Origin: Pyrococcus yayanosii CH1
Lineage (GTDB): Archaea; Methanobacteriota_B; Thermococci; Thermococcales; Thermococcaceae
Length of the DNA: 64,000 nt
Reading direction: 5' to 3'
NCBI RefSeq assembly: GCF_000215995.1
Contig: NC_015680.1
Span: 496,001-560,000, forward strand
The notes under the pieces were generated by a model that ran no database searches, was not told the DNA's origin, and saw only the letters and a program-made list of their open reading frames with translations. How positions within the stretch are numbered: the first letter of the stretch is position 1; each line of letters opens with the position of its first letter. The position numbers and the translations under genes are program-made. Positions 1 to 64,000 of the stretch are shown piece after piece.

Positions 1-2
1 AG

Positions 3-281
<279 letters not shown>

Positions 282-284
282 CAA

Positions 285-297
285 CTTTTTTAAGCTT
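285..297 (+). promoter_or_regulatory. TATA-like promoter of tRNA-Leu
   Basis: An ACTTTTTTAAGC stretch lies about 25-35 bp upstream of the tRNA 5' end, the normal distance for an archaeal TATA box. The upstream gene stops at 281, so this is the only intergenic AT-rich segment available. Confidence 0.5.
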
Positions 298-320
298 CCT
301 CCTCCCTTACCTCTTCTCGG

Positions 321-408
321 GCGGGGGTGCCCGAGCCTGGCCAAAGGGGCCGGACTTAAGATCCGGTGCCGTAGGGCTGCGCGGGTTCGAATCCCGCCCC
401 CCGCACCA
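321..408 (+). tRNA. tRNA-Leu (anticodon UAA)
   Basis: The 88-nt gene folds as a class II tRNA. The acceptor GCGGGGG pairs with CCCCCGC, followed by discriminator A and an encoded CCA. The anticodon arm CCGGA-CTTAAGA-TCCGG has anticodon TAA. The T arm is GCGGG-TTCGAAT-CCCGC. The long variable arm is typical of Leu or Ser tRNAs, and the anticodon identifies Leu. It decodes UUA and UUG. Confidence 0.95.
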
Positions 409-425
409 GTTTTAGGTGATGCTCT

Positions 426-758
426 ATGCTCCCTATGAATCCAAAACAGCTCAGGAAGCTTATGAAGCAGATAAACATGGAGGAGCTCGAAGGAGTTAGC
501 GAGGTTATAATAAGGATGGGGGACAGGGAAATAATCATAAAGAACCCGACGGTGACAGTAATAAAGGCCATGGGAGAGAAGAGTTACCAGATTCTCGGAG
601 GCGTCGAGGAGGTTAGGGAGCTTCTGAAGATTCCGGAGGAGGATATAAGGCTCGTGATGGAGCAGGCTGGGGTTGACTATGAGACTGCGAAGAGGGCATT
701 GGAGGAAACGAAGGGGGATATAGCGGAGGCGATAATAAGGCTCACGGAGGGGCAATAA
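426..758 (+). CDS. nac: nascent polypeptide-associated complex protein (NAC)
   Basis: A 110-residue protein with an N-terminal helix ([12 protein letters not shown]), a central NAC beta-barrel (about 22-65) and a C-terminal UBA domain (about 70-108, [23 protein letters not shown]). Archaeal NAC forms a homodimer that binds ribosomes and shields nascent chains. The ATG at 426 has GGTGA six bases upstream; a second ATG three codons later is possible. The 3' end overlaps the convergent HEAT-repeat gene by 17 bp. Confidence 0.93.
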
Positions 759-2112
759 AGCTCGCTAACTTCATCGTCAATCTCTTCTTAAGTTCTGGCT
801 CAAGATCTTCAATTTCCCTCTCGTGCTTTTTAATGAACTCCAGGGCCTCGGGGGTAAGTCTATCCATTTCAACGAGCCTCCTAACGATCTCCTCAATGAG
901 CCCGAGGTTCTCCACCCTTGAAAGTATTGCCTCGGCGAGCTCTAGGGCTGCCCCTACTTTCTTGGGATCTTTGGACTCCAAGTATTCGAGTATTGTCCTT
1001 ATGGCCTCGTCCATCAGGGAGGAGTAATTCACTGCGAGCTCACCGAAGAGCTTGGCGGATGTCGATTTTATCCATGGGTTGTCGTGGAGAAGTAGCTCCC
1101 TAAGCTGGGGTATGAGCTTCTCGGCATCGTCCCTCTTTATATAACCGGCGGCATTGGACAGGACCCAGAGAGCGTCCAGCTTCGTTAGCAAATCCTCCGA
1201 GAGGAATATCTTTATGACGAGCTTAAGGACCCCATAATCCCTCCTGGCAAGCTCTAGAACGGCAGGATGCTGTTCTCTCTCGAACATCTTCTTTATCATG
1301 CCTACCGAATACTCGGGAAGCTCCTCGACACTCGCTGGTTTGGTTTCTCCCCTAAGGTACTCATCTATCCTCTCCTTTGCCTCCATAGCCTTCTTTCCAA
1401 GGGATGACGAGCTGAGCTCTTTCGAAGCTCTTTCAAGACTTGCTCTGGACAGTAGCTCATTCCTGTCCACGGCAACCTCGACGATGCGGAGTGCGGCTCT
1501 CCTGACGATAGGATCTTCATTGTTCAAGAGGTCAAGCGCTAGATTGAAGGCTTCCTCCATTATCTGAGGGTTCTTGGTTCTCGCAACCATTTCCCGGAGG
1601 ACCCTGAGGACTGCAACCTTCTTATCCTCCGATGAGCCTCGGATAATTGCCCTTATCCAAGAGAATATCTTTCTTGCTACAGTCAGTATCTTGGCACCTA
1701 TTGCCGCGAGACCCTCAGCAGCGTATTCATTTATTGGGACAGGCTTATTCTCGACGGTCTTCATTAGGAGGGAGGAAAGCTCCTCGCTAGTCTTCTCGTC
1801 GAGCTCCACGAAGGTTATTATTGCGTTTATAGTTTCAACGGTCTGAAGAACAACGGACTCCTCTTTATCGTCTAAAAGGTCTATGAGGCTCGGAAGAAAA
1901 AATTTGACGTCCTCTAAGGAAAGCTTTCCTCTAGATGCCAGTTTCTTTATTATATAGAGAGCCCCTTTTTTCAAGAGGGGGTCCTTGTGATGTAAAAGCT
2001 TCTCAAGGTCAAGGAGAGCCTCTCTATTAGATTCAACGAGCTCCACAGCCTTCCTAAGCCTCCAGCCCTTTATGTATTCCTCAAGAATCTCGGCGTACTT
2101 CACCTTTATCAT
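742..2112 (-). CDS. HEAT-repeat protein, second of a tandem paralogous pair
   Basis: About 456 residues, almost entirely alpha-helical, with repeated helix pairs of HEAT/armadillo character, for example [20 protein letters not shown] and [17 protein letters not shown]. No catalytic motif is seen, so a scaffold or protein-interaction role is inferred. It is paralogous to the upstream gene: the N-termini ([12 protein letters not shown] and NWRLREAVETLE) and internal blocks ([12 protein letters not shown] and EYAAEGLGILGA) align. The genes overlap by about 30 bp, suggesting translational coupling. AGGAGG abuts the ATG at 2112 and lies 9 nt before a GTG at 2103, so the start is uncertain by three codons. 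Confidence 0.8.
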
Positions 2113-3571
2113 CCTCCTCAAGGAGGGTGTTTATCAGGTCAAGGATGTAAATTATAAGCTCTTTTTCCTCATTACCTGCCTTTCCGTATACCTCGCTGAG
2201 CTTGTGGAGGAGTGCCTCAAGTATCTCTCTATCGAGGGAGAGGAGTTCCTCAGCGGAGAGGGCATAGAATTTTAGAATTGGTAATCTAATGTTTGGATCA
2301 TTCAATCTTTTTATCGTGAGTATCATGGCGGCCCTGAAGAGTTCTTTTGTTGAGGAGCGGGATGTTATCTCCTTTATGAGTTCAAGGGCGGCTTCGATAG
2401 TTTTTCTGTCTGAAGACTTTAGCATGAGATCGAGGAGGGAGATTATGTATTCCTTCGTCCCCGGGTATAGGGAATAAATCTCAGCGAGCGTCTTGGCTGC
2501 CGTTGTTCTGATCCAGGGGTTATTACTCCTCAAGAAGTCCCCGAGGATAGGCAGTATTGAGTAGGCCCTCGTGGGGCCAAGAAAGCCAATAACTCTGGAT
2601 ATTACCCAAAGCGCGTCCGTTCTCCTTATGTAATCTTCAGAGGACAACAGCTCTATAATTCTGTCGAGAATGACATCGCTCTTCTTTGCCATTTCGGCAA
2701 CTATTTCATGTTTGTCTTTATCAAAGAGATTTTCGATATCTTCTATCCCGAATTCATCAGGGAGCGTGTCTTCTGCCTCTTCTTTCGAGATAACTTTCAT
2801 GAGGGCGTTCACCTTAGACCCAGGAGTATTTCCTCCGGCGATGCTTCTCACCTTCTCCTTTAGGGTGTTGAGAATTCCCGAGGATATCCGACTTCTCTGG
2901 ACAGTTACTATTCTCTCAAGGGAGGAAATTGCTCTCTCCTTAAGGTAGACATCTTCAGAATCAAGCAGGCTCGCAATTTCTGAGACCGCCTCGTTCAACA
3001 CCTCCTTGTCCTTGGTTCTGCTTGCTATTTCGGTGAGGGCCGTCATAGCGGCGCTCTGCACTTCCCTATCTTTACTTCCCTTTATCAGGGATACAAGGAG
3101 CTTTATTATCTTCTTCGCGACCCTTGTTAGAGCTGCTCCAAGTATCCCAAGGCCTTCCGCAGCGTACTCGCTTGCTATTCCACGGCCGGAACTCACTACA
3201 TTCATCAGAACCTCCATTATCCTGTCGTAGTCTTTTTCCTCAAGCTCAAACTTCTCAAGGATTACATTAAAGAGCCTTACTGTGTCTAAGGTTAACTTTT
3301 CGTTATCGTCTTCCGTAAGAGCCATTAAGTCATCGAGCAGGGCCTCAACGGTTTCTTGTTTAATTTTGTTCTCCTTAACCAGCTTCTCTATTAGATATAT
3401 TGTGTTCCCCTTGACGGCCGTATCCTTATCGTGAAGCAACTTTTTAAGGAGTTTTTCTGGATTTGAAATCCGCTCAAGAGTTTCAACGGCCTCTCTAAGC
3501 CTCCAATTTTTGATGTCATTCCGCAACTGGTTAAAATTTACAAGGAAAAACTCTCCCTCAGCTGCCAGCAT
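2081..3571 (-). CDS. HEAT-repeat protein, first of a tandem paralogous pair
   Basis: 496 residues built from helical HEAT-type repeats (for example FLRSNNPWIRTTAAKTLAEI and LLDSEDVYLKERAISSLERI). There is no signal peptide, membrane segment or enzyme motif. The ATG at 3571 follows GGGGGATGT. It is the leader gene of the two-gene unit with its downstream paralogue. Function is unknown; a cytosolic scaffold is the most that the architecture supports. Confidence 0.8.
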   Translation of the reverse strand: MLAAEGEFFLVNFNQLRNDIKNWRLREAVETLERISNPEKLLKKLLHDKDTAVKGNTIYLIEKLVKENKIKQETVEALLDDLMALTEDDNEKLTLDTVRLFNVILEKFELEEKDYDRIMEVLMNVVSSGRGIASEYAAEGLGILGAALTRVAKKIIKLLVSLIKGSKDREVQSAAMTALTEIASRTKDKEVLNEAVSEIASLLDSEDVYLKERAISSLERIVTVQRSRISSGILNTLKEKVRSIAGGNTPGSKVNALMKVISKEEAEDTLPDEFGIEDIENLFDKDKHEIVAEMAKKSDVILDRIIELLSSEDYIRRTDALWVISRVIGFLGPTRAYSILPILGDFLRSNNPWIRTTAAKTLAEIYSLYPGTKEYIISLLDLMLKSSDRKTIEAALELIKEITSRSSTKELFRAAMILTIKRLNDPNIRLPILKFYALSAEELLSLDREILEALLHKLSEVYGKAGNEEKELIIYILDLINTLLEEDDKGEVRRDS

Positions 3572-3615
3572 ACATCCCCCACTAATACACTACTACCCCT
3601 TAGGCAATATTAACT

Positions 3616-4170
3616 TTAAGGTTCGCTTTTCTTACTTCTCCTCTCAAAGAGCTCGCTAACTAGGATTAATGGATGCAACTGAAGACCCTTTGCTTCGAGG
3701 TTCTCTCTAGCTCCCTCCTCCCTGTCAACGACGACAAAAACCCCCACAATTTTGGCCCCAGCTTCCCTAAGAACCTCTGCCGCCCTGAGAACGCTTCCAC
3801 CTGTCGTTGTCACGTCCTCAACGAGCAGGACTTTATCCCCCGGTTTAACTTCTCCCTCAATTTGCTTGCCTGTTCCATGCTCTTTCTTCTTCTTCCTCAC
3901 TATGAGCAGGGGCTTTCCAGACTTCAGTGCCACGGCGGTGGCTATCGGGACCGCGCCTAGTTCGGGACCAGCTACCTTGTTGAAGTCAAGGCCAAGCTCC
4001 TTGGCTTTTTGAATTATAAGCTCCGCTATGAGCCCAAGGGCTTCGGGGTTCGTTATGAGCTTCTTAACGTCTATGTAGTAGTTGCTTTCCTTTCCAGATG
4101 TCAAGATGAAGTGGCCAAACTGTATGCAACCTTCCTCGAATATTAGGTCTATAAGGCGCTCCCTGCTCAT
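3616..4170 (-). CDS. pyrE: orotate phosphoribosyltransferase
   Basis: 184 residues, normal length for archaeal PyrE. It converts orotate and PRPP to OMP in pyrimidine synthesis. The type I phosphoribosyltransferase PRPP loop [13 protein letters not shown] is at about 114-126, and the basic flexible loop [15 protein letters not shown] at about 92-106. The N-terminal [16 protein letters not shown] is typical of the family. GGTGA stands 5 nt before the ATG at 4170. It is transcribed on its own, divergent from rpl21e. Confidence 0.95.
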
Positions 4171-4225
4171 ATTCTCACCTAAGGCTAATTAGGGGAGAGA
4201 TGTTTAAAAACCATCAGGTCGACTG

Positions 4226-4241
4226 AAAACTTTATAAACGG
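4226..4241 (+). promoter_or_regulatory. BRE/TATA promoter of the rpl21e-rpoF operon
   Basis: GAAAACTTTATAAACG has the form of a purine-rich BRE followed by TTTATAAA. Transcription would begin about 25 bp downstream, near 4258-4262, leaving a leader of roughly 60 nt, which is long for this group. Confidence 0.6.
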
Positions 4242-4262
4242 CCCCCATGAACCACACACGAG

Positions 4263-4317
4263 ACGGGGTAACGACCCCGTGGGTGCCGAGTTGTGGTTTT
4301 AAAACCTCTCAGAGGTG
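4263..4317 (+). promoter_or_regulatory. structured 5' leader of rpl21e with a hairpin over the ribosome binding site
   Basis: The predicted leader begins with a perfect 7-bp hairpin, ACGGGGT-AACG-ACCCCGT (4263-4280). Immediately before the start codon CCTC-TCA-GAGG is followed by TG, so the GAGGTG ribosome binding site can pair with CCTC just upstream. A palindromic GGTTTTAAAACC lies between them. Sequestration of the site could allow translational control; this is inferred from sequence only. Confidence 0.4.
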
Positions 4318-4323
4318 ATTGGA

Positions 4324-4617
4324 ATGGTTCAGAAGGCTCACAGCTTTAGGAGAAAGACCAGGAAGAAGCTTCGCAAGCACCCGAGGAGGAGGGGCCTTCC
4401 CCCGCTCACCAGGTTCCTCCAGGAGTTTGAAGTTGGCCAGAGGGTTCACATAGTCATAGAGCCGAGCTACCACAAGGGCATGCCTGACCCGAGGTTCCAT
4501 GGAAGGACAGGAGTCGTCGTTGGAAAGAGGGGTGACGCCTACATAGTTGAGGTGACGGATGGGGGCAAGGTTAAGACGCTCTTCATTCATCCAGTTCACC
4601 TAAGACCCCAGAAGTGA
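4324..4617 (+). CDS. rpl21e: large ribosomal subunit protein eL21 (L21e)
   Basis: 97 residues, very basic N-terminus ([21 protein letters not shown]) followed by the SH3-like body with [15 protein letters not shown] and IHPVHLRPQ, the signatures of archaeal/eukaryotic eL21. The ATG at 4324 follows GAGGTGATTGGA; a GTG three codons earlier overlaps that site and is less likely. It stops 6 bp before rpoF, and this pairing is common in euryarchaea. Confidence 0.95.
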
Positions 4618-4623
4618 CGAGCC

Positions 4624-4986
4624 ATGATAGGCAGGAAGAGGCTTGCTGAGAGGTACATAACGATAGCAGAGGCCAAGGAGCTCCTCCTCAAAAGGCAGGA
4701 GGAGGATCTAAAGAAGGGCTTGGAGGAGCCGATGTTCTACGAGGCTAGGTTGGCCCTCGAACACGCTGAAAGGTTCGCCAAGGTTCCGGCGGAGAAGGCC
4801 AAGGAGATACGAGAGAGACTTATGTCGGAATTCGAGTGGATGGACGAAAGGCTTGCCAGCAAGATAATAGACATAATGCCTGAGGACAACTTTGACGTCC
4901 GCGTGATATTCGCCAAGGAAGAGTATCAACCAACCCCAGAGGAAGCCAAGAGGATAGTCGAAATACTTGACGAGTATAGGGAGTGA
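4624..4986 (+). CDS. rpoF: RNA polymerase subunit Rpo4/RpoF (Rpb4 homologue)
   Basis: 120 residues resembling archaeal Rpo4, the partner of Rpo7 in the polymerase stalk. The C-terminal HRDC-like helical part contains KIIDIMPEDNFDVRVIFAKEE and TPEEAKRIVEILDEYR, both characteristic. It follows rpl21e at 6 bp, so the two are cotranscribed. A T-rich stretch (CTTTTCCCTTTTATT) just after the stop may terminate the operon. Confidence 0.92.
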   Translation: MIGRKRLAERYITIAEAKELLLKRQEEDLKKGLEEPMFYEARLALEHAERFAKVPAEKAKEIRERLMSEFEWMDERLASKIIDIMPEDNFDVRVIFAKEEYQPTPEEAKRIVEILDEYRE

Positions 4987-5002
4987 CTTTTCCCTTTTAT
5001 TC
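4984..5002 (+). terminator. T-rich terminator after rpoF
   Basis: The stop codon of rpoF is followed by CTTTTCCCTTTTATTCC. Oligo-T tracts without a stem are the usual archaeal intrinsic termination signal. Confidence 0.4.
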
Positions 5003-5094
5003 CTCTCGGTTCTTTTTGGCCTCGTAGTCGATAATCCACGTGAATGGAAAGGGTTTTATAGACTTTCGTTTTTAAAAACAAATCGGTGATTTGG

Positions 5095-5334
5095 ATGAAA
5101 ATCGTTGAAATAGATGTGAGGCTTCCCTGCAACAAGAGGGGAGCTCTCCTGAAGATGTTGTCTTCCAAGTTACGCGGGAAGATTAAAGAGGCCCATCTAT
5201 ATCCTCCTGACTCTAGGGGCTTCAGCGAGGTTCTCATAGAAGTTGAAACCGACGAAGACCCTTCTAGCATAATGTCTGAGCTCAGGAGAATACTCCATGG
5301 AGTTCCATTCAAGATAAAGGTCATGCAGGCATGA
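5095..5334 (+). CDS. conserved small Thermococcales protein, unknown function
   Basis: 79 residues, MKIVEIDVRLPCNKRG at the start, then alternating beta strands and helices (two-layer alpha/beta by eye, ACT- or ferredoxin-like). No catalytic motif. GGTGAT lies six bases before the ATG at 5095; the GTG at 5086 falls inside that site and is rejected. AT-rich boxes (GGGTTTTATAGAC, CGTTTTTAAAAAC) upstream give it its own promoter. Convergent with the next gene, with 8 bp between the stops. Confidence 0.7.
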   Translation: MKIVEIDVRLPCNKRGALLKMLSSKLRGKIKEAHLYPPDSRGFSEVLIEVETDEDPSSIMSELRRILHGVPFKIKVMQA

Positions 5335-5342
5335 GAAAAATT

Positions 5343-5957
5343 TCAAGTCATGAGAATATTCTCAAGTATCTCTATAGCTTCTGCTATCCTTTTCTCGGGT
5401 TTTTCGTCCGTCTTAGGAAGCTCTAGGTTTATTATAACCCTCTCCTCCTTGCCTTCTTCCTCTATGTCATAGAGCTCCAGCTCCTCGACGTTGACGTCCT
5501 CGAACAGCGTCTCGAGCTCGGGAGTCAAAAGCTTTCTATTGTTGCCGTAGACCTCCACCCTAACTACGTCGTCCCTCGAAGAGACCAGTATGGCTATTTC
5601 GTAGTCCCCGACCTTCTTGGTAAACCTGACTACGTCCCCGTAGCTCATGGACTCCTCTCTGAAGCCCATCTCAGTTAGGGCTTTCCTAATTCTCTCAACC
5701 TTGTTCTTCATCCTCCTGAGGAGCTTCTCCCTAAGCTTAGCGCTCTCCTCAAGGGCCTTCTTAATTCCCTCACCAACTCTCTCGATGTCTCCCTCCCATA
5801 TGCCGATGAGCTTGAGTCCAGAGGTTGAGGACCTAATTTCCAGCTTTATCTCGTCGGTATCGAAGTCGGATAGGTCATCTATTTTGAGCTCGCCGAGACG
5901 GAGGATTTCAAACTCTATTCTCACGGAGTTACCAAAGGTGCTTCCTCTGAATTTCAC
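5343..5957 (-). CDS. conserved hypothetical protein
   Basis: 204 residues, charged, with an N-terminal beta-rich part, a helical middle (about 60-95, KKALEESAKLREKLLRRMKNKVERIRKALTEM split over two helices) and a C-terminal beta/alpha part rich in Glu. No signal peptide or membrane segment. GTG start at 5957 with GGTGAT seven bases upstream. It is divergent from the GGGP synthase gene. I do not recognise the family beyond a Thermococcales-type conserved protein. Confidence 0.65.
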   Translation of the reverse strand: MKFRGSTFGNSVRIEFEILRLGELKIDDLSDFDTDEIKLEIRSSTSGLKLIGIWEGDIERVGEGIKKALEESAKLREKLLRRMKNKVERIRKALTEMGFREESMSYGDVVRFTKKVGDYEIAILVSSRDDVVRVEVYGNNRKLLTPELETLFEDVNVEELELYDIEEEGKEERVIINLELPKTDEKPEKRIAEAIEILENILMT

Positions 5958-6023
5958 AGGGCCATCACCAAATGGGGGAAGTCCCGGAGTGTTTAAAAAG
6001 GTTGCTGGGGAAAGGGGCTGGGG

Positions 6024-6794
6024 ATGAAGATGAGGATAGGCAAGGTCGAACGCCTGATACTAAATAAGTTGGAAAATAGTAAGCTCCACTTTGTGCTCAT
6101 AGACCCGGATGACGTTCCGCCTAAGACCGCGGGAAGACTGGCGGCCCTCTGCGAGGAAACGGGTGTAGATGCCATAATGGTAGGGGGTTCCACCGGGGCA
6201 GAAGGAGAAGTTCTTGATAGTGTAGTTAAAGCTATAAAGGAGGCTTCAGGTTTGCCGGTTATACTCTTTCCAGGCTCCCACGGTGGGATAAGTAAATACG
6301 CTGACGCAATATTCTTTATGAGCCTGCTCAACTCGCGGAACCCCTTCTTCATAACGGGGGCTCAGGCTCTGGGAGCCTTCACGGTCAAGCGCTACGGTCT
6401 AGAACCAATCCCCATGGCCTACATCGTCGTGGAGCCGGGTGAGACCGTGGGATGGGTGGGTGATGCAAAGCCCATCCCGAGGCACAAGCCGAAGCTTGCA
6501 GCTGCATATGCCCTTGCAGGTCAGTACCTCGGGATGCGCTTGGTTTATTTGGAAGCTGGTAGTGGAGCTCCTGAGCCCGTACCCCCCAAGATGGTCAAGG
6601 TAGTGAAGGCGGCCATAGATGTGCCTCTCATAGTTGGAGGAGGGATAAGGAGGGGTGAGCAGGCAAGGAAACTTATTGAGGCCGGCGCTGACATAATAGT
6701 CACGGGAACTGCCATAGAAAAATCAAGTTCCCTTGATGAGGCTAGAAAGAAGCTCGAAGAGATAAATAGGGCAATTAAATCCGTTTGTCCTTGA
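6024..6794 (+). CDS. geranylgeranylglyceryl phosphate synthase
   Basis: 256 residues with a TIM-barrel phosphate-binding layout. It joins geranylgeranyl diphosphate to glycerol-1-phosphate, the first ether bond of archaeal lipids. Diagnostic segments are HFVLIDPDD (about 20-28), MVGGSTG, LFPGSHGGIS, YLEAGSGAP and the phosphate-binding VGGGIRRGEQA and VTGTAIE near the end. ATG at 6024 after GGGGCTGGGG; a second ATG two codons later is equally possible. The 3' end overlaps the convergent KaiC-like gene by 20 bp. Confidence 0.95.
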   Translation: MKMRIGKVERLILNKLENSKLHFVLIDPDDVPPKTAGRLAALCEETGVDAIMVGGSTGAEGEVLDSVVKAIKEASGLPVILFPGSHGGISKYADAIFFMSLLNSRNPFFITGAQALGAFTVKRYGLEPIPMAYIVVEPGETVGWVGDAKPIPRHKPKLAAAYALAGQYLGMRLVYLEAGSGAPEPVPPKMVKVVKAAIDVPLIVGGGIRRGEQARKLIEAGADIIVTGTAIEKSSSLDEARKKLEEINRAIKSVCP

Positions 6795-7986
6795 CTTTCT
6801 TTATCACGAACTCACAATGGGAGGCTCCTTGACCCTGGCACCTAACCTCTTTTCCTTCCCACTTCTCTCCCGTGAAATCTTCCACGAATTGGGCTATTGC
6901 ACCGGCATAATTGACGTGGGCGTGGTAGGGGAACCTCTCTATTCTTGGGAAGAGATTTTTACCCCTGAGAACGATCAGCTCATCCGTCATCTGAACGAAC
7001 TCGAGATGACCCCCTCCCAAGACTTTCGTCGTAGATAGCAGGCCCATCAGCGCATCCTCAAGGTTTTCGTGTTTTTTTCGAATAAGGCTACCGTATCCCT
7101 TGAACTCCCACTTACCCCATAAGTATAGGAATCTCTCTCCCTCCTCAGGTCCAAGATAATTATAAACGAACTCTACTAGAGAGGCTTCGCTCTCCTCTAC
7201 GACGATTTGGACCCTCTCAGTACCCAACCACAAATTACCCTCGTCGTCAAGTTTAAGGGAATTTTTCAGGACCTCCAGATTTTCATAAGCCTCGGATAAG
7301 GGAACTATTCCGTTTTTAGCCTTTGTATAGGGGAAGCAATTCTGAGGAGATGATAGGGGATATGGAGATCTCGCAACCTTTGCGGTACCCTCCCTAACGT
7401 CAATAACGTACTCGAAGGGCACCAAAAGGGTTGCGAGATCCTTGCTCGAGAATACGTCAGAGTTCAGGGAAGCTATCGTCTGGGCTCCGAACTTCTTTAT
7501 GGAGTTCACAAGCCTAACCATGACTCGAACGTAAACCTTGGGATCAGCTTGGAGCGTATAGAGGATGCTTAGGTCGTCGAGAACGAGAAAGTTGTAACTA
7601 TCCCTCACTATGCTATCGCGGATGAGCGCGGTGGTTATGCTGAGGTCGAGAGGATTGGGGAGGACATTTTCTTCTTTAGATATGGGGGTTGGGAAGTAGA
7701 GGTTTGAAAATCCGTCTATTATCTTGAGCTTACCTTCCTCGACAGCCTTCTCGTAGTCTATCCCGAACGATTTAAGCCACGAAAAGAGATGGCTTGGCTC
7801 TTGTCTAAATTCCACAAGCAGAATGCGGTAATCTTGACTCAGGAGGGAATAAACAAGGTTATGAAGAAAGAGCACGTTATCCCCGTCTAGGCCACCCACG
7901 ACTGCCACATTGTATCCTTTTCTGAAGCCACCTCCAAGTATCTGGTCAAGTCTCTCCACGCCCGACTTTATGAACTCCCCCTCCAT
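6775..7986 (-). CDS. KaiC-like RecA-fold protein with degenerate P-loop and C-terminal V4R domain
   Basis: 403 residues in two parts. Residues 1-240 follow the KaiC/RadA-like layout (SGVERLDQILGGGFRKG, then a beta strand and helix), but the P-loop reads VVGGLDGDNV (29-38) and lacks the GKT of a working Walker A. A Walker B-like FLVLDDLS is present. Residues about 265-400 look like a V4R (4-vinyl reductase) ligand-binding domain, with EDALMGLLSTTKVLGGG, YHAHVNYAGAIAQFVEDFTGE and a Cys at RCQGQGASHCEF. The combination suggests a sensory or regulatory ATPase-like protein; nucleotide hydrolysis is doubtful. Monocistronic. Confidence 0.72.
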   Translation of the reverse strand: MEGEFIKSGVERLDQILGGGFRKGYNVAVVGGLDGDNVLFLHNLVYSLLSQDYRILLVEFRQEPSHLFSWLKSFGIDYEKAVEEGKLKIIDGFSNLYFPTPISKEENVLPNPLDLSITTALIRDSIVRDSYNFLVLDDLSILYTLQADPKVYVRVMVRLVNSIKKFGAQTIASLNSDVFSSKDLATLLVPFEYVIDVREGTAKVARSPYPLSSPQNCFPYTKAKNGIVPLSEAYENLEVLKNSLKLDDEGNLWLGTERVQIVVEESEASLVEFVYNYLGPEEGERFLYLWGKWEFKGYGSLIRKKHENLEDALMGLLSTTKVLGGGHLEFVQMTDELIVLRGKNLFPRIERFPYHAHVNYAGAIAQFVEDFTGEKWEGKEVRCQGQGASHCEFVIKKVKDKRI

Positions 7987-8031
7987 AACTCAGGACGAAT
8001 TCACTATGGTGGTTAAAAATTTTTCTGAAGG

Positions 8032-8634
8032 CTAGATGTTTGCAAACTTCTGAAGGACCTTCTTGAGGATAGCTCCATGTTGATCTTCATTGTGCATCAC
8101 GCTCTTCGCGATATCCTTTATCACGGGATGTTGAGCTTTCTTTTGGAGCTCTCCATAACATTTTTTCATTCTCTCTTCCATCTCAACGACCCTTGCAAGC
8201 TTCTCCCTTATTTCTTTGGCCTTATCCACGGGTAGGAGGGAGGGCTCTGGGAATCCCTTCACGAGTTCTTCAAGGACCTCCTCCGGTGGTATCCTGACTC
8301 CCAGCTTTTCAAGGTCGGGTGGCAGTAACAAGGCTGGGAGACCGGGAACTAAAGCTACGCCATTATCGAGCTCCAGAACTGACTCCCTTATGGGCTCTAG
8401 CTCAGGGTAGAAAGGCTCAAGGTGCTCTTTCAAGAGTTTAGTAGCCTCTCTATATGCCCTTTCGATTGCTAAGGCCAGTTCCCTGTGGAATATCTTGTCA
8501 ACCGCGAGCCTCAAGACTACCCTCTTGAGCTCGGCATCTTCGGGATCTTTAAGTTCTTTCAAAAGGTCGATGTACTCCTTCAGAGCTCTCTCCTCTACCT
8601 CCCTTATTCCCTTAACGGTCCCCGCGAGTCCCAT
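8032..8634 (-). CDS. ferritin-like/rubrerythrin-fold protein, unknown function
   Basis: 200 residues, all helical. KIFHRELALAIERAYREA near residue 50 and the C-terminal SVMHNEDQHGAILKKVL carry Glu/His spacing (HRE, ExxH) that could bind a di-metal centre as in ferritin-like proteins. A proline-rich middle (PGLPALLLPPDLEK) separates two helical halves. ATG at 8634 preceded by GAGGTGAGAGA. It is divergent from the PIN-domain ATPase. Metal binding is inferred from motif spacing only. Confidence 0.6.
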   Translation of the reverse strand: MGLAGTVKGIREVEERALKEYIDLLKELKDPEDAELKRVVLRLAVDKIFHRELALAIERAYREATKLLKEHLEPFYPELEPIRESVLELDNGVALVPGLPALLLPPDLEKLGVRIPPEEVLEELVKGFPEPSLLPVDKAKEIREKLARVVEMEERMKKCYGELQKKAQHPVIKDIAKSVMHNEDQHGAILKKVLQKFANI

Positions 8635-8730
8635 TCTCTCACCTCCACCTGATTTTATTAACCTTGAGTATTTAAAATTTCCGCCGGAAACCCTTTAAGG
8701 AGGTTAGGGAACTCAGGCCGAGGTGAGAGC

Positions 8731-10536
8731 ATGAAAGTCGTAGTTCCTGACACGAGCGTGATAGTGGATGGCAGGCTCATCCAGTACCTCCGTGAGCTTG
8801 GCGAGAAGGTTAAGGTTGTCATTCCCGAGGCCGTGATTGCTGAGATTGAGCACCAGGCGAATGCGGGGAGAGCGATAGGTCACGTGGGTTTGGAGGAACT
8901 CAAGAAGCTTAGGGCGATGGCTGACGAAGGGAAGATACTTCTTGAGTTCTACGGCGAGAGGCCGGACTTCTGGCAGATAAAGAGGGCTAAGGCGGGCGAG
9001 ATAGACCACATGGTTAGAGAGGTAGCGAGAGAGCTCAACGCGACACTCATTACGGGTGACCAAGTTCAGAGGGACATAGCGATAGCTAAGGGAATCGACG
9101 TTATCTACTTAGAAAGCCGCAAGGAGCCGAGGATGAGGCTCGAGGACTTCTTCGATGAGGAAACCATGAGCGTTCACCTGAAGGCAGGGATAAAGCCTCT
9201 GGCAAAGAAAGGAAGGCCGGGAGAGTGGAAGCTTGTTCCCGTGAGGGACGAGCCTCTGACGGAGGAGGAGCTTGAGGAGATTGCTGATGATATAATCGAG
9301 AGGGCGAGGAGGGATAGGGAGAGCTTCATCGAGCTTGACGAGCAGGGCGCTACGGTTGTCCAGCTTAGGAATTACCGCATAGTAATCGCTAAGCCACCCT
9401 TTGCCGACAGGATAGAGATAACGGCCGTGAGGCCAGTCAAGAAGCTGAGCATAGAGGACTACAACCTCAGCGAGAAGCTTATGGAGAGACTAAGGGAGAG
9501 GGCCGAGGGAATACTCGTGGCGGGCCCACCTGGAGCCGGAAAGACGACTTTTGTTCAGGCTCTTGCCGAGTGGTATGCCTCCATGGGCAAGATAGTGAAG
9601 ACAATGGAGAAGCCCCGCGACCTCCAAGTGAGTGAGGAGATAACCCAGTACACGGCCCTCGGAGGAAGCATGGAGAAAACGGGTGACATACTGCTCCTCG
9701 TGAGACCCGACTACACAATATTCGACGAGATGAGGAAGACGAGCGATTTCCTGATATACGCCGACCTTCGTTTAGCGGGCGTGGGAATGGTCGGTGTGGT
9801 GCACGCGACGAAGCCGATAGATGCAATTCAGCGCTTTATCGGTAGGATAGAGCTCGGAATGATACCGCAGATCGTTGATACTGTGATATTCATCAAGGCT
9901 GGCCGCGTTGCTAAAGTTCTGACTCTCGAGTACAAGGTCAAGGTACCCAGCGGCATGAAGGAAGAGGACCTAGCAAGGCCGGTTATAGAGGTCAGGGACT
10001 TTGAAACCGGGGAGCTCGAATACGAAATATACACCTTCGGCGAGGAAGTGAGCGTCGTCCCGGTCAAAAAGGAGGAAAAGGCTCCGGCATTAAGGCTTGC
10101 CGAGAAGAAGCTCAAGCAGGAGATAAAGAAGTTCTTGCCAGATGTTTACGCCGATGTCGAGATCATAAGCCCGCACAAGGCGGTCATATACGCGGACGAG
10201 TTCGACATCCCAGCGATAATAGGGAAGAAGGGCAAGAGGATAACCGAACTGGAGAAGAGGCTCGGAATAAGCATAGAGGTCAAGAGCTTCGCTGAGAAGG
10301 CACCGGAACCTAGGGAAAAGATCCCTGTGGACATCGAAGAGAAGAAGAAGAGCATAGTGCTGAGGGTCTCGCCGGACTACGCCAAGAGGCCCCTCAGATT
10401 CTATGGTGGCGGTGAGTACATATTCACCGCCACGCCGAGCAAGAAGGGCATAGTAAAGGTTGCCAAGAACACGCCCATAGGCAGGGAGCTCAAGAGACTC
10501 ATAGATGAGGGCGTGGATATATGGGCCTCCCCCTAA
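8731..10536 (+). CDS. PIN-domain ATPase with KH domain
   Basis: 601 residues. An N-terminal PIN domain (VVPDTSVIVDGR with Asp7, then ITGDQVQRDIA around 110) is the fold of metal-dependent RNases. A PilT/VirB11-like ATPase follows, with Walker A AGPPGAGKTT near 267, FDEMRKTSD and VHATKPIDA. A C-terminal KH RNA-binding domain contains IIGKKGKRITELEKRLG. The architecture is widespread in euryarchaea, and a role in RNA processing or quality control is inferred. GAGGTGAGAGC precedes the ATG. The 3' end overlaps the convergent GIY-YIG gene by 4 bp. Confidence 0.88.
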   Translation: MKVVVPDTSVIVDGRLIQYLRELGEKVKVVIPEAVIAEIEHQANAGRAIGHVGLEELKKLRAMADEGKILLEFYGERPDFWQIKRAKAGEIDHMVREVARELNATLITGDQVQRDIAIAKGIDVIYLESRKEPRMRLEDFFDEETMSVHLKAGIKPLAKKGRPGEWKLVPVRDEPLTEEELEEIADDIIERARRDRESFIELDEQGATVVQLRNYRIVIAKPPFADRIEITAVRPVKKLSIEDYNLSEKLMERLRERAEGILVAGPPGAGKTTFVQALAEWYASMGKIVKTMEKPRDLQVSEEITQYTALGGSMEKTGDILLLVRPDYTIFDEMRKTSDFLIYADLRLAGVGMVGVVHATKPIDAIQRFIGRIELGMIPQIVDTVIFIKAGRVAKVLTLEYKVKVPSGMKEEDLARPVIEVRDFETGELEYEIYTFGEEVSVVPVKKEEKAPALRLAEKKLKQEIKKFLPDVYADVEIISPHKAVIYADEFDIPAIIGKKGKRITELEKRLGISIEVKSFAEKAPEPREKIPVDIEEKKKSIVLRVSPDYAKRPLRFYGGGEYIFTATPSKKGIVKVAKNTPIGRELKRLIDEGVDIWASP

Positions 10537-10946
10537 ATTTTCTCCACAACCATCCACTTCAAGCCCAGCCGTCTTAGTATTTCCTTTATCTTTTCGTCGG
10601 GCGGCTCATCAAACCTGTAGAGGTTGGTTCCCACGGAAACATCGCTCGCCCCGAAGCCAGGCACGGGTTCTCCGAACTCCGCGACCCCCCGGGAGAGCTC
10701 CTCCTCTATTCTCTTCTCGCTCGGGACCAAGTATGCCCTAAGGAGCTCGGCCTGCATCAGGAGGTAGTCTATGTGCCAGTGAGGCCTTTTCTCCTTCCTG
10801 AAGTGTCGAGCGATCCGACCCTCTAGGGAGTTCATGGCCGAACCCACGTAAACGTAGTAGCCAGCTCGGAGAAAGAAATTTCTGCCCTTTGTCTTTACAT
10901 GGAAGTCCTCGGGAAGGAACAGGATGAGAAAATATCCCCCCTTCAT
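10533..10946 (-). CDS. GIY-YIG family (DUF123) nuclease-like protein
   Basis: 137 residues starting MKGGYFLILFL. A YYVYVGSAMNSLEGRIARHFR block is the GIY-YIG-like core of DUF123 proteins, which also occur fused to endonuclease III. HWHIDYLL and a C-terminal GFGASDV...NLYRF segment complete the family pattern. I place the start at 10946, where ATGA overlaps the stop of the upstream gene; an upstream in-frame start at 11024 would overlap that gene by 80 bp and adds non-conserved residues. DNA repair or processing is plausible but unproven. Confidence 0.78.
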   Translation of the reverse strand: MKGGYFLILFLPEDFHVKTKGRNFFLRAGYYVYVGSAMNSLEGRIARHFRKEKRPHWHIDYLLMQAELLRAYLVPSEKRIEEELSRGVAEFGEPVPGFGASDVSVGTNLYRFDEPPDEKIKEILRRLGLKWMVVEKI

Positions 10947-11419
10947 CTCCCCGTGGTAACGTTGAAAAGAACTCCAAACGTCCCCAAGGTCGAGTTCACG
11001 TAGAACTCTCCTTCGATCCTCCACTCTATTTCCTCTAGTCTGCCATTCATTATGGCCCTGATTATCCCAGTGGGCATCGTGGGGTATCTCACCTCGAAAG
11101 TGCCCTTGAGTTTGATGGAGCTCCCAGCGGGTATCAGGATAATCCTGCTAATCTTGTAAGTGCCAATAGGGGTGTCGTTGGCAAATAGGGTGTATTCAAA
11201 GCCGTCTATCCTGACGCTCCGGTCTGTTGGATTATCTATTGTTACCGTGGCCACTAGAATAGCCCCATCCACGGATGCTTCCTCAACCTTTACCTCACTG
11301 AGCTCAATCTTGCAATCCTTTACAGGACCAACTGCAAAGTATTGGATGGCCAAGTATCCAAAATTTATTAGGGGAATGGCCATTATGAGACTCACGAGCA
11401 CCAAAAGGCTACGTTTCAT
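10943..11419 (-). CDS. membrane-anchored LEA14/WHy-like protein
   Basis: 158 residues. An N-terminal hydrophobic segment (about 5-30) looks like a signal anchor. The rest is beta-rich with LSEVKVEEASVDGAILVATVTIDNPT and IPAGSSIKLKGTFEVRYPT, the pattern of LEA14-type WHy domains, so the domain probably faces outward. It overlaps its upstream neighbour by 11 bp and the GIY-YIG gene by 4 bp, forming a three-gene unit. Function is unknown; WHy domains are linked to desiccation and envelope stability elsewhere. Confidence 0.65.
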   Translation of the reverse strand: MKRSLLVLVSLIMAIPLINFGYLAIQYFAVGPVKDCKIELSEVKVEEASVDGAILVATVTIDNPTDRSVRIDGFEYTLFANDTPIGTYKISRIILIPAGSSIKLKGTFEVRYPTMPTGIIRAIMNGRLEEIEWRIEGEFYVNSTLGTFGVLFNVTTGR

Positions 11420-11873
11420 CCTCTTCCACCCTTAGTTTCAGGCCCGTATGTTCTTGCTTTATCCTTTCCACCTTCTCGGAAATTTCCTCACTGAGCCTTC
11501 TAAGCTTCTCGGCGAGGCCCTCTAACTCCTTTATTGCCTCCTCGAAGGCTTTCTCCATCTCCTCTATTTCTTCCATGGCCTGAGCTAGCCTCTCTTCTTC
11601 CTCTTTCCTGTAAACCTCTATCTGAAGGGAGTCGTAGTTCCAGATTATCTTTCCGTCCTGAATCTCAAAATCCACGCTAATCCTGACGACGTCTTCTTTT
11701 TTCACGCCAACCTCTCTAAACTTCTCGAAGATTGATTGATTTAGCTCTCCAGCAGCTCTCACGACCTCCTCGGGATTAACCTTGCCCCTCGTTATTGCAA
11801 AGAGCACTCTCCTAACCTTGTTGGCGTATCCAGAGGCCCGCACATAGCCAGTCATTAGCTTAGGCACGGACAT
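11409..11873 (-). CDS. DUF2258-like coiled-coil protein
   Basis: About 154 residues from the ATG at 11873 (MSVPKLMTGYVRASGYANKV). The N-terminal half resembles archaeal DUF2258 (RRVLFAITRG, ISVDFEIQDGKIIWNYDSL). The C-terminal half (about 85-150) is a Glu/Lys/Leu-rich coiled coil. A TATA box reading AGGATTTATAG on the minus strand (11910-11900) puts transcription near 11878, which favours this start over the GTG at 11894. First gene of a three-gene unit. Function unknown. Confidence 0.65.
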   Translation of the reverse strand: MSVPKLMTGYVRASGYANKVRRVLFAITRGKVNPEEVVRAAGELNQSIFEKFREVGVKKEDVVRISVDFEIQDGKIIWNYDSLQIEVYRKEEEERLAQAMEEIEEMEKAFEEAIKELEGLAEKLRRLSEEISEKVERIKQEHTGLKLRVEEDET

Positions 11874-11925
11874 CACCGTATAATTTTTAGCCACGCAGTC
11901 TATAAATCCTTATTGGTGAACCCCA

Positions 11926-12585
11926 GTGAACATCTTAATATTTGGTCCACCAGGGAGTGGAAAATCAACCCAGGCACGAAAGATAGTCGAGAAGTATGGC
12001 CTAACCTATATAGCCTCGGGCGATCTAATAAGGGCAGAAATATCGGCCGGAACGTCTCTCGGAAAGGAGATGGAGGCTTATCTGGCTCGGGGCGATCTAA
12101 TTCCGGACACCGTCGTTAACACCCTGGTGATCTCAAAGCTCAGAAGAGTCAGGGAGAACTTCATAATGGATGGTTATCCGAGGACGCCGGAGCAGGTAAT
12201 AGCCCTCGAAAACTATCTCTACGACCACGGCATCAAGATAGACGTGGCCATCGATATATTCATCCCCAAAGAGGAGAGCATTAAAAGGATATCGGGAAGG
12301 CGGATATGCTCTCAATGTGGAGCAGTATATCATGTCGACTTCAATCCACCAAAGGTGCCGGGAAGATGTGACGTCTGTGGTGGCAAGCTCATCCAGAGAG
12401 AGGACGACAGACCCGAGATAGTCGCGAAGCGCTATGATATATACACGGCCAACATGACGCCTATAATAAAGTTCTACCAGAAGCAGGGGATATACGTCCG
12501 GATAGAGGGGTGCGGCACTATAGGAGAAGTTTGGGAGAGAATAAGGCCCCTTCTCGACTACATTCACAATCTAGAGTCCCGATGA
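11926..12585 (+). CDS. adk: adenylate kinase
   Basis: 219 residues. It interconverts ATP and AMP with two ADP. The P-loop GPPGSGKST is at 7-15, IASGDLIRAEI is the AMP site, and MDGYPRTPEQ the NMP-core motif. The LID domain (about 128-152) has four Cys (CSQC and CDVC), indicating a zinc-bound bacterial-type Adk. GTG start at 11926 with GGTGA six bases upstream. Confidence 0.95.
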   Translation: MNILIFGPPGSGKSTQARKIVEKYGLTYIASGDLIRAEISAGTSLGKEMEAYLARGDLIPDTVVNTLVISKLRRVRENFIMDGYPRTPEQVIALENYLYDHGIKIDVAIDIFIPKEESIKRISGRRICSQCGAVYHVDFNPPKVPGRCDVCGGKLIQREDDRPEIVAKRYDIYTANMTPIIKFYQKQGIYVRIEGCGTIGEVWERIRPLLDYIHNLESR

Positions 12586-12628
12586 AGTATCCGAAAGGTT
12601 TTTCTTCTTCCCTATCTATCTCGGAGGG

Positions 12629-12682
12629 GCGATGATTTGACTCCGGAAAACCTGAGCTGATGATGACGTCCAGCCCGAATGA
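12629..12682 (+). ncRNA. candidate C/D box small RNA
   Basis: Between adk and tgtA the sequence shows a C-like box GCGATGA (12629-12635), D' CTGA (12652-12655), a perfect C' ATGATGA (12660-12666) four bases later, and a D-like ATGA (12679-12682). The spacing C'-to-D is 12 nt, the usual archaeal value; C-to-D' is 16 nt, longer than usual. The imperfect C and D boxes lower confidence. It would guide 2'-O-methylation; target not determined. It overlaps the most upstream possible tgtA start. Confidence 0.4.
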
Positions 12683-12696
12683 GCCGGGGTGGGAGG

Positions 12697-14448
12697 ATGT
12701 TTCGCTTCGAGATAAAGGCGAGGGATGCCGCTGGAAGGATTGGGAGGCTTGAGGTTAACGGGAAAAGGATTGAAACGCCTGCGATAATGCCCGTTGTTAA
12801 CCCGAAGCAACTCATCGTGACTCCGAGAGAGCTTGAGGAGATGGGCTTCGGGATAATAATCACTAACTCCTACATCATCTACAAGACTCCCGAGCTGAGG
12901 GAGAGGGCCCTTAAGGAGGGAATCCACCGACTGCTAGACTACAACGGAATCATAGAGGTGGATTCCGGCTCCTTTCAGCTTATGCGCTATGGGGGTGTCG
13001 AGGTCACCAACAGGGAGATAATCGAGTTTCAGCACAAAATAGGGGTTGATATAGGGACGTTCCTCGACATCCCTACACCTCCCGATGTTCCACGCGAAAA
13101 GGCTGAGGAGGATCTTAAGATAACGCTTGAGAGGGCGAGAGAGGCCGAGGAGATGAAGGAGATACCAATGAACGCAACCGTCCAGGGCTCCACGTATCTC
13201 AACCTAAGGACGCTCGCCGCAAGAAGGCTTAGTGAGATGAACTTCGAAATACACCCCATAGGGGCTGTTGTTCCCCTTATGGAGTCCTACCGCTTTAGGG
13301 AGCTCGTAGATGTTGTCATTGCGGCGAAGCTTGGCCTTAGACCAGACAGACCGGTGCACCTCTTCGGCGCTGGTCATCCTATGATATTCGCCCTCGCCGT
13401 GGCCATGGGGGTGGACCTCTTCGACTCCGCCTCTTATGCCCTCTACGCCAAGGACGACCGCTATCTAACTCCAGAAGGAACGAAGCACCTAAATGAGCTC
13501 GAGTACTTCCCCTGCTCCTGTCCCGTATGTAGCCGCTACACTCCCCAGGAGCTCAGAGAGATGCCAAAAGAGGAGCGGATGAGGCTCTTGGCAATCCATA
13601 ACCTCTGGATGCTCAGGGAGGAGCTCAACCGTGTGAAGCAGGCCATAAGGGAAGGAGAGCTCTGGAAATTAGTTGATGAGAGAGCGAGAGCCCATCCTAA
13701 GCTTTACGCGGCCTACAAGAGGTTGCTCGACTACTACAAATTCTTGGAGGAGAACGAACCCATTACAAAAAAGTCGGCCCTGTTCAAGGTGAGCGAAGAA
13801 ACCCTTAGATGGCCCATCGTGAGGAGGGCGAGGGAGAGAGCTGAGCGCGTGAAAGAGATTTTCCCCGAGACCTTGAGGCACCCAATATTCGGTGAGATTC
13901 CCAAGTACCTCTCGCTTAGCTATCCATTTGCTCAGAGCGAGGCCGAGGAGGATTTCACCATCGAGAGGCCGTCGAGAATGGATGCCAAGAAGTACGTGAT
14001 GGCCATAGCTGAGTACCAGTTCGGCCCCGGGGCAGGAGAAGCCTTCAAGGATGCCTTCGTTGAGCTCTCTAAGAAAACGGGGATGCCGAGGCAAGTTAAG
14101 GCCAAGGGCGTCCATCTGGCCACGGTCAGGGCTGACGATGGCCTCCTGACGCTCGGCATCGAGGGGGCTAGGAGGCTTCATACCGTTCTGCCTTATCCCA
14201 GGATGCGCGTCGTGGTGAGCGAGGAGGCGGAGCCCTTTGTGAGGGAGGGCAGGGACGTCTTCGCAAAATTCGTGCTCTTTGCTGACCCAAACATACGGCC
14301 CTACGACGAGGTTCTTGTGGTGAACGAGAGGGATGAGCTCTTGGCGACGGGTCAGGCCCTGCTTAACGGCAGGGAGATGGTTGTCTTCACGACGGGAAGG
14401 GCCGTGAGGGTGAGGAGAGGAATAGCTCAAAGGACGCAGCACTCATAG
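12697..14448 (+). CDS. tgtA: archaeal tRNA-guanine(15) transglycosylase
   Basis: 583 residues from the ATG at 12697, which has GGTGGGAGG upstream; an ATG at 12679 adds six residues but overlaps a candidate sRNA. It exchanges G15 of tRNA for preQ0, the first step to archaeosine. The catalytic TIM barrel has VDSGSFQLM with the expected Asp and DIPTPPD. The zinc site is CSCPVC (about 271-276). The C-terminal C1-C3/PUA region ends with YDEVLVVNERDELLATGQALL. The 3' end overlaps the radical SAM gene by 22 bp. Confidence 0.95.
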   Translation: MFRFEIKARDAAGRIGRLEVNGKRIETPAIMPVVNPKQLIVTPRELEEMGFGIIITNSYIIYKTPELRERALKEGIHRLLDYNGIIEVDSGSFQLMRYGGVEVTNREIIEFQHKIGVDIGTFLDIPTPPDVPREKAEEDLKITLERAREAEEMKEIPMNATVQGSTYLNLRTLAARRLSEMNFEIHPIGAVVPLMESYRFRELVDVVIAAKLGLRPDRPVHLFGAGHPMIFALAVAMGVDLFDSASYALYAKDDRYLTPEGTKHLNELEYFPCSCPVCSRYTPQELREMPKEERMRLLAIHNLWMLREELNRVKQAIREGELWKLVDERARAHPKLYAAYKRLLDYYKFLEENEPITKKSALFKVSEETLRWPIVRRARERAERVKEIFPETLRHPIFGEIPKYLSLSYPFAQSEAEEDFTIERPSRMDAKKYVMAIAEYQFGPGAGEAFKDAFVELSKKTGMPRQVKAKGVHLATVRADDGLLTLGIEGARRLHTVLPYPRMRVVVSEEAEPFVREGRDVFAKFVLFADPNIRPYDEVLVVNERDELLATGQALLNGREMVVFTTGRAVRVRRGIAQRTQHS

Positions 14449-15254
14449 AGTATTTCCACTTCCCTAACAGTCTTCGCCCACCCAAGGACATTCTTCGGTG
14501 GGTTCGTCAGTCTGTCGATGTCCGCTAAAATAGCTTTCCTATCAAACTCCTCTCTCCATCTTCCGAAGGGCCTCATGCACCCTACGCTTATCTCGCCCCC
14601 AAAGTGTTCGCGGGCGTATTCTACGACCCTAATTGTCTCATCAACGCCAGGTTTTGGAACGCCCTCCATCTCAGTTCCCTTTGTGGGTATCAGGACGTTA
14701 AGGACGAGGACATCTATCGGGTACTGGGCGAGCGTGTCGATGGCACTAAACTCCCAGTGAATCCTGCCGAAGTCGAGCCCTATAGTTATGTGCGGCGCCA
14801 CCTTTATCTTGTTCTCTGTGAGGAGCTCCAGAATTCGAAGGTAGTCCTTCACGGTCTTGTCTATCTTGTAGACGCGCCTTATCACGTCATCATTGCCCAC
14901 GAAGTCGAGGGAAACGATGTCCACGTATCTCAGCCACTCTAAATCGTCTTCATCGATAAAGCCCACGTGGGCGTTTAGCTTCAGGCTCGTCTCCCTCTTT
15001 ATCGCCTTTATCTCCTCCGCGAACCTATCGAGGGGAACCTTGAGCCGCTCGTCGAGGCCACCGCTCAGCAGGCAACCCATGTATCCTTCTCGCTCAAGTG
15101 CCTTACAATAGTCCACGAGGTTTCTCCGCGTAACCTTCAGCATTCCCTCAAGGTAGTGATGATCACAGTGGGCACAGTTGAGATGGCAGTAGTTTCCCGT
15201 GACCGATATCGGGGGAAACTTCACGCTTGGAATGTAGACCTTGAGCTTTCTCAT
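14427..15254 (-). CDS. radical SAM protein
   Basis: 275 residues. CHLNCAHC gives the CxxxCxxC [4Fe-4S]/SAM site at Cys23, 27 and 30, followed by GCLLSGG. It resembles archaeal radical SAM proteins of the biotin synthase/LipA-like group but I cannot name a substrate. I start it at 15254, where ATGA overlaps the mfnA stop and GGAGG lies about 8 nt upstream; an in-frame start at 15359 would run 100 bp into mfnA. The coupling to mfnA may or may not reflect a shared pathway. Confidence 0.8.
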   Translation of the reverse strand: MRKLKVYIPSVKFPPISVTGNYCHLNCAHCDHHYLEGMLKVTRRNLVDYCKALEREGYMGCLLSGGLDERLKVPLDRFAEEIKAIKRETSLKLNAHVGFIDEDDLEWLRYVDIVSLDFVGNDDVIRRVYKIDKTVKDYLRILELLTENKIKVAPHITIGLDFGRIHWEFSAIDTLAQYPIDVLVLNVLIPTKGTEMEGVPKPGVDETIRVVEYAREHFGGEISVGCMRPFGRWREEFDRKAILADIDRLTNPPKNVLGWAKTVREVEILYECCVL

Positions 15255-16402
15255 CCAAGAACCTCCCTCAAATCCCTCAGGAACGCCTCCAAGTGGTCTT
15301 TCCTCACGTGGGGCATCATGACTATCCTTATGTAGCCCCTGTGGGCACTTACACCCCAACCCCTCCCCTTCAGGACCCTCTCAACACGGGGCAGGTTCTT
15401 AGTCTTGAAGGCCACTATGTTGAGCATGGGTTCCCTAACGAGCCACGCTCCAGCGGTGTTCTTAATCTCTTGGGCGAACCACCTAGTGAGCTCCATCGCC
15501 CTGGCGACTATCTCCTTGTAGCCCTCGAAGCCGAGGTGCTTTATGAGGGCCCACACAGCCAGCGCGCTTGCCCCCGGCCTCGTACCAGTTATAGTGGCCT
15601 GCCACACCTTTCCCCCAGCCAGATAGGGGGCCAGAACGCTTATCACCTTGATGAACTTCTTCCTCCTGAATATTATCCCCCCGGCAGGAATGGGGGCCAT
15701 GCCCATCTTGTGGGGGTCTATGGTCACGCTCTGAACTCCCTTCAGCCTGAAGTCGAAGTCAGGCAGGTCGTAGCCGAGGGCTTTCGCAAAGGGTATCACG
15801 AAGCCCCCAAAGGCAGCATCGACGTGAAGGGGGACGCCGTAGTCCCGAGCCAGATCGCTGAGGGCCGGGATGTCATCCACGACGCCCAGCCCAGTAGTTC
15901 CCGCTATGCCAACGATCCCTATCGTGTTGTCTCCTATCTTGCTCTCTACATCTCTCACATCCACCGTGTAATCGCTCTTAAGCTCAGCCCAAACGAGTTT
16001 CACGCCGAGCATTTCACCGGCCTTTATGAATGAGAAGTGGGCACTCTTCGGTAGTATAAGTTCGGGCTTCTCGACGTCGGCCATGTTGCGGAAAGCTCGA
16101 ACGGCCAGTATATTGGCCTCCGTTCCCCCGGAGACTATGTGGCCGTATGCCCTTTCGAGGTGGAGAAGGTCACCAAGCATCTGAACGGCTTCCCTCTCTA
16201 TCCTCCTGCTCCCCACGTGAAGCCCCGGGTCACCAAGATTCCTGTCTATGAACCTGCAGAAGACCTTGATGGCGAGTGGATGGGGCATAGTACACATAGA
16301 CCCTAAGATCCTGCCTGAGTCAAACGTGAGATCTTCCCGAGTTAGCCTCTCCAGCTCCTCCAAAACTTCCTCTTCATCCATTCCCCTCTCCGGAAATCGC
16401 AT
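15251..16402 (-). CDS. mfnA: PLP-dependent L-aspartate/L-tyrosine decarboxylase (MfnA family)
   Basis: 383 residues, group II amino acid decarboxylase. The PLP lysine lies in TIDPHKMG at about residue 232, with HVDAAFGGFV binding the cofactor ring and SGGTEANILA its phosphate. In Thermococcales the homologue works as aspartate decarboxylase, supplying beta-alanine for coenzyme A; in methanogens it makes tyramine for methanofuran. No methanofuran genes are near, so the aspartate role is favoured. GGTGAGACC precedes the ATG. Confidence 0.92.
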   Translation of the reverse strand: MRFPERGMDEEEVLEELERLTREDLTFDSGRILGSMCTMPHPLAIKVFCRFIDRNLGDPGLHVGSRRIEREAVQMLGDLLHLERAYGHIVSGGTEANILAVRAFRNMADVEKPELILPKSAHFSFIKAGEMLGVKLVWAELKSDYTVDVRDVESKIGDNTIGIVGIAGTTGLGVVDDIPALSDLARDYGVPLHVDAAFGGFVIPFAKALGYDLPDFDFRLKGVQSVTIDPHKMGMAPIPAGGIIFRRKKFIKVISVLAPYLAGGKVWQATITGTRPGASALAVWALIKHLGFEGYKEIVARAMELTRWFAQEIKNTAGAWLVREPMLNIVAFKTKNLPRVERVLKGRGWGVSAHRGYIRIVMMPHVRKDHLEAFLRDLREVLG

Positions 16403-16442
16403 GGTCTCACCACGCCTCCATATTTCGATGGCCGTTTAAAGT

Positions 16443-17045
16443 TTACCCTACAAGCCAGAGAGCAACAGCTACGGCGAGCTGATTCGAGAAGTTGTCGTCT
16501 GGTGGCAGTTCGTAGAGCTCTGCCACGGTCCCGACAAGGGAACCTAAAACGGCGGGAAAGATGCCAACTAGGGGCGTCAGAATCAGAAGGCCAGTCACGA
16601 AGTAAGCGAGGCTCCCTTCGAGGCTCTTCCCATTGCGGAATCTGTGCCTTCCGAAGGGCTTGCCAATTATCGCCGCCATGGCATCGCCTAGGGTCGCGAG
16701 GGTTATGCTTCCAAGAGCAACCTCCCTCGGAAAGAGCAAAACCACGAGGAAAGCCGCGCTTGTGAAATATATGTGGGCTCCGATTCCCCTCCTCTCGTGT
16801 TCTCTGGCTATGCCATCTATTTCCCTCTCCAGCTTTTCAACGACGTGGTTTGGAAGGCCGAGTTTCCGCTTTGCCCTCTCCCTGAGATCTTCGATGACGC
16901 GGAAGGGTTCGAGGGCCAGAAAGATGACGAGGGCAAAAGCCGTGAAGAAAAGGGCCGCATGTCTGCCGAGTAGGAGATATACGAGGGGCACGCTCAGACC
17001 TGTTAAATGGAGGGCCTTCCGTTTAATCTCAAGCTTTATGCTCAC
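16443..17045 (-). CDS. dolichol kinase/SEC59-like (CTP-dependent polyprenol or diacylglycerol kinase family) membrane protein
   Basis: 200 residues with about five membrane segments. LATLGDAMAAIIGKPFGRHR and NGKSLEGSLAYF, then PPDDNFSNQLAVAVA, match the CTP-binding motifs of the SEC59/DGK1/CdsA-like family. A polyprenol or lipid kinase role at the membrane is inferred. GTG start at 17045 with GAGGTGATAGAAC upstream. It overlaps the HAD gene by 17 bp, so the two are cotranscribed. Confidence 0.82.
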   Translation of the reverse strand: MSIKLEIKRKALHLTGLSVPLVYLLLGRHAALFFTAFALVIFLALEPFRVIEDLRERAKRKLGLPNHVVEKLEREIDGIAREHERRGIGAHIYFTSAAFLVVLLFPREVALGSITLATLGDAMAAIIGKPFGRHRFRNGKSLEGSLAYFVTGLLILTPLVGIFPAVLGSLVGTVAELYELPPDDNFSNQLAVAVALWLVG

Positions 17046-17706
17046 GTTCTATCACCTCTAAGGCCTCAGAGAGGTTCTTAACGACGAAATCGGCATGTCT
17101 TGCCTTTCTTCCTTTGAAGTACCCCCTTCTCACAAGTATCGTCGTCGCGCCGATGCTCTTGCCACCCTTCATGTCCGTCTCGTCCCTGTCACCCACAACG
17201 AACATCCTTCTCTCCTTTGGAAACATTCTCTTCGCGAGGATGAAGTTGTGGGGCTCGAACTTCGTGTGACCCGTCTCCCCGCTTATTATGACACCATCGA
17301 GATACCTAGCAATGCCAAGATGCTCTATCTTCCGCCTCTGCCACCTCGCCGAGGAGTCCGTGACGAGAACGATCTTTGCTCCCATCTCCTTCAGTCCTCT
17401 TAAGAATGGTTCTGCGTCTGGGTAAAGGTGGAGGTGCGAAAAGAAAGCCTTGTCAAACTCCTCGGCTATATCACTGTAATTCTCTCCCTTATAAATCCTC
17501 CCCATAACCTTCTGGACTATCTCGTCGAGGCCAAGAAGGTGGAGCTCCCTCATCTCCTCTAGTTCCTTATACCTCCTCGAGGCGACGTAGAGAAATGCTC
17601 TGAACTTTCTCAGCCTGAATATTCTGGGAAGTAGCCTTATGGCGGCCTTCTTGGCTGCCTCCCACGTGTTGCAAAGGGTGTCGTCGAGATCTACTATCAC
17701 AAGCAT
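17029..17706 (-). CDS. HAD-superfamily hydrolase
   Basis: 225 residues. Motif I IVDLDDTL (Asp6/Asp8), motif II VLVTDSS (about 115), a Lys at HTKFEPH (about 148) and motif IV VVGDRDETD (about 172) make a complete HAD phosphatase set with a helical cap. Similar to phosphoglycolate-phosphatase-like proteins; substrate unknown. Upstream partner of the dolichol-kinase-like gene. Confidence 0.85.
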   Translation of the reverse strand: MLVIVDLDDTLCNTWEAAKKAAIRLLPRIFRLRKFRAFLYVASRRYKELEEMRELHLLGLDEIVQKVMGRIYKGENYSDIAEEFDKAFFSHLHLYPDAEPFLRGLKEMGAKIVLVTDSSARWQRRKIEHLGIARYLDGVIISGETGHTKFEPHNFILAKRMFPKERRMFVVGDRDETDMKGGKSIGATTILVRRGYFKGRKARHADFVVKNLSEALEVIEREHKA

Positions 17707-17753
17707 CGCTCTCGGTTGAAGTATATGAGGACTTTAAAAATGCTTTTGGCAAA

Positions 17754-17764
17754 AGCCTTTAAAT
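17754..17764 (+). promoter_or_regulatory. TATA box for a leaderless transcript
   Basis: GCCTTTAAATC is centred about 26 bp upstream of the ATG at 17785, and no ribosome binding site is visible between them, so the mRNA is probably leaderless. Confidence 0.5.
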
Positions 17765-17784
17765 CGGCCCGAAGAGTTTAGACC

Positions 17785-18030
17785 ATGCGGGGCGAGCTCC
17801 TCACAGTCCTAGGCATAGTCCTAATCCTCGTGGGCTTCCTGCTGGTTTTTATCGGAACCATGATGTCGGCTTTAAGCGGTGAGAGCGAGGTCGAAGGAGG
17901 CGGCGTAATAATGATAGGGCCCATACCAATAATCTTTGGCACTCAAAGGGGTGCCACGCTGGCTATGGTGCTCGCGATAGTACTCATGGTCCTTTGGTTC
18001 CTCCTTGCTCTAGTCTCTCGAATGAAGTAA
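17785..18030 (+). CDS. DUF131 family small membrane protein
   Basis: 81 residues with two membrane helices (about 5-30 and 57-78) flanking a loop with GGGVIMIGPIPIIFGT, the signature of the archaeal DUF131/TIGR00304 family. Function unknown. Divergent from the HAD gene. The short gap and GGAGAGGAGG before the next gene allow cotranscription with the antiporter. Confidence 0.82.
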   Translation: MRGELLTVLGIVLILVGFLLVFIGTMMSALSGESEVEGGGVIMIGPIPIIFGTQRGATLAMVLAIVLMVLWFLLALVSRMK

Positions 18031-18079
18031 GGAGCCATGTAGCCAAACCACCATACAACGGAGAGGAGGAACAGCTAAG

Positions 18080-19255
18080 ATGAATTACATCCTCGGCATA
18101 TCCATACTCCTCGTTTTTGCTAAGAGCCTTGAGTGGCTCCTGGAGAAGAAGGACATACATCCAATACTCGCTCACATAACAACAGGGATAATCCTCGGAC
18201 CCTTCGTCCTAGACCTCGTCTCCCCGAGTGAGCAGCTCAAGGTTCTGAGCGAGTTTGGCCTGCTAATGATGATGCTCTACATGGGTCTTACGAGTAATTT
18301 CTCGGCGATAGCTCAGAACACCCAGAAGGCCCTTGTGGTTGCTTCCTTCGGCGTGGCCTTCTCCTTTATCCTCGGCTATCTAACCGTGAGGGCCTTCGGC
18401 TTTCCCTTTGTGGCGGCCATCTTCGTGGGAGTTACCCTTGGCAACACGGCTATAGAAGTCACCAGCGGCGTCCTCGTGAAAGAGCGCGTTGGAAGGCTAG
18501 TGTCGTCAGTTCTCATGGGCGCGGCCTTCGCGGACGACATAATAGCGGTTTACCTCATAGGTGTCGTAACCGCAATGACGAAAGGGAGCTTAGACTTAAT
18601 TTCCATTGTCCTCCTTACCCTTAAGATAGCTCTCTTCCTCGTTGCCACGCTCTTGATTTCCGAGTTCGTGTTTAAGCGTTCCCACTGGTTCTATGCTGTC
18701 GTTAGAAACCTCAACGTCTTCTTCACTTTCACCATAATCCTGACCTTTGCCCTCGCTGTGATTGCAGAGGAGATTGGCCTGAACCAAATCATCGGAGCAT
18801 ACCTTGCTGGTCTGACGATAAGCAGGCTCAGGGAGAGGAAGGATCCTCTCGTAGTCAGCAAGATAAAGCTGAACGAGCTCATAAACGACCTCCAGGTGGT
18901 CCTCACAGAGTTCTTCATACCCCTCTTCTTTATCTACGTGGGTTTGATGTTTAATCCGCCCCTGGAGAAAGTTAGCATTCCTCTGATACTCGCCCTCTAC
19001 GCCTCCGCAGTCCTCGGCAAACTTATTGGTTGTAGCCTCGGCATGAAATTATTTAGAGCTTCCTGGAGCGATGCCATCCTCGTGGGAATTGGAATGGGAG
19101 GGAGAGGAAGCCTCGAGCTCGCCATACTGAAATTTGGCCTTGAGAGCGGAATAATAGATCAGAGCCTCTTCGCCACCATAATAATCATCTCCATGCTGAC
19201 GGCCCTCACTACGCCCATCTTTTTCAAGCACGCGATAAAGAAGGTTAAAAAGTAG
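18080..19255 (+). CDS. cation:proton antiporter (CPA2/NapA type)
   Basis: 391 residues, about 12 membrane helices. The unwound-helix and ion-site segments are present: [11 protein letters not shown], then [15 protein letters not shown] with the Asp-Asp pair expected in an electrogenic Na+/H+ exchanger of the CPA2 family. [12 protein letters not shown] near the end is the conserved helix 10-11 region. No TrkA-N/RCK domain is attached. GAGGAGGAACAGC precedes the ATG. Confidence 0.88.
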
Positions 19256-19286
19256 TGGGAGAGTATTTAAGGGGAGGGTGGTGTTA

Positions 19287-20975
19287 ATGAAGGTATTTGA
19301 GGGCGATCCGGTTGGTATAGTCCGAGGTGAGGCGAGCTTTTCAAGCTTTGAGTTCTCCGTTAGTCCAGAGGCAAAGCTGTCCTTCGGAGAGTTCGTCGTC
19401 ACGAAGAACCGAAACGGCGAGTGGGTGATAGGGACCGTGAGGAAAATTGAAAACATGAACTGGCTTCTCTCAGGCGGTAAGAGCAATTACAACTCACTCC
19501 TCCTCGACATACATGAATATGGAGATAGCATTGGGGTAAACGAGGAGATAAGAGCCACTGTTAGGATTCTCGGGAAGCTAAGCTTCGGAAGCTCTGTGGA
19601 GGTTCTCCCAAACAGGGTCCCAATACCCAACGGTGAGTTCGTTTATCTCGCCAGTGATGAGGTTCTTGAGGAGATGTACAGGCCCACGGGTGGGAGCATG
19701 GAGGTCGGAACCCTGCTCATGAGAGATTCCGTGAAGATAAGCCTCGACGTCGATGAACTCGTCTCGAGACACTTCGCGGTTTTGGCCGTCACCGGTGCTG
19801 GAAAGAGCAACGCGATAGCAGTTATGGTTGCCGGAATAGTAGAGGGGCTCGGCGGGACGGTTGTGGTACTCGACCCCCACGGGGACTACGTGAGGCTCAG
19901 GTTACCTAAAACAGGGGATGAGCTCGTGAACGTCATAGATGCCAGAATAACGCCTGAGTTGCTGGACAGTGATGAGCTTGCGGAAATCCTCGGCGTGAGA
20001 AGGGACGCCCAGATACAGAGGACATTCCTTGAAAGGGCTTGGGACACGGTGAGGCAGGGGAACCAGAACATAGGTGGAAGGGAGCTCCTCGTAAAGCTCA
20101 GGGAGAAGCTTAACGAGTGGGTCGAGAATGGTGGAGGAGAGTACTGGGACCCCTTTGAAGGGAGATATAAGAAAATTGAGAACCTCGACTCGAACACTAA
20201 AAATACCATTCTCAAGGTCGTTATGAGGATTTCGCGCTTCCTCAGGAACTATGGGCATTTACTGACGAGCGAAGACCTTCTAGCCAAGATCGAGGCCGGA
20301 AAAGTTAACGTCATTGACCTTGCCCCCCTCGAGGAAGAGCAGATGAAGGTTGTGGTTTCGAGGTTCCTTAGGAGGCTCTTTGAGGCGAGGGTTGACTACG
20401 AGAGCGCCCTCAAGAGGGAGGAGTCAGGAAAAGTTGACGAGGAGCTTTTGAGGGAGAAGAGAAGAATAGAGGGCATGTACCCAGCTCTGACAGAGCCAGT
20501 CCTCGTGATAGTGGAGGAAGCCCACATATTCGCCCCACAGGGGGAGGAGAGCGATGTCGCGAGGATACTTGGAAGGATAGCGAGAGAGGGGAGGAAATTT
20601 GGAGTAGGCCTTGGTATAGTTAGCCAGAGACCAAACAGGCTCAACGAGGACGTCTTGAGCCAGACGAACACTAAGATAATCCTCAGGATAGTCAACCCCA
20701 AGGACCAAGAATATGTGCTGAGGGCGAGTGAACAGCTGAGCAAAGATTTGCTCGACGACATAGCAGGACTCGGCAGGGGAGAAGCTGTCATAGTCGGTCA
20801 GGCCGTGAAGCTTCCAGCCCTCGTGAAGATATATGACTTCAAAAAGCTAGGCGGTAACTATGGTGGAGGCGATATAGGGGTCGTTGAGAGGTGGAAGAAG
20901 CGAGTGGCGGCTCAGAAAGCCGAAAAAGAAGTCGAAAGACTTTATGGCGAGCTTGGTGTTGATGTTGATTGGTGA
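19287..20975 (+). CDS. herA: HerA DNA translocase/helicase
   Basis: 562 residues. N-terminal HAS barrel (about 1-95), then a FtsK/HerA-type ATPase with Walker [11 protein letters not shown] near 170, DPHGDYV, and Walker [14 protein letters not shown] near 408. It forms a hexamer that works with NurA and Mre11-Rad50 in DNA end resection. The ATG at 19287 follows GGGAGGGTGGTG; the GTG at 19278 is inside that site. First gene of the four-gene resection operon; 12 bp before mre11. Confidence 0.95.
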
Positions 20976-20987
20976 GGTGCTTTTACG

Positions 20988-22232
20988 ATGAAGTTTGCGC
21001 ACATAGCTGACGTTCACCTAGGCTTCGAGCAGTATCGTTTACCCTTTAGAGCTGAGGAGTTTGCGGAGAGTTTCAGAATGGCCATTGAGATAGCCCTGAG
21101 GGAGAGAGCCGACTTCATACTGATTAGCGGTGACCTCTTCCACTCGAGCAGACCGAGTCCAGAGACAATAAAACAGGCGATAGAGATTCTGTCCCTCCCA
21201 AAGGAGAAGGGAATACCAGTGTTTGCAATAGAGGGGAACCATGACAGGACGCAAAGAAAGGTATCTGTGTACAACCTACTCGAGGACCTCGGGCTCCTAA
21301 ATCTCGTCGGTATAAGGGACGAGAAAGTTAATGGCGAGTTTCTTAGGAGCGAAAGGATTGGAGGTAAGTTCTTAATTAAGGGGATCTTCAACGACATTGA
21401 GATACATGGCCTTAAATACATGAGTCCCGCCTGGCATGAGAGGAACAGAATTAAGGGAATATTCAAACCGAGAGGAAAGGCAATCCTGATGCTTCATCAG
21501 GGCATCAAGGAGATAATAGAAAGGATGACCTTCGTCCCTGAGAGGCAAAGGAATTACTACGAGATAAGGCTCGGTGACCTTCCCGGGGGTTACCTCTACT
21601 ACGCGATGGGACACATACACAAGAACTTCGTTACGAGCTACGACATCGGCAAGGTGGTCTATCCAGGCTCACTCGAGAGATGGGATTTCGGAGATTACGA
21701 GGTTAGGTACGCTTGGGACGGAAAGGCTTTCAAACCGATCGCTGGAACGGAGAAGGGCTTCTACATAGTCGAGGACTTTGAGCCGAGGTTCATTAAACTC
21801 GACGTCAGGCCCTTCATAGACGTGAAGATTAAGGCAAATGAGGCCGTTCTGAGGAAAGAGCTGAAGAGGCTCGCTCCAAGGATTCCAAGGGAGGCCTTTG
21901 TGAGGGTTGACGTGGAGTGGGAGAGGCCCTTTGACGTCGCCTTCATTTATGAGACTATTAGAGCGAGGCACGTTCAGGTAAGAACTAGGTTCGGGAGGAG
22001 ACAAGAAAGGGGACCAGTTAAGCCCGAAGAATACTTCACGGAGGCCGAGAAAAAGATAATCGAGCTACTCGGCGGAAGGGAAATTGAGGACATTGACGCC
22101 GTTATAGAGATCCTCTCTGGAATTGTCACCGAGAGAAAGGAGAGTGTAGAGGAAGAGCCTAAGGTTGAGAGAAAGTTCGCGCCTCCCAAAAAGAAGGGGG
22201 ACATACTCGCGTGGCTCGGTGGTGGGGGATGA
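20988..22232 (+). CDS. mre11: Mre11 DNA repair nuclease
   Basis: 414 residues. Five phosphoesterase motifs are complete: DVHLG (8-12), SGDLFHS (about 48), EGNHDR (about 84), MLHQGI (about 166) and AMGHIHKN (about 206), coordinating two Mn ions. The C-terminal part (about 330-410) would carry the Rad50-binding helices. It makes the nuclease of the Mre11-Rad50 complex. Its stop overlaps the rad50 start as ATGA. Confidence 0.96.
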   Translation: MKFAHIADVHLGFEQYRLPFRAEEFAESFRMAIEIALRERADFILISGDLFHSSRPSPETIKQAIEILSLPKEKGIPVFAIEGNHDRTQRKVSVYNLLEDLGLLNLVGIRDEKVNGEFLRSERIGGKFLIKGIFNDIEIHGLKYMSPAWHERNRIKGIFKPRGKAILMLHQGIKEIIERMTFVPERQRNYYEIRLGDLPGGYLYYAMGHIHKNFVTSYDIGKVVYPGSLERWDFGDYEVRYAWDGKAFKPIAGTEKGFYIVEDFEPRFIKLDVRPFIDVKIKANEAVLRKELKRLAPRIPREAFVRVDVEWERPFDVAFIYETIRARHVQVRTRFGRRQERGPVKPEEYFTEAEKKIIELLGGREIEDIDAVIEILSGIVTERKESVEEEPKVERKFAPPKKKGDILAWLGGGG

Positions 22233-24883
22233 GGCTCGAGAAGGTAATAATCAAGGACTTCCGCTCTCACCAGCTGACAGCGGTAGACTTCACTCCCGGA
22301 ATAAACCTCATAATTGGCCAGAACGGCAGCGGGAAGAGCTCCATCCTCGAGGCGATTTTGGTAGGCCTTTACTGGCCATCGCGCCCGAGCGAGCTGAAAA
22401 AGGAAGACATCCTGAGAGTAGGGGGCAGAGGAACCGAGATAACGGTGTTCTTCGAGGTCGGGGGTGTGAAATACCAGGTTCACAGGAAAATACACGGTAG
22501 CTACGCCCACGTCAAATATCTCGACAACGGCACCTGGAGGACGATTGAGGCCAGCGGACACAATGCCGTGAGGGAGTGGATGAACCGGCTCATATCCTAC
22601 GACGTCTTCGTGAACGCCGTCTACATAAGGCAGGGGGAGATAGAGGCAATACTAAGGGACGACGTGGAGAGGGAAAAAGTTGTCAGGCAGGTGCTTGGAA
22701 TAGAGAAGCTGGAGAACGCCTACAGCAACCTGAGGGCTGTTCTGAGAGAGATAAGGCGTAGAATTACGGAAGCTGAAGACTTCCTCAAAAAAACGGAAAA
22801 AGTCGAGGAGACTATCGTGGAGAGCGAGAGGAGGCTCATTGAAATCCTCAGCAGGATTAACGAGCTCTCCTCCAAACTCCCAGAGCTCAGGCAGGAGCTC
22901 GCGGTGGTTGAGAGGGAGCTTAAGGAGCTCGACGAGAAAGAAAAGAGAATCAACGGTCTGAAGATTGAACTCGAGAGGAAGAGGGGCGAGATGAGGGAGC
23001 TCAGGGCAATGGAGGGGGAGCTCAGGAAGGCCATTGAAGAAGGAAAAAGGAAGATAGAGGAGCTCAAAAAAAGGCTCAAAGGTCTCGAAGAACTCGAAGA
23101 GAGGGCAAAGGAATTTAAAGAGCTTTCTGCATTCCTCGAGAATTACAGGAAGAGGAAGGCCGAGATCGAGAGGGAAATAAGTGCATTTGAGGAGAGGCTC
23201 AGGGCAGTTGAGGACAGGATTATGGAGCTCGAGGGGAAGATTGAAAGGATTGCAGAGCTTGAGAATAAGTTGAGAGAGCTCAGGGAGAGGCTCAAGGAGC
23301 TTGAGCCCTTTAAGGGGAAGCTTGATGAGAGAGAAGCCATCAGAAGGGAGCTCGAAAATAAAAGAAGAAAGTTGAGGTTGAGCAGAAAGGAGATTGAGAA
23401 GCTCAGGGAAGAAATTATGAGGGCAAAAAGTGAGAGAGAGACGCTTCAGAAAAGGTTGCAAGAGCTGAGCAAGCTGAGGGGCGAGCTCGAAAGCAGGATG
23501 CTCGATAGGGAGAAGGCAATCGAGGAGCTCAAGAGGGCGAGGGGTAAGTGCCCCGTCTGCGGTACCGAGCTGACGGAGGAACACAGGCAGGAGCTCATAG
23601 AGAAGTACACTCTGGAAGTCTCGGGGATGGAGGAGAGGCTTAGGGAGATTGAAGAAGAGGTTGGGAAGATAAGGAAGAAGCTCAGGGAAGTCGAGAGGAC
23701 GCTCGCGAGGGAGGTTGAGCTCATAAAGCAGGAGGAGCTTCTGAGGCAGGTCGAGGAGCTCGAGGCTAAGCTGAAGTCCTTCAGCCCTGAGATCGAGGAG
23801 AAGGCAAGGGAGTTCGAGAGGGTTAGGGATGAAATCGGCAGGATTGAAGGTGAGGTTAAGGGCCTGAGGGAAGAAGCGAGCAGGCTCACTGCCCTGAAGA
23901 AGAAGCGAGAGTTATTGAAGGAGAAGCTCGATGGCAGAAAAGCCTGGCTTAACGAGCTTGAAGCAGAACTCAGGAAGAAGGGATTTGGGAGCGAGGACGA
24001 GCTTGAGAAGAGGTTGAGGGAGCTCGAGCCGATGTACAAGGAATACCTTGAGTTGAGGGCCCTGAAGGGACAGCTCGAGAGGGAGATTAAGGACGTTGCT
24101 GAGAAGGAAGTCAAGCTAAGAAAAGTCCGGGAAGATGTCGAGAGACTGAGGGGTGAGATAGACAGTATTGAGGAGGAGCTTAGGGGTCTTGAAAAAACCT
24201 ATGATCCAGTGAGGCATGAAGAGGTGAGAAAGAGGAAGGAGAGGCTCGCTGTGGAGCTCGGAAAGCTCGAGAACGAGCTGAAGATACTGGAGGAGGAGAG
24301 GGAAAGAGTCGAGAAGACCCTTGAAGCTCTAAGAGAGCAGAGGGAGGAGAGAAAAAAGAAGATGGAGGAGCTCAAGAGGCTCAAGAAGGCCGAGCTTAAC
24401 GCCGAAGAGCTGAGAAAGAAGATAAAGATGTACAAGGCAGCGATAAGGGAGCGGGCCCTGGAGAGCGTTGCTGAGATAGCGAGCGAGATATTTGAAGAGC
24501 TGACGGAGGGAAAATACTCCGGAGTAGTCCTGAAGGCAGATGAAAACAAGCTCAGGCTCTTCGTGGTTTATGAGGGGAAAGAAAGGCCCCTGAGCTTCCT
24601 CAGCGGCGGTGAAAGGATAGCCCTCGCCTTAGCCTTCCGCCTCGCCCTCTCCATGTTCCTGGCTGGCGAGATGAGCCTTCTCATCCTTGACGAGCCAACG
24701 CCCTTCCTAGATGAGGAGAGGCGCAGGAGGCTTATAAGCATAATGGAGGGCTACCTCAGAAAGATACCCCAGGTCATAGTGGTGTCCCACGACGAGGAAC
24801 TGAAAGATGCGGCGGATAGGGTCATAAGGGTTCGGCTCGAGGACGGTGTTTCCAGGGTGAGCGTCGAGGGGGTGGTCTCTTGA
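22229..24883 (+). CDS. rad50: Rad50 DNA double-strand break repair ATPase
   Basis: 884 residues. Walker A IGQNGSGKSS near 30, long heptad coiled coils (about 160-430 and 470-740), zinc hook CPVC at about 441-444 in the middle, signature LSGGER near 791 and Walker B LLILDEPTP near 818. The start is the ATG at 22229 inside the mre11 stop; GGTGGTGGGGG is the ribosome binding site. SMC-like ATPase partner of Mre11. Strongly Glu/Lys/Arg-rich, which generates long spurious antisense frames. Confidence 0.96.
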   Translation: MRLEKVIIKDFRSHQLTAVDFTPGINLIIGQNGSGKSSILEAILVGLYWPSRPSELKKEDILRVGGRGTEITVFFEVGGVKYQVHRKIHGSYAHVKYLDNGTWRTIEASGHNAVREWMNRLISYDVFVNAVYIRQGEIEAILRDDVEREKVVRQVLGIEKLENAYSNLRAVLREIRRRITEAEDFLKKTEKVEETIVESERRLIEILSRINELSSKLPELRQELAVVERELKELDEKEKRINGLKIELERKRGEMRELRAMEGELRKAIEEGKRKIEELKKRLKGLEELEERAKEFKELSAFLENYRKRKAEIEREISAFEERLRAVEDRIMELEGKIERIAELENKLRELRERLKELEPFKGKLDEREAIRRELENKRRKLRLSRKEIEKLREEIMRAKSERETLQKRLQELSKLRGELESRMLDREKAIEELKRARGKCPVCGTELTEEHRQELIEKYTLEVSGMEERLREIEEEVGKIRKKLREVERTLAREVELIKQEELLRQVEELEAKLKSFSPEIEEKAREFERVRDEIGRIEGEVKGLREEASRLTALKKKRELLKEKLDGRKAWLNELEAELRKKGFGSEDELEKRLRELEPMYKEYLELRALKGQLEREIKDVAEKEVKLRKVREDVERLRGEIDSIEEELRGLEKTYDPVRHEEVRKRKERLAVELGKLENELKILEEERERVEKTLEALREQREERKKKMEELKRLKKAELNAEELRKKIKMYKAAIRERALESVAEIASEIFEELTEGKYSGVVLKADENKLRLFVVYEGKERPLSFLSGGERIALALAFRLALSMFLAGEMSLLILDEPTPFLDEERRRRLISIMEGYLRKIPQVIVVSHDEELKDAADRVIRVRLEDGVSRVSVEGVVS

Positions 24884-26205
24884 GGCTTCTGCCGGCGAAC
24901 CACGTTGAGAGAATAACTACGATGCTGAAAGAACAGCTGAAAAAGGTGGAGGAAAAGCTCAGGGACGTTAAGTGGCGACCCCTGCCCAAGTCCGAGGAGA
25001 GCAGGGTTTATGCGGTAGATGGGAGCCAAGGCAAGGCCAGACTGAGCGGAACCATAATCTACATGGTCTCCTCTTTTGCCTTTGGAAGCGGACGCCCCTA
25101 CAGGCTCTTCTACACGAACGCAATGCTCTACAACTACGGAATCTCGGACCAAATGATAAGGCTACAGATGGAGACGCTCGAGAACAAGCTCGGCTATCTC
25201 GCGGGAAAGCTCGGGGATGTCGACCTTGTCATAATGGATGGAACTTTAACGGGCTCCCTCACGAGGCCGCCAGTTTACCCGGAGAGCGTAAGGGGGATAA
25301 GGACTTTGGAGATGTTCCTTGGAAAAGCAGAGCTCAGGAGACTTGTCAGGGAGTTCCGGAAAGAGCTGGACTCCCATTACAGGAACTTAGAAGATGAACT
25401 AATGGAGAGGGGCTTTTCAGAAAGTCCAATACTCGCCGATATGCTCGTTGACAGGTTCTTCGAAAGGTTCACGCGGGGAAAGATAATGCCGGAAAGGATT
25501 GTAATAAGGTCACGGGAATCTCTGCCAGAAAAGATAACCATAAGGTTGACAGATCTTGAAAGGGCGGCAAATGAGGGAAAGACGGCCGAGGATTTACTGA
25601 GGGAGATCGAGGAGAAAAAGGGAATAAGGGTAGTAGCCACAAGGGAGGAGTTAAGGGATGCCTTTCATGTCGTTCTCGCCTACGTAGAGTACCTCGACTC
25701 CCTAGAAAGGCTGCTCGGCCTTGACCTCTTCTATGTTGCGAAGAGCTTCTACACGAGAAGGCTGAGCTCAAAAGCCGGCGTTCCAATCGTCGATTCTGCC
25801 TACCTTGACGCTATCCTCAGGAAGCTGAGAGGAAGCGAAGAGCCCGGCTATCTAAAGCTTGAGGAGAGAATTAGGGTAGAACACGAGATACCCGACCCTC
25901 TCAGGGATTTCTTCGAAAGAGTTCGCCGGTGTGGTGAGGAAGGTGTCCACGGGGCATATGTCAGGTTCGAGAGGGGGGACGTAATTTACATGGTCCAGTC
26001 GAACAAGGAGATAACAAGGGTGCTCCCCAAGGCCCTCCACCACAGGACTGGTGGCTATCTAAGGCCCCTCCAGCGGGCCCACGAAGGCGTTAAAATCTCC
26101 CAGAGGGAGTTTCGCACAGCCCTCGACGTGCTGATGAACCATCTCCGCTTGAAGGACCCCGATTTGAGGGTCTTCGTCAAATACGGACGCTCACCGCTGG
26201 AGTGA
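24880..26205 (+). CDS. nurA: NurA 5'-3' nuclease
   Basis: 441 residues. AVDGSQGKARLSG (about 46) has the first catalytic Asp, VDLVIMDGTLTG the second acidic site, and the C-terminal TGGYLRPLQRAHEGVKIS is conserved. NurA forms a dimer on the HerA hexamer and resects 5' strands. TTG start at 24880 overlaps the rad50 stop (TTGA), with GGGGTGGT upstream. Last gene of the resection operon. Confidence 0.93.
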   Translation: MRLLPANHVERITTMLKEQLKKVEEKLRDVKWRPLPKSEESRVYAVDGSQGKARLSGTIIYMVSSFAFGSGRPYRLFYTNAMLYNYGISDQMIRLQMETLENKLGYLAGKLGDVDLVIMDGTLTGSLTRPPVYPESVRGIRTLEMFLGKAELRRLVREFRKELDSHYRNLEDELMERGFSESPILADMLVDRFFERFTRGKIMPERIVIRSRESLPEKITIRLTDLERAANEGKTAEDLLREIEEKKGIRVVATREELRDAFHVVLAYVEYLDSLERLLGLDLFYVAKSFYTRRLSSKAGVPIVDSAYLDAILRKLRGSEEPGYLKLEERIRVEHEIPDPLRDFFERVRRCGEEGVHGAYVRFERGDVIYMVQSNKEITRVLPKALHHRTGGYLRPLQRAHEGVKISQREFRTALDVLMNHLRLKDPDLRVFVKYGRSPLE

Positions 26206-26206
26206 G

Positions 26207-26506
26207 CTAACACTTTCTCCACTCCTCCGCGAGCTCTTCAATTGCCTTCCTCACCCTCTCCCTGTCCCCTATATCCACCACGAGGAAGACCTCTTGGACG
26301 CTCCCGTCGCTCTTCGCAATGAGCTTGAGGCCGGTTCTCGTTTCCCGAGAGACCTTTATCTCAAAGCCCCTCGAATCGCTGGCGTAAATCCTGCCAGGAA
26401 TAACCTTCTTAACGCCTGGTATAGCCGCGATCCGCTCGAGGGGTTTCTCAAGCCCCTTGAGGAAGTGGTGCTCCCTCTTGACGCCCTTCCTGAAGTGCCT
26501 CGGCAT
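26207..26506 (-). CDS. DUF2103-like conserved archaeal protein
   Basis: 99 residues from MPRHFRKGVKREHHFLKGLEK. KREHHFLKGLE, GVKKVIPGRI and SRGFEIKVSRETRTGLKL resemble the archaeal DUF2103 family (sometimes called putative metal-binding); I am only moderately sure. A longer frame starts at 26548, but it would contain the TATA-like TTTTTAAAGATA at 26529-26540, so I use 26506. Convergent with nurA, one base between the stops. Confidence 0.65.
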   Translation of the reverse strand: MPRHFRKGVKREHHFLKGLEKPLERIAAIPGVKKVIPGRIYASDSRGFEIKVSRETRTGLKLIAKSDGSVQEVFLVVDIGDRERVRKAIEELAEEWRKC

Positions 26507-26526
26507 GTTTACCAGCTCGATGCAAG

Positions 26527-26541
26527 GCTTTTTAAAGATAA
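26527..26541. promoter_or_regulatory. shared divergent TATA element
   Basis: GCTTTTTAAAGATAA lies between the minus-strand gene starting at 26506 and the plus-strand gene starting at 26568. The TTTAAA core is palindromic and at a suitable distance from both starts, so one element may serve both directions. Confidence 0.35.
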
Positions 26542-26567
26542 GGACCATACCGCCGCCGGTGGTGAGG

Positions 26568-27200
26568 ATGCCCTACCTGGTCATAGAGCACCTCGAGGAG
26601 ATAAGCGAGTGGCTCTGGCTCGAGTACAAGCACGTGAGCGAGTGGTGGGGAGAAAAATTAATTTTCACGAACGTCCCGGCCAAGGACAGAGAGAGGCTGG
26701 CAAAGCTGGGGAGCGTTTTGAGCCAGAGCATTACCGAATTCCCCATTGACAGGTCAAAGCTGATAATCCTTGATCCATTCGCTGAGGAGGAACTTAAGCC
26801 GGAAGATATCGAGGATGACACCATAATCGTAGTCGGAGGAATTCTCGGGGACTTTGAGTTCACAGGGAAGACTAAGAAGTTCATAACTGATAAAATCGAG
26901 GGGGCGAATGCCAGGCACATTGGAAGCGTCCAGTTCTCCATAGACGGCTCGGCGATAGTGGCAAAGCTAATCGCCGAAGGGAAGCGGCTAGACGAGATTG
27001 AGTATGAGCTAAACCCCACGATAAAGCTTGACGAGTTCAGCGAGATTACTCTTCACTACGCGGTTCCAAAGCTGAATGGAAAGCTCCTGCTCACGCCGGA
27101 CCTCATCGAACTCCAGAAAAGGGAGCTCGGCTACTGCAAGGATCATGAGGAGGACGAGGAGCTTGAGGCGTTCTTCGAGGGAAGAAAAGAATTGAAGTAA
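26568..27200 (+). CDS. SFM1/DUF431-like SPOUT protein methyltransferase
   Basis: 210 residues. The N-terminus MPYLVIEHLEEISEWLWLEY is close in pattern to yeast Sfm1, the SPOUT-fold arginine methyltransferase acting on ribosomal protein uS3. The knot region contains DDTIIVVGGILGDF and RHIGSVQFSIDGSAIVAKLI. A SAM-dependent protein methyltransferase is inferred; the archaeal substrate is unknown. GGTGAGG precedes the ATG at 26568. Convergent with the inositol-phosphate synthase gene. Confidence 0.78.
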   Translation: MPYLVIEHLEEISEWLWLEYKHVSEWWGEKLIFTNVPAKDRERLAKLGSVLSQSITEFPIDRSKLIILDPFAEEELKPEDIEDDTIIVVGGILGDFEFTGKTKKFITDKIEGANARHIGSVQFSIDGSAIVAKLIAEGKRLDEIEYELNPTIKLDEFSEITLHYAVPKLNGKLLLTPDLIELQKRELGYCKDHEEDEELEAFFEGRKELK

Positions 27201-27202
27201 GT

Positions 27203-28354
27203 TCAGAGATACCTGGGCTTCAGGCCTGCCCACTGCCTCATCTTCTCGTAGGCTATTATCCTGGGTAAGTTCTTGGCCTCCTTGGGACCGGGGTTCTTCA
27301 TGTAGAAGGCGTTAACCTCATAGACGGTTCCAAACTCTTTCCTATCCACGGCAATCTTTCCGAGCCTGACGAGGTCCACAAGGAGTCCGGCAAGGGCTGG
27401 ACTGTCGTTTATCCTGCCCGTTATGACGAGCTCGTCGATGGCACCATTGAAGCTGACGTACTCGATGTGCATGGCTATGAACTTCTTGTCGCCCAGAGGC
27501 TCAAGGAAGCCTGTGGGCTTGATGAAGTGCGGTGCATTGTAGCCGAGGATGTCCTCAACCACGGAGCTCTTGGTGTACTCCTTACTCCTGTTTCTCTCCT
27601 TGTCGGTCAGGGCAAGGAAGTCGGTGTTTCCACCTATGTTGAACTGGGCGATATCCCTCACGTGGCGGTTCCTCTGGGCGAGGTGGGCGAGGACGTCCGC
27701 AGTAAGGGGCGTTGCACCGGTGGCACCATCGTCCCCGAAGATGACAAGGTTGCTCTCCTTCGCGAGCTCCACAAATGCTGGATCGTTGGCTATGAGGGTC
27801 GGGATGGCGTTCACGAAAGCCGCGCCTCCAACTTCTTTGGCATACTGGGCTGCAGCGTAGGCGTAGACTTGCGTGGCTGTGAGCCTGTCCCTGTCATCCT
27901 CCTTTATGGCTTTCTCAAGCTTTTCCAGGTCTTCAAAGGGAACGAAGGCTTCCGTCGTGGGCACGTTAACTATGACATCTGGCTTGAGCTCCTTCCACTC
28001 ACTCACAAGGTGCTCGATGGCATCCCTGAGACTCATCTCGTCTTCAAGGCCCACTGCCTCTATGGGAAGGTTCCTGAGGCTCCTGAGGTGGACTCCCTTC
28101 CTCACGAAGACCTCCTGAAGAGTTTCAGGAACATCGCCCTTCCAGTACCTCTGGACGATTTCGTAGAGGGGCAGTCCGATCTTGGTCTTGTCAACGTCAT
28201 AGGAGCCGACTATCTGAATGTCCTCGACTTTTATGGGAAGCTCGTTGGCTAGGGGAACACCGTAGTAACCGAGGTCCCCCCTCTTTATCCTCTCAAGGCC
28301 CACCGCAAAAATGCTCGCAACGTATCCTTGGCCGACTATCACAACCCTTACCAT
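27203..28354 (-). CDS. ino1: myo-inositol-1-phosphate synthase
   Basis: 383 residues. NAD-binding VVIVGQGYVASIFAVGLE at the N-terminus, then DVIVNVPTT, NAIPTLIANDP, GDDGATGATPLTADVLAHL and FNIGGNTDF, all conserved in the family. It converts glucose-6-phosphate to L-myo-inositol-1-phosphate, which in Thermococcales leads to the thermoprotectant di-myo-inositol phosphate. GGGGGTGTTGTG precedes the ATG at 28354. A 159-bp promoter region lies upstream. Confidence 0.93.
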   Translation of the reverse strand: MVRVVIVGQGYVASIFAVGLERIKRGDLGYYGVPLANELPIKVEDIQIVGSYDVDKTKIGLPLYEIVQRYWKGDVPETLQEVFVRKGVHLRSLRNLPIEAVGLEDEMSLRDAIEHLVSEWKELKPDVIVNVPTTEAFVPFEDLEKLEKAIKEDDRDRLTATQVYAYAAAQYAKEVGGAAFVNAIPTLIANDPAFVELAKESNLVIFGDDGATGATPLTADVLAHLAQRNRHVRDIAQFNIGGNTDFLALTDKERNRSKEYTKSSVVEDILGYNAPHFIKPTGFLEPLGDKKFIAMHIEYVSFNGAIDELVITGRINDSPALAGLLVDLVRLGKIAVDRKEFGTVYEVNAFYMKNPGPKEAKNLPRIIAYEKMRQWAGLKPRYL

Positions 28355-28442
28355 CACAACACCCCCTAAGGATTCTTGGTATCCCAAGAGGTAGTTTCAA
28401 CAAGGAATCCAGAAGGCCAATAGGCCGAAAGACTTTTAGGAA

Positions 28443-28462
28443 CATTCTGTTTTTAAAGGTTT
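28443..28462 (-). promoter_or_regulatory. promoter of ino1
   Basis: On the minus strand CCTTTAAAAACAGAATG lies about 95-105 bp upstream of the ino1 start, in an AT-rich part of the gap after thi4; a second AT-rich box (CCTAAAAAGTC) follows it. Ino1 genes of this group are heat/osmotic regulated; I could not fit a clear Phr-type operator. Confidence 0.3.
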
Positions 28463-28513
28463 CGGTCGCCTCAATATCCCACACCTAAAAAATAATAAAT
28501 TCGAGGAGATCTA

Positions 28514-29272
28514 CTATGCTCTCAGCTTCTGCAGGATTTCCATGGCGGCCTTTCTGCCGCTCAGGAACATGCCGCCGAATATCGGCCCCATCCTAGGAGC
28601 TCCTGCGACGGCGTTGGCGGCCATTCCCGTTACGTAGAGGCCCGGAAAGACTTCTTTCGTGTGCTCGACCGTAAGCCGCTCACCCATCTCGGCCCACATG
28701 GGTCCCTCGCCCGGCACTTTCTCAATTAGGCCTCTTCTGAGGAGGTGCTGAGTTATTTGGGCGCCATGACCAGTTGAATCGATAACGAACTTTGCCTCGA
28801 CCGTCAGTGGATCAACGTGAAGACCCGTCATTCTTACCGGTGTCCAGTTAACGACAACTCCGGAGACGCGGCCCTCCTTGACGACGAGATCCTCAACTTC
28901 GACCATGTTGAATATCTTTGCCCCTGCCTTCACGGTCTTGCTCGCTATGGTAGTGGCAACCTCGATAGCGTCGGCGACGTAAAGGCCGGGCTCGAACTCC
29001 TCGTATGTTATGCCGAACTCGTCGAGTATTTCCCTCGCCTCCTCCTGAACTACCACCTTATTGAACCCCATACCACCTCCCCAGATTCCGCCACCGATGC
29101 TCAGCTTCTTCTCGAAGATAGCCACTTTGGCCCCACCCTTTGCTAAGTAGTAGGCAGCGACCATACCGGACGGGCCCGCGCCGACAATCGCGACATCTAG
29201 GCGAAGACTGTTGAGAAGCTCCTTCATGTAGGACTCGATTATTGCCCTGCTTATGGCCACGTGCTCAAGCAT
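28514..29272 (-). CDS. thi4: thiazole synthase Thi4 (sulfide-using type)
   Basis: 252 residues. Rossmann motif VAIVGAGPSGMVAAYYLA near 28, KLSIGGGIWGGGMGFN, and the C-terminal MGPIFGGMFLSG that clamps NAD/FAD. It builds the ADP-thiazole precursor of thiamine. In yeast Thi4 a Cys in the QCCMDP loop gives up its sulfur; here the equivalent loop reads GLHVDP, with His in that place, as in archaeal enzymes that use free sulfide and iron catalytically. Divergent from thiC across an 80-bp promoter region. Confidence 0.92.
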   Translation of the reverse strand: MLEHVAISRAIIESYMKELLNSLRLDVAIVGAGPSGMVAAYYLAKGGAKVAIFEKKLSIGGGIWGGGMGFNKVVVQEEAREILDEFGITYEEFEPGLYVADAIEVATTIASKTVKAGAKIFNMVEVEDLVVKEGRVSGVVVNWTPVRMTGLHVDPLTVEAKFVIDSTGHGAQITQHLLRRGLIEKVPGEGPMWAEMGERLTVEHTKEVFPGLYVTGMAANAVAGAPRMGPIFGGMFLSGRKAAMEILQKLRA

Positions 29273-29287
29273 TTTCGCACCCCCAAA

Positions 29288-29332
29288 ATTTATAAGGACC
29301 AGGCAAAACTAAGTTTTGAGACTTAAAAACTT
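29288..29332. promoter_or_regulatory. divergent thi4/thiC promoter with repeated AAAACT palindromes
   Basis: Minus-strand TATA CTTATAAATTT (29288-29298) fits a leaderless or short-leader thi4 mRNA. AAAACT-A-AGTTTT (29305-29317) is a perfect palindrome and AAAACT occurs again at 29326-29331, overlapping the CTTAAAAAC TATA region of thiC. Repetition next to both promoters suggests an operator for a thiamine-responsive repressor. No TPP riboswitch motif is visible. Confidence 0.45.
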
Positions 29333-29352
29333 TGTTATACACGGTGGTTGCA

Positions 29353-30645
29353 ATGACGCAGATGGAGGAAGCCAAGCGGGGTGTTATAACGGAGGAGCTG
29401 AAATTTATAGCTGAAAGGGAGGGAATAAGTGCCGAGAAGCTCAGGAGAAGCATTGCTAAGGGTCACACGGTAATCTTCAGGAACGTTAGGCATGACTGGA
29501 TTAAGCCAGTCGCCGTTGGAAACGTCGTCCGCGTGAAGGTGAACGCCAACATAGGAACCTCGAGGGACATAATCAACGTCGAGGAAGAAATAGAGAAGGC
29601 TAAGATAGCCGTCAAGTACGGTGCCGACACGATAATGGATCTCTCTACCGGCGGCGATCTCGATGAAATAAGGAAGAAAATCATGAAAGCAATTGACGTG
29701 CCAATAGGCACGGTTCCCATATACCAGGCGGCCGAGGAGATGCTGGCTAAAGGAAGGGCCATCATCGAGATGACCGAGGACGATATGTGGAAGGCCGTTG
29801 AGAAGCACTTCAGGGACGGCGTTGACTTCGCAACAATACATGTCGGCGTAACCAAGGAGGTCGTCGAGAAGATGAAGAAAACCAAGCGCATCGTCGGCAT
29901 GGTGTCCCGCGGTGGGACTTTCTTGGCGGCCTGGATACTCCATTGGGACAAGGAGAATCCTTTCTACAAGGACTACGACTACCTTCTCGAGCTTGCCAAG
30001 GAGTACGATGTCGTGCTGAGTCTCGGCGATGGGTTAAGGCCGGGAGGACTTCCAGATGCGGGGGATGAACTGCAGATTGCCGAGCTCTACACCCTCGGAA
30101 GGCTCGTGAAGAGGGCAAGAGAGGCTGGTGTTCAAACCATGGTGGAAGGGCCGGGTCACGTGCCAATAGACCAGATACCTGCTCAAATAAAGCTCGCCAA
30201 GATCGCCACAGACAACGCGCCCTTCTACGTTTTAGGACCGATAGTCACGGACATCTTCCCCGGCTACGACTACATAGCGGCTGCTATAGGCGGTGCGATA
30301 GCCGCCCTCAACGGAGCGGACTTCCTATGCTATGTTACTCCCGCCGAGCACCTTGGCCTCCCTGACAAGGAACACGTGAGGCTGGGGGTAATAGCGGCCA
30401 AGATAGCAGCCCACGCCGTCAATTTGACCCGTTTCGAGGCAGACTTCAAGAAGGACTACCTCATGAGTCTGGCCAGGGGGAGGCTAAACTGGGAGAAGCA
30501 GTATGAACTTGCCCCGGACAAGGAGCGCTTCATTGAGATAAGAAAGGAGAGGCCCACCAAGACTGAGGCATGTTCCATGTGCGGAGACCTCTGTGCGATA
30601 AAGATAATCCAAGAGATCCTCGCTAAGAAGGGTGAGGAGGATTGA
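29353..30645 (+). CDS. thiC: phosphomethylpyrimidine synthase ThiC
   Basis: 430 residues (the short, archaeal form). It turns AIR, a purine intermediate, into HMP-phosphate for thiamine, as a radical SAM enzyme. Conserved GADTIMDLSTGGDLDEIR, VPIGTVPIYQA, GDGLRPGG and VEGPGHVP are present. The C-terminal iron-sulfur site reads CSMCGDLC (Cx2Cx3C). The ATG at 29353 follows GGTGGTTGCA. First gene of a four-gene run with purC, purP and purO, overlapped as TTGA. Confidence 0.95.
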   Translation: MTQMEEAKRGVITEELKFIAEREGISAEKLRRSIAKGHTVIFRNVRHDWIKPVAVGNVVRVKVNANIGTSRDIINVEEEIEKAKIAVKYGADTIMDLSTGGDLDEIRKKIMKAIDVPIGTVPIYQAAEEMLAKGRAIIEMTEDDMWKAVEKHFRDGVDFATIHVGVTKEVVEKMKKTKRIVGMVSRGGTFLAAWILHWDKENPFYKDYDYLLELAKEYDVVLSLGDGLRPGGLPDAGDELQIAELYTLGRLVKRAREAGVQTMVEGPGHVPIDQIPAQIKLAKIATDNAPFYVLGPIVTDIFPGYDYIAAAIGGAIAALNGADFLCYVTPAEHLGLPDKEHVRLGVIAAKIAAHAVNLTRFEADFKKDYLMSLARGRLNWEKQYELAPDKERFIEIRKERPTKTEACSMCGDLCAIKIIQEILAKKGEED

Positions 30646-31301
30646 GGCTAATTTACAGGGGCAAGACGAAGAACGTCTACGAGGACGGCCCCTACCTTAT
30701 ATTTTACTTCAAGGACTCCCTCCTTGGTTTTGGCGATGAGGAAGATACAGGTGGCAACGAAGTAATAGGTGAGCGGAAGGGCAAGGGAAGCGCCGTGCTG
30801 AAACAGGCAGAGTTCTTCTTTAAACTTTTGGAGGAACATGGAATAAAGACGCACTTTGTCGAGCGGCTGGACGAGAGAAGGGCCCGGTTTCTCAAGGCCG
30901 AGAAGATACCTCTGGAAGTCATTTATCGTTTCAAGGCCTACGGGAGTTTCCTCAGACGTTACTGCGGGTGGGTTGAGCCATTGCAGGAGCTCAACATCGT
31001 CGAGTTCACGCTGAAGGACGACTCACTCGGCGACCCGCTCATAACGGAGGAAGCAATAGAAAGGCTCGGCATAGCATCGGCCGAAGAGATACGGCAGATG
31101 AAAGAAACGACTAAGAAGGTCGCTAAAATCCTGCGAGAATTCTTCTCATCTAAGGCCCTCGATATAATCGACTTCAAGCTTGAGTTCGGGAGGAGAGAAA
31201 GGAGACTCCTGGTAATCGACGAGATAAGCGGCGACACAATGAGGGTGATGCGAAATGGAAAGCTTTTGAGTCAGGAAGAGCTCTTGGAGGTGATAGGATG
31301 A
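30642..31301 (+). CDS. purC: SAICAR synthetase
   Basis: 219 residues. It ligates aspartate to CAIR in purine synthesis. RGKTKNVYEDG at the N-terminus is the ATP site, EVIYRFKAYGSFLRRY, DDPLI-like GDPLITEE and LLVIDEISGDTMR are family motifs. TTG start at 30642 overlapping the thiC stop (TTGA), with GGTGAGGAGG upstream. Sits between thiC, which drains AIR, and purP. Confidence 0.95.
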   Translation: MRLIYRGKTKNVYEDGPYLIFYFKDSLLGFGDEEDTGGNEVIGERKGKGSAVLKQAEFFFKLLEEHGIKTHFVERLDERRARFLKAEKIPLEVIYRFKAYGSFLRRYCGWVEPLQELNIVEFTLKDDSLGDPLITEEAIERLGIASAEEIRQMKETTKKVAKILREFFSSKALDIIDFKLEFGRRERRLLVIDEISGDTMRVMRNGKLLSQEELLEVIG

Positions 31302-32230
31302 TAATTTCCACGATAGCCTCCCACTCATCTCTCCAGATTCTCCTTGGGGCGAAAAACGAGGGCTTTCAAACGCGGCTCTACATCAAGCCTCGCAGGAAAG
31401 CGTTCTACTCATCCATTCCGCTCGTTGATGAGCTCGTCGTTACCGAGGATATGGCGAGGATACTTAATGACGATGGAATAGTCATTCCACACGGCTCTTT
31501 TGTCGCTTATCTCGGTATCGACGCCATAGAAAACTCCAAGGCTAAGTTCTTCGGCAACAAGCGCTTCCTCAAGTGGGAGACCACCTTTGAGCTACAGGAC
31601 AGGGCCCTTGAGAAAGCAGGAATTCCAAGCGTTGAGGTCGTTGAGTCTGAAGATGTTAAGCCCGACGAGCTTTACTTTGTTCGCATTGAGGGGCCGAGAG
31701 GTGGAAGTGGCCACTTCATGGCCTACGGAAGAGAGCTTGAGGAAAAGCTCGAAAAAATAAGCGAGCCCTACCGGATTGAGCGCTTCATTAGTGGCGCTTA
31801 TATCTATGTTCACTTCTTCTACTCGCCGATTATGGACAGACTGGAGCTCTTCGGTGTGGATGAACGCTTGGTCATAGCAGACGCCAATAAGAGGCGACCC
31901 TTCAAGTCCCTGCCCTATATCATAGTCGGCAACAAGGCCGTGGCCCTGAGGGAGTCCCTTCTTCCAAAGCTCTACGACTACGGCTTGGCTTTTGTGGAAG
32001 CTATGAAGGAGCTAGAAAGGCCCGGTGTCATCGGTCCCTTCGCACTCCACTTCGCCTACGACGGTGATTTTCACTGCATGGGATTTGCATCAAGAATAGA
32101 CGGCGGGAGCAACGCCTCTCATTGGTATTCGGCTCTCTACTGGGGGAAATCCATGTTCATGGGAGAGAGGATAGCTCGCGAGATTAGGATGGCAATCAAC
32201 GAGGATCGCCTTGAGGAGGTGATAACTTGA
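31298..32230 (+). CDS. purP: FAICAR synthetase PurP (ATP-grasp) or paralogue
   Basis: 310 residues with an ATP-grasp fold. Archaeal PurP makes FAICAR from AICAR, formate and ATP. SSLQILLGAKNEGF, VIPHGSFVAYLG, YFVRIEGPRGGSGHFMAYG and FASRIDGGSNA match the family. Thermococcales can hold PurP paralogues; the position between purC and purO favours the true purine enzyme. Start ATG overlaps the purC stop as ATGA. Confidence 0.88.
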   Translation: MIISTIASHSSLQILLGAKNEGFQTRLYIKPRRKAFYSSIPLVDELVVTEDMARILNDDGIVIPHGSFVAYLGIDAIENSKAKFFGNKRFLKWETTFELQDRALEKAGIPSVEVVESEDVKPDELYFVRIEGPRGGSGHFMAYGRELEEKLEKISEPYRIERFISGAYIYVHFFYSPIMDRLELFGVDERLVIADANKRRPFKSLPYIIVGNKAVALRESLLPKLYDYGLAFVEAMKELERPGVIGPFALHFAYDGDFHCMGFASRIDGGSNASHWYSALYWGKSMFMGERIAREIRMAINEDRLEEVIT

Positions 32231-32817
32231 GGTACGTCGGCAGGATGCTTGGAATTGGCCTCAATAACGGCAAGCCCTTTGCCTTCTATCGCCTCAACTC
32301 TCGCTCCTTTCCCAACAGGAAAGCTGTTGTTAGGGGGGGCGATGTCTTCATAGTTAATCAGGAGGAGACGGACAATCCCTACGTGAGCTATCCGGTCGTC
32401 AAGCTCCTTGAAGGGTACGTAGTGGTGAGCAATGGACTTCAGACGACTTTCATCGCTCAGGCATTAGAGTGGGAAAGCCCTAAGAAGGCTCTGATTCATG
32501 TGCTCGATGCCTTTGACTACGAGCGCGACGATTACAACACCCCGAGGATCGCTGGAATAGTTGAGCGCGGAAAGGTTAGAGGGTGGCTCGGTTTCGTCGG
32601 CAGGGACGAGCTGTGGGTTAAAGGCCTCAAACTGAGGGAGGGGATGGCCTTCTTCACCGCCACGTATAACGTCGATGGCGTTGAAGAAATCGAGCTGAGC
32701 TTTTCGAGCGCCAAAGAGCTTGTGGAGAAAGTTTTGAGCTTTAAATTCACCCATGCGGTGCTGGCGATTGGAGTCGTAGAAAAGGAGAAGGGGTGGGAGA
32801 TAGCAGTTGGGCCTTGA
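32227..32817 (+). CDS. purO: IMP cyclohydrolase PurO
   Basis: 196 residues. It closes FAICAR to IMP, the last step of archaeal purine synthesis. YVGRMLGIG, RLNSRSFPNRKAVV, VVSNGLQT and DYERDDYNTPRIAG follow the archaeal PurO pattern, and there is no relation to bacterial PurH. TTG start at 32227 overlapping the purP stop (TTGA), GGAGGTGATAAC upstream. Convergent with the stomatin gene, 5 bp between stops. Confidence 0.9.
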   Translation: MRYVGRMLGIGLNNGKPFAFYRLNSRSFPNRKAVVRGGDVFIVNQEETDNPYVSYPVVKLLEGYVVVSNGLQTTFIAQALEWESPKKALIHVLDAFDYERDDYNTPRIAGIVERGKVRGWLGFVGRDELWVKGLKLREGMAFFTATYNVDGVEEIELSFSSAKELVEKVLSFKFTHAVLAIGVVEKEKGWEIAVGP

Positions 32818-32822
32818 GTCCT

Positions 32823-33635
32823 TTATTTCCCTTCTCCCTTCTCAGCCTTCTCCCTGTAGGCTTCCGCGGCCTCTGTGAGGCTCTTGAAGAGCTTGAGCAT
32901 CTCCATTGGAAGCGTCAGGACGATAACGTTGCTCTTGTCGCTAGCCACGTCGCTTATCGTCTGGAGCGTTCTAAGCTGAAGTGCCATCGGGTGCTCTGAG
33001 ATTATCTCCGCCGCCTCGCGGAGCTTCTCGGCCGCCTGCCTCTCTGCCTCGGCCAGGAGTATCCTGGCCCTCCTCTCCCTCTCGGCCTCCGCCTGCCTTG
33101 CCATAGCCCTCTGCATTCCAGCTGGCAGTTCTACATCCTTAATCTCCACGGCGGTAACCTTTATGCCCCACGGGTCCGTGGCCTCATCAATAATCCGCTG
33201 GAGCTCTCTATTCAGCTTGTCCCTCTCACTCAGGAGCTCGTCGAGGTGGGCCTGGCCTATGACGCTCCTCAGCGTGGTCTGGGATATCTGGCTCGTGGCC
33301 ATTATGTAGTTCCTCACCTGCGTAACAGCCCTAACGGGGTCGATAACCCTGAAATACACGACGGCGTTGACGCGAACGGGAACGTTGTCCTTTGTTATGG
33401 TCTCCTGAACTGGAACGTCGAGCACCTGAGTCCTCAAGTCAACTATCACGGCCTTCTCGAATATCGGTATAATGAAGAACAGGCCGGGCCCCCTGGCGCC
33501 GACGACCCTCCCGAGCCTGAAGATGACTGCCCTTTCGTACTCCTTGACTATCTTTATGGCGCTAGCAAGGAACACCAGCACAAAAAGCAAAACTATTCCC
33601 AAAACAATAAAGTTCGTCGGCAGCAACTCAATCAC
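32823..33635 (-). CDS. stomatin-like SPFH/band 7 membrane protein
   Basis: 270 residues: one N-terminal membrane helix (about 8-28), an SPFH domain (about 30-200, [21 protein letters not shown]) and a helical C-terminal region [24 protein letters not shown] that oligomerises. It overlaps the upstream NfeD-type protease gene by 8 bp, the classic pair in which the protease cleaves the stomatin C-terminus (a Pyrococcus PH1511/PH1510 example is known). Confidence 0.93.
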
Positions 33636-34944
33636 CTCCCTCCTTAACGACTATCAGCGTTAGACCCTCCATATCGACAACCTTAACTTTCTCTCCAACA
33701 TCTATCTTCTTCCCATCACGGCTCCTCGCCCTCCAGAGCTCACCCCTGACCTTTACCATACCCTCGGGATTAAGGGGCTCGATGACGATGCCCGTGAGGC
33801 CTGTCATCTCCTCCTTTCCTGTCTTGGCTTTTCTTCGGTGCGCCCTTATCACGGCGGCCATTCCGAAGGCGAAGAAGAGAGCAAGGAGAACGCTGATGGT
33901 AATTATGACGAGCCGGAGTTCCCTGAAGACGTCGGGACCAATGAGGTACTCCACTTCACCACCCCCGAAAAGCATGATGCTACCGAGGAGAAAGGTTATC
34001 AGGCCGGCCACCGTGAAGAGGCCAAAGGTCGGCGTCAGAGCTTCGGCAACGAAGAAGAGCATGGCGACGATGATCAGCAGGAGGCCCGCGCTCCTGTAGC
34101 CAAAGTAACCGAGGCCTATTATGGCGAGGACTATCATTATCGCCCCGACGGTTTCCGGCACGTGCCATCCCGGCGTTAGGAAGCCAAGAATTAGGGCCCA
34201 TATGCCGAGCGTGAGAAGCAAGTATGCTATCGTCGGGTCCGTTATGTAGGTTATAAGCTTGTCCTTGAAGGAGGGCTCTAGATAAACCACCCTCGCCCCT
34301 CTTAGGTGGAGCGTCACGTACCGTCCATTGACGGGGAGCTTTGTCGTCATGCCGTCGGCTTTCTCCAATAGCTCATTGACGTCCCTCGCTACAACCTCGA
34401 TTACCCCGTATTTCAGAGCATCCTCCGGCGTCAGGCTCAGGTCCTCAGTTATGAACCTCTCGGCAATCGTGGCGTTCCTGCCGCTCTCCTCGGCGAGACT
34501 CTTTATGTAGGCTACATAGTGGTTCACTATCTTTGGGGGAGCCTCTATTATGGAGCCGTTCTGGGCGTAGCCAAGTATGGGCCTACAAGCCCCGATGCTT
34601 GTTCCGGGAGCCATAGCTATGAAGTGAGAGCCAAGCGCTATGTAGGTGCCGGCAGAGGCCGCCGTTGCTCCGGGAGGGTAAATGTATATTATCACGGGGA
34701 CCTTAGCCTTTTGAATCCTCTGGATTATGGCCTGCATGGCGTCCCCTCTTCCTCCCGGCGTGTCAAGCTGGATGATTATCGCCTCTGCCCCTGCCCGCTC
34801 GGCCTCGCTTATATATCGGTCGAACTGATCGTAGGTGTAAAAGGTTATCTCGCCCCTTACCTGGGCCACATAAACGGTTCTCTCCTGTGCGAGAACAGAG
34901 GGAAGGAGCAGGAATATTACCAGCAAGAGCAGAGGCTTCCGCAT
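33628..34944 (-). CDS. membrane-bound serine protease of the NfeD/ClpP class (stomatin-operon partner)
   Basis: 438 residues. Signal peptide (1-19, cleaved after VLA), a ClpP-like protease domain with Ser97 in [10 protein letters not shown] and Lys138 in APPKIV, the same positions as the Ser-Lys dyad of Pyrococcus PH1510. Four or more membrane helices (about 235-375) and a C-terminal OB-fold NfeD domain (about 380-435, [14 protein letters not shown]) follow. Role: membrane proteolysis of the neighbouring stomatin, inferred from this arrangement. Confidence 0.93.
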
Positions 34945-35118
34945 TCCAACTCCCCCGTCTAGTTATGATACCACTACCCATGTTATAAAGGTTTTGGGCT
35001 CAGGGGGTGTTCACGTCATCATAACTCAGTGGGCTTGCTACTCGTCATCGCCCCGGAGAAATTAGCACCGAGGACTTTAAATCTTAACTTTACAATACCA
35101 ATCTCGGCGGGTTGCTCC

Positions 35119-35526
35119 ATGAGGAGGTACCTGATAGTTAGGGTTAAGGAGGACGGGAAGCTGGAGCTTCCCTTGGATGTGGCCTATGAAGTGGGTCTCG
35201 TGAAGGGAGCATACTTCCTCGTCGAGGCAGACACCGACATAAAGGAGATGCACATCGAGAGAATAGCCTTGCCCGGGAAGGAGCTCGTTGAGATTGAGCT
35301 TGTCATCGAGGACAAGCCGGGTGTTCTGGCCAAGGTCAGCGGTGCCCTGGGAAGACTTGGTGTTAACATATTGTTCAACGAAGCAGAGGAACTCGAAACC
35401 CTCGGCCTTTCGGCATTCGTTGCAATCGTTGATGTTAGCGGCTCAAAAGTCACCCCGGAGGAGCTTGAGAAGGTGCTCGGATCAATTGAGGAAGTTAAGG
35501 AAGTCAAGGTGCTGAGAGTACAATAA
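35119..35526 (+). CDS. ACT-domain regulatory protein
   Basis: 135 residues from the ATG at 35119. The N-terminal part (1-45, VKEDGKLELPLDVAYEVGLVKGAYFLVEAD) looks like an AbrB/MazE-type strand-swapped barrel. The rest (about 50-130) is an ACT domain, ELVIEDKPGVLAKVSGALGRLGVNI, which usually binds an amino acid. Likely a small-molecule sensor; target unknown. TATA-like GACTTTAAATCT about 40 bp upstream. The 3' end overlaps the convergent Mrp subunit by 23 bp. Confidence 0.78.
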   Translation: MRRYLIVRVKEDGKLELPLDVAYEVGLVKGAYFLVEADTDIKEMHIERIALPGKELVEIELVIEDKPGVLAKVSGALGRLGVNILFNEAEELETLGLSAFVAIVDVSGSKVTPEELEKVLGSIEEVKEVKVLRVQ

Positions 35527-37006
35527 GAGCCGTTGTCAGCAACGAGAGGAGAGCTACCCCCTCCCCGACGTCTATGTCAAGCACCATCTCCCTGCGGGGC
35601 ATTCCGAAGAGCTTTAGGGCAAGGAAGACTATCAGCCCGAGAACGAGGAGGGCATCTGTGGGGGATACGTTGCCACCGAGGAGGACACCAAGGATCAAAG
35701 CCAATAGGGCTAGAACTAGGCCCGGCACGGTGTCTATGGGACCTGGACCGTGGCCGTAGCCACTCCGGAGGTAGTAGTTGACCTTGGTGAAAGAGGCGGC
35801 CGTCCCGACTGAGACACCGTAAATGGCTAACTTTTCCAAAGTCCCAACGGCTAGGATGCCTTTCACAACGCCACCAATGGATGGGCCAAAGCCCGCGATG
35901 GCAAGGCTTAGGAGGAGAACCGCTGTCAGGAGCACTGGCTCTCCCCTTGCTCCGAGGCGGGAGAGTTCTTTGCTCCGCCTGGCATCCGCAAGGGCACCTA
36001 GGGAGAGGAAGAGGCCCCCCTTGAAGATGGCGTGGGCTAGGGCATAAAGAGCAACCGCCCCCGGAAGGTTTAGGGCTATACCGAGGAGGACATATCCCAT
36101 CTGGCTAACGGTGTGGTAGGCGAGGAGCCTCTTGACGTCTGTCTGGAAGAGGGCCATAACGACACCGAATATCATAGAAGCAATCGCTATCAGTCTGAGG
36201 GCCAAGAGAAGGGCCTCTGGAATGCCCAGTGAGTACTGGAGGAGGAGCATCCCATAGATAGGTGCCTTCACGGCAAGGCCCGAGAGCACCGCGCTCACGT
36301 GGGTCTTAGCCTTAGAGTGGGTGTCGGGAAGCCAGACATGGAGGGGGAAGATTCCCGCCTTCAGGAGCAGGGATGCTAGGGCCACGGAGAGTGCAGCGAG
36401 AAGGGTCTTCGAGGGCTTGGCAACCTCCCTGATGAGCTCCGCGTTCAGGTAGCCGGTTTCTGCGTATATCACGCCAAGGGAGAATATGAAGAGATAGGAT
36501 GCCACGATGGAGAGCATAAGGTATTTAAAGGCAGCCTTTCTGGCTCCTTTTTCCGGTGAAAGGGCTATTAGGGCAAAGGACGCCACGGAAGCGAGCTCCA
36601 TGAAGATGTAGAAGTTGAAGAGGTCGAGTGATATGAACGCTCCAAGAAGGCCACCGTGCATGATGAGGAAGAGAGACAGCTCCTTCCAATCGTTTACCCT
36701 CCTGAGAGCGTAGAGGGCCGCGGCTCCGAACACAACAACTTCAGCAAGCAATAAAGGCCAGTTCAGCTCCCAAATCCCAACCTCTATACCAATGGGTTGG
36801 GGGTAGTTACCCACGATTACTCGTTCGTTCACAAAGGGGAGTATGATGAGGGGAGTTAGAGAGCCTATGGCGAAGAGAAACTTGATTTCAAGAAGTAGGG
36901 GGAATCTGAACCTCGCCCGTATCGAGCCCTCCCATTTCAGCGTTCCGAATAGATACACCAATAGGGCTGAGGTCAGGGGAAAAGCGGGAAGTAGTAGCGG
37001 GTTCAC
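35504..37006 (-). CDS. mrpD: Mrp antiporter subunit D-like (NADH dehydrogenase ND2/ND4-type proton channel)
   Basis: 500 residues, about 14 membrane helices. It has the antiporter-like core of complex I subunits: LPDTHSKAKTHVSAVLSGLAVKAPIYGM with the conserved Lys, FQTDVKRLLAYHTVSQMGYVLLG, and HAIFKGGLFLSLG. It moves H+ or Na+ within the Mrp complex. Last gene of the operon; it overlaps mrpC by 4 bp. Confidence 0.88.
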   Translation of the reverse strand: MNPLLLPAFPLTSALLVYLFGTLKWEGSIRARFRFPLLLEIKFLFAIGSLTPLIILPFVNERVIVGNYPQPIGIEVGIWELNWPLLLAEVVVFGAAALYALRRVNDWKELSLFLIMHGGLLGAFISLDLFNFYIFMELASVASFALIALSPEKGARKAAFKYLMLSIVASYLFIFSLGVIYAETGYLNAELIREVAKPSKTLLAALSVALASLLLKAGIFPLHVWLPDTHSKAKTHVSAVLSGLAVKAPIYGMLLLQYSLGIPEALLLALRLIAIASMIFGVVMALFQTDVKRLLAYHTVSQMGYVLLGIALNLPGAVALYALAHAIFKGGLFLSLGALADARRSKELSRLGARGEPVLLTAVLLLSLAIAGFGPSIGGVVKGILAVGTLEKLAIYGVSVGTAASFTKVNYYLRSGYGHGPGPIDTVPGLVLALLALILGVLLGGNVSPTDALLVLGLIVFLALKLFGMPRREMVLDIDVGEGVALLSLLTTALIVLSAP

Positions 37007-37287
37007 GCCCCATCCCCCCTCATCACGAGCCCGAGTGCAAGGGCGGTAACGGCCACGTCAACCACCAGCGTCGTGAGCATAAGGACGGCGGGAAGGGGAT
37101 CAACTGGAGTTCCAAATTCCTTGAGGGGAGGGAAGCTCCCCTTCTCTGCTCCTATGGCCACGAAAAAGAGGACTATCCCGAGAGACATCACATTAAGGGA
37201 GAGGATTTGCTTTAGCCTGTCCCTGTTGATGATTATTCCGGCAAGTCCAATCGTCATAACAAGTATGGCTATCTTCATCATTTTCAA
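37003..37287 (-). CDS. mrpC: Mrp antiporter subunit C (NuoK/ND4L-like)
   Basis: 94 residues, three membrane helices. RLKQILSLNVMSLGIVLFFVAIG and DPLPAVLMLTTLVVDVAVTALALGL match MnhC/NuoK, including the acid in the last helix region. Overlaps mrpB and mrpD by 4 bp each (ATGA type). Confidence 0.88.
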   Translation of the reverse strand: MKMMKIAILVMTIGLAGIIINRDRLKQILSLNVMSLGIVLFFVAIGAEKGSFPPLKEFGTPVDPLPAVLMLTTLVVDVAVTALALGLVMRGDGA

Positions 37288-37667
37288 TCCCTCTCTAGGA
37301 AGGCCGTTAGGGTGTAGAAGATTAATGTGAATGCCGAACCTACCTTCACCGCGACGAGAACGTTGAAAGGAACAACGTAGTAATTGGAGGGGGGAAGTGA
37401 GAGGGCGACAACAAAGAGAAGGAGAGTCACGACAGCTAGCCCAAAGGCACTCTCGAAGGTTCCGACGACCTTCTTCCTGAACCTCTTCCTGACCTTTTTG
37501 TAACCATGGGACGTTATTAAGAGGACTACAGCCACTGCAAGCACCACGCCGGCCTGGAATCCTCCACCAGGGGCGTCTGTACTATAAAGCATGAGGTATA
37601 TTGCATAGGTCACGAGGAAGGGGCTGACGAGCTTTGTTGTGGTTCTGGCAACTATGCTCATCTTCAC
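37284..37667 (-). CDS. mrpB: Mrp antiporter subunit B
   Basis: 127 residues, four membrane helices. VSPFLVTYAIYLMLYSTDAPGGGFQAGVVLAVAVVL is the hallmark of MnhB (APGGGFQAG). Overlaps its neighbours by 4 bp. Confidence 0.9.
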   Translation of the reverse strand: MKMSIVARTTTKLVSPFLVTYAIYLMLYSTDAPGGGFQAGVVLAVAVVLLITSHGYKKVRKRFRKKVVGTFESAFGLAVVTLLLFVVALSLPPSNYYVVPFNVLVAVKVGSAFTLIFYTLTAFLERD

Positions 37668-38125
37668 CTCCTACCACCTCCAAGAACGGCGGAGAAGCCT
37701 AGGGACGCTGCAAAGAGTAACAAAGCCTCGCCGACGCTGTCGTAGAGCCTCCAGCTGGCGAGTATCTCTGTAACTAGGTTGTTCATTCTCCAATTGACGA
37801 GATAATAGGCATAGCTCCCCCCCGGCGCCACCCTGTATTCAAGGGTTAAGAGGAAGAGACAGAGGGGAATCACAGCTAAGGCTAGGAAGAGCCTGAGGCC
37901 TCCTTCTTCTCTGACTGACTCGTGGGCAAAGATGAATAGGCCTATCACGAGGGCGCCGACCACTATGGCTGAGAGGGCCACGTCAGGGGCCCGTAGGAGT
38001 ATTAGGAGGAGTATGAAGGAAAGGCCTGCGAGGGAGTATGCCACGAGGGCAGGTAGGATCTTGCTATGGAGGATGACGAAAAGGGCTAGGAGGATTAACG
38101 TGCCTTCAAGGATTGTCCCAAGCAT
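37664..38125 (-). CDS. MbhD/MbhE-like subunit (equivalent to the C-terminus of MrpA)
   Basis: 153 residues from the ATG at 38125, which has GAGGTGG seven bases upstream. The N-terminal half (SLAGLSFILLLILLRAPDVALSAIVVGAL) is a DUF4040/MbhD domain; the C-terminal half (MNNLVTEILASWRLYDSVGEALLLF) resembles MbhE. In bacteria these are the tail of the large MrpA subunit; here they form a short separate protein. Overlaps mrpG by 20 bp. Confidence 0.8.
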   Translation of the reverse strand: MLGTILEGTLILLALFVILHSKILPALVAYSLAGLSFILLLILLRAPDVALSAIVVGALVIGLFIFAHESVREEGGLRLFLALAVIPLCLFLLTLEYRVAPGGSYAYYLVNWRMNNLVTEILASWRLYDSVGEALLLFAASLGFSAVLGGGRR

Positions 38126-38420
38126 ACATGTCCACCTCAACCTTCGGCTTAACACCGTATCTATAGGCCCCCTTTGCTATTGCATGGCTGATCATGGGGT
38201 TTATCATGGCGATGAACATGAGAAGGATTAATAGCTTCGCCTTCACAATTATCGGAGCGTCCGCCATGAGCGCGAGCCCAAAGACTATGCCCATCGCCCC
38301 TCCAGTGTCGCACTTCGTGGCCGCGTGGAGCCTCGTGTATACATCAGGGAACCTTATCACTCCGAGTGCCCCGAAGAACATCATTGAGTATCCAAAGAGT
38401 AGGAAGATAATCTCAAGCAC
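38106..38420 (-). CDS. mrpG: Mrp antiporter subunit G
   Basis: 104 residues, three membrane helices, with GALGVIRFPDVYTRLHAATKCDTGGAMGI, the diagnostic MnhG block (FPDVYTRLHA). Overlaps mrpF by 8 bp. Confidence 0.92.
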   Translation of the reverse strand: MLEIIFLLFGYSMMFFGALGVIRFPDVYTRLHAATKCDTGGAMGIVFGLALMADAPIIVKAKLLILLMFIAMINPMISHAIAKGAYRYGVKPKVEVDMYAWDNP

Positions 38421-38685
38421 GCCTACCCCTCCTCTCTAGGTATTTTGCAAGGAGAAGCCCGCTAACGGAGTTCACCATGAGCAGGACTATTGCGGCGTCT
38501 ATGAGGTACCATTCCTCCCATAGGACTGCGAGAACCGCTGTCATAACAACTACCTTTGTCGTAACGGTGTTGAGGCCAACCACCCTGTCGGGAAGCGTCG
38601 GGCCAACCATAACTCTATAAGTTGCCATGATTGTCGTCAGGAGGAGAAACCAGATTCCAGCTACCAGAATACCTTCTTGAGCCAT
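38413..38685 (-). CDS. mrpF: Mrp antiporter subunit F
   Basis: 90 residues, three membrane helices, with RVMVGPTLPDRVVGLNTV and WYLIDAAIVLLMVNSVSGLLLAKYL typical of MnhF (GPTLPDRVVALD). Overlaps mrpE by 25 bp. Confidence 0.92.
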   Translation of the reverse strand: MAQEGILVAGIWFLLLTTIMATYRVMVGPTLPDRVVGLNTVTTKVVVMTAVLAVLWEEWYLIDAAIVLLMVNSVSGLLLAKYLERRGRRA

Positions 38686-39266
38686 TCCTCCACGTCCCCC
38701 TTGATTATTTCTCCAGCCTTGTCAGGATTCAGGGTCTGAACATCTATCCAGTGGACGTAGAGGTATGTACCATCGAGCTTCTTCACCACGTCGAGCGTTA
38801 GGGTGCCCGGTGTCAGGGTTATGGAGTTCGCCAGTATAGTCACGCCAGTGTCGGAGTGGAGGTCGGTCTTAATCTTCACTATGCCCGGCCTTATGTCTCC
38901 GAGGAGGGCATGCTTGGCAACTTTTATGTTGCTCTCTAACAGGCGGAAGGCCATTATGATGAAGTACTGGGGGAGGTAGAGCAGGGCGAAGTATAGGAGC
39001 TTACCCACTAGGTGCTTGGAGTGCCTTATGTCATCAGTCAGGAAGTCCCGCATGAAGTATGCCACAATGCCCGTAGCGGGGAGGCCGAGGGCTAGGCCCT
39101 GAAGCGTGAGGTCGCTCGTTATGATGAGCCAGAAGACCATGAGGACTATCCAAGTTATCGCGAAGCGCTCCCAATCCGGCAACTTTTGGCTCTCGTAAAG
39201 TTCGTAGGTGAAGCGCTTTCTTACCTCCTCGATCCTTGACCTCAGGTAGAGAGGGACTCGGGTCAT
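38661..39266 (-). CDS. mrpE: Mrp antiporter subunit E
   Basis: 201 residues: a cytosolic N-terminal tail, two or three membrane helices, and a soluble C-terminal part with DLHSDTGVTILANSITLTPGTLTLDV, diagnostic of MnhE (NSITLTPGT). First gene of the Mrp operon; upstream is the Sir2 gene with 22 bp between its stop and this start, so readthrough from sir2 is possible. Confidence 0.92.
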   Translation of the reverse strand: MTRVPLYLRSRIEEVRKRFTYELYESQKLPDWERFAITWIVLMVFWLIITSDLTLQGLALGLPATGIVAYFMRDFLTDDIRHSKHLVGKLLYFALLYLPQYFIIMAFRLLESNIKVAKHALLGDIRPGIVKIKTDLHSDTGVTILANSITLTPGTLTLDVVKKLDGTYLYVHWIDVQTLNPDKAGEIIKGDVEEWLKKVFW

Positions 39267-39288
39267 GGAGCGTTTTCCCCCTTGTACT

Positions 39289-40041
39289 CTAGTCTAAAAT
39301 CTTCTTAACTTCCTCGAGCAGAGTTCCCATGACTTCTCCCGCCTTCCCTCTCAAGAATATATCGGCTATCGGTGTTAGGGCACTCTCTTCCACGTTGATC
39401 TCTATCACGATGCCGCCGTTCTCTTTGACGATGTAAGGTATGTAGGCGGCCGGATATACGAGGCCGCTCGTCCCTATGACGAGGATGAGGTCAGCTCTCC
39501 TCGCGAGCTTAAAGGCCTCGCTCAGCTCCTCTTCTGGCAGCGGCTCGCCGAACCAGACGACGTCAGGCCTCAGGAGTGAACCACAGTTGGGACACTTTGG
39601 CAACTCCTCCCTCAGGAACTCCTCTAGGCTACAACTCTCCTTTAAGTTTTCTCGGTAGTCGCAGGAGGTGCACCTGACGCGAAATATGTTGCCGTGGAGC
39701 TCGATGAGGTTCTTTGTGCCGGCCTCCCTGTGAAGGTCATCAACGTTCTGTGTTATCACAGCCTTCAAAATGCCCATCTCTTCGAGCTTCGCCAACGCGT
39801 AATGTGCCCTGTTGGGCCTTGCCTTCGCTATGAGTTTCATTCTCCATTTGTAAAAGTCCCACACGAGTCGAGGATTTCTGGAGAACGCTTCAGGCGTTGC
39901 CAGCTCCTCCGGTCGGTACCGCATCCAAAGGCCATCCTTACCCCTGAACGTAGGCACCCCGCTCTCGGCGCTTATTCCCGCTCCCGTGAAAGCTATCGCG
40001 AACTTCGAACGGGCAAGAAGTTTCGCGGCTTCGGCCATCAT
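39289..40041 (-). CDS. Sir2-family NAD-dependent protein deacylase
   Basis: 250 residues. [21 protein letters not shown] (about 19-39) binds [15 protein letters not shown] contains the catalytic His. Zinc site CTSC and [15 protein letters not shown] is conserved near the end. The [11 protein letters not shown] stretch is like class III sirtuins, which also remove acyl groups (desuccinylation needs Tyr and Arg, here YRPEE near 42). Two tandem ATG codons at the start. Confidence 0.93.
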
Positions 40042-40081
40042 CGAAAAAAGTTTGGCCGGAACGCCTTAAAAACGCTTCCTA

Positions 40082-40924
40082 TCAGCGGCTCACGATGTAA
40101 TTCACGCCGGCGGCAGCAAAGACGAGGACCTCGATGACCTTGTACGCATCCTCAACGCTCTCCGCCCTAAAGGCAACGGTCTTGCCATCCACCCTTTCTA
40201 CAAAGGGTAGCAGCTCGGCAACTTCGGCGTGAGCGCTGTTGAGGAATCTCACCCTGACGTTCATCGGCTTCTTCACTTCGAGAGGTCTGAGCTCTCCCCT
40301 CTCAAGCTTCCTGATGGCCCTTCCAATGGCTTCTCTAATCGAGGCCTCTATCCTCGGCAGGGAGGGGCTTATGGCGGAATACCTGCCCGATGCCCTTTTA
40401 AGGGGAACGAACTCTACCCAGGGAGTCATCTCGGCATCCTTCTGCAGGGCCTCGTCGCCGGCAAGGACACCAAGAGGAATCCCCCACTCGCCGAGGAGCA
40501 TCGCATTCATGAGGAACTCGCTGACCTCAATCCCGTTGATCTCTATCCTGTCAATCGTGGCCCCACTGTAGGTGTGGTCGAAGGTGGCATAAGCAGTCCC
40601 GGCCTTGGCGTGATAGCCAATGAAAAGAGCCATGTCGCTTCCCTTGGCGAAGGCCACCATGCTGAGGGGCCTCGGGAAGCCGCGGACGAGCTCCACGTAC
40701 TCGGGCATTTCTTCGGGGACGACGTTCACCATTGGACCGTGGCTGTCCGCTATAACAATCTCGTCGAAACCGTTCTCGTGGAGGGCATCTGCAGTCGCCT
40801 TAACGAGTCTCGTGGCTATCTTTCTGGCCTCGTTGTAAAGGGTTCCTTTCACGAGGAGGTGCTCCCTGCTGACGACGTAGGGGAGCCCCTCAAGGTCAAC
40901 GGAGATAAACGCCCTCACGGCCAT
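40082..40924 (-). CDS. M55 family D-aminopeptidase (DppA-like)
   Basis: 280 residues. Zinc-ligand motifs SVDLEGLP (N-terminus), ADSHGPM (about 60), GYHAKAGT (about 103) and HTYSGATI are those of M55 peptidases such as Bacillus DppA, which cleaves D-amino-acid peptides. Cytosolic, no signal peptide. ATG at 40924 directly after TGGTG. Confidence 0.85.
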   Translation of the reverse strand: MAVRAFISVDLEGLPYVVSREHLLVKGTLYNEARKIATRLVKATADALHENGFDEIVIADSHGPMVNVVPEEMPEYVELVRGFPRPLSMVAFAKGSDMALFIGYHAKAGTAYATFDHTYSGATIDRIEINGIEVSEFLMNAMLLGEWGIPLGVLAGDEALQKDAEMTPWVEFVPLKRASGRYSAISPSLPRIEASIREAIGRAIRKLERGELRPLEVKKPMNVRVRFLNSAHAEVAELLPFVERVDGKTVAFRAESVEDAYKVIEVLVFAAAGVNYIVSR

Positions 40925-41016
40925 CACCAGACATTAATCAAAACGCTTTCATAAAAATTTTACCATAACCCTCGGTTTTTTAAGCCCTTGGGAGCACTTT
41001 AATTTGGTGAAACAAG

Positions 41017-41436
41017 ATGCACGAGTGGGCCCTTGCCGATGCCATTGTAAGGACTGTGCTGGAGTATGCTGGAAAAGAAGGTGCTAGCAAGGTGCTAGCC
41101 ATTAGGGTGGTCCTCGGGGAGCTCCAAGACGTAAACGCCGAGGTCGTGGCCTTTGCGATGAGGGAACTCATGAAGGGGACTATCGCAGAGGGAGCCGAGA
41201 TAATCTTTGAGGAGGAAGAGGCAATCTTTAGGTGCCGCAACTGTGGCCACGTTTGGAAGCTCAAGGAGGTTAAGAACCGCCTCGACGAGCGCATCAGGGA
41301 GGACATCCATTTCATCCCGGAGGTCGTCCATGCCTTCCTTGCCTGTCCGAAATGCGGCAGCCACGACTTCGAGGTCGTCAAGGGAAGGGGAGTTTATATA
41401 GCGGGGATAAAAGTTGAGAAGGAGGGAGGGGCATGA
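41017..41436 (+). CDS. hypA: hydrogenase nickel insertion protein HypA
   Basis: 139 residues. N-terminal MHEWALADAIV has the nickel-binding His2 (MHE). Zinc finger CRNC at about 73 and CPKC at about 110. The longer zinc loop (about 33 residues between pairs) is typical of Thermococcales HypA. Coupled to hypB by ATGA overlap. Confidence 0.95.
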   Translation: MHEWALADAIVRTVLEYAGKEGASKVLAIRVVLGELQDVNAEVVAFAMRELMKGTIAEGAEIIFEEEEAIFRCRNCGHVWKLKEVKNRLDERIREDIHFIPEVVHAFLACPKCGSHDFEVVKGRGVYIAGIKVEKEGGA

Positions 41437-42158
41437 TAGATCCGAGGACCTCCGCCATAGAGGCTCGCCTTGAGAAGGTCAACCGCATAATACCCATCGT
41501 GAGTGGAAAAGGTGGGGTTGGGAAGTCGCTCATCTCGACGACGCTCGCCCTAATCTTGGCCGAGAAGGGCCACAGGGTTGGTCTGCTCGACCTCGACTTC
41601 CACGGAGCGAGCGATCATGTGATTCTTGGCTTCGAGCCGAAAGAGTTCCCCGAGGAGGACAGAGGAGTCGTCCCGGCCACGGTTCATGGCGTAAAGTTCA
41701 TGACAATCGCCTATTACACGGAGGACAGACCCACGCCCCTGAGGGGTGTGGAGGTAAGCGACGCCCTGATAGAGCTCCTTACAATAACGCGCTGGGACGA
41801 GCTGGATTACCTCATACTAGATATGCCGCCCGGCATGGGCGACCAGTTCCTCGATGTCCTGAGGTTCCTCAAGAGGGGCGAGTTCTTAGTTGTGGCAACC
41901 CCTTCGAAGCTGGCCCTCAACGTCGTCAGGAAGCTCATTGAGCTCCTGAAGGAGGAGGGCCACAAGGTTCTTGGAATCGTTGAGAACATGAAGCTGGATG
42001 AGGAAAGGGACGTGGAGGAGCTGGCGAGGGAGGTGGGCGTTCCTTACCTCGCGGGCATACCATTCTACGGGGACCTTGAAGAGAAGATAGGGAAGCCAGA
42101 GGAGCTCCTTAAGACGGAGTTTGCCGAGAGAATTAGGAAGCTCGCCGAGAGGCTCTAA
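41433..42158 (+). CDS. hypB: MinD/Mrp-type ATPase acting as archaeal HypB
   Basis: 241 residues. Deviant Walker A VSGKGGVGKSLIST near 23, then DLDFHGASDH and LILDMPPGMGDQFLDV, of the MinD/Mrp/NBP35 ATPase group. In Thermococcus kodakarensis the hypA-linked ATPase of this kind is the HypB that helps HypA insert nickel, replacing the GTPase used by bacteria. The overlap with hypA supports the same role here. Confidence 0.88.
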   Translation: MIDPRTSAIEARLEKVNRIIPIVSGKGGVGKSLISTTLALILAEKGHRVGLLDLDFHGASDHVILGFEPKEFPEEDRGVVPATVHGVKFMTIAYYTEDRPTPLRGVEVSDALIELLTITRWDELDYLILDMPPGMGDQFLDVLRFLKRGEFLVVATPSKLALNVVRKLIELLKEEGHKVLGIVENMKLDEERDVEELAREVGVPYLAGIPFYGDLEEKIGKPEELLKTEFAERIRKLAERL

Positions 42159-42235
42159 GGAGACCGGTAGAGCTCTTTTTGCTGCAATTTTTAACTTTTT
42201 CCCGACGCCTGATGAAGCTCTCAAACCTTGATTTG

Positions 42236-42973
42236 TTATGGGTTAGCGGTCAATATCCACAGGCCAAGGAGCACCAAGAGAAAGCCCGATAAGAGGGAGA
42301 GCTCCCGCGAATGCTTTACCATCGCCCTTGAAAAGGCCTTGCTCTCGCTTAAGCTTCCCATCGCGAAGAGTATCACGAAGAGCGGAAGGACAAAGATGAT
42401 GTTGTAGAGGGCCAAGAGGAGGTACGCCAGGGCTCCGCTCTTGGATATTATCGCAGCGTAAACGACGTATGGCCCCATGGAGCATGGCAAGAGAGTCGTG
42501 GAGACTGCGAAGCCGAGGAGCAGGGCACCCGCTACAGTTGCCTCTGTGGAGAAGGCCAGCTTTCTGAGCTTACCCTTCCCGACAACGCGGGACTTCTCGA
42601 AGAGGCCTGTAACTGCTGTGTAAAGGCCAAAGGCCATTGCAAGGTAACCCGCCCACACCGTTGGTATCTTGCCGGCGAGGATGACGAGGCCAACACCGAG
42701 GGTGTAGTAGGAGATGTAAACGGCCATTATGAAGAGCAGACCCACGAGGTAAACTTTCCCTTTTGGCAGGCCCTTGACGGAGAGGGCTATGAGAAATATC
42801 GTGTAAACGACGAAGGTGCAGGGGTTCACGGAGTCCGTGAGGGCAAGGGCAAGGAACTGGGGAATGAAACTAATCATTCCTAGAGCGCTGAGAGTGAGGG
42901 AGCTGAGGCCAAAGGATAACGCGAGGATCAGGAGGAGATACTTAAGCTCGGGCTTCTTTAGGAGCTCTCTCAT
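42236..42973 (-). CDS. CcdA/DsbD-type thiol-disulfide membrane protein
   Basis: 245 residues, seven to eight membrane segments. LTDSVNPCTFVVYTIFL and FAVSTTLLPCSMGPYVVYA carry the two Cys-Pro or Pro-Cys sites of the CcdA/DsbD fold, which carries reducing equivalents across the membrane. It may support disulfide chemistry or Fe/Ni enzyme maturation given its place in the hyp cluster. Divergent from hycI over a shared region with SurR-type sites. Confidence 0.82.
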   Translation of the reverse strand: MRELLKKPELKYLLLILALSFGLSSLTLSALGMISFIPQFLALALTDSVNPCTFVVYTIFLIALSVKGLPKGKVYLVGLLFIMAVYISYYTLGVGLVILAGKIPTVWAGYLAMAFGLYTAVTGLFEKSRVVGKGKLRKLAFSTEATVAGALLLGFAVSTTLLPCSMGPYVVYAAIISKSGALAYLLLALYNIIFVLPLFVILFAMGSLSESKAFSRAMVKHSRELSLLSGFLLVLLGLWILTANP

Positions 42974-43028
42974 TGGGGTTCCCAGAAATGGTTCGAAGCG
43001 TTGTTTTTTAGCCCTTTCTCAATGGAAG

Positions 43029-43045
43029 GTTTTGAACCGGAAGTT
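43029..43045 (+). promoter_or_regulatory. SurR consensus site in the ccdA-like/hycI divergent region
   Basis: GTTTTGAACCGGAAGTT is an exact match to GTTn3AACn5GTT, the published SurR consensus of Pyrococcus furiosus. It sits upstream of the TATA regions of both flanking genes (minus-strand GGGCTAAAAAAC near 43010; plus-strand AATTTTTAAG near 43110), where SurR acts as activator of hydrogenase genes. Confidence 0.6.
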
Positions 43046-43096
43046 GAAGAATTTGACACCCCAGGACTCCCTGTTGAGATGGTAGGTAAACCCGAG

Positions 43097-43105
43097 GTTT
43101 GAAAC
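43097..43105 (+). promoter_or_regulatory. second SurR half-site before hycI
   Basis: GTTTGAAAC fits GTTn3AAC and lies just upstream of the hycI TATA-like AATTTTTAAG. The trailing GTT of the full consensus is absent. Confidence 0.45.
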
Positions 43106-43151
43106 TCCCCAATTTTTAAGCTCCCCCATAATAACTTCCCTGGGGATTAAG

Positions 43152-43652
43152 ATGCGTGAGGACCGAGAGATGGAACTCTGGGAGCTCCTTCGGAATGCGG
43201 GTCGGGTAGTTATCTGTGGCATGGGAAACGAGATGAGGGGCGATGACGCCTTCGGACTCCTCGTCGTGGAAAAGCTAAGGGAGCTTGTGAAAAGTCGAGA
43301 TATTCTCATACTCAACTGCGGAGAAGTTCCCGAGAGCTACACGGGAAAAATAGCTTCCTTCAAGCCTGACCTAGTCGTCTTCGTGGACGCCGTTGAGTTC
43401 GGGGGGAGGCATGGAGATATGATAGTGGCAGACCCGGAGGATACTATAGGGGAAGCCATCTCAACTCACGGCCTGCCCCTGCGGTTCCTCGTCCAATACC
43501 TGAAGGAGAGGACGGGAGCTCGTTTCATCCTCATAGGGTGCCAGCCCCGTTTTCTTGGCCTCTTCGAGGAGCCGAGCGATGTGATAAGGGAAAGGGCCGA
43601 GCAGCTCGCGAGGGCGCTTGCGGGGGCACTAGGGGGCAGATCCGATGATTAG
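43152..43652 (+). CDS. hycI: hydrogenase maturation endopeptidase (HycI/HyaD family)
   Basis: 166 residues. GMGNEMRGDDAFG (about 24) has the first Ni-binding acid, VVFVDAVEFGG the second, and STHGLPL the His. It clips the C-terminal extension of the NiFe large subunit after metal insertion. ATG at 43152 (a second at 43170). Overlaps the next gene by 8 bp. Confidence 0.9.
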   Translation: MREDREMELWELLRNAGRVVICGMGNEMRGDDAFGLLVVEKLRELVKSRDILILNCGEVPESYTGKIASFKPDLVVFVDAVEFGGRHGDMIVADPEDTIGEAISTHGLPLRFLVQYLKERTGARFILIGCQPRFLGLFEEPSDVIRERAEQLARALAGALGGRSDD

Positions 43653-44541
43653 GATTAGGGAGGCCGAGCTCTGGGACTGTGCCAAAATAGTGGACGTATA
43701 TATTTCGAACGAAGATGTAAGGAGCTCGTCTTCCCTTGAAGCCTACCTCCGTGTCGGCCCGTGGGCGAGGGTAGAAACGTGTGCCATCCATCTCAACAAC
43801 CTCAAGCTTCACGGCGGTTTGGCCCTCGTGGCTGAGCTCGATGGGCGCGTGGTTGGAGAAGCAGAGCTCCTCTTCAGCGAGGAACCTTGGAAGGGGCGAA
43901 TTATGAGGACAGCTCATCTCAGCGTCATAGAAGTCGCGAAGAAATATCAGGGCAGAGGAATCGGCAGAGCGCTCGTTGAGCACCTGATAGAGAAGGCACA
44001 GGAGCTGGGATACGAGATCATGACGGTCACGCCCGAAAAGGGTGCCATCGGCTTCTATAAGCGGCTTGGCTTTGAGGAGGAACTATACAGGGGTGTACTC
44101 GTGGACATCCCGACGAGGCCCGGGAGAGCTCCGACCGTCGAGACCATGGAGCCCAGTTGGACCGGGTTGAAGGAACTTCCCATGGTTCTCGGCCAGTTCC
44201 AGAGCTCTTACAACCACTGGTTTTCGGAGTTCGTCGACAGAATCGCGGACATAGATCTGATGGTGTATTTTGAGAGCGGGAAGGTCGGAAACTCTTTCTA
44301 TGTGTTCGAGGGTAGCTATACCGACGAGAACGCCGTGACGGCCTACGCTTGGGGAGGAAACACTCTCGAAGTCCTTGAAGGGTTGCTGGCGCTCGCGTGG
44401 GAGAGGGGTTTTAGAACCGTAAGGACGACCGTTGAAAAGGTATTTATGATGAACATCTTAAACTTGGGAGCCGAAATCCTCGGGGAGGTCAACATACTGG
44501 TAAGACCGCTTGGGGAGCCGCTGTGGATTAGAGGGGGCTGA
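43645..44541 (+). CDS. GNAT family N-acetyltransferase
   Basis: 298 residues. The acetyl-CoA site is [22 protein letters not shown] (about 97-118), followed by IGFYKRLGF. The C-terminal 130 residues look like a second, more degenerate acyltransferase lobe. Substrate unknown. Overlaps hycI by 8 bp, so it is expressed with the hydrogenase protease. Its 3' end overlaps mobA by 14 bp. Confidence 0.8.
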
Positions 44542-45103
44542 ACCGCCTTAAATCCTCTTTCCGATTCACGTTGAAGAAGCTAGCCTTCCATTCCTCGGGC
44601 AGTTCCTCTATCGGGATGTAGCATGCGTCCACCTTTTCTATAGCTCGGCGGATCATGTAATCTCCGCTCCGTATCTGCTCTCCAAGGATTTCCCTAAAGT
44701 CCTGGGAATAGGCGGCGTGCAGGGGCTCAAGATAGCCATTTGCCCATCGGGGAACACATACAATTTTTCCACTATTCCAGAATTGTTTAATTATATAATC
44801 CACGAATTCTGGAATTATTGAGGGCATGTCCCCCGCAGCGACGAAGGCATCCCCGAGGCTCAAGGCGATATATATTCCCCCAATAGGCCCTACTAAGAGC
44901 CTGTCTATCACGACTCGATAACCGAGCTCGCGGAGGCGTTGGGCGTTCTCGGGGGCCGCGATTATAACGACTTCATCAATGTACCGAGACATCTCCAAAC
45001 CCTGGAGGGCGTAGGAGATAAGTGGCTTTCCACCAATCCTGAAGAGAAGCTTGTCGCCTCCAAACCGCCTTCCCCTGCCGCCAGCTAATACCGCGCCTAT
45101 CAT
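44528..45103 (-). CDS. mobA: molybdenum cofactor guanylyltransferase
   Basis: 191 residues. N-terminal [24 protein letters not shown] is the GTP-binding signature of MobA; AAGDMPSI has the metal-binding Asp. It attaches GMP to molybdopterin (or tungstopterin). Its place between hydrogenase maturation genes would fit formate dehydrogenase-linked hydrogenases, an inference. Confidence 0.88.
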
Positions 45104-45337
45104 TTTTCATCCCTTTTCTTCCTTTTCTTCTTTATGTGGACGTATTCGATAGGCACTTACATAATCTTGCTTGAGATTCAGCATTTTTTTAAGAAGATTC
45201 CGACTTAATCTTGGGCGATTTCATAGGCCTTTGCGACGTCTAAAAACCCTGAATTCCCGAGAGGTGCTTGGCTATAAACCATTAGTTTTGAAAAAATTCT
45301 AAAAATCCCGGTATCCAAACTTGGGTGGGTGAAAGGG

Positions 45338-45574
45338 ATGTGTTTAGCAACGGTTGCCAAGGTGCTTCAGATCAGCGAGGATGGTAAAACCGCGGTGGTA
45401 GACTTCGGAGGGATAAGGAGGGAGATAAGGCTCGATCTCCTCCCGAACGTTGAGGTGGGCGATTACGTGGTCGTTCACACTGGTTTCGCCATAGAGAAGG
45501 TAGACGAGAAAACTGCTAGGGAGATACTCTCGGTCTGGGAGGAACTCTGGAAGCTTGAGCGCCGAGGTGGCTGA
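45338..45574 (+). CDS. hypC: hydrogenase maturation chaperone HypC
   Basis: 78 residues. The start is the ATG at 45338 because mature HypC begins MCLA with the essential Cys2; GTG at 45329 would hide it. GGGTGAAAGGG is the ribosome binding site. It carries Fe(CN)2CO with HypD. Possible TATA GCTATAAACC at 45271-45280; a GTTTTGAAA at 45285 is one base short of a SurR half-site. Confidence 0.94.
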   Translation: MCLATVAKVLQISEDGKTAVVDFGGIRREIRLDLLPNVEVGDYVVVHTGFAIEKVDEKTAREILSVWEELWKLERRGG

Positions 45575-45575
45575 T

Positions 45576-46694
45576 ATGGCTTCGACCAATATCCTAGGGC
45601 CCTACAGGGACAAAGAGCTCGCCCAGAGGATAGTTCAAAAGATTCACGAGGAAGCTAAGGGCCTGGACGAAGTCCGCCTCATGCATGTCTGCGGGACTCA
45701 CGAAGACACGGTTACCAGGGGCGGAATAAGGTCTCTCCTGCCTGAGAACGTCAAGATAATGAGCGGGCCGGGTTGCCCCGTCTGCATAACCCCCGTGGAG
45801 GATATAGTGAGGATGCAAGAGATAATTAGGGAGGCCTACGCCGAGGGGGATAGGATAATCTTAACGACGTTCGGCGACATGTACAGGATTCCCACCCCCC
45901 TGGGAAGCTTCGCCGATTTGAAGAGTGAGGGCTACGACGTCCGCGTTGTCTATTCCATTTACGATGCCTACAAGATTGCGAAAGAGAATCCGGATAGGCT
46001 CGTGGTCCACTTCTCGCCGGGCTTTGAAACCACGACCGCCCCGACGGCAGGCATGCTCAACGCAGTCGTCGAGGGGGGCCTCGAGAACTTCAAGATATAT
46101 TCAGTTCACCGCTTAACGCCGCCAGCCGTGGAGGCTTTGGTGAAGCAGGGGACGCGCTTTCACGGGCTAATTGATCCGGGCCACGTCTCAACGATAATAG
46201 GCGTCAAGGGCTGGGCCCCTATAACGGAGAAATATGGCATCCCGCAGGTCGTGGCTGGCTTTGAGCCCGTTGACATGCTCCTCGCGATACTGCTCCTCAT
46301 CAGGATGGTCAAGACAGGTGAAGTTAATATACTCAACGAGTACACGCGCGTGGTGAAATGGGAGGGTAACGTTGTCGCTCAGGAACTCATAGAGAAGTTC
46401 TTCGAGGTCAAGGACGCCAAGTGGCGAGCTCTGGGTGTTATACCGAAGAGTGGCCTTGAGTTGAGGAGAGAATGGAGGGAGCTCGAGATAAGGACTTACT
46501 ACAACCCCGACGTGCCAAAGCTTCCCGACCTTGAGAAGGGGTGCCTCTGTGGAGCCATCCTGAGGGGGCTCGCCCTGCCGCCCCAATGCCCGCACTTCGG
46601 AAATGCCTGCACACCTAGGCATCCAATAGGCCCCTGTATGGTTTCATATGAGGGAACGTGCAGCATATTCTACAAATATGGGGCGTTGTTCTGA
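45576..46694 (+). CDS. hypD: hydrogenase maturation protein HypD
   Basis: 372 residues from the ATG at 45576 (GAGGTGG upstream). VCGTHEDT (Cys about 37), GPGCPVCITP, GFETTTAPT and the C-terminal [4Fe-4S] set GCLCGAILRGLALPPQCPHFG with CTP and GPCMVS give the full HypD pattern. It builds the Fe(CN)2CO group with HypC, using cyanide from HypE/HypF. One base after hypC. Confidence 0.95.
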   Translation: MASTNILGPYRDKELAQRIVQKIHEEAKGLDEVRLMHVCGTHEDTVTRGGIRSLLPENVKIMSGPGCPVCITPVEDIVRMQEIIREAYAEGDRIILTTFGDMYRIPTPLGSFADLKSEGYDVRVVYSIYDAYKIAKENPDRLVVHFSPGFETTTAPTAGMLNAVVEGGLENFKIYSVHRLTPPAVEALVKQGTRFHGLIDPGHVSTIIGVKGWAPITEKYGIPQVVAGFEPVDMLLAILLLIRMVKTGEVNILNEYTRVVKWEGNVVAQELIEKFFEVKDAKWRALGVIPKSGLELRREWRELEIRTYYNPDVPKLPDLEKGCLCGAILRGLALPPQCPHFGNACTPRHPIGPCMVSYEGTCSIFYKYGALF

Positions 46695-46696
46695 CA

Positions 46697-46735
46697 CCAA
46701 AGGTTCAAAACTCCACTCTCGTTTTCAACTTTTGG
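46697..46735 (+). promoter_or_regulatory. inverted repeat with two SurR-type half-sites before hypF
   Basis: CCAAAGGTTCAAAAC, nine bases, then GTTTTCAACTTTTGG: 14 of 15 positions pair. Inside, GTTCAAAAC (46703-46711) and GTTTTCAAC (46721-46729) both fit GTTn3AAC, spaced nine bases. It begins 2 bp after the hypD stop and precedes an AT-rich hypF promoter. It could also form an RNA hairpin that attenuates hypD transcripts. Confidence 0.55.
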
Positions 46736-46786
46736 TTTTAGAAACGCATAAAGGCTGGAAAGACTAAAGGAAAACGGGTGGATGGA

Positions 46787-49105
46787 ATGAGGGCCTACCG
46801 CATCAAGGTCCAGGGTATAGTTCAGGCTGTTGGCTTTCGCCCCTTCGTTTATCGAATAGCCCACGCCCATAATCTCAGGGGCTACGTGAGGAACCTCGGC
46901 GATGCCGGCGTCGAGATAGTTGTTGAGGGGCGGGAGGAGGACATAGAGGCTTTTCTCAGAGATCTCTACACGAGGAAGCCTCCCCTCGCGAGGATAGACC
47001 GGTTAGAGAGGAAGGAGATACCGCCACAGGGGTTCGACCGCTTCTACATTGAGAAGAGCTCCCAAGAGGGAGAGGGTGGGAACTCGATTATTCCACCGGA
47101 CATAGCTATATGTGAGGACTGCCTAAGAGAGCTATTCGACCCGGCGAACAAGCGCTATATGTATCCCTTTATCGTCTGCACCAACTGCGGCCCAAGGTTC
47201 ACGATAATAGAGGATTTGCCCTATGACAGGGAGAATACAACCATGAAAGAATTCTCTATGTGCGACTTCTGCGAGAGCGAATATAAAGACCCGCTTAACA
47301 GGCGCTATCACGCCGAACCCGTCTGCTGTCCCGTCTGCGGGCCGAGCTATAGGCTTTACACAAACGACGGGCAGGAGATAACCGGCGACCCACTGAAAAA
47401 GGCGGCCAAGCTTATAGACAAAGGTTACATCGTTGCCATCAAGGGAATCGGAGGAATACACCTTGCTTGCGATGCGACGAGGGAAGATATAGTTGCAGAG
47501 CTCAGGAGGAGAACCTTTAGGCCCCAGAAACCCTTTGCCATAATGGCCAGGGACCTGGAGACCGTCAAAAGCTTTGCCTACGTGAGCCCGGAGGAAGAGG
47601 AGGAGCTCATGAGCTACAGAAGGCCTATTATTGCCCTGAGGAAGAAGGACCCGTTTCCTTTGCCCGATAACCTTGCTCCAGGTCTCCACACAATCGGTGT
47701 CATGCTTCCCTACGCTGCCACTCATTACCTTCTCTTCCACCACTCGAAGACGCCCGTTTACGTCATGACCTCGGCAAACTATCCCGGCAAGCCCATGGTC
47801 AAAGACAACGAGGAGGCCTTTAAGGAGCTGAGGGAGATTGCGGACTACTTCCTGCTCCATAACAGGAAGATACTGAACAGGGCCGATGACAGCGTAGTGA
47901 GGTTCGTGGACGGGAAGAGAGCCGTTATAAGGCGCTCCCGTGGATTTGTCCCGCTCCCGATAGAGATTCCCTTTGAGTACAACGGTCTCGCCGTCGGAGC
48001 CGAGCTCATGAACGCCTTCGGCATCGCGAAGGGCGGTAAGGTTTACCCAAGCCAGTATATAGGCAACACGTCGAAGGTGGAAGTGCTGGAGTTTATGCGT
48101 GAAGCCATAGCACACTTCAGGAGGATACTCCGCGTCAAGGAGCTCGACCTCATAGTGGCCGACCTTCATCCGAGCTACAACACTACGAAGCTGGCGATGG
48201 AGATTGCCAACGAGCTAAACGTGGAGTTCCTCCAGGTTCAGCACCACTACGCTCACGTGGCAAGTGTCATGGCCGAGCATGGCCTCGAAGAGGTTGTGGG
48301 AATAGCCCTAGACGGTGTCGGCTACGGAACGGACGGGAAGGTCTGGGGTGGCGAGGTAATCTACCTGGGCTACGAGGACGTGGAAAGGCTGGCTCATATA
48401 GCCTACTACCCACTGCCAGGCGGCGACATAGCAAGCTACTACCCGCTAAGGGCCCTGATGGGAATATTGAGCAAGGTTTACGATGTGGAGGAGCTGGAGG
48501 GAATAATCAGGGGTTACTGCCCGAGGGCCATTGAGAGCCTAAAGTACGGGGAGACCGAGTTCAAGGTTGCCCTCGGCCAGCTCGTGAGGGGAATAAACGT
48601 TGCCTACGCCTCTTCCACGGGCCGCGTCCTTGACGCTCTCGCAGTCCTCCTCAACGTGGTCTACAGGAGGCATTACGAGGGAGAGCCTGCCATGAAGCTC
48701 GAGAGCTTTGCCATGAAGGGTAAGAACGACCTCAAGCTTGAGGTGCCCGTTGAGGGGAAGACCATAAAAGTGGAGGAGCTCTTCGTGGACGTGCTAGACC
48801 TCCTCGAGAAGGCAAGCCCAGCCGACATCGCATACTCGGTCCATATTGCGATGGCTAGGACCTTTGCAGAGGTTGCCGTCGAGAAGGCGAGGGAATTTGG
48901 CGTTAAGGCTGTCGCCCTAAGCGGCGGCGTTGCCTATAACGAGCTCATAACGAAGACTATAAGAAAAATCGTAGAGGCGAACGGCCTGAGGTTCTACTCA
49001 ACCTACGAGGTCCCAAGGGGCGACAACGGGATAAACGTCGGCCAGGCCTTCCTCGGCGGTCTCTATCTAGAAGGCTACCTCAGCAGGGACGACCTGACCA
49101 TGTGA
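46787..49105 (+). CDS. hypF: carbamoyltransferase HypF
   Basis: 772 residues. Acylphosphatase domain (1-90, GIVQAVGFRPFVYRIA), paired zinc fingers (about 105-180, CEDC, CTNC, CDFC, CCPVC), YrdC domain (about 200-385), and a Kae1-like carbamoyltransferase (about 390-772) with VQHHYAHVASVMAEHG and ALSGGVAYN. It makes the thiocarboxamide of HypE from carbamoyl phosphate. ATG at 46787 with GGGTGGATGGA; a GTG three codons earlier lies in that site. The 3' end overlaps the amidohydrolase by 31 bp. Confidence 0.95.
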   Translation: MRAYRIKVQGIVQAVGFRPFVYRIAHAHNLRGYVRNLGDAGVEIVVEGREEDIEAFLRDLYTRKPPLARIDRLERKEIPPQGFDRFYIEKSSQEGEGGNSIIPPDIAICEDCLRELFDPANKRYMYPFIVCTNCGPRFTIIEDLPYDRENTTMKEFSMCDFCESEYKDPLNRRYHAEPVCCPVCGPSYRLYTNDGQEITGDPLKKAAKLIDKGYIVAIKGIGGIHLACDATREDIVAELRRRTFRPQKPFAIMARDLETVKSFAYVSPEEEEELMSYRRPIIALRKKDPFPLPDNLAPGLHTIGVMLPYAATHYLLFHHSKTPVYVMTSANYPGKPMVKDNEEAFKELREIADYFLLHNRKILNRADDSVVRFVDGKRAVIRRSRGFVPLPIEIPFEYNGLAVGAELMNAFGIAKGGKVYPSQYIGNTSKVEVLEFMREAIAHFRRILRVKELDLIVADLHPSYNTTKLAMEIANELNVEFLQVQHHYAHVASVMAEHGLEEVVGIALDGVGYGTDGKVWGGEVIYLGYEDVERLAHIAYYPLPGGDIASYYPLRALMGILSKVYDVEELEGIIRGYCPRAIESLKYGETEFKVALGQLVRGINVAYASSTGRVLDALAVLLNVVYRRHYEGEPAMKLESFAMKGKNDLKLEVPVEGKTIKVEELFVDVLDLLEKASPADIAYSVHIAMARTFAEVAVEKAREFGVKAVALSGGVAYNELITKTIRKIVEANGLRFYSTYEVPRGDNGINVGQAFLGGLYLEGYLSRDDLTM

Positions 49106-50592
49106 CCGGCCACGTACGTCTCGAGGACCTCCACCTCCCTAAGCTCGCTCTCGGATATCGCTAGCGGATCTTTATCGAGAACTATGAAGTCGGCCCGGCA
49201 TCCGGGCTCCAGCCTTCCGATATCGGGAGCGAGGGTTACCAGGGCGGAGCACCTCGTGTAGGCGTCGAGGGCCTCTCTGATAGAGAGAACCTCTTGGGCT
49301 GTATAGTGGAAGGTCTCGATGCCTTCAAACCTTCCCCGCGTGACGGCGGCGTAAACACCCTCCCAGGGGTTCGCGGGCTCTATGGGGGAGTCCGTGCCAA
49401 ACCCGACCTCGATGCCCTTCTCCCTCATGCTCCTGAACCTGTAGAGGAACCTCGCCCTTGGGCCTAGCCTCCTCACGGCCCACCAATCGCTTATCACGAA
49501 CCTCGGCTGAACAGCCGCTCTTATGTCGAGGGAAGCCATCTCATCGAGCTGGTCATCCCTCACAAGGGAGGCGTGCTCCACCCTCCCTTTCACATTTGCC
49601 TCCCCGAAGACGTCGAGTATCATGTCAAGGGTCGCATCCCCTATGGCGTGTATCGCAACGTCGAGGTCGAGAGCTTTGGCGGCCTCCACTATTTCCTTAA
49701 GCTCCTTTCTATTGAGGTTGGGGTGACCTCTCGTGGGCTCGTCCGCATAGGGTTCACTAAGCCACGCAGTCCTTGCCCCGAGGCTCCCGTCAGCTAAGAC
49801 CTTGACACCTGCTATCCTGAGCATATCGCCGCCGAAGGGACCTATTCCAAGGGCATCTAGCTTTGGAAGGACATCCGGATTCACGTAGGCAAATACTCTA
49901 AGGAGGAGACGCTCCTTCCTATCAAGCCACAATAAAGCTCTAAGGGCCTTCTCCCCAACGCTTACGAAGGCTACGGCGGTAACACCGAGGCTTAACAAGT
50001 GCTCCTGGGCCTTTTCTATGAAGCGAGCGTAGTCCCAGACGGTAAGCGTTTCTTCAACCTTCTTCCTTGCCTCGTCGAGGGCGTTCTCCCTTATTATGCC
50101 CGTCTCTGGGTCAAAGTCCTCTGATGGTTTGAGGTCGAGGAGCTCAAGGGCCCTTGAATTCGCAACGGCAACGTGGAAGCACCGCCGGTACAGGAGGACG
50201 GGCCTGTTCTTTACGACGTCTAGGTCCTCTCTCGTGGGATAGCGGCCGAGTTCCTCCTGATCCCAACCGTATCCGAGCACCCAAGAGGTTTTATGCCCGC
50301 TAGCGTACTTTAGGAGCTTCCTCTTCAAGGTCTCAATGTCCCGAACGCCCCTCAAATCGAGCATTTCGAGGGATAGGCCGAGCTCGTCGAGGTGGATGTG
50401 GGAGTCGAAGAAACTGGGCATAACGGTTTTTCCTCGTAAATCCACGACCTCGCCGCCGAGCCTCCGGGCTACCTCTGCAACCTTCGCCATATCTCCTGCA
50501 TAAAGGACACGGCCACCCGCTATCAGGAGACCGTCCACGATTTTAAGGGGCCTGAAGGATACGTATATCCTGCCGTTGACGAAGGCCTTCAA
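49075..50592 (-). CDS. metal-dependent amidohydrolase (YtcJ-like)
   Basis: About 505 residues. FFDSHIHLDE (about 62) is the HxH metal site; GVKVLADGSLGARTA, HAIGDATLDMILD, RVEHASLV and FGTDSP (last Asp) complete the amidohydrolase set. Substrate unknown; the family covers amide and carbamate hydrolases. The frame opens with TTG at 50607, but the TTG at 50592 (LKAFVNGRIY) fits known homologues and has GGTGGT upstream. Divergent from iorA. Confidence 0.88.
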   Translation of the reverse strand: MKAFVNGRIYVSFRPLKIVDGLLIAGGRVLYAGDMAKVAEVARRLGGEVVDLRGKTVMPSFFDSHIHLDELGLSLEMLDLRGVRDIETLKRKLLKYASGHKTSWVLGYGWDQEELGRYPTREDLDVVKNRPVLLYRRCFHVAVANSRALELLDLKPSEDFDPETGIIRENALDEARKKVEETLTVWDYARFIEKAQEHLLSLGVTAVAFVSVGEKALRALLWLDRKERLLLRVFAYVNPDVLPKLDALGIGPFGGDMLRIAGVKVLADGSLGARTAWLSEPYADEPTRGHPNLNRKELKEIVEAAKALDLDVAIHAIGDATLDMILDVFGEANVKGRVEHASLVRDDQLDEMASLDIRAAVQPRFVISDWWAVRRLGPRARFLYRFRSMREKGIEVGFGTDSPIEPANPWEGVYAAVTRGRFEGIETFHYTAQEVLSIREALDAYTRCSALVTLAPDIGRLEPGCRADFIVLDKDPLAISESELREVEVLETYVAGHMVRSSLLR

Positions 50593-50649
50593 CTCAACCA
50601 CCGGCAATATTTTAACCCGACGCTTAAATCATTAACTTGGGTGGTTGTA

Positions 50650-52497
50650 ATGAAGAGGCTCCTCATGGGCAACGAAGCGATTGCCTATGGGGCTCTTGAG
50701 AGCGGCATCGCCTTCGCAACCGGTTATCCCGGAACGCCCTCCACGGAGGTCATAGAGACGATAGCCAGACTCAAGCCTGAGGTCTTTGCCGAGTGGGCCC
50801 CCAATGAAAAGGTTGCCCTTGAAGAAGCCGCTGGCGTTGCCTACACCGGCCTCAGGGCTTTGGTCACGATGAAGTGTGTGGGCCTTAACGTCGCCGCCGA
50901 CCCGCTCATGAGCCTCGCCTACTCCGGAGTTGAAGGCGGCCTTGTTATTCTCGTTGCCGACGATCCTGGCCCGCATACTTCTCAGACCGAGCAGGACGAT
51001 AGGTATTACGGCAAAATCGCCCTCCTCCCGGTTCTCGAGCCTGCTGACCCGCAGGAAGCACACGACCTAATAAAGTACGCCTTCGAGCTGAGCGAGAGGT
51101 ACAAGGTTCCGGTGATCTTCAGAACCACGACGAGGGTTAACCACACCACTGCAGACGTCGAGGTCGGCGAGTTCGTCGAGCTCAACCGCGAGCCGAAGTT
51201 TAAGAAAGATATAGAGCGCTATGTAAGGGCGAGCATGGAGGGCAACCGGAGAAGGCATAAGTGGCTCAACGAGACGCTGGCGAAGATAGAGGAGGAGTTC
51301 AACTCGATGCCCTTCAACTGGGTCGAGGGGGACGGGAGGATAGGCATCATCGTCGAGGGAGCTCCATACAACTACGTAAAGGAGGTTCTCCCAAAGCTTG
51401 ATGGCGACTTTAAAGTGTTAAAGCTTTCAACCCCTCATCCGCTCCCGAGAAAGCTCGTCGTGGAGTTCCTTAAGGGCGTTGACATGGCCATAGTAATCGA
51501 GGACGGTGCTCCCTTCCTCGAAGAGGAAGTCAAGATAGTTGCATACGAAGAGGCTCTTAACGTTCCCGTCTACGGAAAGAGAACTGGTCACCTGCCACTT
51601 GAGGGGGAACTTACACCGAGCATCGTCAGGAATGCTCTCCTTAGGCTCCTTGGAAAGGAGGCAGAGGAGTACAGGAAGCCTGAAGAAGTCAAAAGGGCGG
51701 AAAGCCTCGCCCCCAAGAGGCCGCCCGTTATGTGTCCCGGCTGTCCCCACCGCGGTTCATATAGGGCCCTGCTTGACGCCCTGAGGGAGCTCGGCTTTGG
51801 AAAGTTCGACATCCCCGTTCACGGCGATATCGGGTGCTATGCCCTGTCGCTCCTCCCGCCCCTTGAGGCCATATGGACCGAGTACGTGATGGGTGGGAGC
51901 ATTAGCTTGGCGAACGGTCAGAGCGCCGTTATGAAGAAGAAAATCGTCGCCACGATAGGCGATTCCACCTTCTTCCACAACGGAATCCAGCCGCTGATTG
52001 ATGCTGTCTACAAGGATCTCGATGTCCTTGTCATCATTCTCGATAACAGGACCACCGCGATGACGGGCCACCAGCCGCATCCGGGAACTGGAGGAAGCGA
52101 GACCGGGAGGAGGTTCCGCGAGATAGACATCGAGGCCCTCGTGAAGGCCATTGGCGTTAAATACGTAAAGACCGTTGACCCCTACGACCTCAAGGCCACG
52201 AAGGAGGCTATAAAGGAGGCGATGAAGGTCAAGGGACCGGCCGTGATAATAGCGAGGCGCGAATGTGTAATTCCGGTCATCAGAAGGGGTGAGATTGGCG
52301 AAATCCCCGTTGTCGTAGAGGAGAAGTGCACGGGTTGCAAGGCCTGCATCCTCTTGACCGGCTGTCCGGCCTTGATATATGAGCAGGAGACGAGGAAGGT
52401 CAGGATAGACTCGCTGATATGCACGGGCTGTGGAGTCTGCAACCAGATCTGTCCCTTCGAGGCCATTAAGTTCCCAAGCGAGCTCCGCTCTTCCTGA
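50650..52497 (+). CDS. iorA: indolepyruvate:ferredoxin oxidoreductase, alpha subunit
   Basis: 615 residues. It oxidises aryl pyruvates from aromatic amino acids to aryl-acetyl-CoA, reducing ferredoxin. N-terminal GNEAIAYGALESGIAFATGYPGTPS, TPP domain with GDIGCYAL and GDSTFFHNGI, and two C-terminal ferredoxin clusters CTGCKACILLTGCP and CTGCGVCNQICP. ATG at 50650 with GGGTGGT upstream. The usual neighbour iorB is not found next to it. Confidence 0.93.
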   Translation: MKRLLMGNEAIAYGALESGIAFATGYPGTPSTEVIETIARLKPEVFAEWAPNEKVALEEAAGVAYTGLRALVTMKCVGLNVAADPLMSLAYSGVEGGLVILVADDPGPHTSQTEQDDRYYGKIALLPVLEPADPQEAHDLIKYAFELSERYKVPVIFRTTTRVNHTTADVEVGEFVELNREPKFKKDIERYVRASMEGNRRRHKWLNETLAKIEEEFNSMPFNWVEGDGRIGIIVEGAPYNYVKEVLPKLDGDFKVLKLSTPHPLPRKLVVEFLKGVDMAIVIEDGAPFLEEEVKIVAYEEALNVPVYGKRTGHLPLEGELTPSIVRNALLRLLGKEAEEYRKPEEVKRAESLAPKRPPVMCPGCPHRGSYRALLDALRELGFGKFDIPVHGDIGCYALSLLPPLEAIWTEYVMGGSISLANGQSAVMKKKIVATIGDSTFFHNGIQPLIDAVYKDLDVLVIILDNRTTAMTGHQPHPGTGGSETGRRFREIDIEALVKAIGVKYVKTVDPYDLKATKEAIKEAMKVKGPAVIIARRECVIPVIRRGEIGEIPVVVEEKCTGCKACILLTGCPALIYEQETRKVRIDSLICTGCGVCNQICPFEAIKFPSELRSS

Positions 52498-52585
52498 CCT
52501 CCTCCCCTCCCTAAAGGGCGAGGCTTTCACCGGCACGTAACCCTTATTTTGTTCGGCTCCCTAATTATTTGAGGAGGAGGGGACG

Positions 52586-52990
52586 TTGGGGAAGTATTCC
52601 CCCATCCTAGAGGCCGTCAAGCTGAAGGGATCCAACGAATTCTCGAGGAGCGAACTCATAGGCATAATAACTTTTAAGCTGTCCCTGCTCGGCGTTAAGG
52701 AAGCCAAGCGGCTGGTAGAAGAAGCTATAAAGGAAGGAATCATTGAAGAGCGAGGTGAGCTTCTCGTCGTGAACCTTCAAGTGGCGGAGGAAGAGGAAGA
52801 AGGTGATGTCCTTGGGGAGATTGTAACCTACATCGCCAGGGAGCTTGGCATGACGGAGATGGAGGTAATGGAGGAGCTGAGGGAATTTGGGAGGAGATAC
52901 GGTAATCTCGATATGAAACTCGTAGCATACCTTTACGGTCTCGAAAAAGGGCTTGACATGTCGCCGTTCCGGGACAGGCTGGAGGGATAG
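52586..52990 (+). CDS. DUF2240-like archaeal protein
   Basis: 134 residues, charged and helical. The N-terminal half (SRSELIGIITFKLSLLGVKEAKRLVEEAIKEGIIEE split in two helices) looks like a winged-helix-type domain, consistent with DUF2240; the rest is helical. TTG start at 52586 after GAGGAGGAGG. Function unknown. A perfect hairpin TCCTCAA-CCTA-TTGAGGA (53003-53020) follows the stop. Confidence 0.65.
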   Translation: MGKYSPILEAVKLKGSNEFSRSELIGIITFKLSLLGVKEAKRLVEEAIKEGIIEERGELLVVNLQVAEEEEEGDVLGEIVTYIARELGMTEMEVMEELREFGRRYGNLDMKLVAYLYGLEKGLDMSPFRDRLEG

Positions 52991-53002
52991 GCTGGCTAAA
53001 TG

Positions 53003-53020
53003 TCCTCAACCTATTGAGGA
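53003..53020 (+). terminator. hairpin after the DUF2240-like gene
   Basis: TCCTCAACCTATTGAGGA is a 7-bp perfect stem with a 4-base loop, 13 bp after the stop. It lacks a strong T-run, so a terminator is only possible. Confidence 0.3.
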
Positions 53021-53079
53021 GCTGTTAGTTTAGATACTCGGGAAAGTGGGCTCAATAAGAGCAAGGAAGGTTGTTGGAG

Positions 53080-53521
53080 ATGCTGTATGAGGAGAAGGTC
53101 ACGAGTAACGTGCTCCGAGCGGTTTTATTTGCCTCTCTACTTCCAATGTTCTTTGCCCTTTACATGACTTGGGGGGGTTGAGGAAGCAAGGATGTCCATG
53201 CTTCCAACTGCGTTTATAACAACTGCCCTTTTAATCGACGCCTCTGCCCTGAGGATTGAGATAGACGAGCGCGAGCTGAGGCTCAGAGGCCTGCTCGGAA
53301 TTTTCAGGAAAACCATTCCCATTGACGAAATCGAGAGCTTCTTGGTCTCGGATTCATGGAGTGCTTGCCATGGAATGATACACTTCACGATTCCGGCCAA
53401 GGGCTGTATTCAAATAAACAGGAGGAAGGGATGGAGCATTTCCTTCTCGACGAACCAACCCGAGGAGATAGCGATGGTCCTCGCGACCCTTGGAGTGCCA
53501 AGGGCGTTGAGATTGAAGTAA
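53080..53521 (+). pseudogene. frameshifted PH-like membrane protein
   Basis: ATG at 53080 opens MLYEEKVTSNVLRAVLFASLLP and runs into a TGA at 53179. Removing one base from the seven-G run at 53171-53177 joins it to a second frame ending at 53521 (ARMSMLPTAFITTALLIDAS, then LRIEIDERELRLRGLLGIFRKTIPIDEIESFLV). The joined protein of about 146 residues has two membrane helices and a bacterial-PH-like beta domain. It is either truly broken or a homopolymer sequencing error. Its last codons overlap the IS607 remnant. Confidence 0.65.
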
Positions 53522-53673
53522 TCTTCGACGATGAGGGGAAAACGCCAGAAAAGGAACTTGTTGAGGACTTGCTGGCAATAGTAACTTCCTTCGCTGGAAA
53601 GCTTTATGGAATGCGTTCTCACAGGAAAAAACGCCTCGTCGAGGCGGTAAAGAATGCCCTCAGAGACAATTAA
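53506..53673 (+). pseudogene. tnpA: C-terminal fragment of an IS607-type serine recombinase (TnpA)
   Basis: The 55 residues VEIEVIFDDE...ELVEDLLAIVTSFAGKLYGMRSHRKKRLVEAVKNAL match the end of IS607 TnpA (the ELVEDLLAIVTSFAGKLYG helix). The catalytic N-terminal part is gone, replaced by the end of the PH-like gene, so a deletion junction lies near 53495-53510. Its last 20 bp overlap the TnpB start, as in intact IS607 elements. Confidence 0.75.
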
Positions 53674-54034
53674 ACTCACGGCAAAATTCAAGTTGAAGGA
53701 AACTCCCGAAGGATTAGACGAGCTTTTCCAGACTTACCGGGAAATCGTGAACTTTCTCATCACTCATGCTTTTGAGAACAACGTTACCAGCTTTTACCGA
53801 TTGAAGAAGGAGACTTACAAAACTCTCCACTCTGAAGGGGAGAATCCAGTTAGAGTTTTACCCTGCAAGGTACCACGAGAAGTTTAAGGGCTGGAAGGTT
53901 GGGCAGGCTTGGTTAGTGAGAACACCGAAGGGAGTTTTTCTAAACGTTGTTTTCTCGAAAAAAAGTTGAGATTCGAGAGCCTAAAGCATTTGTTGGCGTG
54001 GACTGGCTACTCAATGAGCCGAGGCTGGAAGGTT
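53654..54034 (+). pseudogene. tnpB: decayed TnpB (IS605/IS607 RNA-guided nuclease family)
   Basis: Frame 1 (53654-53840) gives MPSETIKLTAKFKLKETPEG, FLITHAFENNVTSFYRLKKETYKTL, the TnpB N-terminus. After an internal deletion a second frame reads EFYPARYHEKFKGWKVGQAW, LVRTPKGVFLNVVFSKK; the seven-A run at 53958-53964 shifts frame again before VEIREPKAFVGVD, the start of RuvC-I. Stops follow. Most of the nuclease (RuvC-II, zinc finger, RuvC-III) is missing, so it is inactive. Confidence 0.8.
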
Positions 54035-54074
54035 AGCCGTAACGACATTTACAAACCAAAAGTTACGGCTAACC
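54031..54074. repeat. 13-bp inverted repeat downstream of the TnpB remnant
   Basis: GGTTAGCCGTAAC (54031-54043) and GTTACGGCTAACC (54062-54074) are perfect inverted copies around an 18-base loop. It could be a terminator for either flanking gene, the right-end hairpin of the IS, or an omega-RNA scaffold relic. Confidence 0.7.
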
Positions 54075-54103
54075 AGAACGGTTGTACGAGGAGATTTAAT
54101 GGG

Positions 54104-57100
54104 CTATCTAAACGCTCTGAATTTGTCCGTTCTCAGTTCTTCTTTTCTGGTCATGAGCAGGTAGAATTTTTTCCATGGCCTGAGCTTTTCGAAATGGTCT
54201 AGGTCGTGGGCGGAAAGTGTGAAGAGGTTCTCCGAGGCTATTAATATGAGCTTCTCTTTTGCCCTGCTGGCGGCGACGTTAAGCCTGTTGGGGTTGTAGA
54301 TGAAGTCGAATACTTGCATTAGGTAGGCTGGATCGCTTGATGTCATTGAGACTATTATCACGTCTCTTTCTCCTCCCTGAAATCTTTCCACAGTATCAAC
54401 TTCGGCCTTATTCCCAATTAGTGATTTTATGAGCCTTTTCTGTGCCCTGTATGGCACTACAATGCCAATGCTAAGTCCGTTCGGGATTTTGGAAACTATT
54501 TCTGCAACTAGTTTTGCTTCGAACTCGTTAATTTTTGTTGATGATGACTCTTCATGCACGATGAGGACTACGGGGTGTTTGGGGTCAAGAATCCATCCAA
54601 CCCAGCTCCTTTCTCTGGATGCTTCTCTAAGCAATTTCAGCTTTTCCTCGTCGTACTTCTTTTCGCTCTCAAGTTCTATGCCGTCGAAGATGTAGAATAG
54701 TTCTGTGTGCAACTTTGCCAGTGCTTCTGGTAGCCTATAGGTTTTTTTGAGCCTGTAAACTGGCAGGATATCGTCTTTGTTTGCAATCCATTCTGGGGGG
54801 TCTCTTCCAAGTATTCTCTTGAATTTCTTGAGCTCCCTCTCCTCAAGCTCGCCCCTAAGGAAGCGGATGAAGTTTATGGCGGAAAGGAATGGCAAGTGTT
54901 CTTCTATTGTTTTCCTGTCTTCAAGCTCCCATTCGTGAACCTGGATGGGCTGCATTTGTCGATGGTCTCCGACGATCAGAACTTGGCCTCTAGCTGGAGC
55001 CGTTGCGAGGAGGAAAATTGGGAGATCCATCATACTTGCCTCATCGACAACAACTAGATCAGCTTTTCCCCATTCTACAATTTTTGCTAAGGTTTGTGGG
55101 GTCGCGAAGAGCACCTTGACGAGTCCCCTTTTGGATATGATCGCTTCTAGGCTTCTTTGGCCTCCGCCGAAATTCAACTTCTCGTGTTCGAATTTTATGT
55201 TCTTGATTCCTTCAAGCTCTCTCTTAATGCTCTCGATGGCTTCTTCGTTTGCCAATCCCCTTATGAGCTCCACATTTTTCAGCTCTGGGATGAGGGGAGA
55301 AAGCTCCTCCAGTAATCTTGCGGTCTTTATTAGGGCCTCGTTCACGGCCCTGTGGGATATGGCAGTTACTATGAAGAGGGCATCCTTTTTCCGTTTTATG
55401 GAGGAATAGGCTCTAGCAAGTATGGCTGGGGCAACTGCTCTGGCAGTCTTCCCAGTGCCTGGAGGCCCTTGGAGAGACACGAGAAATGAGTGGATGTCCT
55501 TCACGAACTTCTTCTGCTCCTCATTAAGCTTTGCAACATTCTCAAGTTTCACAAGGAACTCTTCTATGTCCTCTTCCTGCCAGATGTTTATCTTAAAGTT
55601 GTCGTCGGATGTCTCTACTTTTCCGGCGGAATATATCGCAGAGAGCTTTTCGTATACGTAGTGTCGCTTTCCCCTGATTATCTTTTCCAGGACATCGTAT
55701 GCGCGGGACATGCTGATGTCATCGATGGATGGATCAAGGACTATGATACTGCCCTTCGAGATTACATTGGCCTTGCCTATTGTTATTTTTCCCTTCTTGC
55801 AGGAAAACCCCTCGTGAGAGAATATGAACCTGCCCCTCCCCGGCGTTCCAATTAGTTTGACCTCCACGCTACCATCATCGTGGTCTATCCTGGTTATAAC
55901 ACCAAGGGGAGATCTTCTAATGACTCTTGCGGGGTCCTCGTTACCAAAAGCTTCCAATGGAGTTACGGCAACCCAGGATCCTTCGTCTAAGTCAATCAAA
56001 ACTTCTTCCTTGGAATAGGGCCTCCAAGTTTCCGAATCTGGGAGTACTATCTTGCCCCGTATGAAGCACCCGCTTTTAGACGTGATTACATCTTCAACTT
56101 GCACAAAGGCCGATTTCTCAAGGTATGCTCGGGTTTCTCTTGGGAGTCTATAGTATTGTTCGAGCTGTTGTTTTCTCGCGAAGAATTCTAGCATCTGATA
56201 TTCCATTAAGACGCTTGCCAAGTTGGGACTCTCTAAATCAAAGCTCTCAAGTTCCCTCATGCTCAGCGGTTCCTTTGGAACCCACGCATCTTTTACCTTC
56301 TCAGGTATTCTTCTCTCGATGTGCCTCACTGCCAGAGCCATCTGCTTCAGCATCTCGAGCAGGCTGTCTTTTTTCTCATCAAGCAGGGCCTGCCAAAAGG
56401 CAGTGAAGGGTATCTGCTCGTCTTCCCTGTTGAATACAGGATACAGTGCCTTGCTTTTGCTGTCTAGACCTTCCTCCGCGATGCTGTAGAGCTTTTCAAG
56501 ATTTATTTCATAACCCCTCCTTTCCGCAAGGAACTTGAATATTTCTTCAAATCCATTCACGACTCGCCACTTAAAGCCGAATTGAGAGGCCACGAGCATT
56601 ATTCCAAGCCCAGGCGGGAATCGTAACGCGTGCCTTGAGATGAGTTCGTCCTTTATTATAGAGTAGCCTTCTTGATCTATCGCCCGCCTAAGGCTGAGTA
56701 ATGCTCTAATGGCTCTGCTACCATAAAGGTGGGGATGCCTCCTAACGGCATCCATCAGTGCGTCGCGGTGGAACCTGCTGTAAAAGTAAAGGTGGAGGAA
56801 CACTTCATCCCCATTACAGGATTCTACTTTCCTTCCAACTTTGTATGTCTCGCCTTCCAGGTTGGGGGCCACTTGGCGAATGGCAGCGAACAGCTTCCTA
56901 AAGAACTTATCCAGCATGAGCCCCTCAAGCTTTTCTCCAATTTCGGGATCCATTGGAGGTTCCTCAACAACTTCAGCCACAATCTCCATCTTTCCAGTCA
57001 TAGTATTTTCAACGACGGCGGATGCTCCAAGTAACGTATCAGTTATGTGGCTTTGTTCAATGAAGAGATAAACTCTAACCAGTGAGCCTGCCGGATAATT

Positions 57101-58222
57101 TTCAGGACATTTACCCTCGCAGGTATCCTTTGGTAAGTTATACCCAGTCCCCGGAATGAACTCAGGCCAGGCTTTATCCCCTGGCACTCTGTCGAGCTCC
57201 CTCTTTATCACCTGAGCCAATCTGGAGAGCTTTGGAAGGTTCGTTATGCCCACAACTCTCATCAGTTTTAGAACAATATCGGGCCTCCTCATCACAGGTT
57301 CCGAAAAGTTCGTCGGCCAAAGCGAGGAAAACTCAAAGAGTCCGGCCAGGTCGTCCACAGTGTTCACTCCAACACTCTTGAAGGCCTCCTGATGGCCGGG
57401 AGGTATTCCAAGCAGTCCAAGACTTCTAGCTTCAACGGCTTCCTTTATGCACACCGGCTCAAAAGGACACTCCGCGCACCTTGCAGTTAGCCAGAGATGA
57501 GACCTTCCCCCCCTCAGCACCCTTGCAAAGGGACCATTTTCTGAAAGCTTTCCTTCAAGCGTCATTACGTATTCTTCAACATCTCTGGAGAACTCAAAGC
57601 TCTCCGGTGGCCACCCCTTCAGCTTCCCTTTGGTGATTACTGCCAGCAGAATCCTTCCCCGAATTTTAAGCTCTTCAAGCATTTGGGCTAGCAGATAAGC
57701 ATATGTAACGGCCTGAAAACGATGGGCGAGCTTTTCTTCCCTCGTGAACTTGGCCTCGAGGATATAAAAGGTGCTACCCTCCCTCACGATGAAGTCAGCC
57801 CTCCCGCTGACTATGAACGCACCGATCCTTCCTCGAAGGTGCGGCTGGTAAAGTAGAAGCTTATCCTCCCGCTTGAGAAGCTCTCCAACCCTCTCAAAAC
57901 ACTCCTGATCCGAAGAACATAGAATTATGTTTTTCGGAAAGAACCTGTTGAAAAAGGAGAAGGAACCATCCCGCTTACAGCTAGTAAAAAACCCGTAGAA
58001 TTGCGTGTTCAGTAAAATATGCCTCAGCCGCCTGAGAAGCTCAACCTCAAAATTTTCTCCCCATTTCGCGAGTGACCTACCAGCTTCCTCTTTCACCTTC
58101 AGAACAAGCTTATACTTCTCAAGTTCGCCCCTCTTATACGAGAAAAGTAGCCTCAGGTAATTTGAGCATTCCTGAAGCTCGAAAAACCTCGCTATCTCGC
58201 TGGGATGGAGTATCTCCGGCAT
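54104..58222 (-). CDS. fused PD-(D/E)XK nuclease and SF1 helicase (Cas4/Dna2-like)
   Basis: 1372 residues. The N-terminal part has VSGRADFIV (Asp about 143), ILEAKF (Glu156/Lys158) and QAVTYAYLL (Gln170), the RecB/Cas4 nuclease motifs. An early Cys (QECSNYLRL) with ARCAECPFEPVC further on fits the 4Fe-4S cluster of Cas4, AddB and Dna2. The C-terminal part is an SF1B (Dna2/Upf1-type) helicase: QGPPGTGKT near 916, VVVDEASMMDLP near 1056, VGDHRQMQPIQ, TVERFQGGERD and NVAASRAKEKL. The middle 600 residues are unassigned. ATG at 58222 with GGGGGTAGTT; the longer frame to 58249 abuts the TATA box. Lies beside an IS remnant and near CRISPR, so a defence or repair role is plausible. Confidence 0.88.
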   Translation of the reverse strand: MPEILHPSEIARFFELQECSNYLRLLFSYKRGELEKYKLVLKVKEEAGRSLAKWGENFEVELLRRLRHILLNTQFYGFFTSCKRDGSFSFFNRFFPKNIILCSSDQECFERVGELLKREDKLLLYQPHLRGRIGAFIVSGRADFIVREGSTFYILEAKFTREEKLAHRFQAVTYAYLLAQMLEELKIRGRILLAVITKGKLKGWPPESFEFSRDVEEYVMTLEGKLSENGPFARVLRGGRSHLWLTARCAECPFEPVCIKEAVEARSLGLLGIPPGHQEAFKSVGVNTVDDLAGLFEFSSLWPTNFSEPVMRRPDIVLKLMRVVGITNLPKLSRLAQVIKRELDRVPGDKAWPEFIPGTGYNLPKDTCEGKCPENYPAGSLVRVYLFIEQSHITDTLLGASAVVENTMTGKMEIVAEVVEEPPMDPEIGEKLEGLMLDKFFRKLFAAIRQVAPNLEGETYKVGRKVESCNGDEVFLHLYFYSRFHRDALMDAVRRHPHLYGSRAIRALLSLRRAIDQEGYSIIKDELISRHALRFPPGLGIMLVASQFGFKWRVVNGFEEIFKFLAERRGYEINLEKLYSIAEEGLDSKSKALYPVFNREDEQIPFTAFWQALLDEKKDSLLEMLKQMALAVRHIERRIPEKVKDAWVPKEPLSMRELESFDLESPNLASVLMEYQMLEFFARKQQLEQYYRLPRETRAYLEKSAFVQVEDVITSKSGCFIRGKIVLPDSETWRPYSKEEVLIDLDEGSWVAVTPLEAFGNEDPARVIRRSPLGVITRIDHDDGSVEVKLIGTPGRGRFIFSHEGFSCKKGKITIGKANVISKGSIIVLDPSIDDISMSRAYDVLEKIIRGKRHYVYEKLSAIYSAGKVETSDDNFKINIWQEEDIEEFLVKLENVAKLNEEQKKFVKDIHSFLVSLQGPPGTGKTARAVAPAILARAYSSIKRKKDALFIVTAISHRAVNEALIKTARLLEELSPLIPELKNVELIRGLANEEAIESIKRELEGIKNIKFEHEKLNFGGGQRSLEAIISKRGLVKVLFATPQTLAKIVEWGKADLVVVDEASMMDLPIFLLATAPARGQVLIVGDHRQMQPIQVHEWELEDRKTIEEHLPFLSAINFIRFLRGELEERELKKFKRILGRDPPEWIANKDDILPVYRLKKTYRLPEALAKLHTELFYIFDGIELESEKKYDEEKLKLLREASRERSWVGWILDPKHPVVLIVHEESSSTKINEFEAKLVAEIVSKIPNGLSIGIVVPYRAQKRLIKSLIGNKAEVDTVERFQGGERDVIIVSMTSSDPAYLMQVFDFIYNPNRLNVAASRAKEKLILIASENLFTLSAHDLDHFEKLRPWKKFYLLMTRKEELRTDKFRAFR

Positions 58223-58250
58223 AACTACCCCCAAGTTATAATACTCCAAC

Positions 58251-58266
58251 GATGTTTATATAAATA
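58251..58266 (-). promoter_or_regulatory. TATA promoter of the nuclease-helicase
   Basis: On the minus strand GTATTTATATAAACAT lies 30-45 bp upstream of the ATG at 58222, which supports that start and a short leader containing GGGGGT. Confidence 0.55.
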
Positions 58267-58356
58267 CATGCCTGGCAAATTTAGCCACAACTTCTTGGAG
58301 TAGCCTGCTGGTTTGTTCACCATAAATGACCATTGAAGCCTAAAAAGGTTCTAAGA

Positions 58357-58372
58357 AGATTTTTATACGTGA
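58357..58372 (+). promoter_or_regulatory. TATA promoter of nhaC
   Basis: AGATTTTTATACGTGA lies about 45-60 bp before the GTG at 58416. It gives a leader with AAGGAGGTG, an unusually complete ribosome binding site for this genome. Confidence 0.5.
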
Positions 58373-58415
58373 TTTTTGTAAAATTTTGATCGAACACATC
58401 AAGGAGGTGCAAAAC

Positions 58416-60044
58416 GTGACAGATTACGGCATCTTGTCCCTTTTGCCCCCTCTAGTAGCCATAGGTTTGGCAATACTGACGAAAAGAGTGCTATTTGCAT
58501 TGTTCTTCGGAGTATGGGTCGGTGGCCTTTTAGTTGCAGGGGGAGACCCAATAGGAGCTACGGTTCAGACCCTCAAATGGATCGTCCTCAACATAGCCTC
58601 AGCATGGGAGGAAAACGGTCAACTAGTCACTGACCTTTGGAATACACGGATATTAGTATTTGATACATTGATCGGTGCCGGTGTGGCTTTAATATACAAA
58701 GCGGGTGGAATGAACGCCATTGCAAAAGCCGTAACAAAGAAAGTTAAAAGTAGCAGAGCTGCTTCTTTAATGGCGGCAATCTTCGGAACCATAATTTTCT
58801 TTGATGATTATACAAATACAATAATAGTCGGCAACACAATGAGACCAATAACAGACAGGACGAGAGTATCGAGAGAATTTTTGGCATACGCTGATGATTC
58901 TACGGCAGCCCCTGTGGCCGTTCTAGCAGTTGTTTCAACCTGGATAGGCTACGAACTTGGACTCTTAAAAGATGCCCTAGCAAGTATAGGAGAAAATATA
59001 AGCGCCTACTCAGCATGGTTTGCAAGCTGGCCCTACAGGTTCTATCCAATACTGGCAATAATCTTGGTTTATTTAGTTGCAATTACCCACAGACATTATG
59101 GCCCTATGCTCAAAGCCGAATACAGAGCAAGGACAACAGGAAAAGTACTCAGAGACGGCGCCCAGCCCATGATGACCACTGAAATAGATGTCGGAACGCC
59201 AATTAAGGGCAAAGAGAACATATGGGTTTTTATACTGCCAGTGATAACGCTGATAGCTTTGACTTTCATAGGACTATGGGTCACCGGTGGAGGAAGTGAG
59301 GCATATGCAAAAGGTGGATTCCAAGAGGTTCTGTCAAACGCAGATTCAACTTGGGCTCTTGTCTGGGGCTCCTTTGGAATGGTCATCGTAGCAATGGCCC
59401 TCATTCTCGGAATGAAAATCATGGATCTCAAACAAGTTGAAGAAACAATCGTTGCAGGAATGAAACAGATGCACTTTGCTATGATGATCCTCATCCTCGC
59501 CTGGAGCATTAAAAGTGCATGTGACGCCGTAGGAACTGCAGACTATGTTGTAAGAGTTGCCTCAGATATTCTCTCACCCAGCTTAGTGCCATTTGTAATT
59601 TTCGTTATCTCAGCATTCATATCATTTACCACCGGAACTTCCTGGGGAACCTTCGCAATAATGATGCCAATAGCCGTACCACTAGCCTACCACCTAAGCG
59701 GAGGCCTCGGCCCAGTTGTCTACGCCAGCATAGCCTCGGTATTTGCTGGAGGTGTCTTCGGAGACCACTGCTCACCAATAAGCGACACTACAATCATGAG
59801 CTCAATGTTCTCAGGCTGCGACCATATAGATCACGTGAACACACAGATACCATACGCACTCACCGCAGCAATCATCGGGGCCATAATGTTACTACTGTTC
59901 GCCATAGGAATAACAAACGGCTGGCTACTACTGGCCATTGCAATACCTATGTTGATAGGCTTTCACTACATTCTAAGTGAGTGGTATGGAAAGAAAGTCG
60001 GCATCCCTCACGGGAAAGTCCCAATATACATTGTAGAGGAATGA
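58416..60044 (+). CDS. nhaC: NhaC-family Na+/H+ antiporter
   Basis: 542 residues, about 12 membrane helices. FGTIIFFDDYTNTIIVGNTMRPITDR with the paired Asp, TFTTGTSWGT-like FISFTTGTSWGTFAIMMPIAVPL and SVFAGGVFGDHCSPISDTTIMSS are NhaC signatures. GTG at 58416 has AAGGAGGTG seven bases upstream; a TTG at 58386 has no such site. Codon use is more AT-rich and synonymous choices differ from the Mrp genes, consistent with recent arrival. Upstream of the CRISPR leader. Confidence 0.93.
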   Translation: MTDYGILSLLPPLVAIGLAILTKRVLFALFFGVWVGGLLVAGGDPIGATVQTLKWIVLNIASAWEENGQLVTDLWNTRILVFDTLIGAGVALIYKAGGMNAIAKAVTKKVKSSRAASLMAAIFGTIIFFDDYTNTIIVGNTMRPITDRTRVSREFLAYADDSTAAPVAVLAVVSTWIGYELGLLKDALASIGENISAYSAWFASWPYRFYPILAIILVYLVAITHRHYGPMLKAEYRARTTGKVLRDGAQPMMTTEIDVGTPIKGKENIWVFILPVITLIALTFIGLWVTGGGSEAYAKGGFQEVLSNADSTWALVWGSFGMVIVAMALILGMKIMDLKQVEETIVAGMKQMHFAMMILILAWSIKSACDAVGTADYVVRVASDILSPSLVPFVIFVISAFISFTTGTSWGTFAIMMPIAVPLAYHLSGGLGPVVYASIASVFAGGVFGDHCSPISDTTIMSSMFSGCDHIDHVNTQIPYALTAAIIGAIMLLLFAIGITNGWLLLAIAIPMLIGFHYILSEWYGKKVGIPHGKVPIYIVEE

Positions 60045-60583
60045 CCCCTTACCCTTTTTAATTCTTAACCTAACTGCCCGCAAAAGGCTCAGCAATTGAA
60101 AACGAAAATTTTTAGATACTAGTTTTGAACAGTTATTTTGCCTAAAAATGCTGAGATATTTTTCTTTTGGGCAAATGGTGGGTTGTGGGGGGTTTGGAGG
60201 GTTTTAGTAATGTTTTGTTGGTATATAACGTTTTGTTGTGTTTTTTCGTGTGTTTTGTGACGAATTTTTTTCGGAGTTGGGAGTGGGGTGGGGAGAACAG
60301 TCCTCTCACGCAAAACCCTATTGAAATTGTGTCTTTTTCCACTTACTGTTAAATTATTCCTTAATTTTTGATTTAATTGGTTGAGAAACCGTTGGAAGCC
60401 TTATGATCACTTTCGATCATTGAAATTATGGGGTTTTTTAGAAGCTTTTTACCAAAAGTTTTGACTCCTCAAGACTGCATTTCAAGCCCTCTCAAGGCCT
60501 CGTTAAGACCCCCTCGCCAAAAGATTTATAAAATCCAAGACTCCCAAGAAAAGCATAGAAGAAAACAAGCAAAAAACCCACCT
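60045..60583 (+). promoter_or_regulatory. CRISPR leader
   Basis: About 540 bp with no convincing gene, AT-rich with a GT-biased section (60170-60300). ATGATC-ACTTTC-GATCAT (60403-60420) is a hairpin. AAGATTTATAAAATCC (60521-60536) is a BRE/TATA box about 50 bp before the first repeat, placing the start of the crRNA precursor near 60558. The first bases (CCTTACCCTTTTTA) may terminate nhaC. Orientation agrees with the repeat end ATTGAAAG, the 5' tag of mature crRNA in Pyrococcus. Confidence 0.75.
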
Positions 60584-61712
60584 GTTCCAATAAGACTCAA
60601 AGAGAATTGAAAGTCCGGGCTAACCTCGTAAGTCTGGACGTTCGTCTCGGGGGTTCCAATAAGACTCAAAGAGAATTGAAAGTCCCCTGCTCCGGCTTCT
60701 TCATCGTGAAGAAGAACATCGTTCCAATAAGACTCAAAGAGAATTGAAAGCCCCGGCTCGGAGCTCAAATCAGGAAAAGGTTCAAATGTTCCAATAAGAC
60801 TCAAAGAGAATTGAAAGTTCTAATAATCACGAGTACGACGTCTTCGTCGTCATGTTCCAATAAGACTCAAAGAGAATTGAAAGTCGTTTTCTTCATTATT
60901 ATCTATGTCATTACACCTATGTTCCAATAAGACTCAAAGAGAATTGAAAGCGGGGCGCGAGCCGGCGGGAAATCCGCCCCCGCGGGGGTTCCAATAAGAC
61001 TCAAAGAGAATTGAAAGCTGGATCTCTCTGAATTCTTCTGGATCACTAGTAACCTGTTCCAATAAGACTCAAAGAGAATTGAAAGTACTGAGAAGCATTA
61101 CTATCGTGAACTCTGGGCTGTGTTCCAATAAGACTCAAAGAGAATTGAAAGTCGGGCTTCCGCCCCAGACTGGCCTGTGGACGTAAATCACGACCTCGTT
61201 CCAATAAGACTCAAAGAGAATTGAAAGGCAGTAGTTTGTGCTGCTCGTTCATAACTACATATAGTGTTCCAATAAGACTCAAAGAGAATTGAAAGGTTGG
61301 GGCGGAGATAATAGACTTCGAGGGCGCCGCGAGCGTTCCAATAAGACTCAAAGAGAATTGAAAGTCATTCGCAGTGTATAAAAACACGTGGTTGGCGGTG
61401 TTCCAATAAGACTCAAAGAGAATTGAAAGAAGAAGAAGGGTGTCGAGGATGTCGTTTTCGACGTGTATCTCGGTTCCAATAAGACTCAAAGAGAATTGAA
61501 AGCTTTGAAATTCTCGTAGAGGCCATTGGGGTCCCGGGGTGTTCCAATAAGACTCAAAGAGAATTGAAAGACGTACTCTACAAAGATCTCAAATAACTCC
61601 TCCTCGTTCCAATAAGACTCAAAGAGAATTGAAAGCTTCTTTCAAGCCGGAAATGGTTGCGGCCGGCTTGTAGGTTCCAATAAGACTCCTGGGTTCCAAA
61701 GAGAATTGAAAG
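60584..61712 (+). CRISPR. CRISPR array, 17 repeats and 16 spacers
   Basis: Sixteen identical 30-bp repeats (starting GTTCCAATAAGACTC, ending GAATTGAAAG) at 60584, 60653, 60721, 60788, 60854, 60921, 60988, 61056, 61122, 61198, 61266, 61335, 61400, 61473, 61541 and 61606, then a broken last repeat at 61674-61712. Spacers are 35-39 nt, except spacer 9 (46 nt, 61152-61197) and spacer 13 (43 nt, 61430-61472). The repeat differs at a few bases from that of P. furiosus. Transcribed left to right. No cas genes occur in the window, so processing must depend on cas loci elsewhere. Confidence 0.98.
61674..61712 (+). repeat. degenerate terminal CRISPR repeat
   Basis: The last repeat is split: GTTCCAATAAGACTC, then nine extra bases CTGGGTTCC, then AAAGAGAATTGAAAG. 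The insert ends with a copy of the repeat's own GGTTCC, as if two repeats had recombined and lost a spacer. Decay at the leader-distal end is normal. Confidence 0.85.
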
Positions 61713-62367
61713 TGTGTTTGGAGGGGGTTTGTGATTGTTTTTATTCTTATTTTTGCTATTCGTTAGTTGGGTTGGGTTATTATTTTGATTATCTGTTGGT
61801 TGGATCTTAAGTTATTATGAGCTCTATCCGTGCTGTTGGGTGCTTGTAAGGACGCTTTATATCTGGTGGTTTTGAGGGGAAGGGGCGGGTGTTGAATGTC
61901 AGGTTAATTGTGGGGACGTGTGATGGTGAAATTTTCAGGACTCGCGTGTTGATTAATGTCATGACAAGCCAGCCCAACGATTACTACTGAAGTTCGTTAA
62001 CCAGGCAATGCTAAAATCCCACCTTCACTCACAAAATTTCTTCTCGAACTTCCCACCACTCGCAAAATAAAAAATAAAAAATACTATAACCCACCCCAAC
62101 ACTTTGCGTAAAAAACTAACGCAAACCCAACAACCACCACCAAAACAAAAAGAAAAAATACGTAGCTACGTCAAGAACAAGTAATTTTTTGAATATGGTT
62201 AACGTAACAATTTGCAGGTTATTCCATAAATTGCAATGTGATGTCTCTTTGTTCTCCCACGATATCAAAGTTGAAGACCTAGCTTGAGCTCGATATAATT
62301 TAAAGGGGCTTTGCTCCAGCAAGCAAGATAATAATTTAAAAATTAAACCAAAAGTTGAAAAACGGAG
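61713..62367. other. 655-bp non-coding flank between CRISPR array and porB
   Basis: No convincing long gene. The left part (61713-61890) is G/T-rich on the plus strand and resembles the leader in style (TTTGGAGGGGGTTTGTGATTG); the right part (61990-62170) is A/C-rich, so its complement is again G/T-rich. TTGCGT-(9)-ACGCAA (62104-62124) is an inverted repeat. The end close to porB (TTTTTCAACTTTTGG on the minus strand) could terminate porB. Confidence 0.6.
61889..61990 (+). CDS. possible short gene or gene remnant
   Basis: A GTG at 61889 opens 33 codons (LNVRLIVGTCDGEIFRTRVL, ending MTSQPNDYY). Upstream are GCTTTATATC (61853-61862), a TATA-like box, and GGGGAAGGGGCGGGT. The peptide has an ordered beta-like pattern, but I do not recognise it. 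It could be the front of a gene truncated when the CRISPR region rearranged. Confidence 0.25.
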   Translation: MLNVRLIVGTCDGEIFRTRVLINVMTSQPNDYY

Positions 62368-63363
62368 TCACTCTTCAGGCTTCGGCAGGATGGCTTCCAC
62401 ACCAAGGACCTTCCACATTGCCTTTATCTGCTCGCGGAGCTGGTCGATGGCTTCTGGGCTCTTGAAGAGGTGCTTGAACCTGCCCTGGAGCTTAAGGTAC
62501 TCTTCTATGGGCTTCTTAAACTCTATCCTGACTACTCTGCCTCCTTCCCTGTGGACCTTGGCCCCTCCCCCTGGTGGCTGTATCTTGATGTTGTGGAAGT
62601 CACCGTTCTCAATCTCGAAGAGCGGCCATATGCCTGTCTCGATTGCAAGGCGGGCTATCTCAATGCCCTTCTCCAGTGGTGTCCTCCAGCCGGTTGGGCA
62701 GGTGCAGTGGACCTGGACGAATGCTGGGCCATCAACTTTGGCCGCCTTCTTCATCTTCTTGATGAAGTCGAAGGGATTAGCTATGCTTGCCGTAGCTACG
62801 TAGGGTATCTGGTGGGCCGCGGCTATGAGAGCTACCCACTTCTTGGGCTTGTCCTCACCTATTGAGAGCTTGCCCGGTGGTGAGGTGGTCGTCCAGGCTC
62901 CGTAGGGGGTGGAGCTTGAGCGCTGAATTCCCGTGTTCATGTAAGCTTCGTTGTCATACATGAGATAGACAACGTTGTGCCACCTTTCGAGCATACCGCT
63001 CAGGGCCTGCATACCTATGTCGGCGGTTCCACCATCACCAGCTATGGCCAATATCTTGCCCTTCCTGCCGAGCTTCTTCCAAGCCGCTTCAATTCCCGAT
63101 GCAACGGCAGCAGCGTTCTCGAAGGCCACGTGAATCCAGGGTGCCTTCCATGATGTGTACGGGAAGACGGCGCTAACAACCTCCATACATCCGGTGGCCT
63201 GGGCTATGGCGAAGGCGTTTGGATCACCATACTTCTCCTCCATGGCCTCGCTAAAAGCCTTGGTTGCAAGCCTGAGAGCGGTGGCACAGCCGCAACCGGC
63301 ACAGGCGGCGTGACCAGGTGCCCAGTACTCGCGAGTGGTAACGGGGGGCTTTCTAACTGCCAT
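62368..63363 (-). CDS. porB: pyruvate:ferredoxin oxidoreductase, beta subunit
   Basis: 331 residues, nearly identical in motif to Pyrococcus Por[14 protein letters not shown] carries iron-sulfur Cys, [12 protein letters not shown] and [12 protein letters not shown] bind TPP, and [12 protein letters not shown] holds the last Cys. It oxidises pyruvate to acetyl-CoA with ferredoxin reduction. ATG at 63363 has GAGGTG six bases upstream; ATG at 63369 is inside the spacing. Follows porA by 10 bp. Confidence 0.95.
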
Positions 63364-63373
63364 CTCCATCACC

Positions 63374-64000
63374 TCACAGTATCTCCTTCCTAAGTCCTAT
63401 CCAGTTAATAGGCTTCTCAACCTTACCCTCCTCAAGAGCCCTCCTGGTTATGGAGAAGGCCTCGTCAAGTTGCTCGAAGGTAACATCCCTTCCACCAAGT
63501 CCCGCTATGAAGTCCAGCATCAGAGGCTTCTCCTTCTCGTTTATGAGAGTGGCAGAGGCATCCGTGAAGACCGCTCCATAGAGCCCGATTGTGATGTTCT
63601 TCTCGATGAACGCAAGCACCTTGGTCTTCTTCGCAAGGGCCTTGATCTCCTCGACTGGGAACGGCCTGTAAACGGTTATCTTTGCTGCTCCTACCTTGTA
63701 GCCCTCCTCCCTCTTCTTGTCCACCCACTCCTTTAGGGTTCCGGCGAGAGAGCCCATGGTAACGAAGATCATCTCGGCGTCATCTGTGCGGTACTCCTCA
63801 ATCTTCTGGTACTTCCTGCCAAACCTCTTCTCGAACTCGGCGAAGGCCTCGTCAATGACTTCCTTTGCCCTCTCCATAGCCTCCCAAACCTTGTACCTCG
63901 CCTCCATGTAATGGGCTGGGAAGGCAAGTGTGCCCTGGGTTATGGGCCTGGCGGGGTCGAGATAAGCGTGCTTTGGCTCGTACTCGCCTAGGAATTCGTC
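63374..64000 (-). CDS. porA: pyruvate:ferredoxin oxidoreductase, alpha subunit, C-terminal part
   Basis: The gene continues past the right end; about 208 C-terminal residues are visible. [50 protein letters not shown] and [10 protein letters not shown] are conserved in 2-oxoacid oxidoreductase alpha subunits; adjacency to porB names it PorA. The start codon and the TPP-facing domain I are outside the window. Confidence 0.92.

Follow-up and report, generated by a model that had tools for sequence, protein, structure and literature searches.

The window analysed, the whole stretch of 64,000 nucleotides, contains a hydrogenase-maturation neighbourhood with the gene order hypA, a MinD-type ATPase gene, a CcdA-like gene, hycI, an acetyltransferase gene, a mobA-like gene, hypC, hypD and hypF. 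The hypC and mobA-like genes were named by eye. The genes on which this analysis centres are:

41017-41436, plus strand: hypA, matching Pfam HypA
41433-42158, plus strand: MinD/Mrp-type ATPase gene after hypA, identified by profile matches and presumably the hypB of Thermococcales
42236-42973, minus strand: gene of a CcdA/DsbD-TM-like membrane protein of 245 aa, with the invariant residues C52 (NPCTF) and C164 (LLPCS)
43152-43652, plus strand: hycI, hydrogenase maturation protease, over the cut-off of Pfam HycI
46778-49105, plus strand: hypF, identified by Pfam

A gene run for a multi-subunit Na+/H+ antiporter of the Mrp/Mnh type (35504-39266) adjoins the maturation cluster, and no hydrogenase subunit genes were noticed as its neighbours.

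SurR-type sites in the shared spacer

The CcdA-like gene (minus strand) and hycI (plus strand) flank a spacer of 178 bp (42974-43151). In the Thermococcales, SurR is regarded as the master switch between hydrogen and sulfide metabolism. Its recognition motif, as given in the literature, is GTTn3AACn5GTT, and two exact 17-bp copies, each with all nine fixed bases, were found inside the spacer. The sites and promoter elements of the neighbourhood are:

40967-40983, minus strand: SurR-site remnant before hypA with two mismatches (motif scan; no site with 0-1 mismatch there)
43003-43020, minus strand: predicted BRE/TATA-like elements of the CcdA-like gene, GAGAAAGG then GCTAAAAAAC in gene sense, from sequence and column conservation
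43029-43045, plus strand: exact SurR consensus 1, GTTTTGAACCGGAAGTT, assigned to the CcdA-like gene, with its core upstream of the BRE/TATA-like elements
43089-43105, minus strand: exact SurR consensus 2, GTTTCAAACCTCGGGTT, assigned to hycI
43111-43120, plus strand: predicted TATA-like tract of hycI, AATTTTTAAG, common to hypA promoters of relatives
45271-45293, unstranded: two overlapping one-mismatch SurR sites before hypC (motif scan)
46695-46711, minus strand: SurR site with one mismatch before hypF, GTTTTGAACCTTTGGTG; 6 of the 7 other Pyrococcus-group genomes carry an exact copy
46721-46737, plus strand: exact SurR consensus 3, before hypF (motif scan)

The sequence-only reading of this DNA had proposed an exact SurR consensus at 43029-43045, and GTTTTGAACCGGAAGTT does match the motif at every fixed base. 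It had also pointed to a half-site before hycI, GTTTGAAAC (43097-43105). That site is present; however, it is more than a half, being the core of the full exact site on the minus strand at 43089-43105. The assignment of the spacer to SurR is supported by the sequence and by the genome comparison described below.

The 17-bp matches might be due to chance. Several exact matches of the complete genome (1,716,818 bases) fall within genes and some of these look accidental; the whole genome contains 27 exact sites against 10 for a reversed control pattern, and therefore about one third of the matches may be accidental. The short half-site GTTn3AAC was rejected as evidence, since it is barely enriched (16 in the window against 10.1 expected). 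Dinucleotide shuffling of the spacer, repeated 20,000 times, produced one site in 73 cases and two sites in 1. The 64-kb window holds 3 exact sites, where 100 dinucleotide shuffles gave 0.21 on average and never as many as 3. A chance origin, rejected by these shuffles and by the conservation across genomes, is given a negligible probability.

SurR is encoded in this genome and intact (L144), with 416.8 bits against NF047699 (cut-off 250) and CMEC as its CxxC motif. An exact site is located between surR and pdo; further exact sites precede the genes for sulfhydrogenase I beta, a CoA-disulfide reductase (Nsr-like) and an Mbs-like antiporter subunit, and another lies between an frhA-like gene and a thioredoxin-reductase gene (trxR). 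These five locations were treated as positive controls. Identity of the motif does not name the protein, and another regulator with the same operator might use the sites; however, the motif is the one given in the literature and is found between surR and pdo as well as upstream of known SurR-type targets, so that such a regulator appears very unlikely.

The CcdA-like protein, its partner and its upstream site

The 245-aa protein scored 11.7 bits against DsbD_2 (PF13386), under the cut-off of 24.9 (E 0.24), and a Pfam search returned no DsbD_TM (PF02683) match for it. Because the profile score is under the curated cut-off, the protein is called CcdA-like and is no member of the CcdA/DsbD_TM family by that measure. 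Two of 26 relatives match DsbD_TM (best E 8.8e-5), and in a genome search a number of relatives match PF02683 under the cut-off. C52 and C164 are invariant in all 26; they occur one per half, each beside a proline, and both lie in predicted helices. The predicted structure is a helical bundle (pLDDT 89.5). A PDB fold search with this model gave a best Z of 7.3 and no match with E <1e-3, which shows neither a new fold nor the absence of CcdA. Nothing was found by a PDB sequence search with the family profile, no internal repeat was detected by profile comparison of the two halves, and a plasmid search gave one weak DsbD match (E 0.9).

The family profile also finds a protein of genome G093 (E 6.5e-31; L215 555-1724). 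This protein of 389 aa consists of an N-terminal thioredoxin-like part with CPHC fused to a C-terminal CcdA-like part, and it scores 25.8 bits against DsbD_TM as a protein and 27.9 as a frame in the genome search (cut-off 27.1). The genome of the window has a second, degenerate CcdA-like frame (L216 829-1407; G000:C1 near 769388-769915), which contains a stop within the match and lacks the NPC cysteine motif.

Of 87 loci examined, 65 hold a gene for a thioredoxin-fold protein, secreted or lipid-anchored, and in 64 of these it immediately precedes the CcdA-like gene. The genome of the window has its own copy of this partner, apart from the CcdA-like gene (G000:C1:745621-746058), which is over the cut-off of Thioredoxin_2 and carries a lipobox-like LGC and CPHC. 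At one relative's locus (L064 2218-2568), a small cytosolic glutaredoxin/thioredoxin-like gene (CPYC) is convergent to the CcdA-like gene, and its product is a possible cytosolic electron donor.

The comparison set was one family of 94 genomes, in groups that we take to be Pyrococcus (g1), Palaeococcus (g2), Thermococcus (g3), the T. litoralis/sibiricus group (g4) and the T. barophilus group (g5). The CcdA-like gene was found in 87 of them. A SurR site within 150 bp upstream was exact in 57, one-mismatch in 8 and absent in 21 of 86 genomes; a gene fragment without upstream sequence (L131) was left out, which reduced the raw exact matches from 58 to 57 and the genomes from 87 to 86. The site was exact in 5 and one-mismatch in 3 of the 8 Pyrococcus-group promoters, one-mismatch in both Palaeococcus promoters, and exact in 52, one-mismatch in 3 and absent in 1 of the 56 Thermococcus-group promoters. 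Thus only one of 66 genomes of g1-g3 lacks it. No site was found in the scanned 150 bp in g4 (0/13) or g5 (0/7), and control of the CcdA-like gene by SurR is therefore not universal among the genomes compared. The genomes are related, so that the counts are not independent events.

The shuffle test was performed on 85 of the 87 promoters (those shorter than 150 bp and L131 were left out), and the 57 exact sites compare with an average of 0.25, and at most 3, over 100 rounds. Twenty-six permuted motifs gave 0-14 matches on the same promoters, the 14 coming from one motif whose matches overlap the real site at an offset of one base. The whole genomes of the Thermococcus group contain 16-55 exact sites each (for example, 55 against 4 for the control in G023, presumably T. 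kodakarensis, and 34 against 13 in G025), and a chance site in a given 150-bp promoter is therefore well under 1%. It is this conservation that disfavours chance for the site of the CcdA-like gene. Summed over seven g5 genomes, the long motif was not enriched (190 against 206 for the reversed control), and over thirteen g4 genomes it was little enriched (303 against 226), which fits the absence of the site before the CcdA-like gene there. The exact long motif was not enriched over the reversed control in G086-G092 (g5) and G093 (g6). The SurR operator may be looser in these genomes. SurR has been studied in T. barophilus.

The gaps between the partner and the CcdA-like genes follow the same grouping. 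A gap of usually about 60 bp separates the two genes in g2 and g3 and contains the SurR site, whereas the g4 and g5 genes run into each other, by 23 bp in most cases, and have no site. A scan of the 200 bp before the partner gene itself, allowing 0-1 mismatch, detected a SurR site in none of 65 loci; the start codons used were a script's guess, and contig ends truncate at least two of the genes.

In the other Pyrococcus-group genomes (two loci read), a truA-like/SKVVRF-type pair precedes the CcdA-like gene and an fmdE-like gene follows it. At this ancestral place in the genome of the window the upstream neighbours are present, and no CcdA-like gene follows them; its present position is between the hypA-linked ATPase gene and hycI, and the SurR site has been retained. 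Since the gene occupies differing places yet keeps its site, the site appears to travel with the gene. In G054 the CcdA-like gene is divergent from hypA and one overlapping SurR site pair is common to both. In G010 and G011 the CcdA-like gene and hycI are convergent neighbours. In two Pyrococcus-group loci (L017 and L016), the CcdA-like gene is followed on its 3' side by the fmdE-like gene and then a transporter binding-protein gene, which have an overlapping exact SurR site pair of their own; this gene pair is a candidate for a further SurR operon.

These data bear on whether SurR might control only the hydrogenase maturation gene, with the CcdA-like gene as a bystander that happens to share the spacer. 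Maturation genes have already been reported to be under SurR control (PMC4463584, citing Lipscomb 2009 and Yang 2010), and the divergent adjacency of the CcdA-like gene and hycI occurs only in this genome among those compared. However, 65 of 86 genomes have the site before their CcdA-like gene, mostly far from hycI and with a fixed spacing to BRE/TATA, and we regard mere bystander status as unlikely.

Promoter layout and direction of control

According to PMC12401011, a SurR motif upstream of BRE/TATA is associated with activation at mbh, and a motif overlapping BRE/TATA with repression at mbs. In the window, the order in the sense of the CcdA-like gene is GTTCAAAAC, GAGAAAGG, GCTAAAAAAC. In an alignment of 60 CcdA-like promoters with the operator at columns 0-16, anchored on the core (which favours the motif), conservation is 95-100% for the BRE-like AAA (columns 21-23) and 87-97% for the TATA-like AAAA (columns 29-32). 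The SurR site thus lies wholly upstream of the BRE-like columns at a fixed spacing, a position that fits activation.

The hypF promoters of the Pyrococcus group have a matching layout. An exact site stands at -56/-57 in 8 of 8 genomes, including this one, and a second site at -82/-83 is exact in 6 and has one mismatch in 2 of the 8; one hypF fragment (L234) was left out of the count. In T. onnurineus, HypF on sulfur was at 0.26, 0.41 and 0.18 of its CO, formate and starch levels, with p values of 0.01, 0.06 and 0.00, respectively (PMC4463584, Table 3), and the same source gives the HypF, HypE and HycI proteins as lower on sulfur. Because the spacing of the CcdA-like promoters resembles that of hypF, and HypF falls on sulfur in T. 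onnurineus, the analogy suggests that the CcdA-like gene would be activated by SurR without sulfur.

SurR control of the CcdA-like gene was not found in the literature searched, a scope that includes PMC12162507, PMC8595942, PMC4247193, PMC4463584, PMC6981617, PMC12401011, PMC4870337 and PMC4890121 and excludes the main SurR papers (Lipscomb 2009, 2017). The 'TK2006 hypothetical' was considered as a possible ccdA-like gene and rejected; the CcdA-like gene lies elsewhere in G023. According to PMC4247193, TK2006 is in the no-sulfur top 25 of T. kodakarensis and absent from the sulfur top 25.

The promoter of hycI is less simple. HycI is identified by PF01750 (45.8 bits, cut-off 23) and TIGR00072 (100.6, cut-off 47.45), and is just under the cut-off of the HycI equivalog TIGR00142 (111.9 against 119.1). 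In Thermococcus-like genomes, hycI mostly follows hypA and the ATPase gene. Of the hypA promoters of 51 genomes outside the Pyrococcus group, 25 have an exact SurR site and 18 a site with one mismatch, almost always on the minus strand at -61 to -67; a site was found in 4 of 8 hypA promoters of the Pyrococcus group. No exact site was found directly before hycI in 61 other genomes, where the hycI starts were estimated; two Thermococcales MAG loci and four more distant ones, obtained by searching contigs for hycI, were not used. All 17 bases of the hycI site of the window (43089-43105) recur unchanged in the hypA-promoter site of two Thermococcus-group loci (L026 and L030). Local alignment of the hycI promoter with hypA promoters gave a best score of 52, where shuffles reached 26 at most; masking the site lowered it to 26, which is not above shuffles (null maximum 30), and the likeness therefore rests on the site and the TATA tract. 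Judged from these sequences, a common descent of the hycI and hypA promoters is likely. The simplest reading is that a rearrangement left hycI with a hypA-type SurR promoter, and hypA lost its own. HycI here shows at most 73% identity to the Thermococcus-group HycI against 52-59% within its own genus, and HypA and HypF are native-like (81-86%). The hycI gene may have been acquired or retained separately.

Both sites might be true SurR operators that repress one or both genes, so that transcription would be on with sulfur. The site at 43089-43105 ends 7 bp before the TATA-like tract of hycI, and its position alone is ambiguous and compatible with repression, given that SurR represses where its motif overlaps BRE/TATA (PMC12401011). 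In Palaeococcus pacificus, HypF was 10.8-fold higher on sulfur, opposite to the expected sign (PMC6981617). However, the site of the CcdA-like gene is wholly upstream of the BRE-like columns; in T. onnurineus, the levels of HypF, HypE, HycI and the ATPase preceding HycI are reported to be reduced on sulfur, and relatives of these sulfur-lowered genes carry the same two site layouts. In PMC4463584, the ATPase has sulfur ratios of 0.78, 0.53 and 0.47, and HycI is listed as lower on sulfur, with detection only on formate. Repression of either gene is accordingly held to be a minor possibility, and activation of both genes is preferred.

Proposed switch and comparison with known systems

The spacer is probably a divergent promoter with two SurR operators, one for each gene, both activated without sulfur. 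From the sites, their conservation, the presence of SurR and the promoter spacing, all read from the DNA, we infer binding, activation, an electron path and a physiological use. Without elemental sulfur, reduced SurR would bind at 43029-43045, immediately before the BRE/TATA that serves the CcdA-like gene, and at 43089-43105, immediately before the hycI TATA, and the bound SurR would recruit transcription of both genes. Sulfur would oxidise the CxxC of SurR, which would leave the DNA, and both transcripts would fall. The expression of hycI might thus be kept in step with the hydrogenases that are matured by HycI.

The CcdA-like protein probably passes electrons from cytosolic thiols across the membrane to the extracytoplasmic thioredoxin-fold lipoprotein, and thiol reducing power would then be exported mainly in the absence of sulfur. 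We tentatively propose, at close to even chances, that SurR also governs this export of reducing power via a CcdA-like relay that feeds the thioredoxin lipoprotein and is on without sulfur. With sulfur or polysulfide outside, the relay would be shut, perhaps sparing cytosolic reductant from external sulfur. This SurR control would be absent from the lineages in which the relay and partner genes overlap. A functional link of the CcdA-like protein to the disulfide of SurR itself is speculative.

A conserved SurR site before the CcdA-like gene would extend the SurR switch to the thiol-disulfide balance across the membrane; nothing on this balance across the archaeal membrane was found in the literature searched. 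The g4 and g5 genomes, in which the site is absent, provide natural negative controls, and T. kodakarensis and Pyrococcus species could serve as model species for tests. The case also shows a gene that brought its operator along to a new location, and a maturation gene that kept a SurR site though parted from its usual operon promoter.

Three known systems are comparable. The CcdA and DsbD transmembrane domains (PF02683, PF13386) share with the window protein a multi-helix membrane architecture, two invariant proline-flanked cysteines and a thioredoxin-fold secreted partner, to which the CcdA-like part is fused in G093; whereas the window protein is under the Pfam cut-off. The hypA-hypB-hycI operon promoter of the Thermococcus group has the same 17-bp site (identical in two genomes) on the same strand, with a similar TATA tract and a similar distance (-63 for the hycI site, within the range of the hypA sites); whereas here the site precedes hycI and hypA has lost its own. 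The SurR regulon of the Thermococcales (mbh, the sulfhydrogenases, mbs, pdo, nsr and surR) likewise has the exact long consensus, a SurR with CxxC, sites upstream of BRE/TATA and reported sulfur-responsive maturation genes. In contrast to that regulon as known, a CcdA-like membrane thiol-transfer gene would be added here, and hycI would have a SurR promoter of its own in place of the hypA operon promoter.

What the first reader, a model, noticed from the sequence alone, without database searches (positions are those of the whole stretch)
54104..58222. Lone nuclease-helicase with Cas4/Dna2-type parts as a candidate defence protein
RecB/Cas4-type nuclease motifs with a probable 4Fe-4S cluster, about 600 unassigned residues, and a Dna2/Upf1-type SF1 helicase are in one 1372-residue chain. 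It has its own promoter, stands between an IS scar and CRISPR-proximal DNA, and has no operon partner. It may be a stand-alone anti-invader system or a replication/repair enzyme. The central region is the unknown part.
Basis: partly seen in the sequence, partly recalled or inferred. Interest (0 to 1): 0.6.

Follow-up and report, generated by a model that had tools for sequence, protein, structure and literature searches.

The report
Mobile DNA2-like nuclease-helicase, probable defence enzyme
The gene encodes one large enzyme that can probably unwind and cut DNA from 5' ends, as eukaryotic DNA2 does; it is patchily distributed, moves between genomes and in relatives often sits beside antiviral or DNA-marking genes, so it more likely destroys invading DNA than replicates the chromosome, although no test of that role exists.

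Summary
A 1372-aa minus-strand ORF (54104-58222) has an intact iron-staple RecB/Cas4 nuclease (D143, E156, K158, Q170, Y174; Cys19/249/252/258), about 600 residues without Pfam matches, and a complete Upf1/DNA2-type SF1 helicase. A central-domain profile finds the gene in 9/9 Pyrococcus but only 9/106 other Thermococci, 45/394 haloarchaea, 21/301 Chloroflexota and none of about 800 Bacilli sampled.

The window copy is not syntenic. Seven other Pyrococcus copies sit directly after an AlaX gene; that site is empty here. This copy groups with a truncated Thermococcus remnant next to phosphorothioation-type (Pbe) defence genes. Relatives adjoin DNA methylases, a type I R-M operon, Argonaute, Mrr and DruE/DpdJ-like helicases.

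AlphaFold/Foldseek suggest the central region is an HhH-like segment, a degenerate RNase H-like domain, a helical part and the helicase's beta-barrel.

Catalysis is not new: a P. horikoshii "Dna2", almost certainly the ortholog, and bacterial Bad are characterised DNA2-like enzymes. Defence is inferred, not shown. All Pyrococcus keep the gene, three of them in a tight AlaX-gene-RFC array, so a housekeeping role remains possible. The window copy has no modification partner.

The parts
54104..58222 (-). DNA2-like nuclease-helicase gene, 1372 aa
   Evidence: intact ORF; Pfam; 22-member full-length alignment
57437..58222 (-). Residues 1-262: iron-staple RecB/Cas4-type nuclease; D143, E156-x-K158, Q170/Y174; Cys19, Cys249, Cys252, Cys258
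   Evidence: PDDEXK_1 2e-7 and weak Cas4; residues conserved in all or nearly all relatives
57191..57436 (-). Residues about 263-344: helical, HhH-like segment
   Evidence: AlphaFold2 helices at model positions 7-83, pLDDT mostly 64-88; HhH assignment is inference
56738..57082 (-). Residues about 381-495: beta-beta-beta-alpha-beta-alpha domain, RNase H-like, no conserved catalytic acid pair
   Evidence: pLDDT 71-94 over most of it; Foldseek hits mainly RNase H-fold proteins, all E > 0.01; conservation
55727..56125 (-). Residues about 700-832: beta-barrel of Upf1/DNA2-type helicases
   Evidence: strand-rich in model; Foldseek to senataxin prob 1.00 and IGHMBP2 prob 0.96 (placement on this segment is inference)
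54203..55552 (-). Residues about 891-1340: Upf1/DNA2-type SF1 helicase core, Walker A at 919-926
   Evidence: (best PDB relative by profile: DNA2, 2.7e-38)
58255..58264 (-). TATA-like element TTTATATAAA before the start codon
   Evidence: read directly; not tested for function
60563..61711 (.). CRISPR array near the gene (not shown to be functionally linked)
   Evidence: at least 16 repeats, spacing 65-76

Best explanation
The gene encodes an accessory, horizontally moving DNA2-like helicase-nuclease. Shown by sequence: an iron-staple RecB nuclease fused, through a conserved extra region, to a DNA2/Upf1-type SF1B motor. Inferred from characterised relatives (eukaryotic DNA2, Geobacillus Bad, P. 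horikoshii Dna2): it loads on free 5' single-stranded ends or flaps, translocates 5' to 3' with ATP, unwinds duplex and cuts the strand ahead of itself; the 4Fe-4S cluster holds the nuclease together. Inferred from phyletic pattern, turnover and neighbours: its main job is to destroy invading or unmarked DNA, as the degrading arm that many relatives pair with a DNA-modifying or guide-using partner; in Pyrococcus it acts without an adjacent partner. The RNase H-like central domain probably binds nucleic acid rather than cutting it, since no catalytic acid pair is conserved.
For: Complete catalytic residues in 22 relatives across archaea and bacteria. Profile best PDB hit is DNA2. Patchy distribution: 9/9 Pyrococcus, 9/106 other Thermococci, 45/394 haloarchaea, 21/301 Chloroflexota. 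Window copy at a different locus: the AlaX ortholog site holds cas3 instead; tree joins it to Thermococcus G026, 100/100, apart from seven other Pyrococcus, 100/100; GC3 0.53 against 0.64 +/- 0.07 in the window while other Pyrococcus copies match their neighbours. Broken or truncated copies (G026, G034). Neighbours: C5 DNA methylase in 3 loci, overlapping by about 19 bp in Hymenobacter; N6/N4 methylase in 3; hsdM-hsdS-hsdR in 2 Thermococcus; PbeA/PbeC at G026; Argonaute in 5 locus entries, some of them the same plasmid reached twice; Mrr in 2; DruE/DpdJ-like helicase operon in 7. PADLOC at 1e-10: 115 families among 96 neighbours against 8 (three proteins) among 96 controls; a conservative count of 12 against 3 proteins gives p = 0.014. 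Bad neighbours a type III-like methyltransferase and its authors propose a novel restriction enzyme (PMC7430649).
Against: No partner beside the window copy. Retained in all 9 Pyrococcus genomes, with AlaX synteny and, in three, 28-35 bp ahead of RFC-large. The neighbourhood signal comes mostly from haloarchaeal plasmids and islands, which are defence-rich anyway; the control is same-genome, mostly same-contig, but small, and most of the counted helicases belong to one homologous operon. Direction of transfer between P. yayanosii and Thermococcus is not resolved, and P. yayanosii may simply be an early Pyrococcus branch with a fast-evolving gene. No assay of any member as a defence protein was found.
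Confidence: 0.55

Rival explanations
1. Housekeeping archaeal Dna2: 5'-flap trimming on the lagging strand or end resection in Pyrococcus, secondarily lost in most Thermococcus and sometimes carried by plasmids elsewhere.
For: 9/9 Pyrococcus have it; AlaX-gene-RFC-large-RFC-small tight co-directional array in the P. abyssi- and P. horikoshii-sized genomes and G002; P. horikoshii Dna2 was studied on flap substrates (Higashibata 2003, known here only through PMC7303207, and recall).
Against: Absent from 97 of 106 other Thermococci; evolves much faster than its neighbours (51-75% identity between species groups where AlaX is 86-95%); relocated in the window genome; RFC linkage absent in four of seven Pyrococcus loci; defence neighbours elsewhere.
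Confidence: 0.3
2. Genetic-element enzyme: a replication or recombination helicase-nuclease of plasmids and integrated elements that ends up beside defence genes only because islands collect both.
For: Several copies on haloarchaeal plasmids, some beside primase, Orc, PolB or integrase genes; transposon-like remnant next to the window copy.
Against: No full-length match in 50,697 phage records or in viral contigs; all seven plasmid records matched by the central domain are typed non-mobilizable; recurrent same-strand pairs with methylases and SF2 helicases in different genomes and in two domains of life.
Confidence: 0.12

Closest known systems
Pyrococcus horikoshii Dna2 (Higashibata et al. 2003, JBC 278:15983)
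   Same: G007 has the genome size of P. horikoshii OT3 (recall) and holds only one RecB-plus-SF1 protein in our search, 55% identical to the window protein over its length, so it is almost certainly the enzyme studied.
   Different: Other locus and lineage: the window copy groups with Thermococcus G026. The paper itself was not readable here.
Bad, bacterial DNA2-like enzyme of Geobacillus stearothermophilus (PMC7430649)
   Same: Iron-staple nuclease, long central region absent from eukaryotic DNA2, SF1B helicase; sporadic distribution; methyltransferase neighbour.
   Different: 1245 aa. Sequence homology of the two central regions was not tested: the Bad sequence was not obtained, and profile A4 found nothing credible in about 800 sampled Bacilli.
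Eukaryotic DNA2
   Same: Domain order nuclease, beta-barrel/stalk, helicase; best PDB profile match.
   Different: Extra HhH-like plus RNase H-like plus helical insert; neither universal nor syntenic.
CnuH, SF1 UPF1-like helicase of type II/III CoCoNuT systems (PMC11090510)
   Same: UPF1-like helicase with stalk and OB-fold recruited into restriction-like systems.
   Different: CnuH associates with McrB-type GTPases and coiled-coil nucleases; the window gene carries its own RecB nuclease and no such partners.
Mokosh MkoA (PADLOC)
   Same: Helicase core similar, 6e-48 over 894-1336 only.
   Different: Similarity limited to the helicase; no Mokosh partner gene in the window.

Membership tests
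DNA2-like nuclease-helicases (broad) | N-terminal RecB-family nuclease with active-site residues | tested here: met
DNA2-like nuclease-helicases (broad) | Four iron-staple cysteines spanning the nuclease domain | tested here: met
   C19, C249, C252, C258; cluster itself not assayed
DNA2-like nuclease-helicases (broad) | C-terminal Upf1/DNA2-type SF1B helicase with beta-barrel | tested here: met
   helicase; beta-barrel by model only
DNA2-like nuclease-helicases (broad) | 5'-3' translocation, flap/ssDNA cleavage | not testable with these tools
   reported for Bad and eukaryotic DNA2 (PMC7430649)
Orthologue of eukaryotic DNA2 | Universal in the lineage | tested here: not met
   absent from 97 of 106 other Thermococci
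Bad family | Central conserved domain homologous to Bad's | not tested
   Bad sequence not obtained; central profile without a credible match in about 800 Bacilli sampled
Bad family | Methyltransferase gene next door | tested here: not met
   none recognised in the window near the gene; met in several relatives
CRISPR Cas4 | Small stand-alone nuclease encoded with cas1/cas2 | tested here: not met
   1372 aa fusion; no cas gene among the neighbours examined; a cas operon is near 1.27 Mb
Mokosh (MkoA) | Full-length MkoA match and its partner gene | tested here: not met
   helicase-only match; no partner in window
Restriction-modification or Dpd system component | Modification gene in the same locus | tested here: not met
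   none beside the window copy; present beside several relatives

The most novel reading that the evidence does not exclude
A family of DNA2-like effectors, found in archaea and bacteria, that share a degenerate RNase H-like central domain acting as target or modification sensor, and that plug as the degrading arm into many modification- or guide-based defence systems (5mC, m6A/m4C, type I, phosphorothioate, deazaguanine-like, Argonaute), with Pyrococcus carrying a solo version.
Probability: 0.33. Interest if true: 0.72.

Novelty: new variant of a known kind. Interest (0 to 1): 0.5.

Why it matters
If the defence reading is right, 'archaeal Dna2' of Pyrococcus, usually cited as a replication enzyme, is better seen as an accessory DNA-degrading effector, and the unanswered question of what Bad-type enzymes do gains many testable operons, including compact two- or three-gene sets with a DNA methylase. 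It would also give a common mechanism, an unwinding and cutting motor that starts at 5' ends, shared by otherwise unrelated modification and guide systems.

Tried and rejected
(1) A TGT-like neighbour in four Thermococcus loci was first read as DpdA; its DUF5591 domain suggests archaeosine synthase ArcS, and the next gene is TmcA, so these look like ordinary chromosomal sites. (2) Homology of the central region to RecB-HhH-RNase_H_2 proteins: hhalign probability 1%, not supported by sequence. (3) Any PDB sequence relative of residues 262-560: none at E up to 10. (4) Viral or phage origin: no full-length match. (5) Finding Bad by profile in Bacilli: no credible match. (6) Housekeeping as sole explanation: kept as a rival at 0.3.

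Full report
WHAT IS THERE. The window is bases 496001-560000 of a 1,716,818-bp single-contig genome, the size of Pyrococcus yayanosii CH1 (recall). The minus strand holds one intact ORF, 58222 to 54104, 1372 aa. Pfam sees a PD-(D/E)XK nuclease at 136-258 and an AAA_11/AAA_12 helicase at 899-1331 and nothing between. Aligned with relatives, D143, K158, Q170, Y174 and three cysteines are invariant and Cys19 nearly so, the iron-staple pattern; the SF1 motifs are complete. The nearest gene upstream is a divergent Na+/H+ antiporter and a CRISPR array lies 2.3 kb beyond the start codon. The gene has its own TATA-like element.

DISTRIBUTION. A profile of the central region alone (which avoids generic helicase hits) matches 18 of 115 Thermococci genomes: all 9 of this genus and 9 of 106 others. 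It matches 45 of 394 haloarchaea, 21 of 301 Chloroflexota, single Armatimonadetes, cyanobacterial and Bacteroidota genomes, and gave nothing credible in about 800 Bacilli. Full-length relatives occur on haloarchaeal plasmids but none was found in phage records or viral contigs. In five loci the protein is split into a nuclease-central and a helicase polypeptide (L054, L216, L217, L224, L231).

THE WINDOW COPY HAS MOVED OR ARRIVED. In seven other Pyrococcus loci the gene directly follows an AlaX-type editing gene (4-76 bp). The AlaX ortholog of this genome (88% identical) is at 1,277,551 with a cas3 gene beside it and no copy of our gene. A maximum-likelihood tree joins the window protein to Thermococcus G026 (100/100) and puts the seven other Pyrococcus together (100/100). 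Identity to other Pyrococcus copies is 51-56% where AlaX is 86-89% and the metallophosphatase 80-85%. Third-position GC is 0.53 against a window mean of 0.64 (SD 0.07), while in the other Pyrococcus genomes the gene matches its neighbours. Gene transfer or relocation both fit; direction is not resolved.

NEIGHBOURS OF RELATIVES. G026, the closest relative, is a remnant holding residues 733-1372 only, beside PbeA (8e-210) and a PbeC/DndD-type protein (2e-76), components of phosphorothioation-based exclusion (PMC6459918). Two Thermococcus copies follow hsdM, hsdS and hsdR. C5 DNA methylases adjoin the gene in two haloarchaea and a Hymenobacter, there with an overlap of about 19 bp. Split copies in three haloarchaea lie beside an N6/N4 methylase. 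Argonaute (5 locus entries, some the same plasmid reached by two routes), a Mre11-like phosphoesterase and Mrr endonucleases recur, and seven haloarchaea share an operon in which the gene is followed by a DruE-like DEAD helicase, two unknown proteins and usually a STAND-type NTPase. Four haloarchaeal loci carry a GHKL ATPase, a TGT-like protein weakly DpdA-like and DUF6884 nearby. Against same-genome, mostly same-contig control genes, PADLOC families matched at 1e-10 were 115 versus 8; counting only clearly distinct proteins, at least 12 of 96 versus 3 of 96, p = 0.014. Most of the helicases among the twelve belong to one homologous operon, so this is support rather than proof.

THE CENTRAL REGION. 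AlphaFold2 of residues 262-898 from eight sequences gave mean pLDDT 69. Foldseek puts senataxin (prob 1.00) and IGHMBP2 (0.96) among the matches, consistent with the strand-rich 700-832 part being the usual beta-barrel of Upf1/DNA2 helicases. Modelled alone (residues 262-560, pLDDT 62), the first half has a beta-beta-beta-alpha-beta-alpha core whose Foldseek list is dominated by Argonaute PIWI, RNase HI, endonuclease V and Prp8 RNase H-like domains, all with E above 0.01. No acidic pair is conserved in it; the invariant residues are E433 and H477. Sequence comparison gives no relative. I regard RNase H-like, non-catalytic as likely but unproven.

MECHANISM. Shown here: complete nuclease, iron-staple and motor residues. 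Shown elsewhere for relatives: 5'-3' motor, unwinding, nuclease, Fe-S content, preference for 5' tails in Bad (PMC7430649). The P. horikoshii enzyme is reported as a Dna2 ortholog tested on flaps (cited in PMC7303207; further details are recall). Inferred: this copy does the same and mainly degrades foreign DNA. The authors of the Bad paper had already suggested a novel restriction enzyme because of a methyltransferase neighbour; the present data extend that pattern to many relatives of the Pyrococcus protein, though homology of the two central domains was not tested.

WEIGHING. The main counter-evidence is complete retention in Pyrococcus and the AlaX-gene-RFC array in three genomes. I give defence 0.55, housekeeping 0.3, element enzyme 0.12. 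The protein class is known; what is new is the family-wide association and the partial resolution of the central region.

Noticed in passing
L054, L216, L217, L224, L231: Relatives in which the nuclease-central part and the helicase are separate adjacent ORFs, some with a DNA methylase in the same run of genes.
   Followed up: partly
L045, L046, L202, L207, L210, L215, L231: Recurrent haloarchaeal operon: gene (or split pair), DruE-like DEAD/MZB helicase of about 1578 aa, two proteins without Pfam or PADLOC matches, usually a STAND-type NTPase; may be an undescribed defence system.
   Followed up: partly
L032:16740-20004 and L212, L225, L227: Cassette of GHKL ATPase, TGT-like protein (weak DpdA) and DUF6884 within a few kb of the gene, in two of the four with QueC/D/E genes: possible archaeal deazaguanine DNA modification.
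   Followed up: partly
L042:360-12000: Thermococcus G026 contig end with a truncated copy of the gene beside PbeA, a PbeC/DndD-type protein and an HmaC/DUF499-like ATPase.
   Followed up: partly
L035-L041 and L146:12187-13053: HSDR_N-type nuclease family near AlaX in six of seven other Pyrococcus loci and in this genome, very fast evolving (46-88% identity); in two genomes it sits tail to tail with the DNA2-like gene.
   Followed up: no
L043:7999-12377: Thermococcus G034 copy is broken by a frame change near residue 105.
   Followed up: no
window 58386-60044: Na+/H+ antiporter next door has the lowest third-position GC (0.45) of the 31 long ORFs in the window, so the foreign-looking stretch may include it.
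   Followed up: no
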